From the NCBI GenBank assembly GCA_002720855.1, contig PBIN01000015.1:372001-436000 (forward strand): 64,000 nt of DNA. Reading direction: 5' to 3'. The notes beneath the pieces were generated by a model that was not told where the DNA came from, ran no database searches, and saw nothing but the letters and a program-made list of their open reading frames with translations. Positions 1 through 64,000 of this stretch are shown here, piece by piece (position 1 is the first letter of the stretch; every line of letters begins with the position of its first letter). The DNA is from Rhodospirillaceae bacterium. GTDB taxonomy: Bacteria > Pseudomonadota > Alphaproteobacteria > MPNO01 > UBA2964. The position numbers and the translations under genes are program-made.

Positions 1-98
1 GTGCGCCGAAATAACAGAGTTGAGGCGGTGGTAAAACCAAGCAAACCTATTTTGCCGGAGTCGCATTCAGCGTCACCTCATGGAGTGAGGTTTTCGTC

Positions 99-1343
99 AT
101 GACAATGCAGTCCGCCTATGGCCAAGAGATACCGAAAGAAAATGTTGAGCTGACACACGTCGGTCCCGGGACGCCTATGGGCGAGCTTATGCGGCGCTAC
201 TGGCAGCCGATCTGCCTGTCCGATGAACTCGCCAACCTTCCAAAGCGTGTACGCATACTATGCGAGGACCTTGTCGTATTCCGGGATTTACGCGGAAATG
301 TTGGGTGTCTCACCTTGCACTGTGCGCATCGCGGTACCTCTCTCGAATATGGCCGTGTCGAGGCCGAGGGCATTCGTTGCTGTTTTCACGGTTGGGTCTA
401 CAACACCCAGGGCAAATGCGTCGAGATGCCATGCGAGTCACCGGAATTCGTCGAGAAAATGGATGTTCACCAACCTGGCTATCCGGTTCAGGAACATGGC
501 GGCCTCGTTTTTGTCTATATGGGTCCTCCCGAACAACAGCCATTGCTGCCGCTCTACGACATCATGGACCCCGACTATTGGGACAATGCGCAGCTGAAAG
601 GCATGCGGTTATGGGAAGACCATTCGATTGGATTTGTGCGCGACTGTAACTGGCTTCAGCACTACGAGAATGTCGTCGACCCTTATCATTTGCTGATTTT
701 GCACAATATGATTTCCGGCGATCAATTTGGCAGCGCCGTCACATCAGGCGATTGGCCCGATATACAATTCGAGGACACCCCTATCGGCGTGAGATACCGG
801 TCGGCGCGGGATCTGCCGAATGGCAACCACATCGTTCGCTATACCGAATGTATTCTGCCCAACCTTTTCATGGTCGCGAACATTCATGAAAAAGGCGAGA
901 TACCCAAGGAAAAAGACAAATGCCGGGAAATTTCATGGTGCGTGCCGGTCGACGATGAACAGATTTACGGAATATCGATTGTCGCCTGGCCGACAGAAAA
1001 CGGAGAGCCCGATCCGAATTGGAAAGCAGGTGTTGATACGCTGACAGACATTCGGCCGGGTAACCTTCGCGAGCGTCCCTATGAAGAGAAACAACGCTGG
1101 CCTGATGACATGGAAGCACAGGAAGGCCAACGCACAATCGCCGTGCACGACCTTGAAAATCTAGCGCTCGCCGACCGTGGTATTGTCCTGCTTCGACGTG
1201 CCCTCAGAAAGGCTGTCAGAGATGTACAGGCAGGCAAAGACCCACAGAACATTGTGCGCGACCCAGCCCTCAATCACGCTATTGAAACCAATGGCTGGAC
1301 AAGTGTGATGCCGATCAAAGAGCGGATGGAAGCCGTCTCTTAA
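99..1343 (+). CDS. Rieske [2Fe-2S] aromatic ring-hydroxylating oxygenase, alpha subunit
   Basis: A 414-residue oxygenase of the phthalate-dioxygenase/vanillate-demethylase type. The Rieske cluster motif is visible as C75-A-H77, then C94-x-x-H97 sixteen residues later. The catalytic domain carries the mononuclear-iron motif HxxxxH in 'DPYHLLILH'. Such enzymes use electrons from a separate reductase to hydroxylate or O-demethylate aromatic or related substrates; no reductase gene is next to it. The ATG follows a GGAG at about 82-85. It reads in the same direction as the flavin monooxygenase 180 nt downstream. A second member of the family is at 61715-62923. The substrate is unknown. Confidence 0.88.
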   Translation: MTMQSAYGQEIPKENVELTHVGPGTPMGELMRRYWQPICLSDELANLPKRVRILCEDLVVFRDLRGNVGCLTLHCAHRGTSLEYGRVEAEGIRCCFHGWVYNTQGKCVEMPCESPEFVEKMDVHQPGYPVQEHGGLVFVYMGPPEQQPLLPLYDIMDPDYWDNAQLKGMRLWEDHSIGFVRDCNWLQHYENVVDPYHLLILHNMISGDQFGSAVTSGDWPDIQFEDTPIGVRYRSARDLPNGNHIVRYTECILPNLFMVANIHEKGEIPKEKDKCREISWCVPVDDEQIYGISIVAWPTENGEPDPNWKAGVDTLTDIRPGNLRERPYEEKQRWPDDMEAQEGQRTIAVHDLENLALADRGIVLLRRALRKAVRDVQAGKDPQNIVRDPALNHAIETNGWTSVMPIKERMEAVS

Positions 1344-1523
1344 TCGATCTCGCCCCGGAAATCGCATCGTTAAACTCGAGCTTGGCGTTCTAACAGACGG
1401 TGCCGTCTATCTTGCGCGATTTTGTGCATCGCATCCGATGTTGCCGAAAGCCCTCAAGCCGTTAGAATGAAGCACGGTCGTTCATTGTGAACGTCCGCAA
1501 ATGAAAATGCTTGAGGTTCCGTT

Positions 1524-2573
1524 TTGCAGTTTGGACTCTATGCACCCGTTCCCCATGTGACCGTCGGGTCGAGCGAAATTCTCGACTCAGTTGCAGGTGG
1601 TCAGAAACCCCTGGCAGACGGCACCGTCGATGTGGCGTATCAGCTTGCGAAAGATGTTTTGCTGGAGGCGGAACGCCAGGACTTCGACATTATCCTGTTT
1701 GCCGAGAGGCACCTTGGCGCCGATATGGAAGCGTGGATTCTGGGATCGGCTATCGCGTCGCTAACATCGAAGATCCGCGCCATGATTGCTGTGCATCCGG
1801 GTCTCTGGAGTCCGCAACTTATTGCCAAGATGGCGGCTTCGCTCGATCGACTGACTCCAGGACGTATGGCGATTAACCTGGTCACCGGCTGGAACGTCGA
1901 GGAACATGTGATGTATGGCGGCGACACCATGCTGCATAACGACGATCGCTATATCCGGGCAGAGGAGTTTATCGAGATCGTGCGCGGCATGTGGAAACAG
2001 TCGCCCTACAGCTTCAAAGGCCAGTTCTACGACGTCAAAGACTCAGAGTTGCTGCTATGCCCCGCGACGCCCGAACCGCCGGAAATATTTACAGCAAGCC
2101 GGTCACCCCGCGGTCTCGATATGATCGCGAAAATTGCCGACTGGTGGTTTGTCGATTACGACAAGGAAGCCGAGACAACCGAAGAGGTTATTGAATCTTT
2201 GGAAGAAGCAATGAAGGGCGTAAAGGAACGCGCCGACAAGCTGGGGCGCAGGGTTCGCTTCGCCTATAACCCCTTTGTCTGCTTTGGCGATAGCGTCGAG
2301 GATGCGAAGGAGCGCGCCGCACAGTTGGTCACAGTGGATGGCAGCGACGCCGATGTTCGCAAGCTGCTCAACCGCATTGGCCCGGCGATGAAGTCTGGCT
2401 GTGTGGGCCCACCCGAGCAGGTGCGCCAGCAGGTCGAGCTTTTCCGCGAAATGGGCATAGAATTGCTGCTGTTCAAATTCGTTCCCAATATCGAGGAGAC
2501 GCAATCCATCGGTCGCGAGATTATCGCGCCGTTGCGCAAACGATGGGGCGACGTACCGGCAGCCGCTGAATAG
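1524..2573 (+). CDS. LLM-class flavin-dependent monooxygenase (SsuD/SfnG-like)
   Basis: A 349-residue bacterial-luciferase-family protein (TIM barrel, FMN from a partner reductase). Family features include 'FAERHLG' near residue 55, 'SLDRLTPGRMAINLVTGW' near 110-130 and a C-terminal 'EMGIELLLFKFVP' segment. Relatives oxidise alkanesulfonates or dimethyl sulfone, releasing sulfite or sulfinate, but other substrates are common in the family. The start is a TTG with GAGG seven nt upstream, and no better ATG lies in frame. It probably belongs to the same unit as the preceding Rieske gene and the DUF3500 gene that follows. The sulfur role is an inference only. Confidence 0.82.
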   Translation: MQFGLYAPVPHVTVGSSEILDSVAGGQKPLADGTVDVAYQLAKDVLLEAERQDFDIILFAERHLGADMEAWILGSAIASLTSKIRAMIAVHPGLWSPQLIAKMAASLDRLTPGRMAINLVTGWNVEEHVMYGGDTMLHNDDRYIRAEEFIEIVRGMWKQSPYSFKGQFYDVKDSELLLCPATPEPPEIFTASRSPRGLDMIAKIADWWFVDYDKEAETTEEVIESLEEAMKGVKERADKLGRRVRFAYNPFVCFGDSVEDAKERAAQLVTVDGSDADVRKLLNRIGPAMKSGCVGPPEQVRQQVELFREMGIELLLFKFVPNIEETQSIGREIIAPLRKRWGDVPAAAE

Positions 2574-2650
2574 GGCATCGGACCGAAATGGGGATTTGAT
2601 GCAAAATGCTTTTTCCTCATCAATCATACGTTGGTTCAGGTAAAAACCGC

Positions 2651-3484
2651 ATGTTGGCTATCACAGTGAGAAAGCATCTCATACGCGCGACCGGCGCTGT
2701 AATCGGCGCCATCCTCTCAATAGGCATAGTATCGGCCCACGCCGAGTCCCCGGCGGCAGCGGCAAAGGCATTCATTGAAACCTTGTCCAAGGATGAGGCG
2801 CGCAACGCGCTCGCGGCTTTCGACGCATCGGACCGAAAGAATATTCGCTTTACACCGGGTCGGCGTGGCGGCCTCTCACTCAAAGCCATGGACGCGGGGT
2901 CCCGTGTCGCAGCGACCCGCTTGCTTGAAAAGACCCTGAGTGCCGATGGGGTCCGGATGGTTGGATATATTCGCCAGCGGGAAAAAATCCTGGGCGAGAT
3001 TACCGATAATCCCGGCTACCGCGATCCCGACCTATACTACCTCGCGATTTTTGGGGATCCAGGAAAGGGCCTTTGGTCGTATCGCTTCGAAGGACATCAT
3101 CTGTCGATCAACATGACCTACCGCGATGACAAACTCATATCCGGGGTTCCCGTTATATTGGCATCGAACCCTGAGAAAACAGATTTCCCGGGAGCGCCTG
3201 CGGAATTGTTAGGACCTCTGGTTAGGGATGCACGCGCCTCCGCTGCCGATGAGGCTGCCAGAAAACGTATCATCGAAGCCATGACAGCGCATATCCCTGA
3301 GCCTTTCCGGGCCAAATATCGGGCAGGCCTGTCTGGCCGGAATGCTCTCGCCAAGCACAGAAAGACCTGGGGTGGCATGGAACTCCATAGTGACAATGCA
3401 ATTCTGGAAATCGAGACCGACCAGACAAATCATATCCATATAACCTTCCGGGACAGGGTCTGGGATTTCGGCGGCGTGAAATAA
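2651..3484 (+). CDS. Secreted DUF3500 protein
   Basis: A 277-residue protein with a clear signal peptide (basic n-region, hydrophobic core, Ala-x-Ala ending near residue 31). The segment 'YRFEGHHLSINMTY' is the hallmark of the DUF3500 family, whose biochemical function is not established. The frame stays open upstream to an ATG at 2606. The ATG at 2651 is preferred because it gives a normal signal peptide, although neither start has a strong ribosome binding site. The gene follows the flavin monooxygenase by 77 nt, so co-transcription is plausible. Its end lies 58 nt before the tRNA-Arg gene, which is on the other strand. Confidence 0.75.
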   Translation: MLAITVRKHLIRATGAVIGAILSIGIVSAHAESPAAAAKAFIETLSKDEARNALAAFDASDRKNIRFTPGRRGGLSLKAMDAGSRVAATRLLEKTLSADGVRMVGYIRQREKILGEITDNPGYRDPDLYYLAIFGDPGKGLWSYRFEGHHLSINMTYRDDKLISGVPVILASNPEKTDFPGAPAELLGPLVRDARASAADEAARKRIIEAMTAHIPEPFRAKYRAGLSGRNALAKHRKTWGGMELHSDNAILEIETDQTNHIHITFRDRVWDFGGVK

Positions 3485-3542
3485 CACCGTCAGGCCGTTG
3501 AGCACACTAACGGAAAACCAACTTGATAAATTTTGGTTGGAG

Positions 3543-3619
3543 TGGTGCGCCCGGCAGGATTCGAACCTGCGACCCCAGGATTAGGAATCCTGTGCTCTAT
3601 CCTACTGAGCTACGGGCGC
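3543..3619 (-). tRNA. tRNA-Arg (anticodon CCT)
   Basis: On the minus strand the sequence folds as a full cloverleaf with acceptor stem GCGCCCG/CGGGCGC, D-arm, anticodon stem CAGGA/TCCTG around the loop TTCCTAA (anticodon CCT, reading AGG), T-arm with TTCGAAT, and an encoded CCA end at 3543-3545. Confidence 0.96.
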
Positions 3620-3660
3620 CCGGACTGCGCTATAGCATACCCCGTAAATCACCGCGATAA

Positions 3661-5118
3661 CTAAACCTCAGGCGCCGGGGTATAGGCCTGCGTGCCCATC
3701 TTGTTGGTCAGTATCTTCTCACGACCGCCATGGAACTCGACGATCGCATTCTGATCATCCTTTGCCTGCCGATCCGCCTTTTCGGGGTCGACGATGGCAC
3801 GGAGCAATTTTTCGTATTCTTTGCAGATTTCCTCATAATCGGGATCACCTGCCAAATTGTTCACTTCCTCCGGATCGGCATCGAGATCAAAAAGCTCGGG
3901 CGAATAATCAACATAATAATTGAACTTGAATTTGCCTTTGCGGAGCATAAATCCCCCCGTCGGCGATGCGCTGGCATGATACTGGCTAAACGCGATCCGG
4001 TCAGGATCAGACTCCGCCGCCGCGATCTCGAAAAGAGAACGGCCCGGCAGGTCAGATTCTTCGGGAATCGGATCGACACCCGTTGCCTGTGTGATTGTCT
4101 GATAAAGATCAACGAGGGACACCGGCGTATCACACATTCCGCCGACCGGCACATCGGGACCAGCGATCATCATGGGTATGCCGGTACTTTCCTCATACAT
4201 CACCGACTTGCCCCAAAGCCCGCGGGCACCGGCGTTCTCGCCGTGATCGCTCGTATAAACAATACGCGTATTGTCCGTGAGGCCGGCAGCCTCCAACGCG
4301 TCCAGAACGCGGCCTATCTGATGGTCGATAAAAGTGCACAAACCGAGATAAGCGGCGACTGCCGCGCGAGACTTTTCAAGGTCCAGGCCATTTGCGTGGG
4401 GCTGGCGCAAGGCGACAATATCGACCCACGGATGCCGCTCATATCCCTCCTCCGGGTCGAGCTTGGGGCCGGGCATAGTGGCCGGGTCGTACATGCTGTA
4501 AAACGGCTCAGGCACAGTAAGCGGATAGTGTGGCGACAAAAAGCTGACATACAAACACCAGGGTTTTTCATTTTGTGACGCGACATCGCTGGCAAGCCAA
4601 TCACACGCCAGATCAGCGACCTTGCGATCATATTTCGTATAGTTGGATTCGCCCTCGCAAGCCTTCGCAGCGAAACCGGGCTTCTTCTTGGACTCGGGAT
4701 CAAACGGCGGCATCGGATCGCGAATGGCTGCGGAAATCGAGCCCACACCATCCTTGATATACATCGGGACCTGACGAACATCGAGGCCAAGCGGATCGTC
4801 ATCCTTGCGATAGTGTAGCTTGCCAATGGATTCTACGGGGATTCCAGCCTCCTGCAGCCGGTGTCCCCAACCCGAAACCCGCCCGTCATAGGCCGTCGCA
4901 TTATCCCAATAGCGAATGTCATGGTTATAACGGCCGGTCGCAATGGAAGCGCGTGCCGGGACGCAGATCGGGCATGTCGTATAGGCATTTGTAAAGCGCG
5001 TACCGCGCGCTGCCAGTGCATCGAGATTTGGCGTTTTGACCAGCGGATGACCGCTACAACCCATCATCGCCCGGTTGTGCTCATCCGCCATAATAAAAAG
5101 GAGATTTGTCGGTTTCAT
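3661..5118 (-). CDS. Sulfatase (type I, formylglycine-dependent)
   Basis: A 485-residue member of the alkaline-phosphatase/sulfatase superfamily. The N-terminal metal site 'MADEHN' (D12) and the sulfatase signature C52-V-P54-A-R56 with 'ASIATG' are present; Cys52 would be converted to formylglycine by a maturase not seen here. Further metal-site residues appear in 'YTSDHGENAG'. No signal peptide is visible, so a cytoplasmic choline-sulfatase-like or phosphonate-monoester-hydrolase-like role is possible. It would hydrolyse a sulfate (or phosphonate) monoester, supplying sulfur or carbon. A 282-codon frame on the opposite strand (3730-4578) is a shadow. Confidence 0.88.
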   Translation of the reverse strand: MKPTNLLFIMADEHNRAMMGCSGHPLVKTPNLDALAARGTRFTNAYTTCPICVPARASIATGRYNHDIRYWDNATAYDGRVSGWGHRLQEAGIPVESIGKLHYRKDDDPLGLDVRQVPMYIKDGVGSISAAIRDPMPPFDPESKKKPGFAAKACEGESNYTKYDRKVADLACDWLASDVASQNEKPWCLYVSFLSPHYPLTVPEPFYSMYDPATMPGPKLDPEEGYERHPWVDIVALRQPHANGLDLEKSRAAVAAYLGLCTFIDHQIGRVLDALEAAGLTDNTRIVYTSDHGENAGARGLWGKSVMYEESTGIPMMIAGPDVPVGGMCDTPVSLVDLYQTITQATGVDPIPEESDLPGRSLFEIAAAESDPDRIAFSQYHASASPTGGFMLRKGKFKFNYYVDYSPELFDLDADPEEVNNLAGDPDYEEICKEYEKLLRAIVDPEKADRQAKDDQNAIVEFHGGREKILTNKMGTQAYTPAPEV

Positions 5119-5200
5119 TGCCGTCGTTCTTTTGGTGATGGATTATATTTTTCCATCAACAATACGACACCGGCGCCGAAAATAAACCCGCCGCACAGCT

Positions 5201-5785
5201 CTATTTACAAAAAAGACGGGCGATATCCTCTCTGCCTTTATGTTTGGCCACAATACAGGCGCGGCGTTCCTGCACGGTCTTGCGGGTAACCTGCTTTCGC
5301 ATTTGTTGTAACCGCGCCTGACAACGGAGCGAAGCGTTGGTCATTCGGCGAAGTGCCATACTGTACATGCGCGCCGATTGCAAAGGCAGCTGTGCGTGGT
5401 GTTTTCCCGGGCGGTAGCGTCCCTTCTTGCCAGCACATCCTGTCAGATCGTACTTGTCCCGGGGGCGGCAGCGGCCCGCCGCGGGATCCCAGCGGCTGTA
5501 GGGCATATACCGCTTTTTGCGCGGCATACAGAGGCGGGTCTTGGGGTCAAGCCGGTCATCGGCAATACAGGGTTTCACCTGCATCTTGCGTAGCCTCGCA
5601 GCGATTAGCGCGCAGTGTTTCGATTGCTGGCCAATAATTCGCGCCCGCGTCGCATTGCGCTTTTGTTGCAGGGTTTGCGGCCCTTTGTTGTTCGCAGCGG
5701 TCTGCTGCAGACCCGCGGCGTGGACAGAAATATTGGTGATTAGGAATAATCCCGCGCATATGGTCGCCAGAATCAGCTGCCGCAT
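5201..5785 (-). CDS. Secreted cysteine-rich basic protein, unknown
   Basis: A 194-residue protein I do not recognise. It starts with a signal peptide (about residues 1-23, ending in VHAA). The mature part is very basic and carries eight cysteines spread along its length, enough for up to four disulfides. Several sit in proline/arginine contexts such as 'RLCMPRKK' and 'GRCRPRD'. This points to an exported, disulfide-stabilised protein. It lies upstream of the sulfatase on the same strand, 82 nt away, and downstream of the PagL-like gene. Coding status rests on the length and the signal peptide alone. Confidence 0.55.
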   Translation of the reverse strand: MRQLILATICAGLFLITNISVHAAGLQQTAANNKGPQTLQQKRNATRARIIGQQSKHCALIAARLRKMQVKPCIADDRLDPKTRLCMPRKKRYMPYSRWDPAAGRCRPRDKYDLTGCAGKKGRYRPGKHHAQLPLQSARMYSMALRRMTNASLRCQARLQQMRKQVTRKTVQERRACIVAKHKGREDIARLFCK

Positions 5786-5803
5786 CGCGTTCTCGCTCTC
5801 GAA

Positions 5804-5826
5804 ATTTCACCTTTTTCAGGTGAAAT
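5804..5826 (-). terminator. Possible hairpin terminator after the PagL-like gene
   Basis: A perfect 9-bp inverted repeat (5804-5812 with 5818-5826, 5-nt loop) lies 48 nt beyond the stop of the PagL-like gene. The following T-run is short and interrupted, so it may be a weak terminator or simply a hairpin. Confidence 0.35.
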
Positions 5827-5873
5827 ATTGGCAGGAAAAGATGACGACAGGCTTAACGCTTCCTGGCATTGGT

Positions 5874-6713
5874 TCAATCAAAGGGGATTGAATAGCCAAG
5901 GCTTAAAACTTCGGTCCCCGGATTGGTATCCCCGATACTGGCATTCGATAGATGATAGAAAATCAACCCGAGACGGTGACGGTTTTCAAACTGGTAGGCG
6001 ACTTCCAATGCCGAGCGAAATTCGATGGTGTGCCCCAGATCCTTGCCGTCTCCATCGGTATAGGCTCCGGCCGCAAATGACGGCGTAAGGACAAATTTGC
6101 CGAGTTTCCAGTCCAGCGCTATACCGCCATATCCATAAACCGCTTTATCTGTCGTCCCCATCAAGCCGACGAAGGGGTGGATTTTCCAAAACAGCTTTTT
6201 AAATCGCCATTCGGCGCGGAATTCGACAGCGTCCTGGTTGTCGTTGATGTCGAAATACCCCACCCCCAAAGTCAGATAGCTTGGATCGTCAGAGCGAAAC
6301 CCAACCTGGCTAAGTTGAGCCACAGGCTTTTTAGCGGGAGCGCGGACTATGGAACTGCGATGCGGACTCTTCGAAGCAGGGATCGATGTTGGTATCGGTA
6401 TCGCGATTGGTGGCGGCAGGGAGCCCGGAATTGTTGCGGCGCCAGGCGCTTGTGTCCCTCGTACAGGGGGGGTGGCTTGAACCCGATTTACGACGCCTGG
6501 AGTCGCGACCGGTGCAATGGAAGTACCTGCTCCGGACCCCTGTAGACGTATCACCGGCGGTGGCGTATGTCCGCCAACATTTGCAAAAGGGTGCGGTTCA
6601 TAGAGGAGGCGGGACATATCATAGGTAGTCGTTGCTGCTTGCGTTGTCGACGCTACCGATAGCGCCACTAAGGGTGCGATCAACGATTGAATAATGTGCT
6701 GATTTTGTTTCAC
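5874..6713 (-). CDS. Lipid A 3-O-deacylase, PagL type, with proline-rich linker
   Basis: A 279-residue exported protein. Residues 1-26 form a signal peptide. About 27-135 is a low-complexity Pro/Ala/Thr-rich stretch. From about 136 on is an outer-membrane beta-barrel of the PagL/acyloxyacyl hydrolase family. The catalytic pattern fits Pseudomonas PagL: H254-x-S256 in 'YHLSNAS' and E268 twelve residues after the serine. PagL removes the 3-O-linked acyl chain of lipid A, altering the outer membrane. The long linker is unusual, since PagL is normally about 150 mature residues. The function call is strong; the role of the linker is unknown. Confidence 0.82.
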   Translation of the reverse strand: MKQNQHIIQSLIAPLVALSVASTTQAATTTYDMSRLLYEPHPFANVGGHTPPPVIRLQGSGAGTSIAPVATPGVVNRVQATPPVRGTQAPGAATIPGSLPPPIAIPIPTSIPASKSPHRSSIVRAPAKKPVAQLSQVGFRSDDPSYLTLGVGYFDINDNQDAVEFRAEWRFKKLFWKIHPFVGLMGTTDKAVYGYGGIALDWKLGKFVLTPSFAAGAYTDGDGKDLGHTIEFRSALEVAYQFENRHRLGLIFYHLSNASIGDTNPGTEVLSLGYSIPFD

Positions 6714-6812
6714 GTCAGACCACCTTGGAAAAGGACCGTTGCCGTGATGATCTTACGGATTCGGCTCAGCAGCGCAACTGGCAACGCTTTTCCTGACAAT
6801 CGAACCTCAGTT

Positions 6813-7763
6813 CTATCTCCGGTGCTTAAGCCTTTCCGAAGCTCTGATAAGCGCGGCGCGAATACCTGGCTCCATCGCAGAATGTCCAGCGTCAGGGACC
6901 ACGACATACTCCGCTTCGGGCCAGGCTTCATGCAGCGCATTGGCCGTTCTAATCGGACAGACCATGTCGTAGCGACCCTGCACGATCACCCCCGGCAAAT
7001 CGCGAATTTTATCAATCCCCTCCAGGAGCGCGTTCTCCTCCATAAAGAGATCATTGACAAAGTAATGCGTCTCGATACGCGCAAGCGCATAGGCAAGGGC
7101 ATCGCTACTAAACGCAGCAACGGTTTCGGGGCTCGGCAAAAGTGTTGAACACGCTCCTTCATACGCACTCCATGCGCGTGCAGCGGGCAAATGCACAGCC
7201 GGATCGCTATCCATTAAACGCTTGTGGTAAGACGCCAGGATGTCTTTTCGTTCATCATCGGAAAGCTGTTCAACGAGACGACCCCAAATTTCCGGATAGA
7301 CGGTCTTCATTCCATACAGAAACCAGTCCAGTTCTTCGGGACGACCCAGGAATATTCCGCGAAGTACAAATCCGATACATTGCTCGCGGTGCGCCTGGCC
7401 GTAAGCGAGAGCAAGTGTGCTACCCCAAGAGCCACCAAACACAAGCCACCGGTCGATACCGAGATGTTTTCGCAGGGTTTCAATATCGTCGATCAAATGC
7501 TGGGTCGTATTGTTGTTCAGCTCGCCTTGCGGCTCTGAACGGCCTGCCCCACGTTGATCGAATATGATTACGCGATAGGCCGCGGGATCAAAAAATCGGC
7601 GATGCACCGGTGTTGCCCCAGCCCCGGGTCCGCCGTGCAAAAACATTACCGGTACGCCGTTTGGATTTCCCGACTGCTCCCAGTACATGATATGGGTTTC
7701 ATCCAGCGCCAAATGCCCGGTTTCATATGGATTGATCGGTGGAAATAGCTGTTCGCGGGTCAT
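6813..7763 (-). CDS. pip: Prolyl aminopeptidase (proline iminopeptidase)
   Basis: An alpha/beta-hydrolase of peptidase family S33, about 316 residues. It has the oxyanion motif 'HGGPGAG', 'FDQRGAGRS', the nucleophile elbow 'GGSWGS', and the catalytic histidine in 'DAGHSAMEPG'. It releases N-terminal proline from peptides in the cytoplasm. The frame extends to a TTG at 7799, but the ATG at 7763 ('MTREQLFPP') matches the usual family start and length. It is transcribed towards the PagL-like gene, with a 99-nt gap, and diverges from the nuclease-fold gene. Confidence 0.92.
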   Translation of the reverse strand: MTREQLFPPINPYETGHLALDETHIMYWEQSGNPNGVPVMFLHGGPGAGATPVHRRFFDPAAYRVIIFDQRGAGRSEPQGELNNNTTQHLIDDIETLRKHLGIDRWLVFGGSWGSTLALAYGQAHREQCIGFVLRGIFLGRPEELDWFLYGMKTVYPEIWGRLVEQLSDDERKDILASYHKRLMDSDPAVHLPAARAWSAYEGACSTLLPSPETVAAFSSDALAYALARIETHYFVNDLFMEENALLEGIDKIRDLPGVIVQGRYDMVCPIRTANALHEAWPEAEYVVVPDAGHSAMEPGIRAALIRASERLKHRR

Positions 7764-7892
7764 TAACACGGACTCTGGCCTCAATGGTACCAAGTACAAT
7801 CACCCTGCCTCTCATCGCTGGGTAATTGATCGGATCGGCGCTATTCTATAGCGAACCATTTGACCGTTGGAAAGCCAGAGAGAGCGAGAATT

Positions 7893-8684
7893 ATGCGTCT
7901 GAGCGTTACGATAATCTCTGTAATTCTCGCTGCCGGCCATACCGCCGGTTTGAACGCCCGAAATTTACCGGCCCAGCTGCCGGAAACGGTTTCGCGAGGC
8001 ATCGTAAAATCAATAATCGATGGCGATACGCTGGTGCTGCAGAATGGCTCGGAAGTTCGTCTGGTCGGGATTCAAGCACCGAAACTGCCCTTGGGACGCA
8101 AGAATTTTCCAGTCTGGCCTTTGGCGCCCGAGTCAAAAGGACTGCTTTCCAAATTAACAATGGAGAAACCGATAAAGCTGCGGTATGGCGGCCGGAAAAT
8201 CGACCGTCATCGCCGTTTATTGGCTCATCTCTATCTTTTGGACGGGCGATGGATCCAGGGCGAATTGCTCAAAGCCGGTATGGCACGGGTTTATAGTTTT
8301 TCTGACAACCGAACCCGAGTTCCAGCAATGCTGAAAATCGAAGCCGCCGCCCGCGCGGCAAAACGCGGAATTTGGCAAAACGCCTATTATCGAATTCGCA
8401 GCAATCGCGAAGCGGGGCGCTTTATTGGAACGTTTCAGCTTATTCAAGGGAAGGTCCTCAAGACTGCTGTCGTCCGCAAACGTGCCTACCTCAATTTTGG
8501 GCAAAACTGGCGAAACGATTTTACGATCACCATGTCCCCAAGGATGATGCGCCGTTTCTGGAAGAAGGGCCCGACGATTAAATCGTATGAAGGAAAAACA
8601 GTGCGTGTAAGAGGCTGGCTAAAAAGGTTTAATGGCCCCATGATCGAGGCAACCCATCCCGAACAAATAGAGATTTTAGAGTGA
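7893..8684 (+). CDS. Thermonuclease (SNase)-fold protein with altered active site
   Basis: A 263-residue exported or anchored protein, with a hydrophobic N-terminus (about residues 1-22) and then an OB-fold SNase-like domain with 'SIIDGDTLVL' and 'VRLVGIQAPK'. In active staphylococcal-type nucleases the latter segment reads GIDxPE. Here the Asp is Gln and the Glu is Lys, so the usual calcium ligand and general base appear absent. The later arginine region 'IDRHRRLLAHLYL' is kept. Nuclease activity is therefore doubtful. The start at 7893 follows an AGAGCGAG sequence. Its stop overlaps the GTG start of the M48 protease by 4 nt. Confidence 0.75.
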   Translation: MRLSVTIISVILAAGHTAGLNARNLPAQLPETVSRGIVKSIIDGDTLVLQNGSEVRLVGIQAPKLPLGRKNFPVWPLAPESKGLLSKLTMEKPIKLRYGGRKIDRHRRLLAHLYLLDGRWIQGELLKAGMARVYSFSDNRTRVPAMLKIEAAARAAKRGIWQNAYYRIRSNREAGRFIGTFQLIQGKVLKTAVVRKRAYLNFGQNWRNDFTITMSPRMMRRFWKKGPTIKSYEGKTVRVRGWLKRFNGPMIEATHPEQIEILE

Positions 8685-10141
8685 CAAAATCCCAACGTAT
8701 TATCGCTATTACCTTAGCGGCAGGAACTCTTCTTTCATCACTTTCCGGATGTACAACCAACCCGGCCACTGGTGAAAGTGTCTTTACCGGGCTATCAAGC
8801 GACGAATCAGAACTCCGCGTAGGTCGACAACAACACCCAAAAATCATCAAGGCCTTTGGCGGCGAGTTTGGATCACCCGAACTAAAACGTTATATCGACA
8901 GCATTGGTCAATTGCTGGCGCGCACGGTGGAACGTAAAAATTTCAAGTATTCTTTCACTATACTTAACTCAGATGTCGTCAATGCGTTCGCATTGCCCGG
9001 AGGCTATATATACATCACCCGCGGACTGCTGGCCCTGGCGGAGAACGAAGCTGAAGTCGCCGGTGTTTTGGCTCACGAGCTCGGACATATTACGGCTCTG
9101 CATCATGGGCAACGCGAAGGCCAGGGATTGCTTGCCAATATCCTGGTTGCTGGCGCAGGAATTGCAGGCGGACGGCCTGCTGCAGAGCTTGGCAATGTCG
9201 TGGCGTCGGGCGCCCTCAGCGCATACTCACGTGAACATGAGCTTGAATCGGACAGCCTCGCGCTGCGTTACCTGTCACGTGCAGGGTACGACCCTAATGC
9301 AATGGTCAGCTTCCTGCGCAAAATGCGGGCATCATCCCGCCTTACCGCAAAACGTCTGGGGCAGTCTCCGGATAAAGTTGATGAATTCAGCTATCTGGCA
9401 ACGCACCCCGCGCCTGCGGATCGCGTCCGCATCGCCAGCGAAAAAGCCACTCAATACAGTGTCAAAAACCCCATGCGGGCACGCGATATATATCTGCGAA
9501 AAATTAATGGGATGCTTTACGGCGACGATCCAGATCAAGGGTTCATACGTGGCCGCATCTTCGCGCACCCCAAACTAAAATTCCGTTTTGAAGTCCCTAA
9601 AGGGTTCCGTCTTTTCAATTCACCTCGAGCGGTTTACGCAAAAGGCCCAAATGATGCGACAATCATCTTCGATTCAGCACGGCGTCCCGCGGACGGACCC
9701 ATCAGCTATTACCTGCGGGAGATTTGGGCGCGCAACGTAAACCTTCGGAACGTGGAAAAGCTCAGAATAAATGGGCTCGATTCTGCAACCGGAATTCTAA
9801 GACGGCGTGGTGTAGACATTCGGGTGGTCGCCATCCGAAAGGATTTACAGACGATCTACCGATTTATGTTCCGCACAAAACCACGGGACACGGCACGGCT
9901 TTCAAGGGCTTTGCGTCAAACCACACACAGTTTTCGGCTTCTAACCGATCGCGAGACAGAGGGCCTCAAACCCCTGCGTATCCGGGTGGTTAGGACACGA
10001 CGCGGCGACAGTGTCGCCTCTATGGCTCGACGAATGGCAGGAGACGATGGTTTCAATGAAGAACGTTTCAGAGTCTTGAACGGCCTGCATGACAACGCCC
10101 GTCTTCGTCCCGGTCAACGGGTCAAAATTATCGCTGATTGA
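8681..10141 (+). CDS. M48-family metalloprotease lipoprotein with C-terminal LysM-like domain
   Basis: A 486-residue periplasmic protease. The signal peptide ends in a lipobox, 'LSSLSGC', so it should be lipid-anchored. The zinc motif 'HELGH' sits near residues 131-135, and the third ligand lies in 'EHELESDSLAL' near 187. Relatives (BepA/LoiP type) degrade or help assemble outer-membrane proteins. The C-terminal 55 residues ('RRGDSVASMARRM...LRPGQRVKII') resemble a LysM peptidoglycan-binding module. The GTG start overlaps the previous stop, indicating co-translation. The 3' end overlaps the convergent molybdenum-carrier gene by 14 nt. Confidence 0.88.
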   Translation: MTKSQRIIAITLAAGTLLSSLSGCTTNPATGESVFTGLSSDESELRVGRQQHPKIIKAFGGEFGSPELKRYIDSIGQLLARTVERKNFKYSFTILNSDVVNAFALPGGYIYITRGLLALAENEAEVAGVLAHELGHITALHHGQREGQGLLANILVAGAGIAGGRPAAELGNVVASGALSAYSREHELESDSLALRYLSRAGYDPNAMVSFLRKMRASSRLTAKRLGQSPDKVDEFSYLATHPAPADRVRIASEKATQYSVKNPMRARDIYLRKINGMLYGDDPDQGFIRGRIFAHPKLKFRFEVPKGFRLFNSPRAVYAKGPNDATIIFDSARRPADGPISYYLREIWARNVNLRNVEKLRINGLDSATGILRRRGVDIRVVAIRKDLQTIYRFMFRTKPRDTARLSRALRQTTHSFRLLTDRETEGLKPLRIRVVRTRRGDSVASMARRMAGDDGFNEERFRVLNGLHDNARLRPGQRVKIIAD

Positions 10142-10595
10142 GCACTTCAAATACTTGCAAAAATAGTAAATTGGCGGAGGCGTAAATTCCCGGGTTTTCG
10201 CTTTCGCGTGGCCCGGCAATATTCAGGACGTTGATTTTTCTGTCCCTTATCCAATCGCTGATCGCCGTCGCGTCACAATTTGCGGGTTCAACGATCAATA
10301 CCGGCTTCTCAAGTTCGTGCGCGATATCGGCTGTAAGCGCAGTCCCGCCCTCGAGCGGTAAAGGCGAAAAAATTAAAGTTGCGTCGGAATCTGTAGCGTT
10401 GCGTCGTGTCCTCTCATAATAATCCTCTGCTTCGGTTTCGGTAAGGAGATAACGGTCGGATATCACACCATCTTCCGCCAATCTGCCCTTTGGACACCAG
10501 CCAACATGTGGCACAGCACAAGCGATCGCAGCATCCAGCGCCGCTCGATCGACCCCTGTCTGACCACCGGAACAGATTTTAAGGAAATTTGGCAT
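10128..10595 (-). CDS. Putative molybdenum carrier / SLOG-fold protein
   Basis: A 155-residue protein of the 'putative molybdenum carrier' family (Rossmann-like SLOG superfamily, related to algal molybdenum-cofactor carrier proteins). The glycine-rich start 'CSGGQTGVDRAALDAAI' and 'GWCPKGRLAEDG' are diagnostic. It probably binds a nucleotide-like ligand; a molybdenum-cofactor role is family-level knowledge, not shown here. No molybdenum-enzyme genes are nearby. It overlaps the M48 gene tail to tail. Confidence 0.75.
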   Translation of the reverse strand: MPNFLKICSGGQTGVDRAALDAAIACAVPHVGWCPKGRLAEDGVISDRYLLTETEAEDYYERTRRNATDSDATLIFSPLPLEGGTALTADIAHELEKPVLIVEPANCDATAISDWIRDRKINVLNIAGPRESENPGIYASANLLFLQVFEVLNQR

Positions 10596-10654
10596 TTGCC
10601 TAATTCAACTCTGTTATATTTGAAGCACGCGTCGCAAGCGCCTAGGTTATTCTT

Positions 10655-12511
10655 ATGACCGATCTCGTCAAAGATAATGACAACCGGGCTGTCGCTGACC
10701 TGCGACGGCCAAAATTCCGCATGTCGATCGCCTCGGCGTTGATGCTCGGCTTTGGCCCTCTGGTGTTTATTGCAGCAGCCAGTGTTCTTGGGATCGGTCT
10801 ATGGAGTGCGAGCATAAACACGATTCAGCTCATTCGCGACCGTGATCAGCTTTCGATCGACCTCATGGAGCAACAGCTCCGCGGACACATTACACCTATG
10901 ATGGAGAGCAATAAGTTTGTCGCCGATCTCGTCTCTTCTGGCGAAATTGACCCTAATGACAAGAAAGCGCTTGGGAACCAGATACGCTATAGCTTGGCCG
11001 CTACGCCGCAAGTAATCAGCGCTGTGTTTATCGCGTCGGATTTTCAAGCGACGCTTGTAAGCCGAGTGGGCGATGAACTTGGTATTACGACCGAAAACTG
11101 GCGAAATCAAAAGGGTATCCCCGAAGCAATCATCGAGAGCCAGAGTGAGACGCAACCATATTGGGGCCCTCTTATTTGGGCTGACCGCATTAAGGCGACA
11201 CTGCTTAACAGGCGGGCGCCGGTATTTCGAAACGGTCAATTCATTGGCGCCTACGCCACCAGTGTCGCAATTTCAGATTTGTCGCAATACCTGGCAGCTC
11301 TGGACACATCATCACAGAACGTTCGCAGCTTCCTTCTCTATGGCGACAAATATGTATTGGCGCACCCCAATATGGCTGGCGGAAGCTACTCACGCGATCG
11401 AAACGAACCTATTCCGGATTTAACGACAGTAGGTGATCCCGTTTTACAAAATATATGGAACAAAGAGTTGCAACGTCCCGGTATCGGCTCCGCCAAGCGG
11501 ACCGATGGCCACCTGCTAGATTTTAACGATGATACGTATGTTTTTATTTATCGCCGGGTAGAGGGATTAGCCGCCGTTCCCATTTACATCGGCCGATATA
11601 TCAAGCTGGAAAGATCTATCGGAGCGCCATTTGTCCGATTGTGGCGCGCCGGTGTCGCCGGACTGATTGTCGTGGTCATCGCGGTAATCGCAGCACTTTT
11701 GCTGGGGCGCAGGATGGCACGACCTGTCCGTGGTTTGGCAGAAGCAGCCGACCAGATTAAAGACTTGCAGCTTGAGCCGCCGCCTCAATTGAGGCGCAGC
11801 CATTTAAAGGAACTCGATGACGCGGCAACGGCCTTCAACTCAATGACCACAGGCCTAAAGTGGTTTGAAACCTACGTCCCAAAAACATTGGTCCATCAGC
11901 TACTCAGCGACGATAGTGCGTCTTCCCGAATTGCCTCGGCCGGGCGGGAGGTTACTGTGGTATTCACTGATATACGCAGTTTTACAACATTGTCGGAATC
12001 ACTCGCTGCAACCGAAATAGCAACACTCCTCAATGAGCATTTTGGACTGGTCGCGAAGTGCGTCGAGGAATCCGACGGCACGATCGACAAGTATATTGGC
12101 GACTCTGTCATGGCTTTTTGGGGCGCTCCAACCGAATTGAAAGATCATGCAAGTCGCGCCTGTACAGCGGCATTGGCGGTAAGAAAGGCCATAGATTCAG
12201 AGAACAAAAATCGAACTGCCAACGGCCAGCAGGCAATCAAGATGGGTATTGGCATTCATACTGGTAATGTGGTCGCGGGCAATATTGGTGCGCCCAGCCG
12301 GATCAATTACACACTTGTGGGTGATACCGTAAACCTGGCGCAGCGCATAGAGCAGCTTTGCAAGCCAATGGCCGAAACGGAAAGCGATGTAACGATTTTG
12401 GTGAGTAGTGCTGTAGCCCAAAGTGTTGGACCAGAATTTGAATTGGAGGATCTGGGGTCGCAACCAATTAGGGGGCGCGCAGAGCCCATAGATGTCTTTC
12501 GCCTAAAATAA
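10655..12511 (+). CDS. Membrane-bound adenylate/guanylate cyclase (sensor + HAMP + class III cyclase)
   Basis: A 618-residue receptor cyclase. TM1 is at about residues 26-50, then an extracytoplasmic Cache-like sensor region of about 280 residues, TM2 at about 329-349, HAMP at about 350-400 and a class III cyclase catalytic domain at about 428-615. Metal-binding aspartates are visible in 'VFTDIRSFT' and 'YIGDSVMAFWG', and the transition-state region in 'VGDTVNLAQRIEQL'. It should make cAMP (or cGMP) in response to a periplasmic ligand. It stands alone, with a shared terminator after its stop; no cyclic-nucleotide-binding regulator is in the window. Confidence 0.9.
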   Translation: MTDLVKDNDNRAVADLRRPKFRMSIASALMLGFGPLVFIAAASVLGIGLWSASINTIQLIRDRDQLSIDLMEQQLRGHITPMMESNKFVADLVSSGEIDPNDKKALGNQIRYSLAATPQVISAVFIASDFQATLVSRVGDELGITTENWRNQKGIPEAIIESQSETQPYWGPLIWADRIKATLLNRRAPVFRNGQFIGAYATSVAISDLSQYLAALDTSSQNVRSFLLYGDKYVLAHPNMAGGSYSRDRNEPIPDLTTVGDPVLQNIWNKELQRPGIGSAKRTDGHLLDFNDDTYVFIYRRVEGLAAVPIYIGRYIKLERSIGAPFVRLWRAGVAGLIVVVIAVIAALLLGRRMARPVRGLAEAADQIKDLQLEPPPQLRRSHLKELDDAATAFNSMTTGLKWFETYVPKTLVHQLLSDDSASSRIASAGREVTVVFTDIRSFTTLSESLAATEIATLLNEHFGLVAKCVEESDGTIDKYIGDSVMAFWGAPTELKDHASRACTAALAVRKAIDSENKNRTANGQQAIKMGIGIHTGNVVAGNIGAPSRINYTLVGDTVNLAQRIEQLCKPMAETESDVTILVSSAVAQSVGPEFELEDLGSQPIRGRAEPIDVFRLK

Positions 12512-12512
12512 A

Positions 12513-12543
12513 ACGCCGCGCGTTTCCACGCGCAGCGCTTTAA
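12513..12543. terminator. Bidirectional terminator between cyclase and carD
   Basis: An 11-bp GC-rich inverted repeat (12513-12523 with 12528-12538, including two wobble pairs on one strand) sits between the two convergent stops. T-rich tracts follow on both strands. Confidence 0.75.
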
Positions 12544-12562
12544 ATCATCCTTAAAAACGGCC

Positions 12563-13090
12563 TTACGCAGCCTTGATCAGCATATTCTCGAGTTTTTGCG
12601 TCGCTGCATCAGGCTCGATCTTCTCCACCAAAGCGAGCTCCAATGCCAGGCGGTTAATTGCCGCTTCGTACATCTGACGCTCACTATAGGACTGATCGGG
12701 TTGATCGGGCGGCCTGTGCAAATCGCGCACAACTTCCGCTATCGCAACCGGGTCACCGCTATTGATCTTAGCCTCATATTCCTGTGCGCGCCGGCTCCAC
12801 ATTGTCCGTTTCGCACGCGCACGACCTTTTAGCGTCCCAATTGCCGTTTGCATCTTATCCTTGCTACTGATTTTACGCAGACCTGATTCCTGTGCTTTAC
12901 CTACCGGAACCCGGAGCGTCATCTTTTCAGCAGCAAAATTAATGACAAACAGTTGCAAATCGAAACCTGCAACCTCTTCCTTCACAATATCCGTTACCTG
13001 GCCAACGCCATGGGTCGGGTACACTACATAGTCTTTAACCGAAAATGGCAGTTTTTTTGCCTTCGGCTTAGCTTTCGCTTTAGTCGCCAT
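12563..13090 (-). CDS. carD: CarD/CdnL-family transcription regulator
   Basis: A 175-residue RNA-polymerase-binding protein. A basic Ala/Lys N-terminus is followed by the RID/Tudor-like domain ('VVYPTHGVGQV', residues about 18-80) and a helical C-terminal DNA-binding domain ('WSRRAQEYEAKI'). CarD stabilises the open promoter complex, notably at rRNA promoters. The SD is a GAGAGAG run just upstream. It sits next to fdxA, a pairing common in alphaproteobacteria. Confidence 0.93.
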   Translation of the reverse strand: MATKAKAKPKAKKLPFSVKDYVVYPTHGVGQVTDIVKEEVAGFDLQLFVINFAAEKMTLRVPVGKAQESGLRKISSKDKMQTAIGTLKGRARAKRTMWSRRAQEYEAKINSGDPVAIAEVVRDLHRPPDQPDQSYSERQMYEAAINRLALELALVEKIEPDAATQKLENMLIKAA

Positions 13091-13353
13091 AAATCTCTCT
13101 CGTCAAAACGCAGGTGCGATCAAAACCCTTGCAATTTGGGGCTATTGCTGAAATTTGCCGATTTCTCCGGCCTATACTTCAGATATAGTGGGTATTTCAC
13201 CCATATCCAACCCGGCGCGATACTTAATATATCACACGCACAAGCACCGTTAATATACAGTACTGTAACATAAATTTTGACTAAAGGACAGGCTTTCTTA
13301 CCGAATCGGCTTTTTAGGCGGTCTTCCGCTACTCAACCCCGTTGAACAGGCAT

Positions 13354-13692
13354 TTAGTCTTCAGAACCAGGATTTTCGCTGAAGTGTTCATCATACTTGT
13401 TGGCGACGTCTTTCCACTCATCCGCATCTGCCGGCGGGTCGCCCTTGCGGGTAATATTTGGCCACTCTTCCGCATACTTCGCGTTCACTTCAAGGAACTT
13501 TTCCCCTCCGCTTTCAGTATCGGGCTGAATGGCCTCAGCAGGGCATTCGGGCTCACATACGCCACAATCAATGCACTCATCGGGATGAATCACCAACATA
13601 TTTTCGCCCGCATAAAAACAATCTACGGGACATACCTCAACGCAATCCATGTATTTGCATTTAATACAATTTTCCGTGACGACGTATGGCAT
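13354..13692 (-). CDS. fdxA: Seven-iron ferredoxin FdxA
   Basis: A 112-residue 3Fe-4S/4Fe-4S ferredoxin. The cluster motifs are '[14 protein letters not shown]' and '[12 protein letters not shown]'. The reading frame extends upstream to 13722, but the ATG at 13692 ('MPYVVTENC') is the universal family start, with GGAG about ten nt upstream. It acts as a small cytoplasmic electron carrier. Confidence 0.95.
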
Positions 13693-13874
13693 CCTTGTCT
13701 CCGATAAATCCCCCCGGTTCAAAATAACGCGGTGGCCCTGTTACTCAACAAATAAGCTTACTACTACAATTTCTGTACTATTTCAGAGCGTTCGGCGCAA
13801 CGCCCTTCTATAACAAATTTTAAATTATGAACGATGTTCTGGCATTTCATTTTCGCCAAAGTAAATTTTATCCC

Positions 13875-14336
13875 CTAATCGCGCTGTTTTTGTGCAATTG
13901 CCCTCTTGCGGGCTTCGCCACGATCCCTGTCGGTCACATAAATCAATTCGCCGATACGCCGCATAAGCTGGTCCTCAAATGGGTCCGCTTCGCCGTCAGC
14001 GTAAGCAACGAGCCAGAGGCACTCCATAAGCTCTACGCGATCTTCGTAGGAAAGCCCGTTGCGGATAGATGACGTTATTCCATATAGCTGTACGGAACCT
14101 TCCACTTCGGCTTCTGCCCGGGCGATTATTTGACCAGCGGTCTCTTCTTCGAGGGAAAACCGGTCGCGAACAAAAGCCAAAATCCTCGCGCGTTCCAATT
14201 CGTCAAAATTCCGGTCAACCATCGCTACTTCGATGAGCAATGCTGCGGCCGCAAACTGAACATCGTCTACTGAACTGTTCTGAGAGCCATCATCCTCGGC
14301 GAAACCCAATAACTCTTGAATTCTTTTTATCACCAT
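13875..14336 (-). CDS. TerB-family protein
   Basis: A 153-residue all-helical protein of the tellurite-resistance TerB superfamily. It has acidic metal-binding motifs 'EVAMVDRNFDELER' and 'YADGEADPFEDQLMRRI', which recur as a duplicated helical hairpin. The biological role of single-domain TerB proteins is not settled. It starts inside the 3' end of the S4-domain gene (7-nt overlap), so it is the third gene of a helicase-S4-TerB operon. Confidence 0.85.
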   Translation of the reverse strand: MVIKRIQELLGFAEDDGSQNSSVDDVQFAAAALLIEVAMVDRNFDELERARILAFVRDRFSLEEETAGQIIARAEAEVEGSVQLYGITSSIRNGLSYEDRVELMECLWLVAYADGEADPFEDQLMRRIGELIYVTDRDRGEARKRAIAQKQRD

Positions 14337-14689
14337 ACATCCTTGTTTCGGTCCCGCTTATCCCATCGCGCGACTGGCACCGGCCCCACTCCCCGCACCT
14401 TCGGGACACGCGGTGCCTCATCCGATAAATCTTCATACAACAACTGTGCTTCGGGTGCTGGTCCACGACGTGTACCAAGTCCTAATACCTTTACAACGCG
14501 TATGTGGTGCGATTGGGGAAACGTGACAACCTGTCCAACGCGAATACCAAAATGAGCTTTTTGGACAATCTTTCCATCTACTCGTATTCGTCCCGATCCG
14601 CATACTTTTCCAGCGAGGGAGCGGGACCGAAAAAATCTTGCGTGCCAAAGCCATTTGTCCAGGCGAATCGACGGGCCTGGCTCAGTCAA
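14330..14689 (-). CDS. S4-domain RNA-binding protein (Hsp15-like)
   Basis: A 119-residue protein with an N-terminal S4 fold ('IRLDKWLWHARFFRSRSLA...GRIRVDG', residues about 8-60) and a basic tail. Relatives (HslR/Hsp15) bind stalled 50S subunits carrying nascent chains. The start is TTG with GGAG eight nt upstream, and this TTG overlaps the helicase stop codon. It is translationally coupled to the helicase before it and the TerB gene after it. Confidence 0.88.
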   Translation of the reverse strand: MTEPGPSIRLDKWLWHARFFRSRSLAGKVCGSGRIRVDGKIVQKAHFGIRVGQVVTFPQSHHIRVVKVLGLGTRRGPAPEAQLLYEDLSDEAPRVPKVRGVGPVPVARWDKRDRNKDVW

Positions 14690-17181
14690 AGTTCAAGCTC
14701 CGATAGTTTTGCAAAGGGAGAGTCTTCCATTCCGCCCGGTACAGAGCGTTTTAACTTTTTCTTTTTTACACCCCTTTTTACTTGTTGATGCCTCTTGGAA
14801 TGTTTGCGGGAAACAGATCCATCGGGGTGAACAGCATATCCAAGGCGCCGAACCAGTGATTTCGTCTCTGCAGGGCCCAATCCGAGAATGGACGAAATTT
14901 CATTTGGCAAATCAAAGGATTTAGCGCGGGCCAGTCTCAGTAAGTTTGTCGCAACTCGGTCAAGAATATCCGCACGGACCAGATAATCACCCACTGTCAC
15001 AAAACCAATCGACGCAAAGAATGCGTCATTGGTATCTTTTTCCTTAGAAACGGTCGTAAGACCTGGACGCGGCAAGCCGGGGACATCCTCGGAGTGCCAA
15101 ACCGACCACAACAGAGCCCGCATGGCGACAGCGCGAGGTTTCAATAGCGACGCTATATAAATCGTCTGAGGACCTATTCGGACGCCGCTTGAACGCAACT
15201 TCTTGCGCTCATCAGCGCTAAGAGACTCAATCTGTTCCCTGACAGATACACGCGATACCGACCCAAGTCCTTCTCGCAACTGAAAGACGAGGCCTCTTCC
15301 AGCACCTGAAAATTTCGAATCCGGCAAGTTCACAAGAGGTGTAAAAATTCGATGTACTGTTTCATTGAACCATGTCGTTAGCCGCGTTTCGACGCGATCT
15401 CGTAGTCCAGCAGGTAAAATTGTACTGATTGCTACCTCGGGTCGTGGCGACAAAATGTTCACGCCTCGCACCAAGCGTCCGAGCTTTTGTTCACCCCATA
15501 AAATCACCCCTTCTTCGGACAGGACTAATTCGTCATCCTTTGCTTGCTCGATCGATGCCACTCGTCGCGCAATCTCCCGCTGCAAACCACGATGTGCAGC
15601 CGCCATAAGCAGCCTGCGATCACCTGATCCCGCTGATTTGTCCGGAATGAATCGGAGCCCCTCTAACCGGCCAACCAAAACCCCTTCCACGAAGACCCGG
15701 TCATCATCGCTAACATCGGCGTCGGTCTCTTTGCCACGAGAGCGAACCAAAACAGCACTACGCCGATCAACAAATCGTTGGGTTAGCCTTTCATGTAGCG
15801 AATCGGATAAGCGATCTTCAATCTGGCGGGCTCGTTCTTGCCAACCTTCTGCGTCGTCGATCCAGTCAGATCGATGGGAAACATAGGTCCAGGTCCGAGT
15901 ATGCGCAATTCGCGCCATTAACGTATCGATATCACCATCAAAGCGTTCCAGCCGAACCAACTGGTCAGCAACCCAATCTGCCGGCAAGCGGCCGTCTGCC
16001 GTCGCCAAATGGCGAAATATTGTTCCCAATAAACGCACGTGGACATCCGCCATTGTTTTTCTGAAATCGGGTATCTGGCAAACCTCCCACAATAGACGAA
16101 CCATGTCAGGATTACCTGCTAAAGCGGCAATGGATTTGTCCTGAGCGAGAAGGCGAAGGACTCGATGATCTTCGGCTTCCCGGACGCGACGCAAAACCCT
16201 GGACGGCGGCATTTCATCAAGGCTCTTAGCCAATGAAGTCAAATTCTTGAAATTGAGATCACTGTTGCGCCACCAAATACCGCGAATGTTTTGAAAGCGG
16301 TGGTTCTCAATGGCTTCAACGGATTCCGGATCCAAAGGCCCCAACTCGGCTGAGGTTCCAAATGTCCCGTCTTCCATATAGCGTCCGGCACGACCGGCAA
16401 TTTGCGCGATTTCATCAACAGCTAAAGGCCGCCGCCGCAAACCGTCGAATTTATGCAACCGCCAGAATGCGACATGTTCGATATTCATATTCAGGCCCAT
16501 GCCGATCGCATCAGTGGCAACGAGATAATCGACCTCGCCTTCTTGATACATCTGTACCTGAGCGTTGCGGGTGCGTGGACTAAGAGCCCCGAGCACGACC
16601 GCCGCACCACCTGATGTGCGCCTGATCTGTTCCGCTAGCGCGTAAACATCATTCGCCGAGAAGGCAACAATTGCGCTTCGCCGTTTCATTCGCGTCAATT
16701 TTTTTGGGCCACTGTAGCTCAGCTTGGAGAATCGTGGACGGGAGATGAATTCAGCGTCGGGAACCAGCTTCCGGAGAATTGGCTTGATCGTCTCTGACCC
16801 CAAAAACATGGTTTCCGCTTGGCCGCGCGCGCGCAGCAATCGATCTGTAAAAAGGTGTCCGCGTTCGGGGTCGGCGCAGAGCTGGATTTCGTCAACGCCA
16901 AGAAAATCAACAAGACGCGCCACCGGCATCGATTCAACGGTGCATAAAAAATAGCGCGCAGAAGATGGAACGATTTTCTCTTCGCCGGTCACCAAAGCGA
17001 CATGGCGCTCACCCACCAGCCCAACAACACGGTCATAATTCTCCCGCGCCAGAAGCCTTAGCGGAAATCCTATCATGCCTGTGCGATGGCCAAGCATGCG
17101 CTCGATCGCGAGATAGGTTTTCCCGGTATTCGTCGGGCCCAAAACAGCCGTTATCTTGGGAGAGTGCACCGGCGTGGACAT
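14686..17181 (-). CDS. SUV3-like DExH RNA helicase
   Basis: An 831-residue superfamily 2 helicase related to mitochondrial SUV3 (alphaproteobacterial origin). Walker A is GPTNTGKT at residues 15-22, motif II is 'VDEIQ' and motif VI lies in 'IAQIAGRAGRYMEDGTFGT'. The C-terminal part is long, with a Lys/Arg-rich tail ('KRGVKKKKLKRS'). In mitochondria SUV3 unwinds RNA for degradation; a similar RNA-turnover role is inferred. The operon with S4 and TerB genes is conserved in this bacterial group. Confidence 0.9.
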   Translation of the reverse strand: MSTPVHSPKITAVLGPTNTGKTYLAIERMLGHRTGMIGFPLRLLARENYDRVVGLVGERHVALVTGEEKIVPSSARYFLCTVESMPVARLVDFLGVDEIQLCADPERGHLFTDRLLRARGQAETMFLGSETIKPILRKLVPDAEFISRPRFSKLSYSGPKKLTRMKRRSAIVAFSANDVYALAEQIRRTSGGAAVVLGALSPRTRNAQVQMYQEGEVDYLVATDAIGMGLNMNIEHVAFWRLHKFDGLRRRPLAVDEIAQIAGRAGRYMEDGTFGTSAELGPLDPESVEAIENHRFQNIRGIWWRNSDLNFKNLTSLAKSLDEMPPSRVLRRVREAEDHRVLRLLAQDKSIAALAGNPDMVRLLWEVCQIPDFRKTMADVHVRLLGTIFRHLATADGRLPADWVADQLVRLERFDGDIDTLMARIAHTRTWTYVSHRSDWIDDAEGWQERARQIEDRLSDSLHERLTQRFVDRRSAVLVRSRGKETDADVSDDDRVFVEGVLVGRLEGLRFIPDKSAGSGDRRLLMAAAHRGLQREIARRVASIEQAKDDELVLSEEGVILWGEQKLGRLVRGVNILSPRPEVAISTILPAGLRDRVETRLTTWFNETVHRIFTPLVNLPDSKFSGAGRGLVFQLREGLGSVSRVSVREQIESLSADERKKLRSSGVRIGPQTIYIASLLKPRAVAMRALLWSVWHSEDVPGLPRPGLTTVSKEKDTNDAFFASIGFVTVGDYLVRADILDRVATNLLRLARAKSFDLPNEISSILGLGPAETKSLVRRLGYAVHPDGSVSRKHSKRHQQVKRGVKKKKLKRSVPGGMEDSPFAKLSELEL

Positions 17182-17333
17182 GCGTAAAGCATGGCCATTT
17201 CGCGAGCCGGAAACAAGAGCTGTTTAACGTGACTTTCAGAAAATTAGGTGTAACAGAGCACTTGCAGAGACCGCTTCAAGGTCACATATTCTGGCCCAAC
17301 AAATCATTATAAGTAGAGAAGAGACAGCCGAGC

Positions 17334-19217
17334 ATGACCGCTGAAACCCTTAGCTTTCAAACAGAAGTCGGCAAGATTCTAAAAATTGTCGCGAACTCGC
17401 TCTATAGCGACCGACAAATATTCTTGCGCGAATTAATTTCCAATGCATCAGACGCCTGTGACCGATTGCGCTACCTGGCCATAACCGAACCGTCGCTAAC
17501 GGCAGACGATTCTGAATTTAAGGTCGAGTTATCTATCGACAAGAAGGCCAAGACACTGACCGTCTCTGACAATGGCGTTGGAATGAATCGCGAAGCATTA
17601 ATAGAGGATCTCGGTACAATCGCGCGTTCCGGCTCTTCCGCGTTTATTGATGCTCTCAGCAATGACAACGAAGACAATGTTGCCCTGATTGGCCAATTCG
17701 GAGTTGGGTTCTACTCTTGCTTTATGGTTGCCGATTCCGTTGAAGTAACCAGTCGGCGCGCTGGCGAAGACCAGGCGTGGAAGTGGACCTCCGACGGAGA
17801 AGGCGAATTTACAATCGAGGAAGCGGATCGTGAGAACCGCGGCACCTCGATTACAATGAAACTCAAAAAAGACGCCAAGGAATTCCTGGAGCCAACACGT
17901 CTCCGCCATATCGTCTCCACCTATTCGGACCACATTTCGCTTCCGATCCAGATGGAAATTGATGGCTCAGAGGAAACGCTAAACCAGGCCTCCGCCCTTT
18001 GGACACGGCAAAAGAAAGATATCAAGCCCGAGCAATATACTGAATTTTATCGTCACATCGGCCATGCGTTTGACGAACCGGCGACGACTATTCATTGGCG
18101 AGCGGAAGGGCGCGTACAGTATACGGGCCTCCTTTTTATCCCCTCTATGCGGCCGATGGATATTTTTGCGCCTGAACGCAAACATGGCGTAAAGCTTTAT
18201 GTAAAACGCGTATTCATCACAGACGATTGCGAAGGGCTATGTCCGCCCTGGCTGCGCTTCATTAAGGGACTGGTTGATTCTGAGGACCTTCCTCTCAACG
18301 TCAGCCGCGAAATGCTTCAGAATAATCCGGCACTAACGCGAATCAAATCTGCGTTGGTAAAACGTGTCCTGGGTGAGCTTAAGAAACAGGCTGACAAGAA
18401 ACCGGAAGAGTATGCCACTTTCTGGGAGAATTTCGGCGCTGTCCTGAAGGAAGGTATTTATGAGGACCAGGAGAACCGCGACGCTGTCTTAAAACTCGCA
18501 CGCTTCAAGAGCACACATGGCGACGAACTCACCAGTCTTGAAGACTATATTGGTCGAATGAAAGAAGGCCAGGAAGCCATTTATTACATCTCCGGCGAAG
18601 ACGTTGAGGCCTTGGCCAAAAGCCCGCAACTCGAAGGGTTCAGATCGCGCGGGATCGAGGTGTTGTTTATGACCGATCCGGTCGATGAATTCTGGTTGCC
18701 CGCCGTTGGAACCTACGAGGAAAAACCTCTTCGGTCCGCTACGCGTGCCGGTACTGATCTCAACGATATTAAATCGGAAGATGCTAAAGCGGACGAGAAG
18801 GACGATTCCGAATCCGACAACAACGACGACACGCCCGGTCTCGATGCGCTCGTCGCCATGATCAAGTTGGAACTTGGCGACAAGGTCAAAGACGTCCGTT
18901 TGTCGAACAGGTTAACTGACAGCCCGGTCTGCCTTAGTGCCGATGAAGGCGATATCGATATCCGACTTGAGCAACTTTTGCGCCAGCACAACCAACTCAA
19001 CGAACAGGTCAGCCGGGTTCTGGAAATCAACGGCAAGCATCCGCTGATTACCGCGCTTGCAGGAATTTCCGGTTCAGATGGCGCCGGAAGCAAAGTCAGC
19101 GACGCAGCCTGGTTGCTGCTTGATCAGGCCCGGATTCTGGAGGGAGAGCCACTGCCTGACCCGACGGCTTTCGTCCGCCGTATGGCCGATCTGATGGCCA
19201 AAGGCGTGGCGGCTTAA
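17334..19217 (+). CDS. htpG: Chaperone HtpG (bacterial Hsp90)
   Basis: A full-length 627-residue Hsp90. The N-terminal GHKL ATPase has 'LRELISNASDACDRLR', 'DNGVGM', and 'GQFGVGFYSCFMV'. The middle domain has 'LPLNVSREMLQ', and a C-terminal dimerisation domain follows. An acidic insert near residue 485 ('DEKDDSESDNNDD') is a lineage-specific linker. It is a cytoplasmic ATP-dependent chaperone. The promoter lies in the 152-nt gap divergent from the helicase operon. Its stop codon shares one base with the ATG of the MBL gene. Confidence 0.97.
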   Translation: MTAETLSFQTEVGKILKIVANSLYSDRQIFLRELISNASDACDRLRYLAITEPSLTADDSEFKVELSIDKKAKTLTVSDNGVGMNREALIEDLGTIARSGSSAFIDALSNDNEDNVALIGQFGVGFYSCFMVADSVEVTSRRAGEDQAWKWTSDGEGEFTIEEADRENRGTSITMKLKKDAKEFLEPTRLRHIVSTYSDHISLPIQMEIDGSEETLNQASALWTRQKKDIKPEQYTEFYRHIGHAFDEPATTIHWRAEGRVQYTGLLFIPSMRPMDIFAPERKHGVKLYVKRVFITDDCEGLCPPWLRFIKGLVDSEDLPLNVSREMLQNNPALTRIKSALVKRVLGELKKQADKKPEEYATFWENFGAVLKEGIYEDQENRDAVLKLARFKSTHGDELTSLEDYIGRMKEGQEAIYYISGEDVEALAKSPQLEGFRSRGIEVLFMTDPVDEFWLPAVGTYEEKPLRSATRAGTDLNDIKSEDAKADEKDDSESDNNDDTPGLDALVAMIKLELGDKVKDVRLSNRLTDSPVCLSADEGDIDIRLEQLLRQHNQLNEQVSRVLEINGKHPLITALAGISGSDGAGSKVSDAAWLLLDQARILEGEPLPDPTAFVRRMADLMAKGVAA

Positions 19218-20128
19218 TGGCGACATGGGATCACGAAACAGATAGCTGTACCTTTGGCGACATCGATGTACGCCGCGTTGTCGATATGGAAGATGGTGCC
19301 TTCCCTGCCTCGCATCTATTTCCGGATTCAAACTTAGAGGAAATCAGCGCACTCAGTCAGCGTTTTGGGGAGAAGCATATCAACCCAGAGACACTCGACC
19401 TCTATTTAAGTTTTCACGCCTATATTGTTAAAACCGAAAAATGCACGATTTTGGTCGATGCCTGTGTCGGGAACGACAAAGATCGGCCCGGGCGCCCAAT
19501 ATGGACTAATCGATCAGGCCCATTTCTTGAAAACCTCGCGAAGCAAGGTGTCGCGCCCGACGATATCGACTTTGTAATGTGTACCCACCTGCATGCCGAT
19601 CATGTCGGATGGAACACAAAAAAAGTGAATGGCGAATGGGTCCCGACTTTTGCCAATGCGCAGTATTTATTTGCCGAACGCGAATACCAATTTTGGCAAC
19701 AGGAACAGGCCCAAATTAGCGAACCTATTATGTATGGCTCACATGCCGACAGTGTTTTACCGATCATGGAATCGGGACAGGCAAAACTCATCGACACCAA
19801 CCATGAAATTACGACCGGCATATATACCGAGCCGGCTTACGGTCATACGCCCGGCAATATGGTGCTGAATATTTCAGAAGGCAGCAAAACCCATGCCGTG
19901 ATTTTCGGCGATGTCATGCATCACCCCATTCAGCTTGCGCACCCTGAATGGTCGACCTGTTTTTGTGAAGATCCGCAAATGTCGAGTGAGACTCGAACGT
20001 CTCTACTGAGCCGGTACGCCAACACGGAAACTTTCGTACTTCCGGCACACTTTCAATCGCCAGGGTACGGGCCGGTGGAACGCGACGGCTCCAGCTTCAA
20101 AATGAAAGATGGTATAGGCGAAAAGTAA
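19217..20128 (+). CDS. MBL-fold metallo-hydrolase
   Basis: A 303-residue metallo-beta-lactamase-fold enzyme with the dinuclear zinc motif 'THLHADHVGW' near residue 120-127 and later ligands in 'GHTPGNMVL' and 'IFGDVMHH'. The arrangement resembles lactonases and quinone-type hydrolases of the AHL-lactonase-like branch. The substrate is unknown. It overlaps htpG by one nt, so it is probably co-transcribed, although no functional link is obvious. It ends one nt before the convergent flavin monooxygenase stop. Confidence 0.82.
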   Translation: MATWDHETDSCTFGDIDVRRVVDMEDGAFPASHLFPDSNLEEISALSQRFGEKHINPETLDLYLSFHAYIVKTEKCTILVDACVGNDKDRPGRPIWTNRSGPFLENLAKQGVAPDDIDFVMCTHLHADHVGWNTKKVNGEWVPTFANAQYLFAEREYQFWQQEQAQISEPIMYGSHADSVLPIMESGQAKLIDTNHEITTGIYTEPAYGHTPGNMVLNISEGSKTHAVIFGDVMHHPIQLAHPEWSTCFCEDPQMSSETRTSLLSRYANTETFVLPAHFQSPGYGPVERDGSSFKMKDGIGEK

Positions 20129-20129
20129 T

Positions 20130-21266
20130 TCAGACTTTAATGCCGCTAAAGGGCGCGCGCTGACCGGCCTGTTCCATCAACGGAATTACCTTGTCGATCC
20201 ACTGTTTGCATTCAGTTTTGTAATCGACCCAGGACAGCAGAATTCCATCAACATCCATCTCAATGAGATCACCCATACTATCGACAATCTGTTCCGGTGT
20301 TCCAATTAGAGGATAGCCCCCGTGTCCACCAATAAAATGCCGCCGAAACTGATCGAGCACTTCTGACGGCAGGGTTTCTGACTGCATGTCGAAAATTTCC
20401 AGGAGATTATTGACCGCAACATAGTCGCCTTTTTCAACGATGTAGTGTTCAGCATAGTCTCGCGCTTCTTTTTCCGTATCGCGGCAAACGATATAAGCGT
20501 GTATCCAGACTTCGATTTCTCGACCCGCCTCTGCTGCCATCGTTTTCAGATTCTTCATTTGCGCTTTGCCGCCTTCAATGTCGCGTTCCTTTAGAATCAC
20601 GAAATTCATGTCGGCCTGGGTAGCAGCAAATTTCTGTCCTGCCGGAGACCCCCCAGCATTCATCACCGGTGGCATCGGTTTCTGAATAGGCTTGGGTTCG
20701 CTCCAAACCGCTTTGGACTGAAACCAGCGTCCATCGAAATCGAATTCGCCATCAGTTGTCCAAATCCGACGAACAAATTCCAACCATTCAGTGGCGTATT
20801 CATAGCGAACTTCGTGCTCGTTCCACTCGGCACCGAACATCTCAAACTCATTTTTGAACCAGCCGCACACGACGTTGAATGCAAACCGGCCACCCGAAAT
20901 ATGATCGATGGTCGCACATTGCTTGGCCGCTGCCACGGGGTGCACCAGTGGCACATGGGCAGTCGAAAAAATACAGCTATAGTTGGTGATCGCGGAAACG
21001 GCTGCCGCCCAGTTAAAAGTCTCGAATGTACGGTTATTGAAGTTGGTCTCGCCGCCATACCCTTTCCAGCGCGCGACGGGAAGAAGCACCTCAAATCCGG
21101 CCTGATCGGCCATTTGGACGACTTCCTTGGTCTCCGGCCAGGTCATATCCCATGTATTTTCGGCCGTGGTAATCGTCGAACCATGAGAACAGTTCATGGC
21201 AATGATGCCGATCTTCATCTTGTTGTCGTTATAGAGCGGATTTTCGCTAACGGGTCTTTCAGTCAT
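20130..21266 (-). CDS. LLM-class flavin monooxygenase (RutA-like)
   Basis: A 378-residue luciferase-like monooxygenase. Motifs such as 'LLPVARWKGYGG', 'TIDHISGGRFAFNVVCGW' and 'IGTPEQIVDSM' match the branch holding RutA (pyrimidine ring-opening) and dimethylsulfide or nitrilotriacetate-type monooxygenases. It lies downstream of the ABC importer operon, separated by a strong terminator, so it may have its own promoter. An alternative ATG at 21218 starts directly at the conserved 'MKIGIIA'; neither start has a good SD. Ring-opening of a cyclic amide is a reasonable hypothesis given the neighbours, not a conclusion. Confidence 0.82.
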   Translation of the reverse strand: MTERPVSENPLYNDNKMKIGIIAMNCSHGSTITTAENTWDMTWPETKEVVQMADQAGFEVLLPVARWKGYGGETNFNNRTFETFNWAAAVSAITNYSCIFSTAHVPLVHPVAAAKQCATIDHISGGRFAFNVVCGWFKNEFEMFGAEWNEHEVRYEYATEWLEFVRRIWTTDGEFDFDGRWFQSKAVWSEPKPIQKPMPPVMNAGGSPAGQKFAATQADMNFVILKERDIEGGKAQMKNLKTMAAEAGREIEVWIHAYIVCRDTEKEARDYAEHYIVEKGDYVAVNNLLEIFDMQSETLPSEVLDQFRRHFIGGHGGYPLIGTPEQIVDSMGDLIEMDVDGILLSWVDYKTECKQWIDKVIPLMEQAGQRAPFSGIKV

Positions 21267-21292
21267 GGCGGTGATCTTACAGATTTCGACCG

Positions 21293-21325
21293 AAAAAAAA
21301 ATGGTGGGAGTAGCGTCCCACCATT
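21293..21325 (-). terminator. Rho-independent terminator after second binding-protein gene
   Basis: On the minus strand a perfect 9-bp stem (21316-21324 with 21301-21309) with a 6-nt loop is followed by eight T's. Confidence 0.9.
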
Positions 21326-21346
21326 CATTTCTAGAACTAGTTAAAC

Positions 21347-22531
21347 CTATTTTTTACAGGGCAATGCCGGATGCGTGTCCACCAAATGCCACTTCTTGTT
21401 TTTCATCGTCATTATGTAAGCTGGCAACTGTGCGTCCCCCGTTTTCTCGAAACAAACCTTGCCTTGAACGAGATCGAACGTGGTCGTCAACAGCGCATCC
21501 CGGATTGCGGTGCGTTCCGCCTTGAGGTTTTTGGGATCGCCCGTGACTTTGGCCACTTCCATCGCTTTCTTGAACACATAGACAATGTCATAGGCCGACG
21601 CATCAACATGGTGCGGCCACGGCTTGTCGATTCCGCGCTTCTTCACCTCAGCAACATACTTTCGGCTGAAATCGCGTGTCCTTTCGTTGAGATCGTAATA
21701 AAATGACGCAGCAAACACCGCACCGTCGGCATCTGTGCCCATTTTATGGACGATATCCGGATCAGCCCAGATTTGCGCACCAATGATGGGTACATTGATC
21801 TTTTGACGCTTCATTTCCTTGACGACCCGGATGGCAATTGGCGCAATTCCGGCGAGACCGACATAGTCGATCTTCTTGCCTTTTAGTTGTGAAACCTGCG
21901 GCGAGACATCGAAAGCCTTGGTGGCAAATCCTATTGGTCCGGTAATCTTGACCTTCTCCTTGGTCAGGATTGGTTTCATGATAAACAGCCCAACGGCTTT
22001 GGATACCACATCATCAGTGCCATATAGGACCGCAACCGACTTCTTCATCGCGCCCCGTTTCTTCATGGTTTTCACAACCCGAGCAAATTGTAGAAATTCG
22101 CTCTCCGTCAGGCGATAAGCGTATGAATATTTATCAGCGAGCTTCGGTGCCGAAGATGCATTTGGAATCTGGACGATTTTTTCCCTCTCACCCGCCGCAA
22201 ACGCAACGCGTGCTTCACTTGATGAGAACGGTCCGATAACACCGAGTGCTTTGTCGTCACGGGCAAATTTCCGAACGGCCACCACCGCCTGTTTCGGGTC
22301 ACCCGCTGTATCGAATTTTACAATGCGGAGTTTCTTGCCATTAATGCCGCCGGCTTTATTGATTTCGGCGACGGCAATATCGACCGCAATTTCCGTCGTC
22401 TTATTGGTTGTAGAATAAAGCCCCGTCTTACCAAAGCTCAGCCCCAGAACAATCTCATTGGCCGATAGACCGGTGGTTCCAAATAACAGGACGGCAACCA
22501 TTGCCGCCGGTGCAAGTTTTTTAACCCACAT
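21347..22531 (-). CDS. Branched-chain-amino-acid-type ABC importer, binding protein (copy 2)
   Basis: A 394-residue periplasmic binding protein of the Peripla_BP_6/LivJ family, with a signal peptide to about residue 24 ('GLSAN'). The mature part is close to 89% identical by eye to the upstream neighbour at 22682-23863, while the signal peptides are unrelated. Only two cysteines remain near the C-terminus ('GKVCFEK' and 'LPCKK'), possibly a disulfide. It has its own terminator. It delivers a ligand to the LivHMGF complex encoded upstream; the ligand is unknown, and LivJ-family proteins bind amino acids, amides, urea and aromatics. Confidence 0.9.
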   Translation of the reverse strand: MWVKKLAPAAMVAVLLFGTTGLSANEIVLGLSFGKTGLYSTTNKTTEIAVDIAVAEINKAGGINGKKLRIVKFDTAGDPKQAVVAVRKFARDDKALGVIGPFSSSEARVAFAAGEREKIVQIPNASSAPKLADKYSYAYRLTESEFLQFARVVKTMKKRGAMKKSVAVLYGTDDVVSKAVGLFIMKPILTKEKVKITGPIGFATKAFDVSPQVSQLKGKKIDYVGLAGIAPIAIRVVKEMKRQKINVPIIGAQIWADPDIVHKMGTDADGAVFAASFYYDLNERTRDFSRKYVAEVKKRGIDKPWPHHVDASAYDIVYVFKKAMEVAKVTGDPKNLKAERTAIRDALLTTTFDLVQGKVCFEKTGDAQLPAYIMTMKNKKWHLVDTHPALPCKK

Positions 22532-22628
22532 AACCGTCTCCCTAATCTCGCATTTACAAAGTTTTAATATTTTCTGTCGCTAAAGATATGGCGAATTGGT
22601 GCCAAGTTCCAATCCCGATTTATAGCGT

Positions 22629-22658
22629 AAAAAAGGCGGCGGAAAAAATCCCGCCGCC
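22629..22658 (-). terminator. Rho-independent terminator between the two binding-protein genes
   Basis: On the minus strand an 8-bp GC stem (22651-22658 with 22635-22642) with an 8-nt loop is followed by a T-run. It probably reduces read-through into copy 2, so the two copies may be made at different levels. Confidence 0.88.
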
Positions 22659-22681
22659 CCAATTAACCAAAATTCTTTGTA

Positions 22682-23863
22682 TTATTTTTTACATGGCAAC
22701 GCCGGGTGACTTTCCAGCAATTTCCACTTTTTATTTTTCATTGTCATAATGTAGGCAGGTAGCTGAGCGTCGCCCGTCTTCTCAAAACAAACATTGCCCT
22801 GAACGAGATCAAAAGTCGTTTTTAATAACGCATCGCGAATGGCTGTACGTTCAGCTTTCACCTTTCCAGGGTCACCGGTGATCTTGGCCACTTCCATCGC
22901 TTTTTTGAACACATAGACAATGTCATAAGCCGCTGCATCAACGTGATGTGGCCAAGGCTTTTTGATACCTTGCTTTGCTGCCGCTGCGACAAATTTCTTA
23001 GCAAAATCTCGCGTCCGGTCGTTGAGGTCGTAATAGTAGGAAGCGGCAAATACGGCATCATCGCCCTGCGCGCCCATACCATGAACGATTTCAGGATCGG
23101 CCCATATTTGAGCACCAATAATTGGCGCCTTGATCTTCTGGCGCCGCATCTCCTTCAAAACGCGGATTGCAATCGGCGTAATGCCTGCGAGACCGACATA
23201 ATCGATATTTTTGCCTTTAAGTTGCGAGACTTGCGGCGATACGTCGAAGGCCTTTGTCGCAAAACCAATAGGTCCGGTAATCTTGACTTTTTCCTTGGTC
23301 AGGATCGGTTTCATGATAAACAGCCCGACTGCCTTGGAGACGACATCATCGGTACCATACATAATGGCCACCGACTTTTTCATCGCTCCCCGCTTCTTCA
23401 TCGTTTTTACAACGCGCGAGAACTGCAGGAACTCACTTTCCGTCAACCGATAGGCATAGGAAAATTTATCTGCGAGTTTCGGCGCCGAAGACGCGTTCGG
23501 GATCTGGACTATTTTCTCCCGCTCCCCCGCCGCAAACGCAACACGCGCTTCGCTCGAAGAAAATGGGCCGATGACACCTAACGCATTGTCATCACGGGCA
23601 AATTTACGCACCGCAACCACCGCTTGTTTGGGATCACCTGCTGTATCGAATTTCACGATGCGGAGTTTTTTGCCGTTAACACCGCCGGCTTTGTTGATTT
23701 CCGCAACCGCAATATCGACGGCAACTTCTGTTGTCTTGTTGATCGTTGAGTAAAGCCCTGTCTTTCCGAAGCTAAGACCAAGGACAATTTCAGCTGATTG
23801 AGCCGGCACCGCAATTGCAGCACCAGCGAGTGTGGTAGTCATAATTCCAACTTTAAAACGCAT
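22682..23863 (-). CDS. Branched-chain-amino-acid-type ABC importer, binding protein (copy 1)
   Basis: A 393-residue Peripla_BP_6 protein with a signal peptide ending near 'PAQSA' (residue 24). The mature sequence begins 'EIVLGLSFGKTGLYS', identical in both copies at this point. It is separated from livF by 56 nt and belongs to the same operon. The differences from copy 2 cluster in the second half (for example around residues 265-310), where family members often contact ligand or the permease, so the two could differ in affinity. Confidence 0.9.
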   Translation of the reverse strand: MRFKVGIMTTTLAGAAIAVPAQSAEIVLGLSFGKTGLYSTINKTTEVAVDIAVAEINKAGGVNGKKLRIVKFDTAGDPKQAVVAVRKFARDDNALGVIGPFSSSEARVAFAAGEREKIVQIPNASSAPKLADKFSYAYRLTESEFLQFSRVVKTMKKRGAMKKSVAIMYGTDDVVSKAVGLFIMKPILTKEKVKITGPIGFATKAFDVSPQVSQLKGKNIDYVGLAGITPIAIRVLKEMRRQKIKAPIIGAQIWADPEIVHGMGAQGDDAVFAASYYYDLNDRTRDFAKKFVAAAAKQGIKKPWPHHVDAAAYDIVYVFKKAMEVAKITGDPGKVKAERTAIRDALLKTTFDLVQGNVCFEKTGDAQLPAYIMTMKNKKWKLLESHPALPCKK

Positions 23864-23919
23864 GATCCACTTCCTCTCCCTGTTGAACGAGTTGAATGGT
23901 AACGCTGTGATACCTACGG

Positions 23920-24621
23920 TCAGTGCGTTCCGAGATAGGCTTCACCGAGACGACTGTCTTCCTGCAGGGTTTTTGAACTTCCTGACAGAACGACATCGCC
24001 AAGCTCGAGTACATATCCACGATCAGCGCTTTGCAACGCCATATGCGTATTTTGTTCAATAAGCAAAATTGTTAGCCCATCGCGATTGAGTTCTTCGATG
24101 AGAACGAAAAGCTGTTTCACAAGTATGGGGCTGAGCCCCAATGATGGCTCGTCGAGCATCATAAGACGTGGCTTTGCCAACAGCGCCCGGCTGATCGCCA
24201 ACATCTGCTGCTCGCCGCCCGACAAGACCGAGGCTGGCATATCTCGACGTGCAGCAAGGTTTGGGAACCGCTCGTAGATAGCGTCGATTTCCGCTCCAAC
24301 ATCACCACTACGACAATAGGCGCCCATCTGAAGATTCTCATGAACGGTGAGGCTGACAAATATTTGGCGACCTTCAGGTACCATCACCAGCCCAGCATCG
24401 ATCCGTTTGGGTGCGGACCAGCCGCTAATATCGATACCGTCGAATAATACCGTCCCTGTAGATTTCTCACTTCCCAGAATAGCCTTGAGCAATGAACTCT
24501 TCCCGGCACCGTTCGCGCCGAGGACAGTTACGATTTCGCGTTCGTCCAACGTCAAATCAACCGACTTTACAGCGTGATTGCGTCCGTAACGTACGTCTAT
24601 CCCCTGGACATCAAGAAGCAT
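23920..24621 (-). CDS. livF: ABC importer ATPase LivF-type
   Basis: A 233-residue ATPase with Walker A 'GANGAGKSS', signature 'LSGGEQQMLAISRAL' and Walker B 'LMMLDEP'. The open frame runs upstream to 24720. The ATG at 24621 is chosen because it is preceded at correct spacing by GGAGG and starts the conserved 'MLLDVQGIDVRYG'. This start overlaps the livG stop by 11 nt, which indicates coupling. It forms a heterodimer with LivG to power import. Confidence 0.93.
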   Translation of the reverse strand: MLLDVQGIDVRYGRNHAVKSVDLTLDEREIVTVLGANGAGKSSLLKAILGSEKSTGTVLFDGIDISGWSAPKRIDAGLVMVPEGRQIFVSLTVHENLQMGAYCRSGDVGAEIDAIYERFPNLAARRDMPASVLSGGEQQMLAISRALLAKPRLMMLDEPSLGLSPILVKQLFVLIEELNRDGLTILLIEQNTHMALQSADRGYVLELGDVVLSGSSKTLQEDSRLGEAYLGTH

Positions 24622-25393
24622 TGGCGGCCTCCGTGTCATCGTCCGTACCGAGATAGGCTTCGAGAACGGCAGGGTCTCGATGAACCTCCTCCGGCGTTCC
24701 CTCAAATATCTTACGGCCAAAATTCAGGACTACAATATAGTCGCAGAGATCCCGAACAAACTGCATATCGTGTTCAACAACCAAAATCGTGACACCTTGA
24801 TCGGATACTCTTTCCAGCAGTTCCTGAAGTTGACCTGTCTCTACCTGGTTTAAGCCAGCGGCTGGTTCATCCAAGAGCAGAAGTTTGGGATCGGAGACCA
24901 TTGCCCGAACAACCTCAATCCGCTTCTGAACGCCATAGGGCAGGTTCGCGACAACCTCACCGGGGTATGTACCGATTCCGGCATTTTCAAGTGCTTCTTC
25001 CGCCGCTATCCGCCAGTTATTGCGTGGCAACATGCCAAGTGGGTATAGCAGACTTCCCAGCTTCCGAGCGCGGGCATGCTGACCCAGCATTACGTTTTCA
25101 ACTGTGCTGAGATGCGGCATCAGACGGATGTTTTGAAAACTGCGTGACATGCCAACAGTTACCCGATCTTGTGCGGGAACATTGGTGATGTTCTCGCCCT
25201 CGACGGTGATCGATCCGGCATCAATATCGTAGACACCGGTCAATAGGTTGAAGACGGTCGTTTTCCCTGCGCCATTGGGACCGATTAGCGCCGTCCTGCT
25301 TCCTTTGCGAACGTCAAATGAAACATCATCGATGACCTTGAGGCCCCCAAAGCTTTTATGCATACCGGCAATTTCAAGAACGTTTACAGTCAT
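24611..25393 (-). CDS. livG: ABC importer ATPase LivG-type
   Basis: A 260-residue ATPase with Walker A 'GPNGAGKTT', a Q-loop in 'SFQNIRLMP', Walker B 'LLLLDEPAAGLN', and the LivG-typical C-terminus ('GRKIFEGTPEEV'). The canonical LSGGQ signature is replaced by 'LPYGVQKR', as is usual for LivG. It overlaps livM by 4 nt. Confidence 0.94.
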   Translation of the reverse strand: MTVNVLEIAGMHKSFGGLKVIDDVSFDVRKGSRTALIGPNGAGKTTVFNLLTGVYDIDAGSITVEGENITNVPAQDRVTVGMSRSFQNIRLMPHLSTVENVMLGQHARARKLGSLLYPLGMLPRNNWRIAAEEALENAGIGTYPGEVVANLPYGVQKRIEVVRAMVSDPKLLLLDEPAAGLNQVETGQLQELLERVSDQGVTILVVEHDMQFVRDLCDYIVVLNFGRKIFEGTPEEVHRDPAVLEAYLGTDDDTEAANAS

Positions 25394-26295
25394 GAGTTCG
25401 CCGCCGTCTCATCCAATACCTGCTTCTTGCGTCTGAAAAGTCCGCCGCCAAGCCGGTCCTGCAATGTTCGCGTCATGACGCCTTCCGGTCTAAAGACCAT
25501 CAAAAGCACGATAAAGGCGCCAAACATCATAAAGCGTCCCTCAGCAAGCCATGTTAGTCCCGCTGACTCTGCTATTTCGCGTAGCGCTTCCGGTACAATC
25601 GTGAAGAATGCTGCGCCAATGAGTGGTCCCCAAGCCGTCTGTGTGCCTCCCATCAGCACATACAAAAGAATATAAATACTCAGAAGGACGTTGAAGGTTT
25701 GCGCTTCAATATAGTTGTAGTGATGACCGTAGAGCGAACCGCCGAGGCTCATTAGCATCGCGCCGACGGTAAAGGCCACGACCTTGGCCGTTCGCACATT
25801 AACACCAAATAATGTCGCAACGTTTTCGTCATCATGGATTGAACGAAGCGCCAACCCAAGCCGCGTCGACATAAAATAAAAGCTGAACAGGATCACCAGA
25901 ATCGTCATGGGAACAATTACGGTGACATCAAGATGCGCATCCACCGGCATACCCGCAGCGGCGCCAAGTTCCTCAACGTTGATGACTATTCCTGCCACGA
26001 CCTCTGCGAAAGCAAACGTCGCGAGCACCATATAGACACCCCGCGTCCGCAATATCGGAAAAGAAATCACAAACGCAATGGTGCCGGTAAACATCATTGC
26101 CAGAATGACACTCAACCAGACCGGTAACTCAGCACCGGTACTGGCGTTGAACCAGGCACTGGCATAGGCACCGAGCGTAATGAATCCGGCGGCACCAAGA
26201 TTGAGTTGACCGGAGGCCGCCGGCAAGAAAATGCCGTAGGCATAAATCGTCGCCAGACACAGGATGATCAACTGCGATTCGAGATAACCGCTCAT
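25390..26295 (-). CDS. livM: ABC importer permease LivM-type
   Basis: A 301-residue inner-membrane permease with about eight to nine hydrophobic segments. 'SGQLNLGAAGFITLGAYASA' is the family's conserved N-terminal motif, and 'SIHDDENVATLFGVN' is the cytoplasmic loop that docks the ATPase. It overlaps livH by one nt and livG by four. Confidence 0.93.
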   Translation of the reverse strand: MSGYLESQLIILCLATIYAYGIFLPAASGQLNLGAAGFITLGAYASAWFNASTGAELPVWLSVILAMMFTGTIAFVISFPILRTRGVYMVLATFAFAEVVAGIVINVEELGAAAGMPVDAHLDVTVIVPMTILVILFSFYFMSTRLGLALRSIHDDENVATLFGVNVRTAKVVAFTVGAMLMSLGGSLYGHHYNYIEAQTFNVLLSIYILLYVLMGGTQTAWGPLIGAAFFTIVPEALREIAESAGLTWLAEGRFMMFGAFIVLLMVFRPEGVMTRTLQDRLGGGLFRRKKQVLDETAANS

Positions 26296-27233
26296 CAGAA
26301 CTTGCCCTTTCCGATCAGCGTATGGCCGAACAGGCCTGTCGGTTTAAAGACAAGCAGAAGAAGAAGCATTCCCCAGATCGGCACCTTGGCAAAATCGGCG
26401 CCGACGATATAGATCGACATTACTTCAAGCATGCCGATAAACAGCCCACCGACAATGGCGCCCCAGACATTGCCAAGACCACCGAGAACCATGCCCGCGA
26501 TGGCGACGGTAGCCACTGTGTCACCGACATAGGCATCGACCGTCGTGTAGTTGATTGTGAACAACACGCCCGAAATAGCGCAAAGAAGACCGGTAATGAC
26601 GTAGACCACCGGCACAATGCGTCCGACCTCAACACCCATCAATGTCGCGGCATCCGGCCGCTCGGCAATCGCACGCAGGGCGCGCCCAAGCTTGCTCGCC
26701 TTGAGCATGACACTCAACATCACAACAACGACCAGCGAAAGAACCAGACTGACGATCTGTGGAACACTGAAAATAATCGTCCCGATACTGAATGTTCCCT
26801 GGCCAAACGGCGATACCGCCGTCAGCGGATCAGAGCCCCAGGTACTCACGACGAGATGTTCGAAAATAATCAGAAACCCTAGCGAACTGACAAGCGGTAG
26901 TGCATGTTCTGTCGCATCTCCGTATTTAGCTTTCATGTAGCGATACGTGAAGCGCTCAATTACCAACGAAACCAAGGCAATCACGATCAGTGCAACGATG
27001 ATCCCTGCTATCCAGCGATATTCCGTACCGAATATGGTCAGGATCAAATCGTTACCGAATGGCAGCGTCCCGGACATGGTCGCGTACATCAAAACCGCAG
27101 CGAACATAAACAGGGCCGGAATGGTAAAGTTGAGAAAATTCAACATTCCGATGATCAGCGTAAAGGCCACGGCAACCATGACGTATACGCCACCCAGCAT
27201 CAGCCCGTTAACAAGTTGTTGTATTACAAGCAT
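26295..27233 (-). CDS. livH: ABC importer permease LivH-type
   Basis: A 312-residue inner-membrane permease. It starts 'MLVIQQLVNGLMLGGVYVMVAVAFTLI', the usual LivH N-terminus, and contains the coupling loop 'RAIAERPDAATLMGVEV'. It follows the PuuE-like hydrolase gene by 12 nt, so the hydrolase is the first gene of the importer operon. Confidence 0.93.
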   Translation of the reverse strand: MLVIQQLVNGLMLGGVYVMVAVAFTLIIGMLNFLNFTIPALFMFAAVLMYATMSGTLPFGNDLILTIFGTEYRWIAGIIVALIVIALVSLVIERFTYRYMKAKYGDATEHALPLVSSLGFLIIFEHLVVSTWGSDPLTAVSPFGQGTFSIGTIIFSVPQIVSLVLSLVVVVMLSVMLKASKLGRALRAIAERPDAATLMGVEVGRIVPVVYVITGLLCAISGVLFTINYTTVDAYVGDTVATVAIAGMVLGGLGNVWGAIVGGLFIGMLEVMSIYIVGADFAKVPIWGMLLLLLVFKPTGLFGHTLIGKGKF

Positions 27234-27245
27234 CTGTTTATGGGC

Positions 27246-28151
27246 CTAGGACGGGATATGAGACTGATGGTTATCGAGATACCAGTCAGCAATCTCTTCG
27301 CGGGTTGCCCACCACACGTCATCGAAGCTGTTGGCATATTCCAGAAACTCACGGATAGCCCTCACTCTGAAGGGATGGCCTGAAACATGCGGATGCAGAC
27401 CAACGCTCATAATTTTGCCCGTCTCGGCGCTTTCCAGATAAAGCTGATCAAACTGCTCCTTGAGCATTTCGATGGTTTGCGAGGTCGTAAAGTTTCGCCG
27501 CAGAAAGAAGCCGAAATCATTGACCTCGATGGAATAGGGGATAGCGACAATTGGCCCGCTATCCGTCTGCATTAAATAGGGCTGCTCGTCATTCATATAA
27601 TCGCATATGAACTTCATGCCCTTCCTGGCGATAATTTCCGGCGTGTTTGGCGTGCTGCGGAGCGAGGACGACAACCAACCCGGTGATTTTCGCCCAACGA
27701 CCTCTTCATAAACCTTAAGCGCACTATCGATAAGCGCTTCTTCAGCGGCGGGATCGGACTGATAATTTGTCAGTAGATCGCCTTGCTCATAATTGTGGCA
27801 TACAAGCTCCCAGCCTCGATCCTTTGCTGCTTCGACAATGTCACGCCGCTCAAGACCGAGCTTCGCATTCAATGTGCAACTCGAAGGAACGCCGACCCCA
27901 TCAAATATATCGATCAGTCGCCAAATCCCCGCACGTTGTCCATATTCACGCCAGCTAAAGTTTGGGACATCCAATACGTTGCCGGGCATTGGGTCAGGCA
28001 GTGCCGGAGGGCCACCAGCGTAATAGGGCTGATCGCTCTCTTTCATCATGTCCCAGAATTCGAGATTCAGGGTCACCTGAACAACCAGCCTTTTGCCGTT
28101 TGGCCACTTAAGCGGTTTACGTTTTGGCGGTGGCACAAAATCGTATCGCAT
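27246..28151 (-). CDS. Polysaccharide-deacetylase-family hydrolase (PuuE/allantoinase-like)
   Basis: A 301-residue NodB-fold protein of the PuuE-like branch, which includes metal-independent allantoinases and other amidohydrolases rather than sugar deacetylases. Typical features are 'WPNGKRLVVQVTLNLEFWD', 'FSWREYGQRAGIWRLIDIF', 'CHNYEQGD' and 'SVGLHPHVSGHPFRV'. It probably hydrolyses a cyclic amide or ureide in the cytoplasm. It heads the liv-type operon, linking import with hydrolysis. A paralog of similar length is at 57039-57917. Confidence 0.83.
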   Translation of the reverse strand: MRYDFVPPPKRKPLKWPNGKRLVVQVTLNLEFWDMMKESDQPYYAGGPPALPDPMPGNVLDVPNFSWREYGQRAGIWRLIDIFDGVGVPSSCTLNAKLGLERRDIVEAAKDRGWELVCHNYEQGDLLTNYQSDPAAEEALIDSALKVYEEVVGRKSPGWLSSSLRSTPNTPEIIARKGMKFICDYMNDEQPYLMQTDSGPIVAIPYSIEVNDFGFFLRRNFTTSQTIEMLKEQFDQLYLESAETGKIMSVGLHPHVSGHPFRVRAIREFLEYANSFDDVWWATREEIADWYLDNHQSHIPS

Positions 28152-28296
28152 TTTCCGCTTCCCTCTGAGTCTCTTTTCTGTGCAAGCACTCTATAGGCGG
28201 AATTCACGTGGTCAATCCGTGTAGAGAATTGGTCGCTCAAACGCGTTGCGGGGCTCATTATCCTGCGCTAGGAATTATTCAAAGAGGGAAAGAAAC

Positions 28297-29016
28297 ATGC
28301 GCATAACATCATTCTTATTTATTGGGCTGATTTTTCTATCGAGCAACGCTCTCGCTGATAATGTCTTCCTGAAAGCATTTTATCCTTTGGACGAGCCACG
28401 CTTTCACTGCGTCGATATTCCCGGACACAAATCCCGTGTCAATACGTCTCGCGCGCTAACAGTCCATACATGCAAGGAAGGAATTTGGCATAAGGACGAA
28501 CTGTTTGACCCGGCAGCGCTCAAGAACGGGCAACTCAAAATGCCGGAATATGATAGGTGCATTGAGGCAGCGTCCAATCAGGACGGTGCCAAACTTTTTC
28601 TCAAACCCTGTAACGGATCGGCTTTGCAAGTTTGGTCTCATGACAGCTACCGGCTTACCCTCAACGCTCACAGTAACAAATGCCTCACTATTGGACCTGA
28701 GCCGTCCCGCCTAACCCGTGGCGGGAAGCGTCTGCCTTCTAAACATTTGGCGCGTTCACTCGCTCTCAATTTATGTTCTGAGGCAGCGTTGTCACGTCAG
28801 CTCTGGCGATTTGAAGCACCGCAAGACCGCTCTGGCTCTATTCTCCCGTTCGAAAATTTAAATGGTCGCTTAAACGACAGCTGCCGACTGATTGGAATAG
28901 TTGATCGTGACAGTGAAGCTGCCTTCGTTCATGGACCAATTCCACAATTCGTATTCCCGCAGGCCAGCCGCGTGAAACGGGTCCGCTTTGGCGATCGCAT
29001 CGGCCTCTTCGAATGA
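28297..29016 (+). CDS. Secreted protein with ricin-type lectin-like repeats
   Basis: A 239-residue exported protein with a signal peptide to about residue 20 ('SNALAD'). The rest has cysteine-spaced repeats and QxW-like motifs ('ALQVWSH', 'SRQLWRF') typical of ricin-B beta-trefoil carbohydrate-binding domains. The ATG has GAGGGA seven nt upstream. The last 49 codons run antisense through the YciI gene (28870-29241) and do not look trefoil-like. The true ancestral end may therefore have been earlier. No catalytic domain is seen. Confidence 0.6.
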   Translation: MRITSFLFIGLIFLSSNALADNVFLKAFYPLDEPRFHCVDIPGHKSRVNTSRALTVHTCKEGIWHKDELFDPAALKNGQLKMPEYDRCIEAASNQDGAKLFLKPCNGSALQVWSHDSYRLTLNAHSNKCLTIGPEPSRLTRGGKRLPSKHLARSLALNLCSEAALSRQLWRFEAPQDRSGSILPFENLNGRLNDSCRLIGIVDRDSEAAFVHGPIPQFVFPQASRVKRVRFGDRIGLFE

Positions 29017-29241
29017 ACTTGCGCGGACGATTATCATCCCGGTTCTCGGCTTGCTTTCATCTTGCGGTTCCATAGGGCCAGCCGCGAATAAAACACCCCT
29101 TTTTTCAAGATCAAGCTGCATTTCCAGATGTTTTGGAAGAAGTTTTAAAATTTCCTCGCGCGGCGCGACGGGCCGCGTAAAAATTACGTAGAGATCTTTT
29201 CGCAACATATCCTTTGTTTCGTCTGCGCCCGTCACCGCCAT
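28870..29241 (-). CDS. YciI-family protein
   Basis: A 123-residue protein with the ferredoxin-like YciI/dimeric alpha-beta-barrel fold: 'LYVIFTRPVAPREEIL...HLEMQLDLEKRGVLFAAGP', then 'GMIIVRASSFEEADAIAKADPFHAAGL'. The frame extends upstream to 29559, but GGGAG lies seven nt before the ATG at 29241, which fits the family length. Members are small, possibly catalytic or binding proteins of uncertain role. The gene overlaps the end of the ricin-like gene by 147 nt on the opposite strand with codons in register. Confidence 0.82.
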   Translation of the reverse strand: MAVTGADETKDMLRKDLYVIFTRPVAPREEILKLLPKHLEMQLDLEKRGVLFAAGPMEPQDESKPRTGMIIVRASSFEEADAIAKADPFHAAGLREYELWNWSMNEGSFTVTINYSNQSAAVV

Positions 29242-29416
29242 TTTCGCACTCCCTTTGTTTGAAAAAACAGTATGGCAAACAACTGATCTTTTTCGCAAAT
29301 CGGTTGCCGCGGCGAAAAAAACGTATACAAGTCTTTCCTTGGGGGAATTGGAGTGCGGAAACGCAACTCCAATAGATCGGGAAGAATTAAACAACCTGAT
29401 CAGGATTGAGAAAATT

Positions 29417-30257
29417 ATGATTATTTTTGCAAGAATTGCCGCCGTTGCAGCAGCGGCAAGTTTGCTGGCTGCCTGCGGTACGTCGCATGTTGCCAATTTG
29501 CCTGTAAAAGGTGGCGCATTTAATAAATCACTGCATAGTGAATATATAAAGCTCGCCAATTCCGAATATGACCAAACGGATTTTGAATCCGGCGGTGCCT
29601 ACGCGGAACGCGCAAAACTGGCCGCGATGGGGAAACCCACCGCCCCGGATGGTATCCATGGCCGCAAGCTAACAAAGATTCATAAAGGAAATCTGACGGA
29701 GGCGCGCGCGCCTTATGTGGGCACTGGGCAAAGGGGCGGCCAAAAAAGCACCTGTCCATGCCGCGAAGGCACAGACCAGTTTCGACTGCTGGCTTGAGCA
29801 AGCCGAAGAAAACCTCCAGCCCAAACATATCGCAGCCTGCCGCAAGCAATTCGAGGCTTCGATGGAGAAGGTCCTAGCGGCACTCACACCGAAGAAAAAA
29901 GCCAAGAAAAAGAAAAAGAAGAAGAAACCTCAGACCACACGCTATGTGATCTATTTCGACTTCAATAGCTCTAAACTCAACAAAGCGGGTAAGAATGCCG
30001 TCGAGTTTACGATCTCTCAAATCAAGAAGAGTGCCAAAATCACGGTCACAGGTTACGCCGACCGGTCAGGAAATGCTGACTACAACAGTATTCTAGCGAC
30101 CAGACGCGCGAACACTGTAATTCGTGCACTTGAAAAAGCCGGTATTAAAAATGAAATCGGCGTTGCTGTGTTTGGTGAAAAGAACCCCGCGGTTAAAACC
30201 GGTGACGGCAAACGTGAACGTCTAAATCGACGTGTTGAAGTTAACGTCACGCAATAG
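29417..30257 (+). pseudogene. OmpA-family lipoprotein, interrupted by a frameshift
   Basis: Two frames make up one gene. Frame 1 (from ATG 29417, SD AGGATTGAG) gives a lipoprotein signal with lipobox 'LLAAC' and the N-terminal half ending '...GNLTEARA'. It then runs into unrelated sequence and stops at 29797. The second frame supplies 'RLMWALGKGAAKKAP...FDCWLEQAEENLQP', a Lys-rich linker and a C-terminal OmpA peptidoglycan-binding domain ('VIYFDFNSSKLN', 'GYADRSGNADYN', 'RRANTV', 'NRRVEV'). The shift falls in the GC-repeat at about 29701-29712. Loss of one GC unit would explain it, as relatives read EARARL there. It could be a true mutation, slippage or a sequencing error. Confidence 0.75.
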
Positions 30258-30290
30258 ACTTACATTCAAGCTCAGGTTTTGAGCTTAACG

Positions 30291-30327
30291 AAAACGGCGA
30301 TCCTTCGGGGTCGCCGTTTTTTCTTTT
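30291..30327 (+). terminator. Rho-independent terminator after the OmpA-like gene
   Basis: A perfect 10-bp stem AAAACGGCGA/TCGCCGTTTT with a 10-nt loop is followed by a T-rich tract. Confidence 0.92.
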
Positions 30328-30378
30328 CAGTTGACGGTCATCTCAACCACTGCGCCACCAATCACGAGCCGAAGATGG

Positions 30379-31128
30379 CTACTTCCTCGCGAGATCAAAT
30401 GCCGTTGCACCAAGAACAGGACCACCGAGCTCGTTCTGAACAATGACAGCGCAGCCATCCTGTTTATCAAAGCCCATCATCTTGATCGGCACTTTGATCT
30501 TCATTTCCTTACCATTCCATTCACCAATACGGCGATGCGCCCGAACAACATTCGAATAGGCAATTTTGCGGCCTTCATTTTCGCCGCGGCGAATGTCCGT
30601 TACATGCTCTTTGTCATATGCAAACAGCCAGATTGTCGCCGGACGGGCGGGTTTCGGCCCAGCAGCAACCGTTATTTCAGCGACCTCTTTGCTCGGGTGT
30701 GTAATCTTGACCCGTACCCTCTGTGATTTTCGTGCCTGCTCAATAGCCCGTAAAATTTTTCCACGCCCTGAGCCAACACTTTGGTGTGTCCCACTGACAA
30801 CCATCTGCGGCGTATAGATATAACGGATTCTGAAAGCGCCACCGTAATTGCGTTGACGACGCGTGGAGTCAGTGCTTGAAAAAGGATCTTTCCAGCCGAG
30901 GTAATTCCAGTAGTCAACATGGAACGAAAGCGCGATGACGTCGTCTCGCTTCGCCAAGTCACCTAAAAAGCGGTCAGCCGGTGGGCAGGAGGAACATCCC
31001 TGCGACGTAAAGAGTTCGACGACGACCTTGTCACCTGCTGCATGTGCCGCGCCAGCAAATAAAGATCCTAAACCAACAGCGGCCGACAAGACCGCAACCA
31101 TGGCACTGTTTTTAAATAAATTAGTCAT
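30379..31128 (-). CDS. DUF1223 thioredoxin-fold exported protein
   Basis: A 249-residue protein with a signal peptide (about residues 1-30, ending AHAA). It then shows the DUF1223 start 'VVELFTSQGCSSCPPADRFL', a thioredoxin-like CxxC, and 'FHVDYWNYLGWKDPF' and 'YTPQMVVSG'. The function is not established; a periplasmic redox role is suggested by the fold and CxxC. It lies directly downstream of acnA, an arrangement also seen in other alphaproteobacteria. Confidence 0.88.
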   Translation of the reverse strand: MTNLFKNSAMVAVLSAAVGLGSLFAGAAHAAGDKVVVELFTSQGCSSCPPADRFLGDLAKRDDVIALSFHVDYWNYLGWKDPFSSTDSTRRQRNYGGAFRIRYIYTPQMVVSGTHQSVGSGRGKILRAIEQARKSQRVRVKITHPSKEVAEITVAAGPKPARPATIWLFAYDKEHVTDIRRGENEGRKIAYSNVVRAHRRIGEWNGKEMKIKVPIKMMGFDKQDGCAVIVQNELGGPVLGATAFDLARK

Positions 31129-31212
31129 GTTCCGGAACCTAGGGATTGCGCGCTACAGGTGCGAATCAACATTCGGTGATACGATTGTTAGCGCCGTTTC
31201 AATCTAAAGCCG

Positions 31213-33897
31213 TTACGCCGCCTCGTCTGCGATGTTCCGCAGCACATACTGCAGAATACCGCCGTGCCGGTAATATTCGACTTCATCTAGCGTATCGATA
31301 CGGCAACGGGTCGTAATCTCGACAACCGAACCATCGGCGCGGGTGATTTTCACCGGGATATCCATACCGGGGGTAATTCCTTCGGAAATACCAGTAATAT
31401 CAAAGATCTCGGTACCGTCCAGTTCAAGCGACTCCCGGTTTTGCCCGTCTTTGAATTCAAGCGGTATAACACCCATACCGATTAAGTTTGACCGGTGAAT
31501 ACGCTCAAAGCTTTCGACGATGGCAGCCTTGATGCCGAGCAGATTTGGACCCTTTGCAGCCCAGTCACGGGACGAGCCCATGCCATAGTCCTTGCCAGCG
31601 ATAACAACCAATGGAATGCCGTCCTTTTGATAGAGCATCGAGGCTTCAAAGACCGACATTTCCTTGCCTTCCGGCAAATGCTTGGTAAAGCCGCCCTCTG
31701 TGCCGGGCACCATTTCATTGCGAATACGGATATTCGCAAAGGTGCCTCTGGTCATGACCTCAAAATTGCCGCGCCGGGCACCATACGAATTAAAATCCTC
31801 CGGCCGGATCTGGCGCTCAAGCAAAAATTCACCGGCGGGGCTAACTTTTGGAAATCCGCCTGCCGGCGAGATATGGTCAGTGGTGACCGAGTCACCCATT
31901 TTCAGCAAAACACGGGCTCCTTCAATATCCTTCAGGTCAGAAGGCTCCGGTCCCATCCCCTCAAAGAAGGGGGGGTACTGAACATAGGTTGAGCCCGAAT
32001 TCCACGCATAGGTTTCTCCTTCAGGAACGCCCATTTCGTTCCAGGTTTCGGAGCTGTCTCCAACATTGTTATAACGTTCGCGGAACATCTCCGGCGTAAT
32101 GCAGGCGCGGATCGTATCCTGGATTTCCTTGTTGGTTGGCCAGATATCCTTGAGATAAACCGGGTTACCATCCCTATCCTCGCCGATCACGTCTTTCGTT
32201 AAATTCACGTGCAGTGAGCCTGCCAGTGCATAGGCAACGACAAGCGGCGGTGAGGCCAAATAGTTTGCTTTTACCTGTTGATGTACGCGGCCCTCAAAAT
32301 TGCGATTTCCCGAGAGAACGGCTCCGGCGACAAGATTGCCTTCATCGATCGCATCGGCAATTGGACCAAGCAACGGTCCGGAGTTGCCAATACAGGTCGT
32401 GCAGCCATAACCGACAATGTTGAATCCAAGTTCGTCCAAATCGTCCTGCAGACCTGCTGCCGCGAGATAATCCGACACCACCTGACTACCCGGTGCCAGC
32501 GAGGTCTTTACCCAGGGCTTCACTTTTAAACCTTTGGCGACGGCGTTGCGCGCAACCAAACCTGCAGCCACAAGCACCGACGGATTTGAAGTGTTTGTGC
32601 AGCTGGTAATCGCAGCGATGGCGACATGCCCGTCTTTCATCGCATAGTCGGACCCTTCGACTTCCGCCTCACCTTTGCTCGCATCCCAGGTCGGCAGCTC
32701 CTCGGCAAAGTTATTGGGCATCTCCGAAAGTGCCACCCGGTCCTGCGGACGCCGTGGTCCTGCCAGGCTCGGTTCAACCGTTGAGATATCGAGCCCAAGC
32801 GTATCGGTGAAAATTGGATCTGGTGAATCTGCCTCGCGCCACATGCCCTGCTCTTTGGCGTAAGCTTCGACCAAGGCCACCTGATCCGCTTCGCGTCCCG
32901 TGGACTCCAGAAAATTGATGGTTTCGGAATCGATGGGAAAGAACCCGCACGTGGCACCATATTCAGGCGCCATGTTGGCAATTGTTGCACGGTCGGGCAG
33001 GCTGAGATTGTCCACACCGGGGCCGCAAAACTCAACAAATTTGGATACCACTCCTTTGGCGCGAAGCATCTGCGTTACGGTCAACACCAGATCGGTTGCA
33101 GTGGTGCCTTCTTTTAACGCGCCAGTGAGTTTGAAACCAATAACCTCGGGCAAAAGCATTGAGATTGGTTGCCCGAGCATCGCCGCTTCCGCTTCGATGC
33201 CACCACATCCCCAGCCCAAAACGGCGAGGCCATTAACCATAGTCGTATGACTGTCAGTCCCAACAAGCGTATCTGGATAGGCAATGACTTTGCCGTCTTC
33301 CTCTGTTGTCCAGATAGCCTTGGCGAGGTACTCCAAATTGACCTGATGACAAATTCCCATTCCCGGAGGTACGACCCGGAAGTTTGAAAAGGCGTTTTGG
33401 CCCCAGCGCAGGAACTCATATCTTTCCTGATTTCGCGAGAACTCAAGATCGACGTTTTTTTGAAAAGCGTCCGGCGTCCCAAAATTGTCGATCATAACCG
33501 AATGATCAATTACGAGATCAACCGGGCAAAGCGGGTTAATCTTCTGGACATCACCGCCCATCTTGAACATGGCGTCGCGCATCGCCGCCAGATCCACAAC
33601 TGCCGGAACACCAGTCAGGTCCTGCAACAGGACCCGCGCCGGCCGAAAAGCAATCTCGTCGCTGGCGCTTGGTTTTCCGTTCCACGAAGCCGCCGCTTTA
33701 ACATCGTCGGCGGTAACTGTTCGCCCGTCTTCGTAACGCAGAAGGTTTTCGAGCAACACCTTCATCGAATAAGGCAGCGGCGCAATATCGCCTATGCCCT
33801 GCGCTTCAGCAGCCTTTAAGCTGAAATAATCATAATTTTTGCCCTTAACGGATAGCGTGCTGCGCACGCCCAGGCTGTCATTGCCGGTTACACCCAC
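31213..33897 (-). CDS. acnA: Aconitate hydratase A
   Basis: Full-length 894-residue aconitase of the AcnA/IRP1 type. It interconverts citrate and isocitrate in the TCA cycle. The 4Fe-4S ligand cysteines are in '[11 protein letters not shown]' and '[12 protein letters not shown]', and the swivel-domain motif '[12 protein letters not shown]' is present. The start is GTG with GAGGAGA just upstream. It is divergent from the candidate small RNA and the ccm operon. Confidence 0.97.
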
Positions 33898-34059
33898 GGC
33901 GATCTCCTCACTTTATTTTGGTTTTTTAACACGTTTTTTGACACGTTTTTTAATGTGGCGCGAAAATAACGCCCAAATGCCCTATTTCTCAAGCTAAACG
34001 TTACAACAAACCTACTTAAATCGCCCAAAAATAGGATTAATTACCACAATATTGCCTTA

Positions 34060-34204
34060 TTTCAGCCCTTGGACTCGCGAAATTAGGCACCATCTTAAGA
34101 GTCCTAGCCCCCAACGGGACACCACCCCCCCCGGTGTCCCACCAGCCCTGCAAAGGGTTGGTCTCCCCTTAAGGCCGTCGGTTCCCCCCGGCGGCCCTTT
34201 TTTT
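34060..34204 (+). ncRNA. Candidate structured small RNA with C-rich loops
   Basis: The 407-nt gap between acnA and ccmA has no convincing gene but holds a row of hairpins on the plus strand. These are GGACTC/GAGTCC (34071-34076 with 34099-34104), a perfect 8-bp stem (34116-34123 with 34133-34140) whose loop is A plus eight C's, an 8-bp stem (34142-34149 with 34154-34161), and a terminator hairpin with a C-rich loop. C-rich loops in successive stems are typical of bacterial trans-acting sRNAs that pair with Shine-Dalgarno sequences. The 5' end is a guess; no clear promoter is visible. It could instead be a ccmA leader attenuator. Confidence 0.5.
34173..34204 (+). terminator. Rho-independent terminator of the candidate small RNA
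   Basis: A 9-bp stem with one wobble (34173-34181 with 34188-34196) and loop TTCCCC is followed by seven T's. No protein gene ends just upstream on this strand. Confidence 0.8.
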
Positions 34205-34304
34205 GACCTTTCTTCATATGGTGGCTTTCTCGTTATGGCTTTATTAAGGTGGCGGCGCCAGCTTACGGTTAAATACAGCCATATCATTGGCAAATTAGGG
34301 ACAA

Positions 34305-34952
34305 ATGAAGTTTTTCGGGGAAAACATCTCCTGCGTCAGAGGCGAGCGATTGGTCTTTAGGGGGCTGAATTTCGCTGTGGAACCGGGAGGTGCCCTGGTG
34401 CTTACCGGCAATAATGGTTCAGGGAAAACGAGCCTGCTCCGCGTAATGGCCGGTCTTAACCGTGCAACTGTCGGCAAAATTGCCTGGAGCGACGGCCCGA
34501 TATCAGATGATCCAGAGAAGCATCATGGTCGTTTGCATTTTATCGGTCATCTTGATGCGCAAAAGCCGGTTCTGTCTGTCGGGGAAAATCTTGAAATGTG
34601 GGCACGATTGCACGGAGGTACCGACGAAAAAATCGCGATGGCCATAAAGAAACTAAAGCTCGATGGTTTCGAAGATTTACCGGGACGTTATTTGTCGGCG
34701 GGTCAAAGACGGCGCCTTTCCCTGGCACGATTGGTCGCCAGTGAGGCACCGCTCTGGATACTCGACGAACCAACGATCGCGCTCGACGAAGGATCGGTTG
34801 CAGCGGTTCGCGCTCTAATTTCCGAGCATCGAGACGCTGGCGGAATGGCGGTTATCGCCACAAATGTAGAGTTGGGCCTTTCTGACACCACAAAACTTGA
34901 TATGCGCGATTATGCCGCAGGCCAGGACGATATCTGGGAGGGCGTTTCATGA
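34305..34952 (+). CDS. ccmA: Cytochrome c biogenesis ATPase CcmA
   Basis: A 215-residue ABC ATPase with Walker A 'GNNGSGKTS', signature 'LSAGQRRRLSLARL' and Walker B 'LWILDEP'. CcmA energises the CcmABCD complex that releases holo-CcmE with haem to the periplasm. It is the first gene of the ccm block and overlaps ccmB by 4 nt (ATGA). Confidence 0.95.
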   Translation: MKFFGENISCVRGERLVFRGLNFAVEPGGALVLTGNNGSGKTSLLRVMAGLNRATVGKIAWSDGPISDDPEKHHGRLHFIGHLDAQKPVLSVGENLEMWARLHGGTDEKIAMAIKKLKLDGFEDLPGRYLSAGQRRRLSLARLVASEAPLWILDEPTIALDEGSVAAVRALISEHRDAGGMAVIATNVELGLSDTTKLDMRDYAAGQDDIWEGVS

Positions 34953-35614
34953 ATGCGCTGGCCCTCATCCTACGCCGTGAAATTCGTCTCTCTATGCGCC
35001 AAGCCGGTGATAGCGCCATAATAGTGCTGTTTTTCGTGTTGGCAGCCATCCTTTTCCCGTTCGGCGTAGGCCCGGAACCCAATATGTTGGCGCGTATGGC
35101 CCCCGGTGTCGTCTGGGTCACCGCTCTGCTGGCCGCGATGCTTTCATTTGAACGTCTGTTCGCACCGGACTACGAAGATGGCAGTTTGGAACAGTTGGCG
35201 CTCGGTCCCGCTCCGCTGGAAACAGTAGCATTGGCCAAGGCAGCGGCACACTGGCTAACTACCGGATTTCCTTTGATGATTGCAGCCCCATTGATTGCGT
35301 TGCTTTACCGCCTTCCTGACGCCGGCTACAACACGCTCCTGATTACAATGGCACTTGGCACACCGACCATAAGTCTGATCGGAACGGTCGGCGCCGCTTT
35401 GACCCTCGGTGCCAGGCGCGGCGGAGTGCTGCTCTCCCTTCTGGTTATACCGTTAATCATCCCTATTCTGATTTTTGGTACGGCAGCTATAGATGCCGCG
35501 ATTGGCGGTTATCCGTTTCGCCAGCACCTCTTGCTTTTGGGTGGGTTTTTTCTCGGCGCATTGGTATTAACACCTATCGCGACCGCCGCCGCCCTGCGCC
35601 AGGCCCTCGAATAA
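34949..35614 (+). CDS. ccmB: Haem exporter membrane subunit CcmB
   Basis: A 221-residue inner-membrane protein with about six hydrophobic segments and family motifs 'LRREIRLSMRQ', 'LFAPDYEDGSLEQL' and 'LGARRGGVLLSLLVIPL'. It partners CcmA. A 170-nt gap before ccmC may hold a second promoter. Confidence 0.94.
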   Translation: MNALALILRREIRLSMRQAGDSAIIVLFFVLAAILFPFGVGPEPNMLARMAPGVVWVTALLAAMLSFERLFAPDYEDGSLEQLALGPAPLETVALAKAAAHWLTTGFPLMIAAPLIALLYRLPDAGYNTLLITMALGTPTISLIGTVGAALTLGARRGGVLLSLLVIPLIIPILIFGTAAIDAAIGGYPFRQHLLLLGGFFLGALVLTPIATAAALRQALE

Positions 35615-35784
35615 CACCAGTTCAAGGATTCTTTGTTTAAACGCGCTGAAAACTTGGAATATTATGGTTAACGAATCGTTCAACTCTATGTGTGACCAAT
35701 GTATCGTAGGTTCACAATGAGCCCTGGTCGCGCCATATAAATCAATGCGCCGGGCAAAATAAAAGGCAGATTTGCCGACAGAGG

Positions 35785-36522
35785 ATGATGATACAAAAAT
35801 ACGCCAACCCAGCCCGATTTAACCGCCTTGCCGCAACCCTTTTGCCCTGGTTTGCGTGGCCTGCGGCTATATTGATTTTTGCCGGACTGTATTTTGCGCT
35901 GTTTAACTCACCACCAGATTATCAGCAGGGTGAATCGGTGCGGATTATGTATGTCCATGTGCCGTCCGCATGGATGGCGCTCTTCGTATATACCTGTATG
36001 GCGATCTCCTGTGCCGTTGGGCTCATCTGGAAGCATCCGCTGGCTCATATTGCGGCGCAGGCTGCAGCACCTATTGGCGCCTGCTTTACCTTCGTTTGTC
36101 TAATGACCGGATCCCTTTGGGGCAAACCGATTTGGGGCACCTGGTGGGTCTGGGATGCGAGGCTGACGTCGGTCCTGATTCTGTTCTTCCTCTATTTAGG
36201 ATTTTTGGCGTTGCAGAATGCCTTTGATGATCCGGCCCGCGGCGAACGGTCGGCTGCGATACTGGCATTGGTCGGCCTGATCAACGTTCCTATCATTCAT
36301 TATTCGGTCGTCTGGTGGAATACGTTGCACCAACCAGCAAGCGTCATAAAGATGGCCGGGCCTGCTATCCATTCTTCAATGTTGCTACCGCTTTTTCTCA
36401 TGGCCATTGGCTTTAAGCTATATTTTCTGACGCTGCTGCTGCTGCGTATGAAGGCCCTAATGATGGCACGCCGGGCTCGCGGTATGAGCATGGCACAGCT
36501 TCACCATCAGGCAGCGGAGTAA
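35785..36522 (+). CDS. ccmC: Haem exporter/haem-handling protein CcmC
   Basis: A 245-residue six-TM protein with the tryptophan-rich haem-binding motif 'WGTWWVWDARLTSVLILFFLYLG' and flanking histidines ('YVHVPSAW', 'HYSVVWWNTLHQP'). It loads haem onto CcmE. Two ATGs (35785 and 35788) follow GAGG very closely; the second has the more normal spacing. Confidence 0.95.
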   Translation: MMIQKYANPARFNRLAATLLPWFAWPAAILIFAGLYFALFNSPPDYQQGESVRIMYVHVPSAWMALFVYTCMAISCAVGLIWKHPLAHIAAQAAAPIGACFTFVCLMTGSLWGKPIWGTWWVWDARLTSVLILFFLYLGFLALQNAFDDPARGERSAAILALVGLINVPIIHYSVVWWNTLHQPASVIKMAGPAIHSSMLLPLFLMAIGFKLYFLTLLLLRMKALMMARRARGMSMAQLHHQAAE

Positions 36523-36528
36523 TTTGCC

Positions 36529-36735
36529 ATGCAGATGCTCTCCGAATTCCTCGCAATGGGTGGTTACGGCAGTTTTATCTGGGCTGCCTATGGTACCGCC
36601 GCAATAGTTCTGCTGGGACTTTTGTACTTGTCGCTACGTGAACTCCGGGCAACGGGTGCAGAAATCGCCGCACTCGAAGCCAATTCGCCGCGACGGCGGC
36701 GCATGGATGACGAGGATGGGGACGAGATAAAGTGA
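36529..36735 (+). CDS. ccmD: Haem exporter small subunit CcmD
   Basis: A 68-residue protein with a single TM helix (about residues 12-34, 'YGSFIWAAYGTAAIVLLGLLYL') and a charged cytoplasmic tail, as expected for CcmD. It lies between ccmC and ccmE and overlaps the latter by 4 nt. Confidence 0.88.
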   Translation: MQMLSEFLAMGGYGSFIWAAYGTAAIVLLGLLYLSLRELRATGAEIAALEANSPRRRRMDDEDGDEIK

Positions 36736-37187
36736 CCCGTAAACAGCGCCGTATGAATTTTGTGATGTTGGGTCTGGCAACGCTCGGCACTGCTGCAGCG
36801 CTGGTGCTAACCGCACTTGAAGACAAAATTGTCTTCTTTTACAGCCCAACTGACCTCGTGACGAAAACAACAATTCCAAAGAATCAGCAATTTCGCGTTG
36901 GCGGTTTGGTCAAGGAGGGTACCTGGAAGAAACCCGAAAACGGTTTAACCCATAATTTTACGGTCACGGATTTACGACACGACATAGCGATTTCCTATAA
37001 GGGAATTATCCCCGATATCTTCCGCGAAGGTCAGGGCGTTGTGGTCCTTGGTAAAGTTCAGGCCAATGGCATCTTCCGGGCAGATGAAGTCCTTGCCAAA
37101 CATGACGAAAAATACATGCCGCCGGAAGTTGCCGCTGCTTTGAAGAAATCCGGTAAATGGGAGGGCGGCAAGGCCAGAGCAGAATGA
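36732..37187 (+). CDS. ccmE: Haem chaperone CcmE
   Basis: A 151-residue periplasmic haem chaperone anchored by one N-terminal TM. The covalent haem-binding histidine lies in 'AKHDEKYMPPEV'. The OB-fold core includes 'RVGGLVKEGTW' and 'YKGIIPDIFREGQGVVV'. The start is GTG inside the ccmD stop (GTGA). Confidence 0.95.
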   Translation: MTRKQRRMNFVMLGLATLGTAAALVLTALEDKIVFFYSPTDLVTKTTIPKNQQFRVGGLVKEGTWKKPENGLTHNFTVTDLRHDIAISYKGIIPDIFREGQGVVVLGKVQANGIFRADEVLAKHDEKYMPPEVAAALKKSGKWEGGKARAE

Positions 37188-39181
37188 TTCCCGAGATTGG
37201 ACAGTTCGCCTTGATTCTCGCGCTGGTTATCAGCCTTATACAGGGTACCCTGCCACTCGTCGGTGCCGCTAAGAACCGCACGCAATGGATTGCTGTTGCC
37301 CGTCCCGCGGCACGCGGTCAGTTCCTTTTCGTTATCACGGCGTTTTTCTGTCTTATGCAAGCCTATGTGACGTCAGATTTTTCTGTCGCCAATGTCGCGC
37401 ACAATTCCCACACCTTGAAACCGATGCTCTATAAGGTTTCTGGAGTCTGGGGCAATCATGAAGGCTCCATGGTGCTCTGGGTGGCCATCCTCGCAATATT
37501 TGGACTGGCGGTCGCGGAGTTCGGCTCCGCCCTCCCTCCTTCACTCAAAGCACGGGTTCTCGCCATTCAGGGGCTTATTGGCTTCGCCTTCCTTGCTTTT
37601 ATTCTTTTCACTTCAAATCCGTTCCTGCGGCTTGATCCCGCGCCACTTGAAGGCAATGGACTTAACCCGATCCTTCAAGATCCGGGTCTCGCCTTTCATC
37701 CCCCATTTCTTTATCTGGGCTATGTTGGCTTTTCGATGGCCTTTTCCTTTGCTGTCGCCGCCTTGATCGAAGGCCGCGTTGATCCAGCCTGGGCACGATG
37801 GGTCCGACCATGGACGCTGGCGGCGTGGTGCGCATTAACAGTGGGAATCGCACTTGGCAGCTGGTGGGCCTATTACGAACTTGGCTGGGGTGGCTGGTGG
37901 TTTTGGGATCCCGTTGAGAACGCGTCTTTTATCCCCTGGCTGGTAGGGACTGCCCTGCTCCATTCTGCGATCGTCGTTGAAAAACGCGACGCTCTGAAAA
38001 GCTGGACGGTCTTGTTGGCAATTCTTGCATTTTCAATGTCCTTACTCGGCACCTTTCTGGTGCGATCCGGTGTTCTCACCTCCGTCCATGCCTTTGCCAG
38101 CGATCCGGATCGAGGCGTCTTTATTCTCCTCCTGCTGGTCTTTGTTATCGGTGGCTCATTGACGTTGTATGCGATCAGAGCGCCTGGCCTTAAGGGTGGA
38201 GGACTGTTCGCCCCTATATCGCGTGAAGGTGCGTTGGTTTTGAATAACCTCCTGCTGACAACCGGCGCTGCAGTTGTTCTTTTGGGCACATTGTACCCTC
38301 TTATTCTCGATGCTTTTGGCGGCGGCAAAGTATCCGTCGGTCCACCCTTCTTTAATACGACGTTCGTGCCGTTAATGGTGCCGGTAATGCTCGCCGCCGT
38401 AATCGGTGCGATGCTGAGTTGGAAACGCGGCGATATAGCTGCCGTCCTTGGCCGCCTCAAGATTGCATTTATTTTTGCATTGATCGGCGTCGGCGTTACG
38501 TCCTTTTTTGCTGGTACTCTAAAAGACGTCCTTGCTGCCTTTGGCATCGGGATCGCCGCCTGGCTGATTGCCGGTAGTGCCGTCGAAATTGCCGAAAGAA
38601 TTGCCTTGTTCAAAGGTCCGGTTGCAAATTCGATGCGCCGCGCCGCAGGGTTGCCACGGTCGGCGTGGGGTATGGCCATTGCGCATGGTGCACTTGGAAT
38701 AATGGTCGCCGGGATAACCGCTTCCTCGGCGTGGCGTGTAGAAAAGATACAGTTGATGCAACCCGGCGATGTCGTGGAAATCTCGGGTTACAGCCTAATA
38801 TTTGAGGGGGCCAAAAAAATAAACGGCCCCAATTATCACGGTGATCGCGGCATATTTACGGTAACGAAAGACGGCAGGACTATTGCCGCACTCACGCCGG
38901 AAAAACGTGATTACCCCGCGGAACGGAGTCAGACAACCGAGGCAGGAATTCTGACGATGGTTAGCGGCGATCTCTATGCTGTTCTTGGAGACAAAAACCA
39001 AAGCAATGCCGCCTGGACCACCCGAATTTATTTTAATCCACTGGTCGCCTGGATATGGGTCGGTGCCATTCTCATGGCGGGGGGCGGTGTCGTTTCTCTA
39101 ACGGACCGTCGACTTCGCGTTGGCGCACCAAAGACTGCCAGGCAAAAAACTCGGCCTCAACCGAACCCGGTAGGTGCCTGA
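37184..39181 (+). CDS. ccmF: Cytochrome c haem lyase subunit CcmF
   Basis: A 665-residue polytopic membrane protein with the WWD motif 'GWGGWWFWDPVENASFIPWL' and conserved haem-ligating histidines ('WGNHEGSMVLW', 'LAFHPPFLYLG'). It attaches haem to apocytochrome c with CcmH/I. The ATG at 37184 overlaps the ccmE stop (ATGA); the frame continues upstream to 37157 but without a better start. Confidence 0.96.
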   Translation: MIPEIGQFALILALVISLIQGTLPLVGAAKNRTQWIAVARPAARGQFLFVITAFFCLMQAYVTSDFSVANVAHNSHTLKPMLYKVSGVWGNHEGSMVLWVAILAIFGLAVAEFGSALPPSLKARVLAIQGLIGFAFLAFILFTSNPFLRLDPAPLEGNGLNPILQDPGLAFHPPFLYLGYVGFSMAFSFAVAALIEGRVDPAWARWVRPWTLAAWCALTVGIALGSWWAYYELGWGGWWFWDPVENASFIPWLVGTALLHSAIVVEKRDALKSWTVLLAILAFSMSLLGTFLVRSGVLTSVHAFASDPDRGVFILLLLVFVIGGSLTLYAIRAPGLKGGGLFAPISREGALVLNNLLLTTGAAVVLLGTLYPLILDAFGGGKVSVGPPFFNTTFVPLMVPVMLAAVIGAMLSWKRGDIAAVLGRLKIAFIFALIGVGVTSFFAGTLKDVLAAFGIGIAAWLIAGSAVEIAERIALFKGPVANSMRRAAGLPRSAWGMAIAHGALGIMVAGITASSAWRVEKIQLMQPGDVVEISGYSLIFEGAKKINGPNYHGDRGIFTVTKDGRTIAALTPEKRDYPAERSQTTEAGILTMVSGDLYAVLGDKNQSNAAWTTRIYFNPLVAWIWVGAILMAGGGVVSLTDRRLRVGAPKTARQKTRPQPNPVGA

Positions 39182-39734
39182 AGTGACCGCAAAGTTCAGC
39201 CTGGGGTATTTTTTACCGGCAATTCTGACGATCGTACTTGCGTGGGTTTTCTGGTCCTATCTCGGTGAAATAAAGGATGGGAAATCAATACAGGATCTGC
39301 CATCAGCGCTGATCGACAAACCTGCACCAACCTTTAAACTTCCAGGCATATCAGCAGGAGACAAAGGCTTTGACAGTGCCGATTTGAAAGGAAGGGTGGC
39401 GCTCGTTAACGTCTGGGCGAGCTGGTGTCCGCCATGCAGGGTGGAGCACCCTCTGCTAATGCAGATGGCGCGAGAGGGGATCCCTATCTTTGGAATCAAT
39501 TACAAAGATAAACCCGACGCGGCTATGAGATTCCTGACGGAACTCGGCAACCCCTACCAAGCCATCGGGGCCGACAGAAGCGGTCGCGTTGCCATAGATT
39601 GGGGCGTCTATGGATATCCTGAGACCTATGTTATCGATGCCAAAGGTCATATTCGCTATCGCCATGTTGGACCGATAATGCCACATGATCTCGCAGAAAA
39701 AATTCGACCGCTGATCAAGGCACTTGGCAAATGA
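39174..39734 (+). CDS. ccmG: Thiol:disulfide oxidoreductase CcmG/DsbE
   Basis: A 186-residue thioredoxin-fold protein with an N-terminal TM anchor (about residues 10-28) and the active site 'WASWCPPCRVEHP'. It keeps the CXXCH cysteines of apocytochrome c reduced in the periplasm. The start is GTG (39174) overlapping ccmF by 8 nt. It overlaps ccmH by 4 nt. Confidence 0.94.
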   Translation: MPEVTAKFSLGYFLPAILTIVLAWVFWSYLGEIKDGKSIQDLPSALIDKPAPTFKLPGISAGDKGFDSADLKGRVALVNVWASWCPPCRVEHPLLMQMAREGIPIFGINYKDKPDAAMRFLTELGNPYQAIGADRSGRVAIDWGVYGYPETYVIDAKGHIRYRHVGPIMPHDLAEKIRPLIKALGK

Positions 39735-40213
39735 AACGGCTGGTTCTTCTGGGCTTTGTCATCGCCGCGGTGATCGCAGCATCACCAGTAAAAGCCGTTG
39801 AACCAAATGAAATCCTCGAGGATCCAAAGCTTGAACAACGCGCACGGGCTCTCAGCAAAGACCTTCGATGCGTGGTCTGTCAAAACCAGTCGATTGACGA
39901 CTCAAATGCCAGCCTTGCCCGCGACCTACGCGTTGTCGTTCGCGAACGGCTGCAGGCGGGAGATACCGACAAGCAAATAATCGATTTTGTCGTCGCCCGC
40001 TACGGAGAATTTGTGCTCCTGAACCCGCGGGTGAATGCGCGCACCTACCTACTCTGGGGTGGCCCGGCCCTCGTATTGATTTTCGGAATTTTAGGATTGG
40101 TTTTTTGGTTTCGGCGGCGCGGGAAGATCGCTAATGACGGCTTGAGCCCCGAGGAAGAAAAACGGCTTGCCGAGTTACTGGGTCAAACCGGCACTGAAGG
40201 GTCAGACAAGTGA
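39731..40213 (+). CDS. ccmH: Cytochrome c maturation protein CcmH
   Basis: A 160-residue protein with a signal peptide, the redox motif 'LRCVVCQNQSIDDSNA' and a C-terminal TM ('LVLIFGILGLVFWF'). It reduces apocytochrome c for the CcmF ligation step. It reads in line with ccmI, which starts 10 nt after its stop. Confidence 0.94.
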   Translation: MKRLVLLGFVIAAVIAASPVKAVEPNEILEDPKLEQRARALSKDLRCVVCQNQSIDDSNASLARDLRVVVRERLQAGDTDKQIIDFVVARYGEFVLLNPRVNARTYLLWGGPALVLIFGILGLVFWFRRRGKIANDGLSPEEEKRLAELLGQTGTEGSDK

Positions 40214-40223
40214 GAACTCATCG

Positions 40224-41648
40224 ATGATATGGATGATTCTTGCAGCAATGGCCGCGATTGCGCTGGTACTCGTTCTGCGCCCGCTTTTGGGACCAGATGA
40301 AAACGGGTCGAACCGCGCTGAGTACGATACCCAGATCTATAAAGACCAGCTGGCTGAGCTGGAACGCGACGCCGCGCGCGGCATCATTACGGAAGAGGCG
40401 GCATCCGCGGCGCGCACCGAAATAGCACGGCGATTGCTGGCTGCTGACGAAGAAGCCAAGGTTGAAACGACTATAGAGGAACCAGCGACCGGTAAAGCAA
40501 CAGCCATCATTGTTGGTATAACCATCCCCGCTTTGACGCTGAGTATTTATGCACTTACGGGTTCGCCACATTTGCAAAGTCAGCCAGGTGTGGAAACACA
40601 GGCCAAAGCCAAAGCCGCCCGCAAATCCAATGAACCTGACCTCGCCACAATCATTTCGGAGTTAAGTGCCCGCGTTAAGGAGCGGCCAGATGACCTCGAA
40701 GGCTGGCGGCTTTATGCACGTGCTCTCGCTGGGATTCGCCGCTTTGCGGATTCTGTCGCCGCATATCAAAGGGCCACCACGCTAGATCCGAAGAATGCAG
40801 ATCTATGGTCACAGTTGGCGGAAGCTCAGGTATCCGCCGCCCAAGGCAGCGTAACACCGGAAGCACGCAAATCACTGGAAAAGGCTCTGATATTAGAGCC
40901 ACGAGAGCCACGCGCCCGTTATTATGTTGGGCTTGCGGCGCACCAGGCAGGCGACATTAAGCAAGCGCTAAAAATCTGGCTACAACTTGAAGCGGATTCC
41001 GTCGCCAATGCGCCCTGGCGTAAAGTTCTTGGTGAGCGGATTGCCAACACAGCCAAACAAAACGGTGTTACGTCCATAGCACTGGCGAAAATGCGAAAAA
41101 CTATCCGCAAATCTGCAGTTGCTGATTCAATAGATGCGTTAGCGCCTGGTCCAACCGCCGATGACATAAAAGCAGCACAGGAAATGTCGGCAAAAGACCG
41201 GCAGGAAATGATCCGGGGAATGGTGCAAAGCCTTGCGGCAAAGATGGAAGAAAACCCAAACAATGCCGAGGGCTGGATACGTCTTGGGCGGTCATATGAA
41301 GTGCTTAACGAGCCTGCAAAATCCCGTGATGCCTATGGTAAAGCAGCGGCGCTTAAACCGAACGATTTGGCGGTGCTCACTGCCTATGCCGGCGCGATTG
41401 CTCGCGCTGCAGATCAAAATGCTCCCCTACCGCCCAAACTCGCCAATGTCTCGGAACGCATCCTGAGCATGCAACCAACGCATGGCGGCGCATTATGGTT
41501 TAGCGGGATCGCCAAGTTCGAAGCGGGTGACAAGATGGGGGCTAAAGAACGGTGGACGCGTTTGCTGGCCGTTCTGGATCCTAACGGCGCACAGCATGCC
41601 CATGTCGCGGAGCGCATTAAGGCGTTGGAACAACCCGCCAACCCATGA
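40224..41648 (+). CDS. ccmI: Cytochrome c maturation protein CcmI (TPR)
   Basis: A 474-residue protein with N-terminal TM ('MIWMILAAMAAIALVL'), a conserved YDTQIYKDQLAELERD region (residues about 35-50), a second TM near residue 95-115 and TPR repeats in the periplasmic part ('WRLYARALAGIRRFADSVAAY', 'WIRLGRSYEVLNEPAKSRDAY'). CcmI binds apocytochrome c and hands it to CcmF/H. The ATG at 40224 is chosen over the upstream open frame because it begins the TM. Confidence 0.92.
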   Translation: MIWMILAAMAAIALVLVLRPLLGPDENGSNRAEYDTQIYKDQLAELERDAARGIITEEAASAARTEIARRLLAADEEAKVETTIEEPATGKATAIIVGITIPALTLSIYALTGSPHLQSQPGVETQAKAKAARKSNEPDLATIISELSARVKERPDDLEGWRLYARALAGIRRFADSVAAYQRATTLDPKNADLWSQLAEAQVSAAQGSVTPEARKSLEKALILEPREPRARYYVGLAAHQAGDIKQALKIWLQLEADSVANAPWRKVLGERIANTAKQNGVTSIALAKMRKTIRKSAVADSIDALAPGPTADDIKAAQEMSAKDRQEMIRGMVQSLAAKMEENPNNAEGWIRLGRSYEVLNEPAKSRDAYGKAAALKPNDLAVLTAYAGAIARAADQNAPLPPKLANVSERILSMQPTHGGALWFSGIAKFEAGDKMGAKERWTRLLAVLDPNGAQHAHVAERIKALEQPANP

Positions 41649-42115
41649 AATCAGTTGCGGCCTGCCTGTGCTCTCTTACTGCCCTGATTTTTCTCAGTTG
41701 TGGAATGACGGGGGCGAAGGCCGACTTTGCCGCCGGCGCGAAAGCGTATGACGGCGGCGACTATGCAAAAGCCTATTCGGAGTGGAAGGAAGCGGCACAA
41801 TCAGGAGATTTGGCCGCAATGGTTGCGCTTGCTGATCTATACCGGCGCGGCGCAGGAAGATCACCGAATATAGACCTGGCGTTACACTGGTATAAGCAAG
41901 CAGCAAAGGCGGGGGATGCCATCGCTCAAATTAATCTTGCGGAAATGTACCTCAACGGCTGGGGAACTTTGCGAAACCTGCCTTTGGCGTGGGTGTGGTT
42001 TAATCGGGCTGCGAAACAGGGAAATGCGTGGGCAATGTCTCAACGTCAGATTCTTGAACGGGTTTTATCTCCTTCTGCTCTGGCTACGGCGAAGAAGATG
42101 CGTAATATACGTTAA
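41645..42115 (+). CDS. Sel1-repeat exported protein
   Basis: A 156-residue protein with a signal peptide ending near 'GAKADF' (about residue 26) and two to three Sel1/TPR-like repeats ('AMVALADLYRRGAGRSPNIDLALHWYKQAA', 'AQINLAEMYLNGWGT'). It overlaps ccmI by 4 nt, so it is the last gene of the ccm operon. A scaffold role in cytochrome maturation or elsewhere is possible but unproven. Confidence 0.82.
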   Translation: MKSVAACLCSLTALIFLSCGMTGAKADFAAGAKAYDGGDYAKAYSEWKEAAQSGDLAAMVALADLYRRGAGRSPNIDLALHWYKQAAKAGDAIAQINLAEMYLNGWGTLRNLPLAWVWFNRAAKQGNAWAMSQRQILERVLSPSALATAKKMRNIR

Positions 42116-42141
42116 AGGAATTTATTTAGAGGCCCATTGGC

Positions 42142-42504
42142 ATGACCGCACAGCGCGACAAATCAAAACAAATTCCCGGCACTACCGTTTTCGACGGTGC
42201 CGAATCCCGAAAAGGATATCGCATTAATAAATTTGCCATGTCCTTTACCGTCGCCGAAAACCGCGAGGCGTTCACCGCCGACGAAGAAGCCTATATGGAG
42301 AAATGGAATCTCAGCGATCAGGAGAGGCAGTTTCTGCGCGATCGAAACTATCGCGGTCTCATCGAAGAATGCGGCGGCAACATATATATGATCATGAAAC
42401 TCGGCACCTGCACCGGCCATGGGCTTTATCATGTCGGTGCACAACTCCGCGGCCAGACCTTCGAAGAATTTATGGAAACCCGTAACGCCTCCGGGGCGCG
42501 GTAA
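42142..42504 (+). CDS. ligA: LigA-type extradiol dioxygenase, alpha subunit
   Basis: A 120-residue protein of the protocatechuate 4,5-dioxygenase alpha (LigA) family: 'GYRINKFAMSF', 'LSDQERQFLRDRNYRGLIEECGGNIYMIMKLG', 'GLYHVGAQLRG'. It covers the active site of the beta subunit encoded 14 nt downstream. An AGAGG precedes the ATG at normal spacing. The pair may act on protocatechuate, gallate or a related catechol acid. Confidence 0.9.
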   Translation: MTAQRDKSKQIPGTTVFDGAESRKGYRINKFAMSFTVAENREAFTADEEAYMEKWNLSDQERQFLRDRNYRGLIEECGGNIYMIMKLGTCTGHGLYHVGAQLRGQTFEEFMETRNASGAR

Positions 42505-42518
42505 GGGAGAATATCGGA

Positions 42519-43358
42519 ATGGCAAAGATCGTAGGCGGTATCGGGACATCACACGTGCCATCGATTGGCAAAGCCTATGATATGGGCCAACAGGAAGAGC
42601 CCGACTGGAAGCCATTGTTTGACGCCTATAAACCCGTACAAAAATGGCTCGAAGACTTGAAACCGGATGTCGCTATCGTTGTGTACAACGATCACGGCTC
42701 AAGTATGTTCTTTGACAAGTATCCGACGTTCGCGCTTGGCGCTGCAGACGTGTATCCCATCGGCGATGAAGGATGGGGTCCGCGACCACTTCCTGATGTA
42801 CCAGGCGATCCTGAATTTTCTTGGCACCTTGCAGAACAACTCGTTTATGACGAGTTCGATATGACAATTTGCCAGGAACTTTCAGTAGAACATGGGTTTC
42901 TGGTACCGATGAATTTGTGCTTTCCGCCTGAACCCGATTGGCCGGTTGCCTCTGTGCCGGTTGCGGTCAATGTAATCCAGCATCCGCTGCCTACAGCGAC
43001 AAGGTGCTTCAAACTCGGACAAGCCATTCGCCGCGCTGTCGAGGCGTGCGATCGTGACCTGCGTGTCGTTATTTTTGGCACCGGAGGCATGTCGCATCAG
43101 CTGAACGGTACTCGTTTCGGGCATTTGAACACCGAATTCGATAACGACTTTCTTGATAAAATCGAATCCGACCCCATCGCCCTCACTAATCTGACCCATC
43201 AGGACATAATGGAAGACGCCGGTGCGGAAGCGGTGGAACTCATTATGTGGCTCACCATGCGCGGTGCGCTTTCGGACGATTTAACCCGCGTTCATCGTAA
43301 TTATTACGCGCCGATGACAACGGGAATGGGGTTGATTGTGCTCGAAGAGGGCTCATAG
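42519..43358 (+). CDS. ligB: LigB-type extradiol dioxygenase, beta (catalytic) subunit
   Basis: A 279-residue class III extradiol dioxygenase. The iron ligands fit LigB: H12 ('GTSHVPS'), H59 ('YNDHGSS') and a glutamate near residue 240 ('AGAEAVELIMW'); the acid-base histidine is H193 ('GGMSHQLNG'). With LigA it cleaves a catecholic ring meta to the hydroxyls using Fe(II) and O2. No downstream meta-pathway genes (ligC, ligI, ligJ, ligK) are in the window, so the product fate or even the substrate may differ from classical protocatechuate. Confidence 0.9.
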   Translation: MAKIVGGIGTSHVPSIGKAYDMGQQEEPDWKPLFDAYKPVQKWLEDLKPDVAIVVYNDHGSSMFFDKYPTFALGAADVYPIGDEGWGPRPLPDVPGDPEFSWHLAEQLVYDEFDMTICQELSVEHGFLVPMNLCFPPEPDWPVASVPVAVNVIQHPLPTATRCFKLGQAIRRAVEACDRDLRVVIFGTGGMSHQLNGTRFGHLNTEFDNDFLDKIESDPIALTNLTHQDIMEDAGAEAVELIMWLTMRGALSDDLTRVHRNYYAPMTTGMGLIVLEEGS

Positions 43359-43552
43359 CGCCCATAAAAAATCACTTCACTAATCCGTAAAGTATCCCAT
43401 ATCATAAAGATGGGTAGGCGTTCACCGCCTACCTGAAGAAAAAACGCGTTTGAAGCTCTTTTGAACCCGGGATTGACCGGGAGTAACTCGAGGCGTGGGG
43501 CTAAAGTCCACCGATTCTGAGTTGAGTAGACGCAGCCCGGCGCCCTGCCTGT

Positions 43553-43560
43553 GAGGAGGG
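43553..43560 (+). promoter_or_regulatory. Shine-Dalgarno of the CBS gene within a possible sequestering hairpin
   Basis: GAGGAGGG lies seven nt before the ATG at 43568. The preceding bases (CCCTGCCTGTG) can pair with it in an imperfect hairpin, which might modulate translation. The 209-nt leader also contains GGTAGGCG/CGCCTACC (43413-43433) and CCCGG/CCGGG hairpins. No known riboswitch was recognised. Confidence 0.35.
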
Positions 43561-43567
43561 TCGCATA

Positions 43568-43999
43568 ATGCACATTGAACAAATTCTGAAAACAAAAGGC
43601 TCCGATGTCGTCACTGCACGCGCTGACGAAACCATCGCCCAAGCGGCAATTCGGCTCGAAGCCAACGCTATTGGTGCGCTCGTGATTGTCGATAATGAAA
43701 ATACACCAGTCGGCATTTTTTCGGAACGCGATCTCGCACGCGGCCTAAACGAATTTGGACCCCGCCTGTCCGCAACGCCGATATCGTCTCTGATGAGTGG
43801 TAATGTTGTGACCTGCGAGCCTGATGATTTAATTTCGGATGTTATGGCGACGATGACCGAACGGCGTATCCGGCACCTGCCAGTACTGAAACGCGGGAAA
43901 CTCGCCGGCGTTGTTTCGATCGGCGATATGGTCAAAGAGCGGCTCAATGAAATTGAAACCGAGGCCAGTGCCATGCGGGCCTATATTGCCGGCGTCTAA
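43568..43999 (+). CDS. CBS-domain protein
   Basis: A 143-residue protein consisting of two CBS motifs (residues about 8-60 and 75-130; 'GALVIVDNENTPVGIFSERDLARGL' and 'RRIRHLPVLKRGKLAGVVSIGDMVK'). Such stand-alone pairs bind adenosine nucleotides as energy sensors. There is no catalytic domain, and the partner is unknown. The ATG has a strong GAGGAGGG. Confidence 0.9.
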   Translation: MHIEQILKTKGSDVVTARADETIAQAAIRLEANAIGALVIVDNENTPVGIFSERDLARGLNEFGPRLSATPISSLMSGNVVTCEPDDLISDVMATMTERRIRHLPVLKRGKLAGVVSIGDMVKERLNEIETEASAMRAYIAGV

Positions 44000-44023
44000 A
44001 TTTAGAGGTCGGTTAAAGCGGAA

Positions 44024-44962
44024 TTACCCGTTCTGAATTTGTTTGTGGAGAAGGGCTTCCCCCATACCTTCGCCAAGGCACCACTCCGCAAAATTTTCTG
44101 GTGTTGATTCCCATTGTCGCGGCTGCCAGTTATCGTCAACGACATCTGAGTCGAAATCGTACTCCGCGGCGCCGCCGCAGGGGTTTTTGAAATACCAGAA
44201 ATAACACGAAGATACCGGATGGCGTCCGGGGCCAATCATGGTCTCCCAGCCATTGCGGGTCATATTATTACCGCCGCCAAACAGCTCGTGAATTGACCCC
44301 AGCTCAAAGGCCAGATGATGAAAACTGCGCTTTCCTTTGCCTGGGTCGAGCAGAAACAGATTGTGATGGTTATTGGCATCGGCACAACGCATAAAGTACC
44401 CGCGGCCAGGATAGGAATCGGTGAGTTTGAACCCCAGCGTATCGATATAAAAATTCTTGTGGGTTTCCAGATCGTCCGTCACGTAGACGATGTGTGACAT
44501 GATGAGCGGCGTTGCCCTGTCAAATTTCTGACCACGCTGATTAAGGCGTTTGATATTGCCGGGCACATTGGTCTCGATTGAATCTGGTTTAATTGGTTCA
44601 CATTGAGCAAGGCGAAAGGCAAACCCGAATCCGAGCGGATCGGATGCGTGAAGTGTACCGTCAGCTTCTTTCGTTAATGCATCCGCGGCGGATAGTTTGT
44701 CTTTTAGAGAAGCAAGATCATCAGAGGTACGCACACCGAACGTGACCTCCCTGACGGTAGATTGCGCATCGACGGATGGTGGCGGCGGAAGATCGGGGTC
44801 ATCGCAAGGAAAAACTTCTATGGTTGCGCCGTTTTGCGCAGCGAAAACAGCATGGGAGCCATCCTCCTCGATACTCTCGAGGCCAAAATCGCGCCAGAAT
44901 TTAACCGCCGATTTTATATCTTCGACGCCATAGACGACTTTTTCGATCCCGGTGTGGTGCAT
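44024..44962 (-). CDS. VOC-family protein (two-domain, extradiol-dioxygenase-like)
   Basis: A 312-residue protein with two vicinal-oxygen-chelate modules (about 1-115 and 150-290). The second keeps a plausible metal triad: His in 'SHIVYVTDD', His in 'SFHHLAFEL' and Glu in 'AAEYDFDSD'. Length and layout match type I extradiol dioxygenases such as catechol 2,3-dioxygenases, but the similarity by eye is modest. GGGAG lies upstream of the ATG. It lies on the strand opposite ligAB, and a role in aromatic breakdown is plausible. Confidence 0.75.
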   Translation of the reverse strand: MHHTGIEKVVYGVEDIKSAVKFWRDFGLESIEEDGSHAVFAAQNGATIEVFPCDDPDLPPPPSVDAQSTVREVTFGVRTSDDLASLKDKLSAADALTKEADGTLHASDPLGFGFAFRLAQCEPIKPDSIETNVPGNIKRLNQRGQKFDRATPLIMSHIVYVTDDLETHKNFYIDTLGFKLTDSYPGRGYFMRCADANNHHNLFLLDPGKGKRSFHHLAFELGSIHELFGGGNNMTRNGWETMIGPGRHPVSSCYFWYFKNPCGGAAEYDFDSDVVDDNWQPRQWESTPENFAEWCLGEGMGEALLHKQIQNG

Positions 44963-45122
44963 ATACTTGCTCCCGAATATCCGGACTGACGTGACCTAGT
45001 TTAGCAGTTAAAAAATTATATGTGCAGTGGATGGACAAGAACACTTGGCAGTGCGGCGCAATAGATGTCTAGTTGGTGTCTTCCTGATAAAACGCTCGAA
45101 TTACTAACCCGGCAAAATCGAC

Positions 45123-47219
45123 ATGGCTGTTGATTTATCAAAACCAATGGAACTTCATCGCCAGGGACGCCATGGCGAAGCGCTTCCGCTTTACCGTGCG
45201 GCGCTGGAACAGGCGCCTCAAGATCCCGATATCCTTTATCTGACAGGACTGTGCCAACTCGAAATGGGAGAAATGGAAGCAGGGGCACAGCAAATGCGAG
45301 CGCTGGTCGCAATCCAGCCACGAAACGCCGCAGCACATCATGCATTAGGTAAAGCACTGATCGAGTTAGGTAAAAATGATGCAGCTCGCAGTCACCTGCA
45401 GAATGCGCTGGACATTAATCCAAATTCTTCTGATTCCCGCATAGAGCTTGCCGATCTTGCGCTTGCCACAGGCGATGCAAAAAGAGCTGGCGAACTCTAC
45501 CGCGAGGGCATCAAGATCGACCCATCACAGCCAGCGCTCTGGAATAACCTCGGCACGGTTTGCCGCCAACTCGGGCAACTGAAGGAAGCGGAAGAAGCGT
45601 GGGTAAAAACAATTGGCCTGGCTCCCGATCTGGTCGAAGCTTATTGCAATATCGCCACTTTGAAAGTGCGGTTGGGACGATTTTCTGAAGGGATTTCCTA
45701 TTTGCAAGACGGCCTGGAACGCCGGCCTGATGATCCTGATCTAAATTTCTATTTAGGAGAGCTGCATTTCTTTGCCGGGGAATTTGAGGGCGCATCCGAT
45801 GCTCTAAAACGAGCACTCGCTTCACGCACGGGATTTCGCGATGCCGAAATTCGTCTTGCCCAAGCATCACAATATCTGTGCGACTGGGACACCATGGATG
45901 CGTTCGTAACCGCAATCCGACAGGAAATTGATAACGCAATCGCGGGTGGGGAGTGCTCAATTTCCCCTTTCTTTGGCGTTACATTAGACACGACCGAAGC
46001 TGAACGAACCGCCGTCGCGGCGGCGGAAACCCGGAAACGCGAAGCCCAGCTCGCACCGTTGTCTAGCGAGGTCAATTTCTCTTTTGAACGACCGGCAAAA
46101 TCGCGAATCCACATTGGATATCTATCGGGGGATTGGCGCGACCACGCCGCGTCGCATTTGGCATGCGGGTTGTTTCGTCATCATGATCGAACTTCATTCG
46201 AAGTCTCGGTTCTGTCTTACGGACCCGATGACAGTAGCGAATATTTACAACGCATCCGAAACGGAGCGGAAAATTTTGTTGATCTCAGCGAAATGAATGA
46301 CTTGGAGGCCGCTCATAAGATTTATGAGTCAGGTGTGGACATCCTCTTGGATGTTCAAGGTTTTATGGGAAATGCACGACCGGAGATCTGGATGCTCAAG
46401 CCAGCACCAATTCAGATTTCCTATCTAACTTATCTAGGGTCTTTAGGGGCACAGGAGCTGAACTATATCATCGCCGATCCGACAATGATTGATTTCGTCA
46501 ATCGCGAGGCTTTCACCGAATCCGTAATCACCATGCCTGCTTGCTATCAGGTTAACGACGACGAGGCTCGGATCGGCAAGAAGCCAACCCGGCGGGAAGA
46601 AGGGTTGTCAGATGATGCAGTCGTGTTTTGCGCAATACATGGCGGCCACAAAATTACGCGCGACATTTATGCTTGTTGGATGCGTATTCTGAAAGCTGTT
46701 CCGGATAGTATTCTCTGGCTCGCCGCATCGGGTCCTCTGCGCGACAATTTAACCGCTGCAGCTATTAGCGCAGGAATTGACGCCCAAAGCCGTCTTGTTT
46801 TCGCACGCCGCCTTCCGGACAAAGCGGATCATTTGGCGCGGCTCGCACTTGCTGACCTATTTCTCGACACACCCATATATGGAGCGCATTCATCGGCAGT
46901 CGACTGCTTGTGGGTGGGAACACCAGTCCTGACCGCACCTGGTCCTGTATTTTCATCACGCGGGGCCGCAACACTCTTAAAAAACCTGGGCGTCAAGGAA
47001 CTGATCGCGACGGATTATAACGACTATGAGCAGAAGGCGATCCACCTTGGAAAAACCGCAGAAGAGCGCACCCGTCTGCGCAATTTAATTGCCCATAATC
47101 AAAAAACAGCGCCTCTCTTCGATACCGCTCTTTGGGTCCAGAATATCGAGCGTGCCTATCAAGAAATATGGGCGCGCCATCAACGCGGAGAAGCACCGTC
47201 AGATCTTAGTTTAGGCTGA
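45123..47219 (+). CDS. TPR protein with O-GlcNAc-transferase-like (GT41) domain
   Basis: A 698-residue cytoplasmic protein. Residues about 1-250 hold six to seven TPR repeats. Residues about 320-690 match the SPINDLY/OGT glycosyltransferase 41 fold ('IHIGYLSGDWRDHAASHL', 'LLDVQGFMGNARPEIWMLKPAPIQISYLTYLGSLGA', 'FLDTPIYGAHSSAVDCLWVGTPVLT'). These correspond to the catalytic His region, the 'QISYLGYPGT' loop and the UDP-binding 'GHTTSLDALW' segment of OGT. It may glycosylate proteins, in bacteria often flagellin or adhesins. No obvious target is next to it. Confidence 0.85.
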   Translation: MAVDLSKPMELHRQGRHGEALPLYRAALEQAPQDPDILYLTGLCQLEMGEMEAGAQQMRALVAIQPRNAAAHHALGKALIELGKNDAARSHLQNALDINPNSSDSRIELADLALATGDAKRAGELYREGIKIDPSQPALWNNLGTVCRQLGQLKEAEEAWVKTIGLAPDLVEAYCNIATLKVRLGRFSEGISYLQDGLERRPDDPDLNFYLGELHFFAGEFEGASDALKRALASRTGFRDAEIRLAQASQYLCDWDTMDAFVTAIRQEIDNAIAGGECSISPFFGVTLDTTEAERTAVAAAETRKREAQLAPLSSEVNFSFERPAKSRIHIGYLSGDWRDHAASHLACGLFRHHDRTSFEVSVLSYGPDDSSEYLQRIRNGAENFVDLSEMNDLEAAHKIYESGVDILLDVQGFMGNARPEIWMLKPAPIQISYLTYLGSLGAQELNYIIADPTMIDFVNREAFTESVITMPACYQVNDDEARIGKKPTRREEGLSDDAVVFCAIHGGHKITRDIYACWMRILKAVPDSILWLAASGPLRDNLTAAAISAGIDAQSRLVFARRLPDKADHLARLALADLFLDTPIYGAHSSAVDCLWVGTPVLTAPGPVFSSRGAATLLKNLGVKELIATDYNDYEQKAIHLGKTAEERTRLRNLIAHNQKTAPLFDTALWVQNIERAYQEIWARHQRGEAPSDLSLG

Positions 47220-47369
47220 GAGAAACTTTGCGTTAGCGTCACCACCGATTCCGGCGATCTGATTTTGCGGATTGAGGCTCTTCTAGACAAAGAGATCATC
47301 CCGCCAGTTACGCTTGACGCAATCTTTCCCAGCAGCGCCATTATGCGCTGTTCGCTCTCAATTACTGCG

Positions 47370-48719
47370 CTATTCCTGGCGAAATGCACGGTTTAAGCTC
47401 GATGATAAAGGTTTGAAAATATAGTCAATCAAAGTGCGAGCGCCGGTTTTTATCATCACCTCCGCCGCCATACCGGGGTATAGTTCGGCACCGGCCAGCT
47501 TTTTTTCATAGTCACCAGTTAGCCTGATACGCGCAAGAAAATAGGCTTGGCCAGTACGTTCATCGATTAGCCTGTCAGCAGAAACTGAGAGGACAGTACC
47601 GTCAACTGGCAGAGCATTACGCGTGCTTAAGGCGGTCAGCGTTACACGCGCTGGAAGTCCGGCATGAACAACATCGATGTCGTTCGGATCAACACGCGCT
47701 TCGACAACAAGACGGTCGCCAGATGGCACGATGTCCATGAGACTTTCACCGGGACCAATTACGCCGCCAGGGGTATGGACCTGAAGATCAACGATCGTCC
47801 CGGCGAGCGGCGCTTTGATTTCGGTCCGCGTAAGGACATCCTCGGCAGCAGGTATTCTTTCCGCGAGGTCGAACATTTCTGACTGTGCTTCGCGCAATTG
47901 AATGACCACATCGTTTAATTGCTCTGTTTTAATATCGCTAATCCGGATTTTCGCTTCTCCGATGCTTTGCTGGGCGCGCGAAATCGAAGCCTGATTTCGA
48001 CTGCGACTGCCTTCAATTTCCGCCTGCTGACGCTGCAAAGCCAAAAGCCGCGAGCGCCTGGCAAGACCTTTGTCAACAAGGGTTTTAATGTCTTTGGCTT
48101 CCGCCTTGATAAGTTTCAGCTGAGTATTCTCAGACCGTATTTGACCGCGCAGACCAACTATCTCTTCGGTAAGTTGTTTGATTTTCTGACGCTGAATTTG
48201 GACCCTCGTATTTATTGCCTGTTTTCGGGCATTGAAGATATTTAGCTGGCCAGTAACCGCCTCGAGGACCTTAGGTTTGTCTTTGTTCTTGCGAAGAAGC
48301 GGGGGAAGGTTGATTTCGTTCCTGCCATCTCGCTCGGCTATAAGTCGCGCCTGCAAGGCTGCGGTAGCAAATCGTTTTCCGTGCAGTAGCTCAAGCGTAG
48401 CCCGCGGACGCGTTTCGTCGAGAAAGATGAGAGCTTGACCAGGTTTGACAACATCGCCGTCGCGCACGGCGATACGACCGACAATACCGCCTTCGAGGTG
48501 CTTGATTGTTTTTCGATTTGTGTCGACCCGAACAGCACCGGAAGCAATGGCGGCACTATCAAGAGGCGCTAACGACGCCCAAAGTCCAAAACCGAGAAAG
48601 AACACAGCAACAACAACCATGCCGGCAAATATCGGTCGCCCAATTAAAGGGCGAGCTACGGTTTCTTCCGCTTGCGTCAGGGGGGTTCTCTCTTCTTTCA
48701 CAACTTGATTTTCACTCAT
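47370..48719 (-). CDS. HlyD-type periplasmic adaptor of a type I secretion system (orphan)
   Basis: A 449-residue membrane-fusion protein of the HlyD/PrtE/LapC family: a short cytoplasmic N-terminus, a TM at about residues 31-50, 'NRKTIKHLEGGIVGRIAVRDGDVVKPGQ' at the first lipoyl half, coiled coil at about 130-270, and a beta-barrel region ('TEIKAPLAGTIVDLQVHTPGGVIGPGE'). The ATG at 48719 ('MSENQVV') is chosen; the open frame continues to 48803. Type I systems need an ABC ATPase and TolC; neither is nearby. It is convergent with the TPR gene, and its 5' end abuts a broken gene. Confidence 0.85.
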   Translation of the reverse strand: MSENQVVKEERTPLTQAEETVARPLIGRPIFAGMVVVAVFFLGFGLWASLAPLDSAAIASGAVRVDTNRKTIKHLEGGIVGRIAVRDGDVVKPGQALIFLDETRPRATLELLHGKRFATAALQARLIAERDGRNEINLPPLLRKNKDKPKVLEAVTGQLNIFNARKQAINTRVQIQRQKIKQLTEEIVGLRGQIRSENTQLKLIKAEAKDIKTLVDKGLARRSRLLALQRQQAEIEGSRSRNQASISRAQQSIGEAKIRISDIKTEQLNDVVIQLREAQSEMFDLAERIPAAEDVLTRTEIKAPLAGTIVDLQVHTPGGVIGPGESLMDIVPSGDRLVVEARVDPNDIDVVHAGLPARVTLTALSTRNALPVDGTVLSVSADRLIDERTGQAYFLARIRLTGDYEKKLAGAELYPGMAAEVMIKTGARTLIDYIFKPLSSSLNRAFRQE

Positions 48720-48778
48720 CCGAATTAGCCGCCGCGGTATTCCCAGACAGTGCGGCAAGCACCTCATCCCTGGGCCCA

Positions 48779-49345
48779 AATACTGCAACCTTGCCATACG
48801 CAATTTCCAAAGTGGGCACCGACCTTGTTGGCCGATATTACGCGGAAGCCTTTGACATGAACGTCATGGTCACACGCATGTTTACCCATACCGGTCCCCG
48901 CCGCGGTGACGTGTTTGCGGAGTCCACCTTTGCAAAACAGATTGCCATGATTGAGGCGGAACAAATTCCGCCCGTTGTAAAAACAGGAAATCTTGACTCA
49001 ATGCGGACCTGGTCAGATGTGCGCGATGCGGTCCGCGCATATTACATGCTGCTGACGGTCAACCCGATACCAGGTGAATATTATAATATTGGTGGCACTT
49101 ATTCCTGTACTGTAGGGGACATGTTGAAACATTTGATTTCGCTTTCCACCTGTAAGGAAATTAACGTTGAAACGGATGCCGGCCGAATTCGTCCTATCGA
49201 TGCCGACCTACAAGTTCCTGACACGACCAAGTTTCATAAGCATACCGGCTGGCAACCTGAGATTCCGTTTGAAAAGACCATGCAGGATCTGCTCGATTAC
49301 TGGCGTGAACAAGTTGCCAGTGGTGAGCAGTTTACAACACGGTAG
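48779..49345 (+). pseudogene. C-terminal remnant of a sugar-nucleotide dehydratase/reductase (GMD/RMD-like SDR)
   Basis: About 188 codons match the C-terminal two thirds of an extended SDR such as GDP-mannose 4,6-dehydratase or GDP-4-keto-6-deoxymannose reductase: catalytic 'YAISK', 'RMFTHTGPRRGDVFAESTFAKQI', 'RTWSDVRDAVRAYYMLL', 'YYNIGGTYSCTVGDML', 'HTGWQPEIPFEKTMQDLLDYWR'. The N-terminal Rossmann GxxGxxG part is absent. The frame stays open upstream, but those residues are antisense to the HlyD gene and have no family likeness. The breakpoint falls between 48720 and 48780. It is most likely a decayed fragment left by rearrangement. Confidence 0.75.
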
Positions 49346-49418
49346 GACGTTCGGTTTGGATTTAATCTGGGCGCGGTTACATCAAAGTCTCACAGTGAAT
49401 TAACTGCGATTCCGGCTT

Positions 49419-49949
49419 TTATTTCTGTAACGAATCCCCCGGAATTTCCACTTCGCTCACAGCGGCACCGGTTGCGCGGAGCTCATCCACCAAATCCGGC
49501 GGCCAGAATAACTTGGCGCCACCATGCCCCGCATTGATCGTCATCATCCAGCCGGTTTCATCGCCGATCACTTCCGCACCATGCATCTCGTCGGGGGGCA
49601 CCGAAATAATGTCAAACGGCCCAAGAACAGTCTCCTGTTCGGCATTCATGCCGAGCGTGATCTTCCATTGCCCCGCCATGACGATAAATGCCTCGGGCGT
49701 GGGATGGCCGTGCGTCGCCAGGCCCTTGCCGGGCTCACACTTCAAATAGGTAATATTGAAGGCATCCACCTGATCCAAAGGCGTGGGGTCACCCTTTTGC
49801 TCAGCCGGCCGTCCTACAACCGCATAACGTTTCCGATCGTATCGCTCCAGCAACATGTCGATAGGTCGGTAAGGTGATTCTCTTTGATCGATATCACTGA
49901 ACCGGAGCACATGGGCTTCGATGTCAGGTGTCGTGGATTTTATGGCCAT
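49419..49949 (-). CDS. Cupin-domain protein
   Basis: A 176-residue single-domain cupin. Metal-binding motifs are 'KGLATHGHPTPEAFIVMAGQWKI' (two His and a Glu) and 'PPDEMHGAEVIG'. The ATG at 49949 is preceded by GGGAGGAA, which settles the start over the upstream ATG at 49979. Small cupins can be dioxygenases, isomerases or ligand sensors. The location at the edge of the catabolic cluster suggests a linked role. Confidence 0.85.
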   Translation of the reverse strand: MAIKSTTPDIEAHVLRFSDIDQRESPYRPIDMLLERYDRKRYAVVGRPAEQKGDPTPLDQVDAFNITYLKCEPGKGLATHGHPTPEAFIVMAGQWKITLGMNAEQETVLGPFDIISVPPDEMHGAEVIGDETGWMMTINAGHGGAKLFWPPDLVDELRATGAAVSEVEIPGDSLQK

Positions 49950-50173
49950 CGGTATTTCCTCCCGGGTCGGCTTTCCCATTTTCCGGCAGGTCGGTCTGGT
50001 GTCAAGCGATCATGGTTTAACTATCCGTAGTCACCACTCAGCGACAAACTAAGCACGACCTAATTAATCGATAGCGCAGACAATAAAGTCACGCACACTG
50101 CACAAGCTGGACATGAAGCCGCCTGTACCGGAAACTCCATTCAAAATAAGTGCGGTAGCAGGGGAGTAAAAGT

Positions 50174-50860
50174 GTGAGCAAATCGGATCTGTTTGAAGTT
50201 ATCGAAACCCGCCATAGCTGCAGGGCTTATCTGGAAAAGCCTGTGGACCCGAATATTCTTACGGACATTATCGAGCGGGCGGGTCGCACTCCGTCAAACG
50301 GCAACGTGCAACCGTGGCTGGTGCATGCTCTGACCGGACAGCCACTCGAAGAACTTAAAAAAATTGCCGCTCAGACCGTCAAAACACAGAATCCACACAT
50401 AAACGACGCAGAGTTCGATGTATATCCGAGTGACATGGTGGAACCATACGTATCGAGACGAGAGACCCATGGCGCGAACCTATACCGCTCTCTCAATATT
50501 GACCGTGACAACCTCGACCTACGGCTCGGCTGGTATCGACGGAACTTCGAATTTTTCGGCGCGCCTGTCGGCCTCATCTTTTGTATTGAACGACAATTGG
50601 GACAACCTCAATGGGCCGATCTCGGTAGTTTCATACAAACAGTTACGTATCTAGCGCGTGGCCATGGTCTCGACACCTGTACACAAGTGGCATGGTCGCG
50701 AATTTACGGTACTGTTGCGGATTTCTTAAATCTACCACCAAACCATATGGTCTATTGCGGCATGTCGATGGGGTACGGAGATCCCAGCCATCCGGTCAAC
50801 AATTTCCGGATGCCCCGCGCCCCGGTTGAAGAGATTTGCCAGTTCCACGGATTCGATTGA
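50174..50860 (+). CDS. Nitroreductase-family flavoprotein
   Basis: A 228-residue NAD(P)H/FMN oxidoreductase: 'ETRHSCRAYLEKPVD' (FMN phosphate-binding Arg/Ser), 'RTPSNGNVQPWLVHALTG', 'GLDTCTQVAWSRIYGTVADFL' and 'CGMSMGYGDPSHPVNNF'. The start is GTG with GGGGAG eight nt upstream. It reduces nitro groups, quinones or an unsaturated pathway intermediate. It is convergent with the SDR gene to its right and is the only plus-strand gene of the cluster. Confidence 0.88.
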   Translation: MSKSDLFEVIETRHSCRAYLEKPVDPNILTDIIERAGRTPSNGNVQPWLVHALTGQPLEELKKIAAQTVKTQNPHINDAEFDVYPSDMVEPYVSRRETHGANLYRSLNIDRDNLDLRLGWYRRNFEFFGAPVGLIFCIERQLGQPQWADLGSFIQTVTYLARGHGLDTCTQVAWSRIYGTVADFLNLPPNHMVYCGMSMGYGDPSHPVNNFRMPRAPVEEICQFHGFD

Positions 50861-50879
50861 AACCTAAGGGAGATAAAAT

Positions 50880-51599
50880 CTAAAACGGTTCGCGCCATGA
50901 GCGGAGGTCGACCTCAAAGCTCCAACAACTTCGCGGTTGGCTATGTGTTTGAAAATAGAGATCCGCTAACGCCTCTGTTGAGATTAGACCGTCGTCGCGC
51001 TGCACCTCTTCAGGCAGCCGCTTCCGGGAAATGGCATTGTCAATACCGCCCTCGATCGTAAAATGGGCAACGTGGATTCCTTGCGGCGCCAGTTCACGCG
51101 CCATGCTTTGCGCTAGAGCACGCACACCAAATTTGCCTGCTGCAAAGGCGGCTACTTCGGCACCCGCGGTACGACTGGAGCGCCCACCGGTGAATAGAAT
51201 GCTGCCGTGACCGCGCTGTGTCATCGATCGCGCTGCTTCGCGTCCAACGATCATCGCTCCGAGACACGAACTCCCCCATACTGAGATGAATTCCTCGGTG
51301 TCCTGCTCAACAATAGGACGTTGTACCCGACCTCCCGCATTATAAATCACGGCCTCGGCCGGCCCGAGTTCCTTCTCTGCCGCTTCGAACATTGCAGCCA
51401 CATCAGCGTCGACCGTAGCATCGCCGGGAAATGCCTGCACAACGCCGCCAGAGTCGTTGATTTCCTTTACCAAGGGCCCGAGTTTTTCTGCATCCCGCGC
51501 AACAATAGCAACGGCGTAATCTTGAGCAAAACGACGCGCTAGGGCGGCACCGAGGCCATCGCCAACTCCAACAATTATTGCGCTCCCGGATTTGGTCAT
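50880..51599 (-). CDS. Atypical SDR-family protein, catalytic Tyr replaced by Phe
   Basis: A 239-residue short-chain dehydrogenase-like protein. The cofactor motif is 'IIVGVGDGLGAALARRF' (GxxxGxG variant), and 'YNAGG' is present. The active-site YxxxK reads F-A-A-G-K, so the general-acid tyrosine is missing; Lys is kept. Three in-frame ATGs (51614, 51605, 51599) exist; 51599 has GGAG ten nt upstream. Classical reductase activity is doubtful. The 57-bp element at 51619-51675 lies immediately upstream. Confidence 0.8.
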   Translation of the reverse strand: MTKSGSAIIVGVGDGLGAALARRFAQDYAVAIVARDAEKLGPLVKEINDSGGVVQAFPGDATVDADVAAMFEAAEKELGPAEAVIYNAGGRVQRPIVEQDTEEFISVWGSSCLGAMIVGREAARSMTQRGHGSILFTGGRSSRTAGAEVAAFAAGKFGVRALAQSMARELAPQGIHVAHFTIEGGIDNAISRKRLPEEVQRDDGLISTEALADLYFQTHSQPRSCWSFEVDLRSWREPF

Positions 51600-51618
51600 T
51601 TTCATTGTCTCCATTCAC

Positions 51619-51675
51619 AATATTTATAGATATCAGTTAATACATCCAGCCACAAAGGGCCAAGGCCGGATTATC
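51619..51675 (-). repeat. 57-bp element, copy A (candidate promoter/operator)
   Basis: This sequence is 48/57 identical, without gaps, to copy B at 63028-63084, including an unbroken 19-nt identical core (GGGCCAAGGCCGGATTATC as read on plus). Both lie just upstream of a minus-strand gene of the cluster. On the minus strand the downstream part includes TATAAATATT, a possible -10 region. Confidence 0.7.
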
Positions 51676-51705
51676 CAGTCAAAAATAGACAGGTCATCCT
51701 ATGCG

Positions 51706-52521
51706 TTACGATTCCTCGCATCGATGGAATTCATCTGGGAACTGGTTAACGATTGTTACGGGATCGCTGCCTTTTAAGTCACGATTGAAAATTTCAAGCT
51801 CCCATTTTCCAGAGTAGTTCGGCTGGGTAACGATCTTTTGTAGTTCAACCCGGTCGAGACCTCCGGAAAGAAGAGGTTCGCGTCCGACGGCCAAACCGTT
51901 TTCAAACCTTGGATTGCAAATTTGCAATAATGCAATCTTATCCAATTGATCACGCAGCAACCTGGGTAGGTCGGGGTCCCACCAAGAATGGTAAAGATCC
52001 AGTATGAGTTTAGCGTTCCCGTAAGGCTCAACAATCTTGAGACCATGAGCGCAACTATTGATGCAGCCTTTCGTCAATATATCTGCGGGGTAGATTGGTT
52101 CCAGGCCCAGCGATATTCCAGCCGACGCAGCGTATTCAGCAAGTTCACTAAAACCCTCTTCTACGATTTTGTGTGCATCCCCTAATAGTATCGATGGCGT
52201 GCCAAGGCCGCCCGTTATCACGCAAAGAACATCTGCACTTAATTCTGCGGCGAACTCGACCATTTCCTGGTTGCTGTATTGCACTGGGTTGGGATCACCA
52301 AGCGTGAAATATCCAGCGCTGTTTAGAGATGAAACGCCAAGGCCTTCATCATTGAGGCACCTGGCTAAATCTTTGATCCCCATTTCGTAAATTGCCGCCC
52401 GCGTGACACCCACTGATGTCATGCCAGCTTTGCGTACTGCGCTCGCGAACTTGGGAAACGGAGTATCATCACCGCAGATATAGTGATTAACCGACAGGTT
52501 CTGGGTATGCGATTTGGTCAT
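51706..52521 (-). CDS. Sugar-phosphate isomerase/epimerase-family TIM barrel
   Basis: A 271-residue AP-endonuclease-2-like TIM barrel, as in xylose isomerase-like, hydroxypyruvate isomerase or inosose dehydratase families. Metal ligands are suggested by 'SLGLEPIYP' (Glu), 'LILDLYHSWWDPD' (Asp/His) and 'GKWELEIF' (Glu). The ATG at 52521 lies one nt after the EamA stop; a GTG at 52530 overlapping it is also possible. It is the last gene of the TRAP-EamA unit. The substrate is unknown. Confidence 0.78.
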   Translation of the reverse strand: MTKSHTQNLSVNHYICGDDTPFPKFASAVRKAGMTSVGVTRAAIYEMGIKDLARCLNDEGLGVSSLNSAGYFTLGDPNPVQYSNQEMVEFAAELSADVLCVITGGLGTPSILLGDAHKIVEEGFSELAEYAASAGISLGLEPIYPADILTKGCINSCAHGLKIVEPYGNAKLILDLYHSWWDPDLPRLLRDQLDKIALLQICNPRFENGLAVGREPLLSGGLDRVELQKIVTQPNYSGKWELEIFNRDLKGSDPVTIVNQFPDEFHRCEES

Positions 52522-52522
52522 T

Positions 52523-53422
52523 TCAATCACGCTTTAAGAAGTACACAACCCAGAATCCAAGCATCGCGGTGAATAGACCCGCGAGCCCAAGTAAACCGAA
52601 GACTTCCTCAAACAGGAAATAACCCATAATCGCGGTTGTCGGTGGCATCAGGTAGAACAGGCTCGTTACGCGAATTGCCTGACCGCGGCGCAACAGCCAA
52701 TAAAACAAAGAGTACGCTATCGCGGACAACACAATAACCTGCCAGCCAATGGCAAAAACCAACGTGCCCGTCCAGTTAATTTCTGCTGCTTCGAAGAGAA
52801 AGGAGATCGCACCGCAAACCAGAGCAGCGACGCCAAGTTGCAGGGCATTCATGCTCCTGATGTCATGATCTTCGCAAAATTTCTTCTGATAAAGCGTGCC
52901 GCCAGTGATTGCAAAAAGGCACAGAAATGCCGCGATAAACGAAGTGACAGGAGTACCCTCGAAAGTTGCCTTTTCCCATACCACCATCGCCACACCTGCA
53001 AACCCAAGTATCAGCCCAACCCATTGTCTCCAAGCAACCTGCTCCTTGAGAACCGGGCCAACCGTCACCCCCGTCAGGATGGGCTGAATACCGGTGATGA
53101 CTGCCAGCGCACCGGCTGCAAGGCCGAGATCAATCGCAACGAAAACGCCACCAAGGTAGGCTGCATGCATCAGTAATCCTGCAATCACTATGTGAACAAT
53201 CTGCATCTTGTCGCTGGGCCATGCGGCACGCATGAAAAATGCAATCGCAAAAAGCAGGATCGCAGATAATGAAAATCGTATTGTTAGAAACTGAAACGGC
53301 TCAATGAAGGGAAGGCCCAGTTTCGATGTGATATGGCCCGAACTCCATAAGACAACAAACAGGAGAGAAACCGCTAGAATTGCGATCGACGACTGTCCTG
53401 TACCGCCGTTACTAGCGGTCAT
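52523..53422 (-). CDS. EamA/DMT-family transporter
   Basis: A 299-residue membrane protein with about ten TM segments in two EamA repeats ('WSSGHITSKLGLPFIEPFQFLTIRFSLSA' in the first half). Members export or import metabolites and amino acids. It overlaps the dctM stop by 4 nt (ATGA), so it is translated with the TRAP transporter and may export a product of the pathway. Confidence 0.88.
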   Translation of the reverse strand: MTASNGGTGQSSIAILAVSLLFVVLWSSGHITSKLGLPFIEPFQFLTIRFSLSAILLFAIAFFMRAAWPSDKMQIVHIVIAGLLMHAAYLGGVFVAIDLGLAAGALAVITGIQPILTGVTVGPVLKEQVAWRQWVGLILGFAGVAMVVWEKATFEGTPVTSFIAAFLCLFAITGGTLYQKKFCEDHDIRSMNALQLGVAALVCGAISFLFEAAEINWTGTLVFAIGWQVIVLSAIAYSLFYWLLRRGQAIRVTSLFYLMPPTTAIMGYFLFEEVFGLLGLAGLFTAMLGFWVVYFLKRD

Positions 53423-54696
53423 TTAACCAGCATTAAACTCAAGGACGGCACGAAGGTAATAAGACCCAGCATGATAAACGCCAGCACCAGGAATGGCGCG
53501 GTACCTCTGAACACTTCAGAGACAGTTACTTTACCAATAGCGCTCAAGGTAAACAGGTTGAGTCCGATAGGCGGTGTCACTGCAGCAATTTCCATATTGA
53601 TGATCATGATAATTGCAAAATGGATCGGATCGATACCTAGCAGTTTGATCAGCGGTAGGAATATCGGAAGCGTGATGAGGAGTGCTGAGATAACTTCGAG
53701 AAACATGCCGAGAAAGATAAGCAGTACGTTGACGAAAATCAGGAACAGCACAACGCTTAACTTGTGATCGGCAAGCCAATTGACCAACGTCTGTGGGATA
53801 CCGCTATCGGTCATGGCATAGCCAAACACCGCCGCGCCCGCGAGGACCAAGAGAATCGCGGCGGATGTAACACAACCACGAGCAACAACTTCGACAAATT
53901 TTCTGAAACCCTGTCGACGGTATTCTGGCGCTGTAATAACCAATGCGTATACCACTGCAACTGCACTGGCTTCCGTGGGCGTAAAGATTCCGCCATAGAT
54001 GCTGCCCAGAATAATGACCGGCAAAATCAAAACGTCGGTTGCCGACACGAGAGCCTGGAACCGCTCTTTGGTGCTGGCCTTGGGCCGCAACGTCTCTGGC
54101 CAATTCCAAGTACGAATGATGACATAGAGACAAAGTAGAGCGCCAAAGATAAGTCCGGGTATAATGCCGGCTTCAAACAGCTTGCCAATGGATTCGTTTG
54201 AAACCAGTCCATAAATAATAAGAGGGATCGAGGGTGGGATAAGAATACCCAACCCACCTGACATGGCTATCAAACCGAGGCTGAAACGCTGCGGGTAGCC
54301 CCGCTCAATAAGTTCTGGCAACACCACCACCCCGATCGCTGCAGCGGTTGCAATGCTCGAACCACACATGGCGGAAAATATGATGGTAGAGACAACAGCG
54401 ACGACGCCGAGACCACCCGGCAAATGACCTATCTGGGCATCAATACTCTGCACTAGACGCTTGATCGCGCCGCCTCGGCTTAGGATTTCCGCGGCGACTA
54501 TAAAAAATGGAATTGCCAAAACCGGGGTCTTGTCCAGCGCCCCAAACATGATGCCCGCTGAAACCGGAAGCGATGTCGTTGTGATGAAGATATAGGACGT
54601 CCCTGCAGCCGCCAGAGACAGTCCGATGGGGACACCAACAATAGAAAGTACGGCGAGTGTTCCGACAAGTAGGAGGGTGGCAGTTCCGACATCCAT
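53419..54696 (-). CDS. dctM: TRAP transporter large permease DctM
   Basis: A 425-residue permease with about twelve TM segments and DctM motifs ('GGAIKRLVQSIDAQIGHLPGGLG', 'SGGLGILIPPSIPLIIYG', 'FTPTEASAVAVVYAL', 'TPPIGLNLF'). It moves substrate into the cell using the sodium gradient with DctQ and DctP. Confidence 0.95.
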   Translation of the reverse strand: MDVGTATLLLVGTLAVLSIVGVPIGLSLAAAGTSYIFITTTSLPVSAGIMFGALDKTPVLAIPFFIVAAEILSRGGAIKRLVQSIDAQIGHLPGGLGVVAVVSTIIFSAMCGSSIATAAAIGVVVLPELIERGYPQRFSLGLIAMSGGLGILIPPSIPLIIYGLVSNESIGKLFEAGIIPGLIFGALLCLYVIIRTWNWPETLRPKASTKERFQALVSATDVLILPVIILGSIYGGIFTPTEASAVAVVYALVITAPEYRRQGFRKFVEVVARGCVTSAAILLVLAGAAVFGYAMTDSGIPQTLVNWLADHKLSVVLFLIFVNVLLIFLGMFLEVISALLITLPIFLPLIKLLGIDPIHFAIIMIINMEIAAVTPPIGLNLFTLSAIGKVTVSEVFRGTAPFLVLAFIMLGLITFVPSLSLMLVK

Positions 54697-54704
54697 ATCG
54701 GCGC

Positions 54705-55259
54705 CTATACCCCGCCGCTCTCAGTGTCAGCTGATGAAGGTTCGCGATCGTTTCTCCAGAGTAGGATGATCGAACGGATAATCTGAATACTCAGTAAAAC
54801 ACCGCCGGCAAATATAGCCGCATGGAAGGGCCAGATTGGCCAGCGCAGCGCCGTTGGCATCCTTTCGTCAAACAATAGTGTTTCGTCAGCCAACGTAAAG
54901 CCAGACACGGTCAACCCAAGGGCAAGAAACAAGGTAAGGATATTGGCGATGGTTTGGATAACCCGACGGCCGACATCGCTACAAAGATGTTCGAGAAGGG
55001 TAAACCGGATATTGACCCCGAACCGTACAGCGGCAGATATCCCGACAAAAGTTCCCCAGATCATACTATAGCGGACCAGAATTTCGACCGAGGGGTCAGA
55101 CCAGGAAAAGCCGTAGCGTGTGACAACCATCGCAAACATAGAGATCGCCCCAATTACGAACAAAGACCCGGTAGTAACGTCCACAAAAGCATCAAGGCCG
55201 CGCAGTAGATTATTCATTCTACGGCGCGGCCCTGGCTGCATTGGTGTTGAAGAGGCCAT
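54705..55259 (-). CDS. dctQ: TRAP transporter small permease DctQ
   Basis: A 184-residue membrane protein with four TM segments and the family feature 'EILVRYSMIWGTFVGISAAVRFGVNIRF'. It lies eight nt before dctM and 20 nt after dctP. Confidence 0.92.
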   Translation of the reverse strand: MASSTPMQPGPRRRMNNLLRGLDAFVDVTTGSLFVIGAISMFAMVVTRYGFSWSDPSVEILVRYSMIWGTFVGISAAVRFGVNIRFTLLEHLCSDVGRRVIQTIANILTLFLALGLTVSGFTLADETLLFDERMPTALRWPIWPFHAAIFAGGVLLSIQIIRSIILLWRNDREPSSADTESGGV

Positions 55260-55279
55260 AGCCTATTCGGCAAACAACC

Positions 55280-56254
55280 TTATTTTATTTTCTTCATCAA
55301 CTCTTTGACTTTGGGGTCCAGACCGTCATAGAGCGGCTTCAAGGCCTTTTTCCAACGTGCGCGTTCCTTTTTCGAGAAACCAACAACCTCCATACCGTTT
55401 GCAGCGACATTTTTGTACGCCTCGGCGATGGAATTCGTGATCTCTTTCAAATTGTATGCCTTACCGGCCGCAAGAGCTGTCTGGATCATCTTTTGCCCAG
55501 CAGCACCTTGTTTTTTGTACCAAGCCGGATTGACAACTACGACATAACCAAACGGGAACAAATTCACTTTGGTGACTGATTTCAGCACTTCGTAGAGTTT
55601 AATGCGATTGCCATAAGGTGGAGTGGTCCAGGCACCATCAGCGACCCCTTGCTTCAGAGCAAGAAACACTTCAGCACCGGGAATTGCGGTCGGTGCGGCG
55701 CCAAGGGCTGTCGTTGACTTTGCCAGAACTTCTGATGGGAAGACACGGATTTTGCGATTTTTAAAATCTTCCAGTGTACGGACGGGCGATTTTGTCCAAA
55801 GCGCTACAAACCCGTCGTACCAGAACCCCGCCCCCATCAAACGCTTTTTGCTAAGGCGGCCGAGGAGTTCCTTACCAACCGGCCCGTTGAGAACTTTTTC
55901 CATCGCGTCATAGCTTTCAAACAACATTGGTACTTCAAGAAGTTTGAAGGCCGGATCAAAGGTCGACACATATCCGATTGTGGGCATTGCCATCTGAACC
56001 TGGCCGCGCGCAACAGCGGGAACTTCATCCTTACCCGCCATTAACTGACCAGAAGGAAAAAGCGATACTTTGTATTTGCCGCCAGAAATCTTTTCGAGTG
56101 TGTTCTTAAAAACGATGGCCGAACGCGTCTTAATATGTCCGGGCGGTGCTTCGATTGGAACTTTGATTTCTGTTTGAGCTTGGGCGGTGCTTGGCACGCC
56201 GAAAACAGAGAGACTCATCACTGCCACTGCAGCAAATGCGAGATAGGTTTTCAT
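55280..56254 (-). CDS. dctP: TRAP transporter periplasmic binding protein DctP
   Basis: A 324-residue DctP-family protein with a signal peptide to about residue 26 ('STAQAQ'). It has the signature 'LGRLSKKRLMGAGFWYDGFVALWTK', 'FKNRKIRVFPSE' with the ligand-carboxylate-binding Arg, and 'QGVADGAWTTPPYG'. It is the first gene of dctPQM, with AAGGGG before the ATG. Family ligands are mostly organic acids, so an acidic substrate is likely. A weak relative of the 57-bp element is upstream. Confidence 0.93.
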   Translation of the reverse strand: MKTYLAFAAVAVMSLSVFGVPSTAQAQTEIKVPIEAPPGHIKTRSAIVFKNTLEKISGGKYKVSLFPSGQLMAGKDEVPAVARGQVQMAMPTIGYVSTFDPAFKLLEVPMLFESYDAMEKVLNGPVGKELLGRLSKKRLMGAGFWYDGFVALWTKSPVRTLEDFKNRKIRVFPSEVLAKSTTALGAAPTAIPGAEVFLALKQGVADGAWTTPPYGNRIKLYEVLKSVTKVNLFPFGYVVVVNPAWYKKQGAAGQKMIQTALAAGKAYNLKEITNSIAEAYKNVAANGMEVVGFSKKERARWKKALKPLYDGLDPKVKELMKKIK

Positions 56255-56284
56255 CCAGTTACCCCTTTGTGAAAAAAAAACATA

Positions 56285-56344
56285 AATATTGTTGCTGATG
56301 GTAATACATCTAGAGCGCTACGGCGACCTCTCGAGCCGGATTAA
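56285..56344 (-). repeat. Weak third relative of the 57-bp element, upstream of dctP
   Basis: It shares the ends of the element: AATATT, then TAATACATC, and CCGGATTA, in the same order and orientation. The spacing differs (about 2 nt shorter on one side and 6 nt longer in the middle) and the central core is different. It might be a divergent operator or chance. Confidence 0.35.
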
Positions 56345-56371
56345 ATAGTAAGCGCAATGATCTATCGGAGA

Positions 56372-57034
56372 TTATTCGGCAGCTTGAGCAGCGTTACCCA
56401 CCCAGATCGATTCAATTTCCTGCGTTGTCGTCACCAACCCGAACCTGTGGGTTACTGTTTGAAGTGTCGAATCATGTAGCGCCATATCCCAACTGGCGGT
56501 CGCGTCCGATGGAATACAAACGTAATAACCTGTCTCGAACGCATCCCTGAGCGTGCTTTCAACACAGACATTTGTGGAAACGCCAGTTGTAATAACGGTT
56601 TTGATTCCTCGTGCGCGAAGAGTCATATCGAGATCAGTGCCTTTAAAGGCACTATAGCGATGTTTGTGGATGACCAGCTCCCCATCTATGGGTGCCAGCT
56701 CATCAATGAAATCAGCCCCCTCGGTATTGGCGATACAGAGCACATCCGACGAGTAGGTCGATCGCCGCCGTTGGGCGAGCCAAGGTCCGGAATCTGAATC
56801 ATGATTGGGCAATGTCCAAAAGCCGACATGACAGACCAAAACGCCGCTCGCTCTGGCGGCGGAGAGCAGCCGTCCCATTGTTGGAATAACACTTCGCGTT
56901 GCTGTCAGATCACGGCCAGCCTGATCACAGAGGAACCCGTCATAAACCAGGTCTTTTTGCATATCGATCAGTAAAATTGTGGTATGGGTCGGATCAATCC
57001 TTTCGGCAAGGGTGTCAATCATCAAGGGTTCCAA
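56372..57034 (-). CDS. Isochorismatase-like cysteine hydrolase (amidohydrolase)
   Basis: A 220-residue cysteine hydrolase. The catalytic Asp-Lys-Cys triad is visible as Asp in 'LLIDMQKD', Lys in 'VIHKHRYSAF' and Cys in 'VSTNVCVES'. Relatives include N-carbamoylsarcosine amidase, nicotinamidase and RutB (ureidoacrylate amidohydrolase). A perfect GGAGGAG lies seven nt before a TTG at 57034, and only 19 nt before the first ATG at 57022, so TTG is the better start. The SD lies in the last codons of the PuuE-like gene, coupling the two. Confidence 0.87.
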   Translation of the reverse strand: MEPLMIDTLAERIDPTHTTILLIDMQKDLVYDGFLCDQAGRDLTATRSVIPTMGRLLSAARASGVLVCHVGFWTLPNHDSDSGPWLAQRRRSTYSSDVLCIANTEGADFIDELAPIDGELVIHKHRYSAFKGTDLDMTLRARGIKTVITTGVSTNVCVESTLRDAFETGYYVCIPSDATASWDMALHDSTLQTVTHRFGLVTTTQEIESIWVGNAAQAAE

Positions 57035-57038
57035 AGTT

Positions 57039-57917
57039 TCACTCCTCCGGCGGTGGGCATTCGGTTGCGAACCAGTCGGCAATGTTCCGCCCTGTCATGA
57101 AAATTGTATCCGGATGATCCTGCAGTAAATCCAGCATCTTTTCCAGATATACCATGCGATGTGGCACGGCTATAAGGTGAGGATGCAGCCCAAGCGTGAG
57201 GACGCGGGGTTGGCTCGCGGCTTCCCGACCGAACACCTCTAGCGTGTCGGCGAGACGGCGAAACATTTCCGGCGATGCGTGTTTTTCAACCGCATAAACA
57301 ATACTGTCATTGATCTCAAGCGCGTAAGGCATCGATAGTAACGGGCCGTGTGCCGTGGTCATCCAGCAGGGCAAATCGTCCACCACCCAATCGAATACAT
57401 ATTCCACCCCTTGTGCTTTCAAAATATCCGGTGTGTCGACGGTTTCCTTTAATCCGGGCCCCAACCAGCCACCGGGACGTTTTCCAGTGAAATCTTCGAT
57501 CAAAGTCAACGACTGATTGATCAACGCCGCTTCATCAGCCTCTCCCTGAATGGACTTTTGATGCACACCGTGCCCAATAAATTCCCACCCAGCATCGCGC
57601 ATTGCTGCGGCAAGGCTTGGATAGGCCTCAATCACACCGGCGTTCAGACTGACACTCGCCGGCAATCCACGTTCCGCGAAACAATCAAGCAACCTCGGCA
57701 TGCCACAGCGCATGCCATATTCAGCCCAACTATAGTTTGGAATGTCTGGAACCTGCTCCAGACCGTGCGGCGCGGTGAGTATCTTGCGCGGCATGGCATT
57801 GTCGAATAGCCAATTTTCAACGTTCACCACCAAATGAACCATTATGGGTTTGCCATCCGGCGGATTCAGAGGGGGTCGATGGCTGGCCATCTCATAAGAA
57901 ATTCGAGGGTTGCTCAT
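57039..57917 (-). CDS. Polysaccharide-deacetylase-family hydrolase (PuuE/allantoinase-like), copy 2
   Basis: A 292-residue NodB-fold protein of the same branch as 27246-28151: 'GKPIMVHLVVNVENWLFD', 'YSWAEYGMRCGMPRLLDCF', 'GHGVHQKSI', 'TLGLHPHLIAVPHRM'. It is coupled to the isochorismatase-like gene downstream. Together they would open a cyclic amide and then hydrolyse the resulting carbamoyl or amide group. The upstream 245 nt show no SD-like run at the ATG, so the start is less certain. Confidence 0.82.
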   Translation of the reverse strand: MSNPRISYEMASHRPPLNPPDGKPIMVHLVVNVENWLFDNAMPRKILTAPHGLEQVPDIPNYSWAEYGMRCGMPRLLDCFAERGLPASVSLNAGVIEAYPSLAAAMRDAGWEFIGHGVHQKSIQGEADEAALINQSLTLIEDFTGKRPGGWLGPGLKETVDTPDILKAQGVEYVFDWVVDDLPCWMTTAHGPLLSMPYALEINDSIVYAVEKHASPEMFRRLADTLEVFGREAASQPRVLTLGLHPHLIAVPHRMVYLEKMLDLLQDHPDTIFMTGRNIADWFATECPPPEE

Positions 57918-58162
57918 TGCAACGTCAGCACCTTATCCATTTGGGCTACAACTCAATAGAATATGGTGGGCTTTTAGTCACACAATTTATCTACGAGGCT
58001 TGATTATTCCCTTCATCAGGTCGAATTTTGTTCCTTTATGTTTGCCAACACGCCGCGTCAATGGACCAATTTAGACTGTCAGATTGGGGTTACTAACGGA
58101 CCGGAATCCGAAACATTCCAAATTCGTATAAGTACCGATTATGAGTCGTCGGTAAAAACCAA

Positions 58163-59431
58163 TTAGATTTGAGACTCGGTCTTGCTTGAAATTTCCAACC
58201 TGTTTGCCAGTTCAACCAAAGTCGCACAAAGAACTTCTGTGCCCGCGACGATATCGCTTTGATCTGTATGTTCGTTAACATTGTGACTAATCCCGCCACA
58301 TGAAGGAACAAATATCATTCCCGACGGACAGACATAGCTCATTTGCCGGGCATCATGCCCGGCGCCAGAGAATATCCGTCGACAGGGGATGTTAAGTCTT
58401 TGGGACTCTACTTCTATCGCCCCAATTACGTTTTCATCAAACGTGATTGTGTCTGCCTCGGCAATACACCAGACATCCGCTGAACAGTTTGTCACGGATT
58501 GGGATACAAGCTCCCCTATTCTCTTCTCGCATGTCGCCAGCGTTTCTGAACTCGGATGGCGCAAATCGATTGAAAAGAGGACTTCGCTAGCAACCACTGA
58601 CGGAACATTAGGTTTGATTGTCAGCATGCCCACGGTAAATCGAATGTCTTCAATGTCTGAAAACGCCTCGTATAACTTTTCTATTACGCGCGATGCTTCC
58701 TGAACCGCGTCAATCCGTAAATCGTAAGGTGTGGTCCCTGCATGCGCTTCCTCACCGGTGATTTTCACCCGCATGCGTCGGACGCCTTGAATACCGGTGA
58801 CCGCACCAACCGGGGTTTTTTCCTTTTCTAAAATTGGGCCTTGTTCAATGTGCGCTTCAACAAAACAAAATACCTCTCTCCCGAAAGGAAGTTTCCTAAG
58901 GTCAGCAAAGCGGTCCTCGAGCCTTGCAAGTTCGTCTTCAACGGAAACGCCGTTCTTGTCTTTTACCTGTTTAATTTCGTCGAGTGACCTGACACCGACA
59001 AAGGCTTCAGAACCCATCATGCCGGGGGCGAAACGGGAGCCTTCTTCATTCAACCAGGCTACTACTTCAATACTTCTTTTGTGATCTACTCCGGAGTCTA
59101 TAACGGCCCTCACCGCCTCCAACCCTGCCAAGACGCCAAACGCTCCGTCAAACTTTCCACCCGTTGGTTGGGAATCTATATGTGAGCCGGTCATTACAAG
59201 CGGCAAATCCGGCTCACTACCCTCGACCCGGAAAAACAAATTTCCGATATCGTCAGTTGCGATGCCTAATCCATAGGCTTCTGCCCACGAAATACAAAGT
59301 TCCCTGGCGGAAAATTCTTCATCGGAAAGGGCCTGTCTGTTTACACCGCCGCCGGCAATGCCGCCGATTTCAGCCAATTCCATCAAATTCGCCCAGAGTC
59401 TCTCACCATCTATGTGTTCAGTTACCGACAA
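58163..59431 (-). CDS. M20-family Zn amidohydrolase (N-carbamoyl-amino-acid/allantoate amidohydrolase-like)
   Basis: A 422-residue dinuclear zinc enzyme with all family motifs: 'MTGSHIDSQPTGGKFDGAFGV', 'LNEEGSRFAP', 'EAHIEQGP', 'GAGHDARQMS' and 'CGGISHNVNE'. It would cleave an N-carbamoyl or ureido group, releasing ammonia and CO2. The start is TTG preceded by AAGGTGAT. This enzyme type fits the last hydrolytic step after ring opening by a PuuE-like enzyme. Confidence 0.88.
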   Translation of the reverse strand: MSVTEHIDGERLWANLMELAEIGGIAGGGVNRQALSDEEFSARELCISWAEAYGLGIATDDIGNLFFRVEGSEPDLPLVMTGSHIDSQPTGGKFDGAFGVLAGLEAVRAVIDSGVDHKRSIEVVAWLNEEGSRFAPGMMGSEAFVGVRSLDEIKQVKDKNGVSVEDELARLEDRFADLRKLPFGREVFCFVEAHIEQGPILEKEKTPVGAVTGIQGVRRMRVKITGEEAHAGTTPYDLRIDAVQEASRVIEKLYEAFSDIEDIRFTVGMLTIKPNVPSVVASEVLFSIDLRHPSSETLATCEKRIGELVSQSVTNCSADVWCIAEADTITFDENVIGAIEVESQRLNIPCRRIFSGAGHDARQMSYVCPSGMIFVPSCGGISHNVNEHTDQSDIVAGTEVLCATLVELANRLEISSKTESQI

Positions 59432-59548
59432 TGATCACCTTCGAAATACTACGTGAAACCAGATAACAAGCAGACGACACAAGAACTTTAGCGAATCCTT
59501 CCTCACCGACTTCGGGGGAAATATTAGCGCTATGGGATTGGGTATGAA

Positions 59549-60334
59549 TCAGATCGTCTTCACCTGCCCACCATCAATATCAAATGATGCGCCAGTAATG
59601 TAGGTCGCTTTATTCGAAGCCAAAAACACGACCAACGCGGCAAGCTCTTCGGGGTCACCATATCTTTTCAGAACGGTTTCTTCGGTCAATATGGCGGTAG
59701 CCTCTTCCAACGATATATTATCCTCCCGGGCTTTTTCCTCCGCCAAATAAACCATCCGATGGGTAGCGAAAGGGCCCGGATTAATAACGTTACACAGTAT
59801 TCCGTGAGGTGCTCCTTCTTCAGACAGCGCCTTGCTAATATTCTGCAACGCCGCGTTTGAGAAACCCGCGGTTATGGCATGCGCATGCGGCTGCTTGCCA
59901 TGCGTTCCAGCCATGAACATGATCCGCCCGCCGCCCGACGACTGCATTTGGCTGAACGCCTCTCTGGCCAATCTTATTTGCGCGAAAATCTTGGTTTCCG
60001 CAGCCTTCCTCCACATGTCATCCGTCATTTCCACGAACGGTGCAGTGTCCGCACCGGGCGTATTGGCAATCATCACATCCAGACCATGTTTTTCTGAAAC
60101 TGATTTCACCATTGCCACAGATTGCTCAGCAGATGTTACGTCGCAGACGCATCCTTCAACGATGCCCGAGGCTTCCTCACTAATGCGCTGAACCGCATCA
60201 GAAACCTTTTCTTCGTTTCTTCCGGACAACGTTACCGTTGCACCTTCCATCGCAAATGATTTTGCTATCGAAAACCCAAGGCCGCTACTCGCCGCGCTAA
60301 CGATCACCGATTTTTTTTCTAATCCGAAATCCAT
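59549..60334 (-). CDS. Atypical SDR-family protein without YxxxK
   Basis: A 261-residue SDR fold with the cofactor motif 'SAASSGLGFSIAKSF', 'NTPGAD' and 'ITGASFDIDGGQ'. At the usual YxxxK position it reads 'AGFSNAAL', so both the Tyr and the Lys are replaced, as in the FabG-like subgroup with an LSNA motif. The C-terminal substrate segment is intact. The ATG has GAGGAT five nt upstream. Its reaction cannot be inferred from the classical mechanism. Confidence 0.8.
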   Translation of the reverse strand: MDFGLEKKSVIVSAASSGLGFSIAKSFAMEGATVTLSGRNEEKVSDAVQRISEEASGIVEGCVCDVTSAEQSVAMVKSVSEKHGLDVMIANTPGADTAPFVEMTDDMWRKAAETKIFAQIRLAREAFSQMQSSGGGRIMFMAGTHGKQPHAHAITAGFSNAALQNISKALSEEGAPHGILCNVINPGPFATHRMVYLAEEKAREDNISLEEATAILTEETVLKRYGDPEELAALVVFLASNKATYITGASFDIDGGQVKTI

Positions 60335-60367
60335 AATTATCCTCGTTACAAAGTTTATTGACGCGTT

Positions 60368-61501
60368 TCAGGAAGGAGGAGCATTGCCAAGCAGTTGGTT
60401 ATAAATATCTGGAAGCTCTTCACAAAATCGATCTGCCCAATCCACCGGTACGGTCGTAGAGATCTTTAGAAATATATCTTTTAGGGTGTCGCTGTGATAG
60501 TCGGAGGTCCGAATAAATATTTGGCGGCGCAGAAACTCTTCCGAAATCGCATTTGCTGAAATACCGCATTCCTGGCAATCGACGGCTAAAAAATTTCCGT
60601 TGGAAGGATAGACGACGGTTCGAAGCCCCTCCAGCATATCAATTGCGTTATTGATTGAGGCCTGATTGTGCCTCTGAACGGAATTCACGTTTTCCATCCA
60701 CTCCTCTTTTACGCGGAACGCTGACATGGCCGCTAGCTGACCCAGAATGTTTGACCCGAGAATATTGGGCTGATCATCCATTAAATGCGAAAATAACGGC
60801 TCGTCGGCAATGATCGCGCCGGTTCGAAGCCCTGCAATCCCAAGCCATTTACTAAAGCTGTATGTGGTGATGGTTTTCTCGGGATAGAGATCACGGACCA
60901 AATGATGGTCGAATGCAAAATCGCGATAGGTGCAATCGTGAACAACCGTCGCGTCATGTTTTTTCGCAATGTCGGCAATACGCGTTAGCTCATCCAGATC
61001 GTAACAGCAGCCAAGAGGATTTAACGGATCTATCAGATAAATAATTGCATTGCCGCACTGAGAAAGTTGTTTTTCCAATTCGTCAGGGCACATTTTGTAG
61101 TTCTTTTCCCTGTCATAAATTGGTAGTCGGCAAATCTCTGCGCCTTCGTTTCGGCTGAATTTAAGAGGCCAAACCCATGTTGGATCGGTGGTGACTAAAG
61201 TAATTCCGTCTCCGCTTAGTCTTTTACAAACCAGATATAAGCCTTCTACAGCGCCGTCGGTAATTAGGACTTGTGTGTCTTTTGAACGACGTTTGCCAAC
61301 GACATCGTCTAAAACCATCTCACGCAATTCTTCCATGCCTTGCGGCGGCGCGTATAAGTTAAAACTCTGATCAATTATTGCTTTTTCGAGAGCTTCTTTA
61401 ACAACCGGATGCGTCGGCAGATGGTTTGTATTTTGCCCCATCCAGAGCATTTCGTCAGATTTATGAAGGCGATCGAAGCTCTGTGTGTTTTCTAATGACA
61501 T
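60368..61501 (-). CDS. PLP-dependent aminotransferase, class I/II
   Basis: A 377-residue fold-type I enzyme. The PLP lysine is K218 in 'YSFSKWLGIAGLRTG', with D189 in 'VVHDCTY' and an Arg in the 'LRTG' segment. The usual 'NPNNPTG' loop reads 'DPLNPLG'. Relatives include histidinol-phosphate and aspartate aminotransferases and C-S lyases. GGAG precedes the ATG. It lies 33 nt upstream of the SDR, forming a two-gene unit. Confidence 0.87.
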   Translation of the reverse strand: MSLENTQSFDRLHKSDEMLWMGQNTNHLPTHPVVKEALEKAIIDQSFNLYAPPQGMEELREMVLDDVVGKRRSKDTQVLITDGAVEGLYLVCKRLSGDGITLVTTDPTWVWPLKFSRNEGAEICRLPIYDREKNYKMCPDELEKQLSQCGNAIIYLIDPLNPLGCCYDLDELTRIADIAKKHDATVVHDCTYRDFAFDHHLVRDLYPEKTITTYSFSKWLGIAGLRTGAIIADEPLFSHLMDDQPNILGSNILGQLAAMSAFRVKEEWMENVNSVQRHNQASINNAIDMLEGLRTVVYPSNGNFLAVDCQECGISANAISEEFLRRQIFIRTSDYHSDTLKDIFLKISTTVPVDWADRFCEELPDIYNQLLGNAPPS

Positions 61502-61714
61502 TAATTAACTCCGATACACATTTAGGCAGCCGTATTCTGAGAAAGGTTTCTGGGAAATAAGAATTCAGCAAACGTTAGGTCGAACAAATAAGACCAAACC
61601 TATCCGAAAATCGGTAAGTATCAATGGTAGCGCGAACGAAAGCCTAAATGTAATCGGAAGAAATATTTACCGCGGTGTGCCGACCATGCTGCGAATAGCA
61701 TCACTCGTATTTGC

Positions 61715-62923
61715 TTATTCCGCTGCAGCGGGACTCATCAACCCATCGGTAACTTTATCGCTAGACGAAATGATGTGCCCGTCGGGCAGGTTCCGGATAA
61801 CACCTTCAGGGTCTTTGCCTTGTTTGACCGCTTCGATTCCGCGCTCAACCTTTTTCCGTAGCATTATGACGCCCCGGTCAGTTGTCCCTAAACGCTCAAT
61901 ACTCCGATCAACCGGTGCGCCCTGTGTCACGATGGCGCGGTAGTCCTGAATGAATAAAGTTTGAACCTGATCGGCCGCCTCCAGTTCCATCCCTTCGGGC
62001 AGGTCGGGCAATTTACCATTCACCGGTGGCACGTAGGTGACGTGAAAAAACAAGGTGTGGAAGTCATCAACCGGCGTACGTATGATTGCGGAGTAGCGCG
62101 GCCAGTTGAATTTTCCGCCCGGCCAAGGCTGGTTCAGAAGAATTATGGTTGGAAAATGCAAATAGTTCGTTCGACCATAATCGCCACGGATTTGAATGGT
62201 CTGAATTCCGTCTGCATCTTCATCCCAGTCAACGTCAGGAATTTGACTCCAAACATCTGCACGAGATGATCCTTCTCCATGGAGAATGCCCGTGTGAACC
62301 TGATCAACCGAGTTTTCTACGACTTGTAACCAGTGCGCCGGCCAAATGCAGAAATTCTCAACGATGCGAATTCCATCTTCGGCCGCAAATACATCGATGG
62401 GCGGGATCTGGGGTGGCTTGCCTTCTCCAAGATATGCCCAAATCAATCCTCCACGTTCTTCTACAGGGTAAGCCAGGTGAGTCATCTTATCCTTGAAACC
62501 ACTGGTTGGCGGTTCGCCAGGCATGGCGAGACAGCGGCCTGTCTCGTTGAATGTCCACCCGTGATAGGGACAGGCAAGTCCATGCTCTCGCGGGCGGCCA
62601 TATTCGAGTGAAGAGCTCCTATGAGGACAACTTATGCCGACCAATCCGAGCACGCCGGACAGGTCACGATACAAAACCAGGTCTTCGCCCAGAACCCGGA
62701 CTTTCAGGGGGTCTCCTTTAAAGGTACCAAACTGCTCACCAAACTCGGTCGGCGTGCCGACCCGGTCGTCATACTTCATCAGATCAGGCAATTGGAGTTG
62801 TGCCTGTGGACCATCCCAAAGATCCGAAATCGCAATTGGAAACCAAAAAGAACGCAGCCATGCACCGCATTCCGTACCGGGTCCTACCTTGGTCAATCGA
62901 TCATTATCTTGAGTACTGAGCAT
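61715..62923 (-). CDS. Rieske [2Fe-2S] aromatic ring-hydroxylating oxygenase, alpha subunit (second)
   Basis: A 402-residue oxygenase of the same family as the one at 99-1343. The Rieske motif is C-P-H in 'ISCPHRSSSLEYG' and C-x-x-H in 'ACPYHGW'. The mononuclear iron site includes 'VDQVHTGILHGEG' (HxxxxH). It has no reductase neighbour. Copy B of the 57-bp element lies 104 nt upstream, suggesting regulation together with the SDR at 50880. Confidence 0.88.
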   Translation of the reverse strand: MLSTQDNDRLTKVGPGTECGAWLRSFWFPIAISDLWDGPQAQLQLPDLMKYDDRVGTPTEFGEQFGTFKGDPLKVRVLGEDLVLYRDLSGVLGLVGISCPHRSSSLEYGRPREHGLACPYHGWTFNETGRCLAMPGEPPTSGFKDKMTHLAYPVEERGGLIWAYLGEGKPPQIPPIDVFAAEDGIRIVENFCIWPAHWLQVVENSVDQVHTGILHGEGSSRADVWSQIPDVDWDEDADGIQTIQIRGDYGRTNYLHFPTIILLNQPWPGGKFNWPRYSAIIRTPVDDFHTLFFHVTYVPPVNGKLPDLPEGMELEAADQVQTLFIQDYRAIVTQGAPVDRSIERLGTTDRGVIMLRKKVERGIEAVKQGKDPEGVIRNLPDGHIISSSDKVTDGLMSPAAAE

Positions 62924-63027
62924 CAGCTATTTCCCTCTGTCCTGACCATCTGTTTGCTATCTTTGTGCTAGGCACAAATCGCAAACTAAACGATGCGCTC
63001 GGAGCCTCTTTCGTGCCCCTTTGACTG

Positions 63028-63084
63028 AATATTTCTAGATTTTTGTTAACACGTCCAGCCGCATCGGGCCAAGGCCGGATTATC
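63028..63084 (-). repeat. 57-bp element, copy B (candidate promoter/operator)
   Basis: 48/57 identical to 51619-51675, ungapped. It is upstream of the minus-strand Rieske gene and about 60 nt from the CCA end of tRNA-Ala. Conserved blocks on the minus strand are GATAATCCGGCCTTGGCCC and GGCTGGACGTGTTAAC. Confidence 0.7.
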
Positions 63085-63144
63085 TGTGGCTAGGATCGAA
63101 AACGAATGGCTCCGCAGTTTATCGCCAAGCCATTCGAAAAGAAT

Positions 63145-63220
63145 TGGTGGAGGTAAGCGGAGTCGAACCGCTGACCTTCTGATTGCGAACCAGACGCTCT
63201 CCCAACTGAGCTATACCCCC
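63145..63220 (-). tRNA. tRNA-Ala (anticodon CGC)
   Basis: A complete cloverleaf on the minus strand with acceptor GGGGGTA/TACCTCC, anticodon stem TCTGG/TCAGA with loop TTCGCAA (anticodon CGC, reading GCG), a T-arm with TTCGACT and encoded CCA. The G3-U70 pair in the acceptor is the alanyl-tRNA synthetase identity element, which confirms alanine. Confidence 0.95.
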
Positions 63221-63382
63221 ACCGGAACGCCGGGAATGTGCTTTTCCGGGTTATGATTGTCAAGATATTCGCTTGTTCGTTGCCACCGGAATCTTGAACC
63301 GAGTCGTCGGGATGGATAGGATTTGTCAATCGTTGCGGGCTTGGGCTGCGCAACTCCAACCCGTCCGCGGAGTTTCAGAAAT

Positions 63383-63685
63383 ATGATCATTATCGACCCT
63401 CTCATTCGCGTCGCGATCATTGCAGTCGATCTGTATATCTGGGTCGTCATTATCGGAGCGATTTTGAGCTGGCTGATCGCCTTTAACGTCATCAATACGT
63501 CGAACCAACTTGTCTATACGATTACCGATTTCCTGTACCGGATCACAGAACCGGCTTTGCGGCCGATCAGGCGCGTGATACCGAATTTTGGCGGTATCGA
63601 TATTTCACCTATCGTGTTGATTCTGGGCCTTATCTTTCTGCAGATGGTGCTCGGTAATATTCATCGAGCCTTACTTACAGGTTAG
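63383..63685 (+). CDS. yggT: YggT-family membrane protein
   Basis: A 100-residue protein with two hydrophobic segments and the family motif '[30 protein letters not shown]'. The ATG at 63383 is used; the frame extends to 63323 without a better start. YggT-like proteins are linked to osmotic adaptation and membrane or division processes. It precedes folD by 25 nt. Confidence 0.88.
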
Positions 63686-63710
63686 ACGCAGCCCTTTTGG
63701 GAACCGAAAA

Positions 63711-64000
63711 ATGACCACGGCAAAGTTAATTGACGGTAAGGCTTTCGCCGGCCAAATGCGCGAGAACATAGGGAGGCGCGTCGCCTCGTTGAAGGAAGAG
63801 CATGGTCCTGTCCCGGGTCTCGCTGCCGTGCTGGTGGGTGAAGACCCTGCCAGCCAGGTTTATGTCCGCAATAAGGAAAAACAAACAGCGGAAGCTGGGA
63901 TGGCCTCCGTCGGCCGGAAGTTGCAAGCAGATATTTCGCAAGAAGACCTATTGGCCGTCGTCGCCGAACTCAACGCGGACCCGTCCGTTCATGGCATTCT
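63711..64000 (+). CDS. folD: Bifunctional methylenetetrahydrofolate dehydrogenase/cyclohydrolase FolD (5' part)
   Basis: The first 96 codons are present before the window ends. The N-terminus reads '[15 protein letters not shown]', then '[23 protein letters not shown]', which contains the catalytic Lys region (YVxxKxK) of FolD. It interconverts 5,10-methylene- and 10-formyl-tetrahydrofolate. It is cut by the window edge, not broken. Confidence 0.94.

Follow-up and report, generated by a model that had tools for sequence, protein, structure and literature searches.

What does a clear transcription terminator end when no protein gene precedes it? In the window, the 64,000-nt stretch of DNA analysed here, such a terminator lies between acnA and ccmA, and a preliminary description had proposed that it closes a small RNA (sRNA) with C-rich loops, located at 34060-34204 and folded into four successive hairpins. 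Comparison with related genomes indicates that this intergenic element is a real, conserved sRNA gene. The independent gene and its C-rich unpaired segments were upheld, but its boundaries were not, the gene being confined to 34105-34204 (Table 1).

Layout, fold and conservation of the intergenic RNA

As had been proposed, the terminator serves no upstream coding gene, since acnA runs divergently on the minus strand from 33897 and ccmA begins at 34305, 100 nt past the terminator's T-run.

Table 1. Features of the acnA-ccmA region, in window coordinates (A6 is the alignment of 13 members; R1, R2 and R3 are covariance models).
Feature	Position	Strand	Basis and remarks
acnA, divergent neighbour	31213..33897	-	Pfam PF00330, PF00694
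Conserved DNA element CCACAATATTGCCTTATTTC, probable regulator site	34044..34063	+	Conservation, fixed spacing, presence upstream of RNA matches elsewhere
Possible -35, TTGGAC	34069..34074	+	Inspection of the upstream alignment, 13 members
Possible -10, ATCTTA	34092..34097	+	Inspection of the upstream alignment; 17-nt spacer; would place the start near 34104-34106
sRNA gene, approximate mature RNA	34105..34204	+	About 100 nt, 5' end predicted; R1, R2 and R3 match exactly these bases
Unpaired C-rich 5' segment UAGCCCCCAAC	34105..34115	+	UAGCCC in 11/13 members; CAGCCC in G016; UAGAACC in G026
Hairpin A, 8 bp, loop ACCCCCCCC (A and eight C's) at 34124-34132	34116..34140	+	A6: 95.6% of cells paired; 4/9 pairs with double-sided changes
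Hairpin B, 9 bp, GCAA loop	34141..34162	+	A6: 79.5% of cells paired; 5/6 modelled pairs with double-sided changes; partly out of register in A6
C-rich linker CUCCCCUUAA (CUCCCC)	34163..34172	+	CCCUCCU-like in several relatives
Intrinsic terminator	34173..34204	+	A6: 91.0% of cells paired; 8/12 pairs with double-sided changes
ccmA	34305..34952	+	Pfam PF00005; followed by ccmB at 34949, PF03379 (CcmB)

The 145 nt of 34060-34204 folded at -59.1 kcal/mol, compared to -41.05 ± 3.63 kcal/mol for shuffled sequences (n=200; z -4.97), none of which equalled it. Three of the four hairpins originally described, namely A, B and the terminator, were conserved, and the loop of one A and eight C's was indeed present, in the hairpin at 34116-34140. 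The first hairpin (GGACTC/GAGTCC, 34071-34104) was not conserved and was rejected: among five aligned genus genomes 60% of its cells pair, with no double-sided changes, and pairing slid by one column performed equally well or better (63 and 73%); the stretch also overlaps the presumed promoter.

The terminator stem-loop (34173-34196) is followed by CTTTTTTT, which contains seven T's. The C-run reported in its loop is present in five genus members but is replaced in five order relatives by GAAA, TTCG, GCAA (twice) or GTAA; C-rich terminator loops were seen again in other families. The C-rich character of the 5' end, loop A and linker is kept by most of the 13 members; G015 departs from it in loop A (UUUACCU) and G026 at the 5' end (Table 1).

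Mean identity of the RNA (34105-34204) to four congeners was 0.89, compared to 0.54 from there down to ccmA, 0.70 over the presumed -35 and -10 and 0.69-0.75 towards acnA. DNA similarity alone gave convincing matches in five of 61 genomes, the window's own included, all of them within the genus, and so anchoring on ccmA was required to find more distant members. A ccmA match was obtained in 25 of the 27 order genomes, and the same architecture was found upstream of ccmA in G009, G010, G017, G019 and G022. The covariance model built from these five, R1, recovered its sources together with the genus genomes G000, G001, G002, G003 and G007, as well as G026, G015 and G016. Eleven of these 13 members (the window's own and 10 other order genomes) are flanked by both acnA and ccmA, and two (G015 and G016) are flanked by acnA only.

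Compensatory stem changes among relatives, a test set beforehand, were found. In A6, an alignment of the 13 members fitted to the model, which favours structure, 90.1% of the cells were paired, compared to 33-53% in slid controls, and 17 of 27 pairs had changed on both sides, compared to 10.9 ± 1.7 in shuffles; double-change cells numbered 55 (shuffles 20.2 ± 4.0), and the covariation score was 0.438, whereas shuffles gave 0.198 ± 0.020 and slid versions no more than 0.138. A larger alignment of 31 rows (A8), likewise model-fitted and including weak members, so that it is supportive and not decisive, had 91.6% of its cells paired and double changes in 27/27 pairs. Comparison among relatives shows the stems to be under selection. 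A fold arisen by chance in GC-rich intergenic DNA next to an ordinary terminator would agree with the number of terminator-like sites found there, which does not exceed that of shuffles (2 observed, 3.2 expected), but the fold z-score, the conservation contrast and an upstream element at a fixed distance speak against it and the compensatory changes in A6 contradict it, making it highly implausible.

The window's genome holds one convincing copy of the sRNA by DNA search and a single R3 match at E<=0.01. Both reading of the loci and the R1 model found no recognisable RNA in the congeners G005, G006 and G008, which keep acnA and ccmA, indicating that the gene can be lost.

The upstream element and occurrence in other families

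Identity to congeners is higher still at 34041-34065 (0.96), the stretch that holds the upstream element. The TTGCC-type core of the element lies 52-53 nt before the start of the RNA model in 11 of the 13 members, 56 nt in G016 and 47 nt in G026, which also has the most atypical RNA of the 13, and a pattern search within the window returned the site itself as the sole match. The consensus over 38 sites, which were chosen for the element, so that only what lies outside it counts as independent, has a TCACA and a CCACA block spaced by 11 bp, with a block resembling CCACA following 22 bp on; in the window's own copy blocks two and three are degenerate. Blocks about 11 and 22 bp apart on one helix face are the layout of OmpR/PhoB-type regulators, and a DNA-binding regulator of this type may perhaps bind the element in tandem. 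Searching 15 whole genomes for the element gave 15 matches, compared to one for the reversed control: four were RNA loci (G000, G002, G016 and G022), four (L338, L343, L344 and L347) fell inside one conserved reading frame, which we take to be rsmI, and seven lay elsewhere, and no regulon for the element emerged from these 15 genomes. In three congener loci with acnA and ccmA in which the RNA is unrecognisable (L050 of G008, L051 of G005, and L126), a degenerate element was readable by eye (ACAAATTTAGCCTAATTC in L050).

A ccmA-like match was present in 237 of 385 genomes, and 120 ccmA-upstream regions from other families, taken from the best part listed and leaving out genomes already known, were surveyed with an element weight matrix derived from ten order members and with the R2 model, trained on the order only. 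At E<=0.01, R2 matched 23 of the 120 regions, in each case on the strand of ccmA; the match in L330, a lone terminator 616 nt upstream, was dropped. Element scores exceeded the best of 120 shuffles in 28 regions on the forward strand and in three on the reverse. Of the 20 regions with an RNA match of at least 20 bits, 16 carried the element, as did 3 of 6 with a weaker entered match and 9 of 94 entered as without one, these 94 including four weak matches that were left out (10.6-14.3 bits, E 0.048-0.5, one on the opposite strand). Fisher's test of 16/20 against 9/94 gave 5e-10, a value that is indicative only, as the rows are related. In the 16 regions, which represent eleven families, the element starts 56-119 nt before the RNA match. 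Since element and RNA co-occur across families, the gene appears to be old and widespread.

R3, applied to 100 of the 120 regions, added 11 more at E<=0.01, bringing the lenient total to 33/120 after the removal of L330; the stricter count of 16 is the one relied on. Six of the nine element-only regions were among those later matched by R3 at this threshold (L224, L226, L239, L265, L277 and L292); of the others, L307 reached E 0.019, and by eye L321 is RNA-like and L282 is not. Several loci of other families (L224, L270, L277, L321 and L292) carry a ACCTCCCCTCT or ACTTCCCCTCT segment on the 5' side, most of them with a GAGGCTT-type hairpin in addition, giving a four-part form.

Searches free of an anchor were less selective. 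In the class, R2 matched 30 of 385 genomes at E<=1e-4, four in the order and 26 outside it, and three of the eight outside-order loci inspected, all of family f117, adjoin ccmA. In the phylum, R3 matched 12 of 398 genomes at E<=1e-5, one being the window's own; nine of the other 11 loci were fetched and one of them (G184) lies beside ccmA. Genome-wide, R3 scores of up to 42.6 bits also occurred at apparent gene terminators. As terminator-like loci also score highly, distant membership needs position, strand and element together. Class matches of R1 (65 of 289 genomes at E<=0.05) did not exceed 37 bits outside the genus, were mostly terminator-like among the loci shown and were not counted, and over 80 named acnA loci (L126-L205) R1 gave ten matches to E 1, the best at 21.1 bits and none on the opposite strand just upstream of acnA. 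One of these, a Thalassospiraceae MAG locus (L132:2643-2736, minus strand), displays by eye, between ccmA and acnA, two hairpins, the first with a C-loop, and a distinct terminator, together with a similar upstream block (GTCACATTCGGGGGC) and a weak R3 match (E 0.021), and is possibly a divergent form of the sRNA.

The position of the RNA raises the alternative that it acts in cis on the ccm operon, as a leader or attenuator transcribed from an upstream start and conditionally terminated before ccmA. In most members ccmA does follow in the same orientation, some 30-270 nt past the RNA, and most outside-order members were found through ccmA anchoring. Yet the G016 locus has acnA next to the RNA but lacks ccmA, in G015 the RNA lies between acnA and convergent ring-hydroxylating dioxygenase genes, likewise with no ccmA, and in family f117 (G139, G241 and G405) the RNA directly precedes ccmA with no acnA in the locus. 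That either neighbour can be absent argues for a separate gene and not for a ccm leader. Moreover, 87 of the 120 ccmA-upstream regions have no RNA even by the lenient count, and the folds that were inspected gave no sign of an alternative pairing. We consider a leader unlikely. The reading that we favour, and judge probable, is a stand-alone, single-copy sRNA gene on the plus strand, with its own promoter and terminator, whose C-runs would serve translational repression.

Relation to known C-rich sRNAs

At Rfam cut-offs the window contains two tRNAs only, and in none of the sRNA loci scanned (that of the window, nine of the order and 20 others) did any Rfam family attain its cut-off; a permissive scan of 33890-34310 gave seven matches up to E 10, all below cut-off. 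The sRNA resembles C-rich, anti-Shine-Dalgarno sRNAs and joins none of the Rfam families compared.

Membership among the cuckoo-type RNAs, suggested initially, did not hold. Alpha-r14 (RF02344) scored 21.9 bits in the window, against a cut-off of 58.8, and 33.7 bits at best (L270) among the nine order and 20 other loci. Alpha-r14 and NfeR1 are, like the RNA studied here, alphaproteobacterial, with three hairpins and C-rich unpaired segments capable of anti-Shine-Dalgarno pairing, and alpha-r14/cuckoo RNAs are defined by an identical CCUCCUCCC in each of the three hairpins (PMC10746234). This repeat sets them apart, as it is absent from 34105-34204 and from the order members inspected. Cuckoo/CcsR is further associated with a DUF1127 small protein gene (PMC10253847). 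The annotated flanks of the window sRNA are acnA and ccmA.

The 6C RNA (RF01066), an Actinomycetota family, has a six-C hairpin loop in its consensus, a likeness to our RNA, and scored 19.5 bits in the window against a cut-off of 47 (E 2.8). Xanthomonas sX13 (RF02232) belongs to another class; it was not among the seven window matches to E 10, and the sole relative listed for it was L208, at 33.7 bits against 50. We regard sX13 as the closest functional model for the window sRNA. Its published account gives a length of 115 nt, three stems and C-rich loops, a build similar to that of our RNA, and states that repression requires these loops and G-rich motifs near translation starts, that it is Hfq-independent and that compensatory mutants failed to restore control (PMC3771888).

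A closer relation was considered for alpha-R8 (RF00519; suhB/MmgR/SisA), of which the sRNA might be a distant member bearing one more hairpin on its 5' side. The match to RF00519 covers the 3' half (hairpin B, linker and terminator), with 27.8 bits in the window and 37.9 in the best member (G010), and both share the order of hairpin, C-rich linker and terminator. MmgR/SisA carries an anti-Shine-Dalgarno signature (PMC12559287). By position, a C-rich linker (CUCCCC in the window, ACCUCCCU in G010) lies where alpha-R8 has its characteristic anti-Shine-Dalgarno 10-mer. The window RNA differs in its additional 5'-side C-loop hairpin, and the members scanned remain below the cut-off of 41. Three other places in the same genome score nearly as high with a CCTCCCTGTT linker, and the sub-cut-off matches of the 20 outside-order relatives go to alpha-r14, sX13 and anti-hemB. 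We hold membership in alpha-R8 to be quite unlikely. The three places (L036, G000:C10:262-335; L037, G000:C15:21-94; L038, G000:C10:60792-60865) are MmgR/alpha-R8-like candidates in their own right, with 27.1-27.4 bits to RF00519 and CCTCCCTGTT before a terminator, L036 comprising two similar tandem copies at a contig end.

By its build the sRNA gene belongs to a functional kind that is already known. No published sRNA at the acnA-ccmA position was found in the open-access literature searched.

Proposed mode of action and meaning

By analogy with the sRNAs discussed above, the window sRNA is most likely a trans-acting translational repressor acting through its C-runs. The exposed C-runs of the 5' end, the loop of hairpin A and the linker would block the translation of several mRNAs by pairing with their G-rich Shine-Dalgarno regions, possibly with Hfq, whose presumed role fits with an Hfq gene being encoded in the genome, while a DNA-binding regulator would read the upstream element.

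Among 55 ORFs of the window, with starts chosen by anti-Shine-Dalgarno pairing, start regions were better partners for loop A and the linker than internal coding sequence was (p 0.002 and 0.016), the start region of acnA reaching -13.0 kcal/mol with the linker and that of ccmB -14.1 kcal/mol with the 5' segment, values similar to those of many others. With the first start or the first ATG of the same ORFs, none of the segments gave a significant p (0.09 and 0.46 for loop A, 0.32 and 0.11 for the linker). As the anti-Shine-Dalgarno control was not significant either with these unbiased starts, the pairing test has no power; no target emerged.

The gene neighbourhood is the only hint of a respiratory or iron-related role; two genomes lack the ccmA side of this arrangement and the three of f117 lack its acnA side. 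A wider proposal, which we regard as speculative and rather doubtful, is that the place of this old alphaproteobacterial sRNA between acnA and ccmA, together with its dedicated upstream element, makes it the RNA arm of an unrecognised regulon, tuning translation of TCA-cycle and cytochrome c functions to a respiratory signal.

C-rich anti-Shine-Dalgarno sRNAs are already known from Sinorhizobium, Caulobacter, Rhodobacter and Xanthomonas. A further family, adjoining ccmA in several of the class's families and carrying its own upstream element, would provide a ready set of genomes in which to look for targets and for the regulator, and it allows a connection between an sRNA and cytochrome c maturation to be tested, with the losses of the RNA within the window's genus serving as natural knock-outs.
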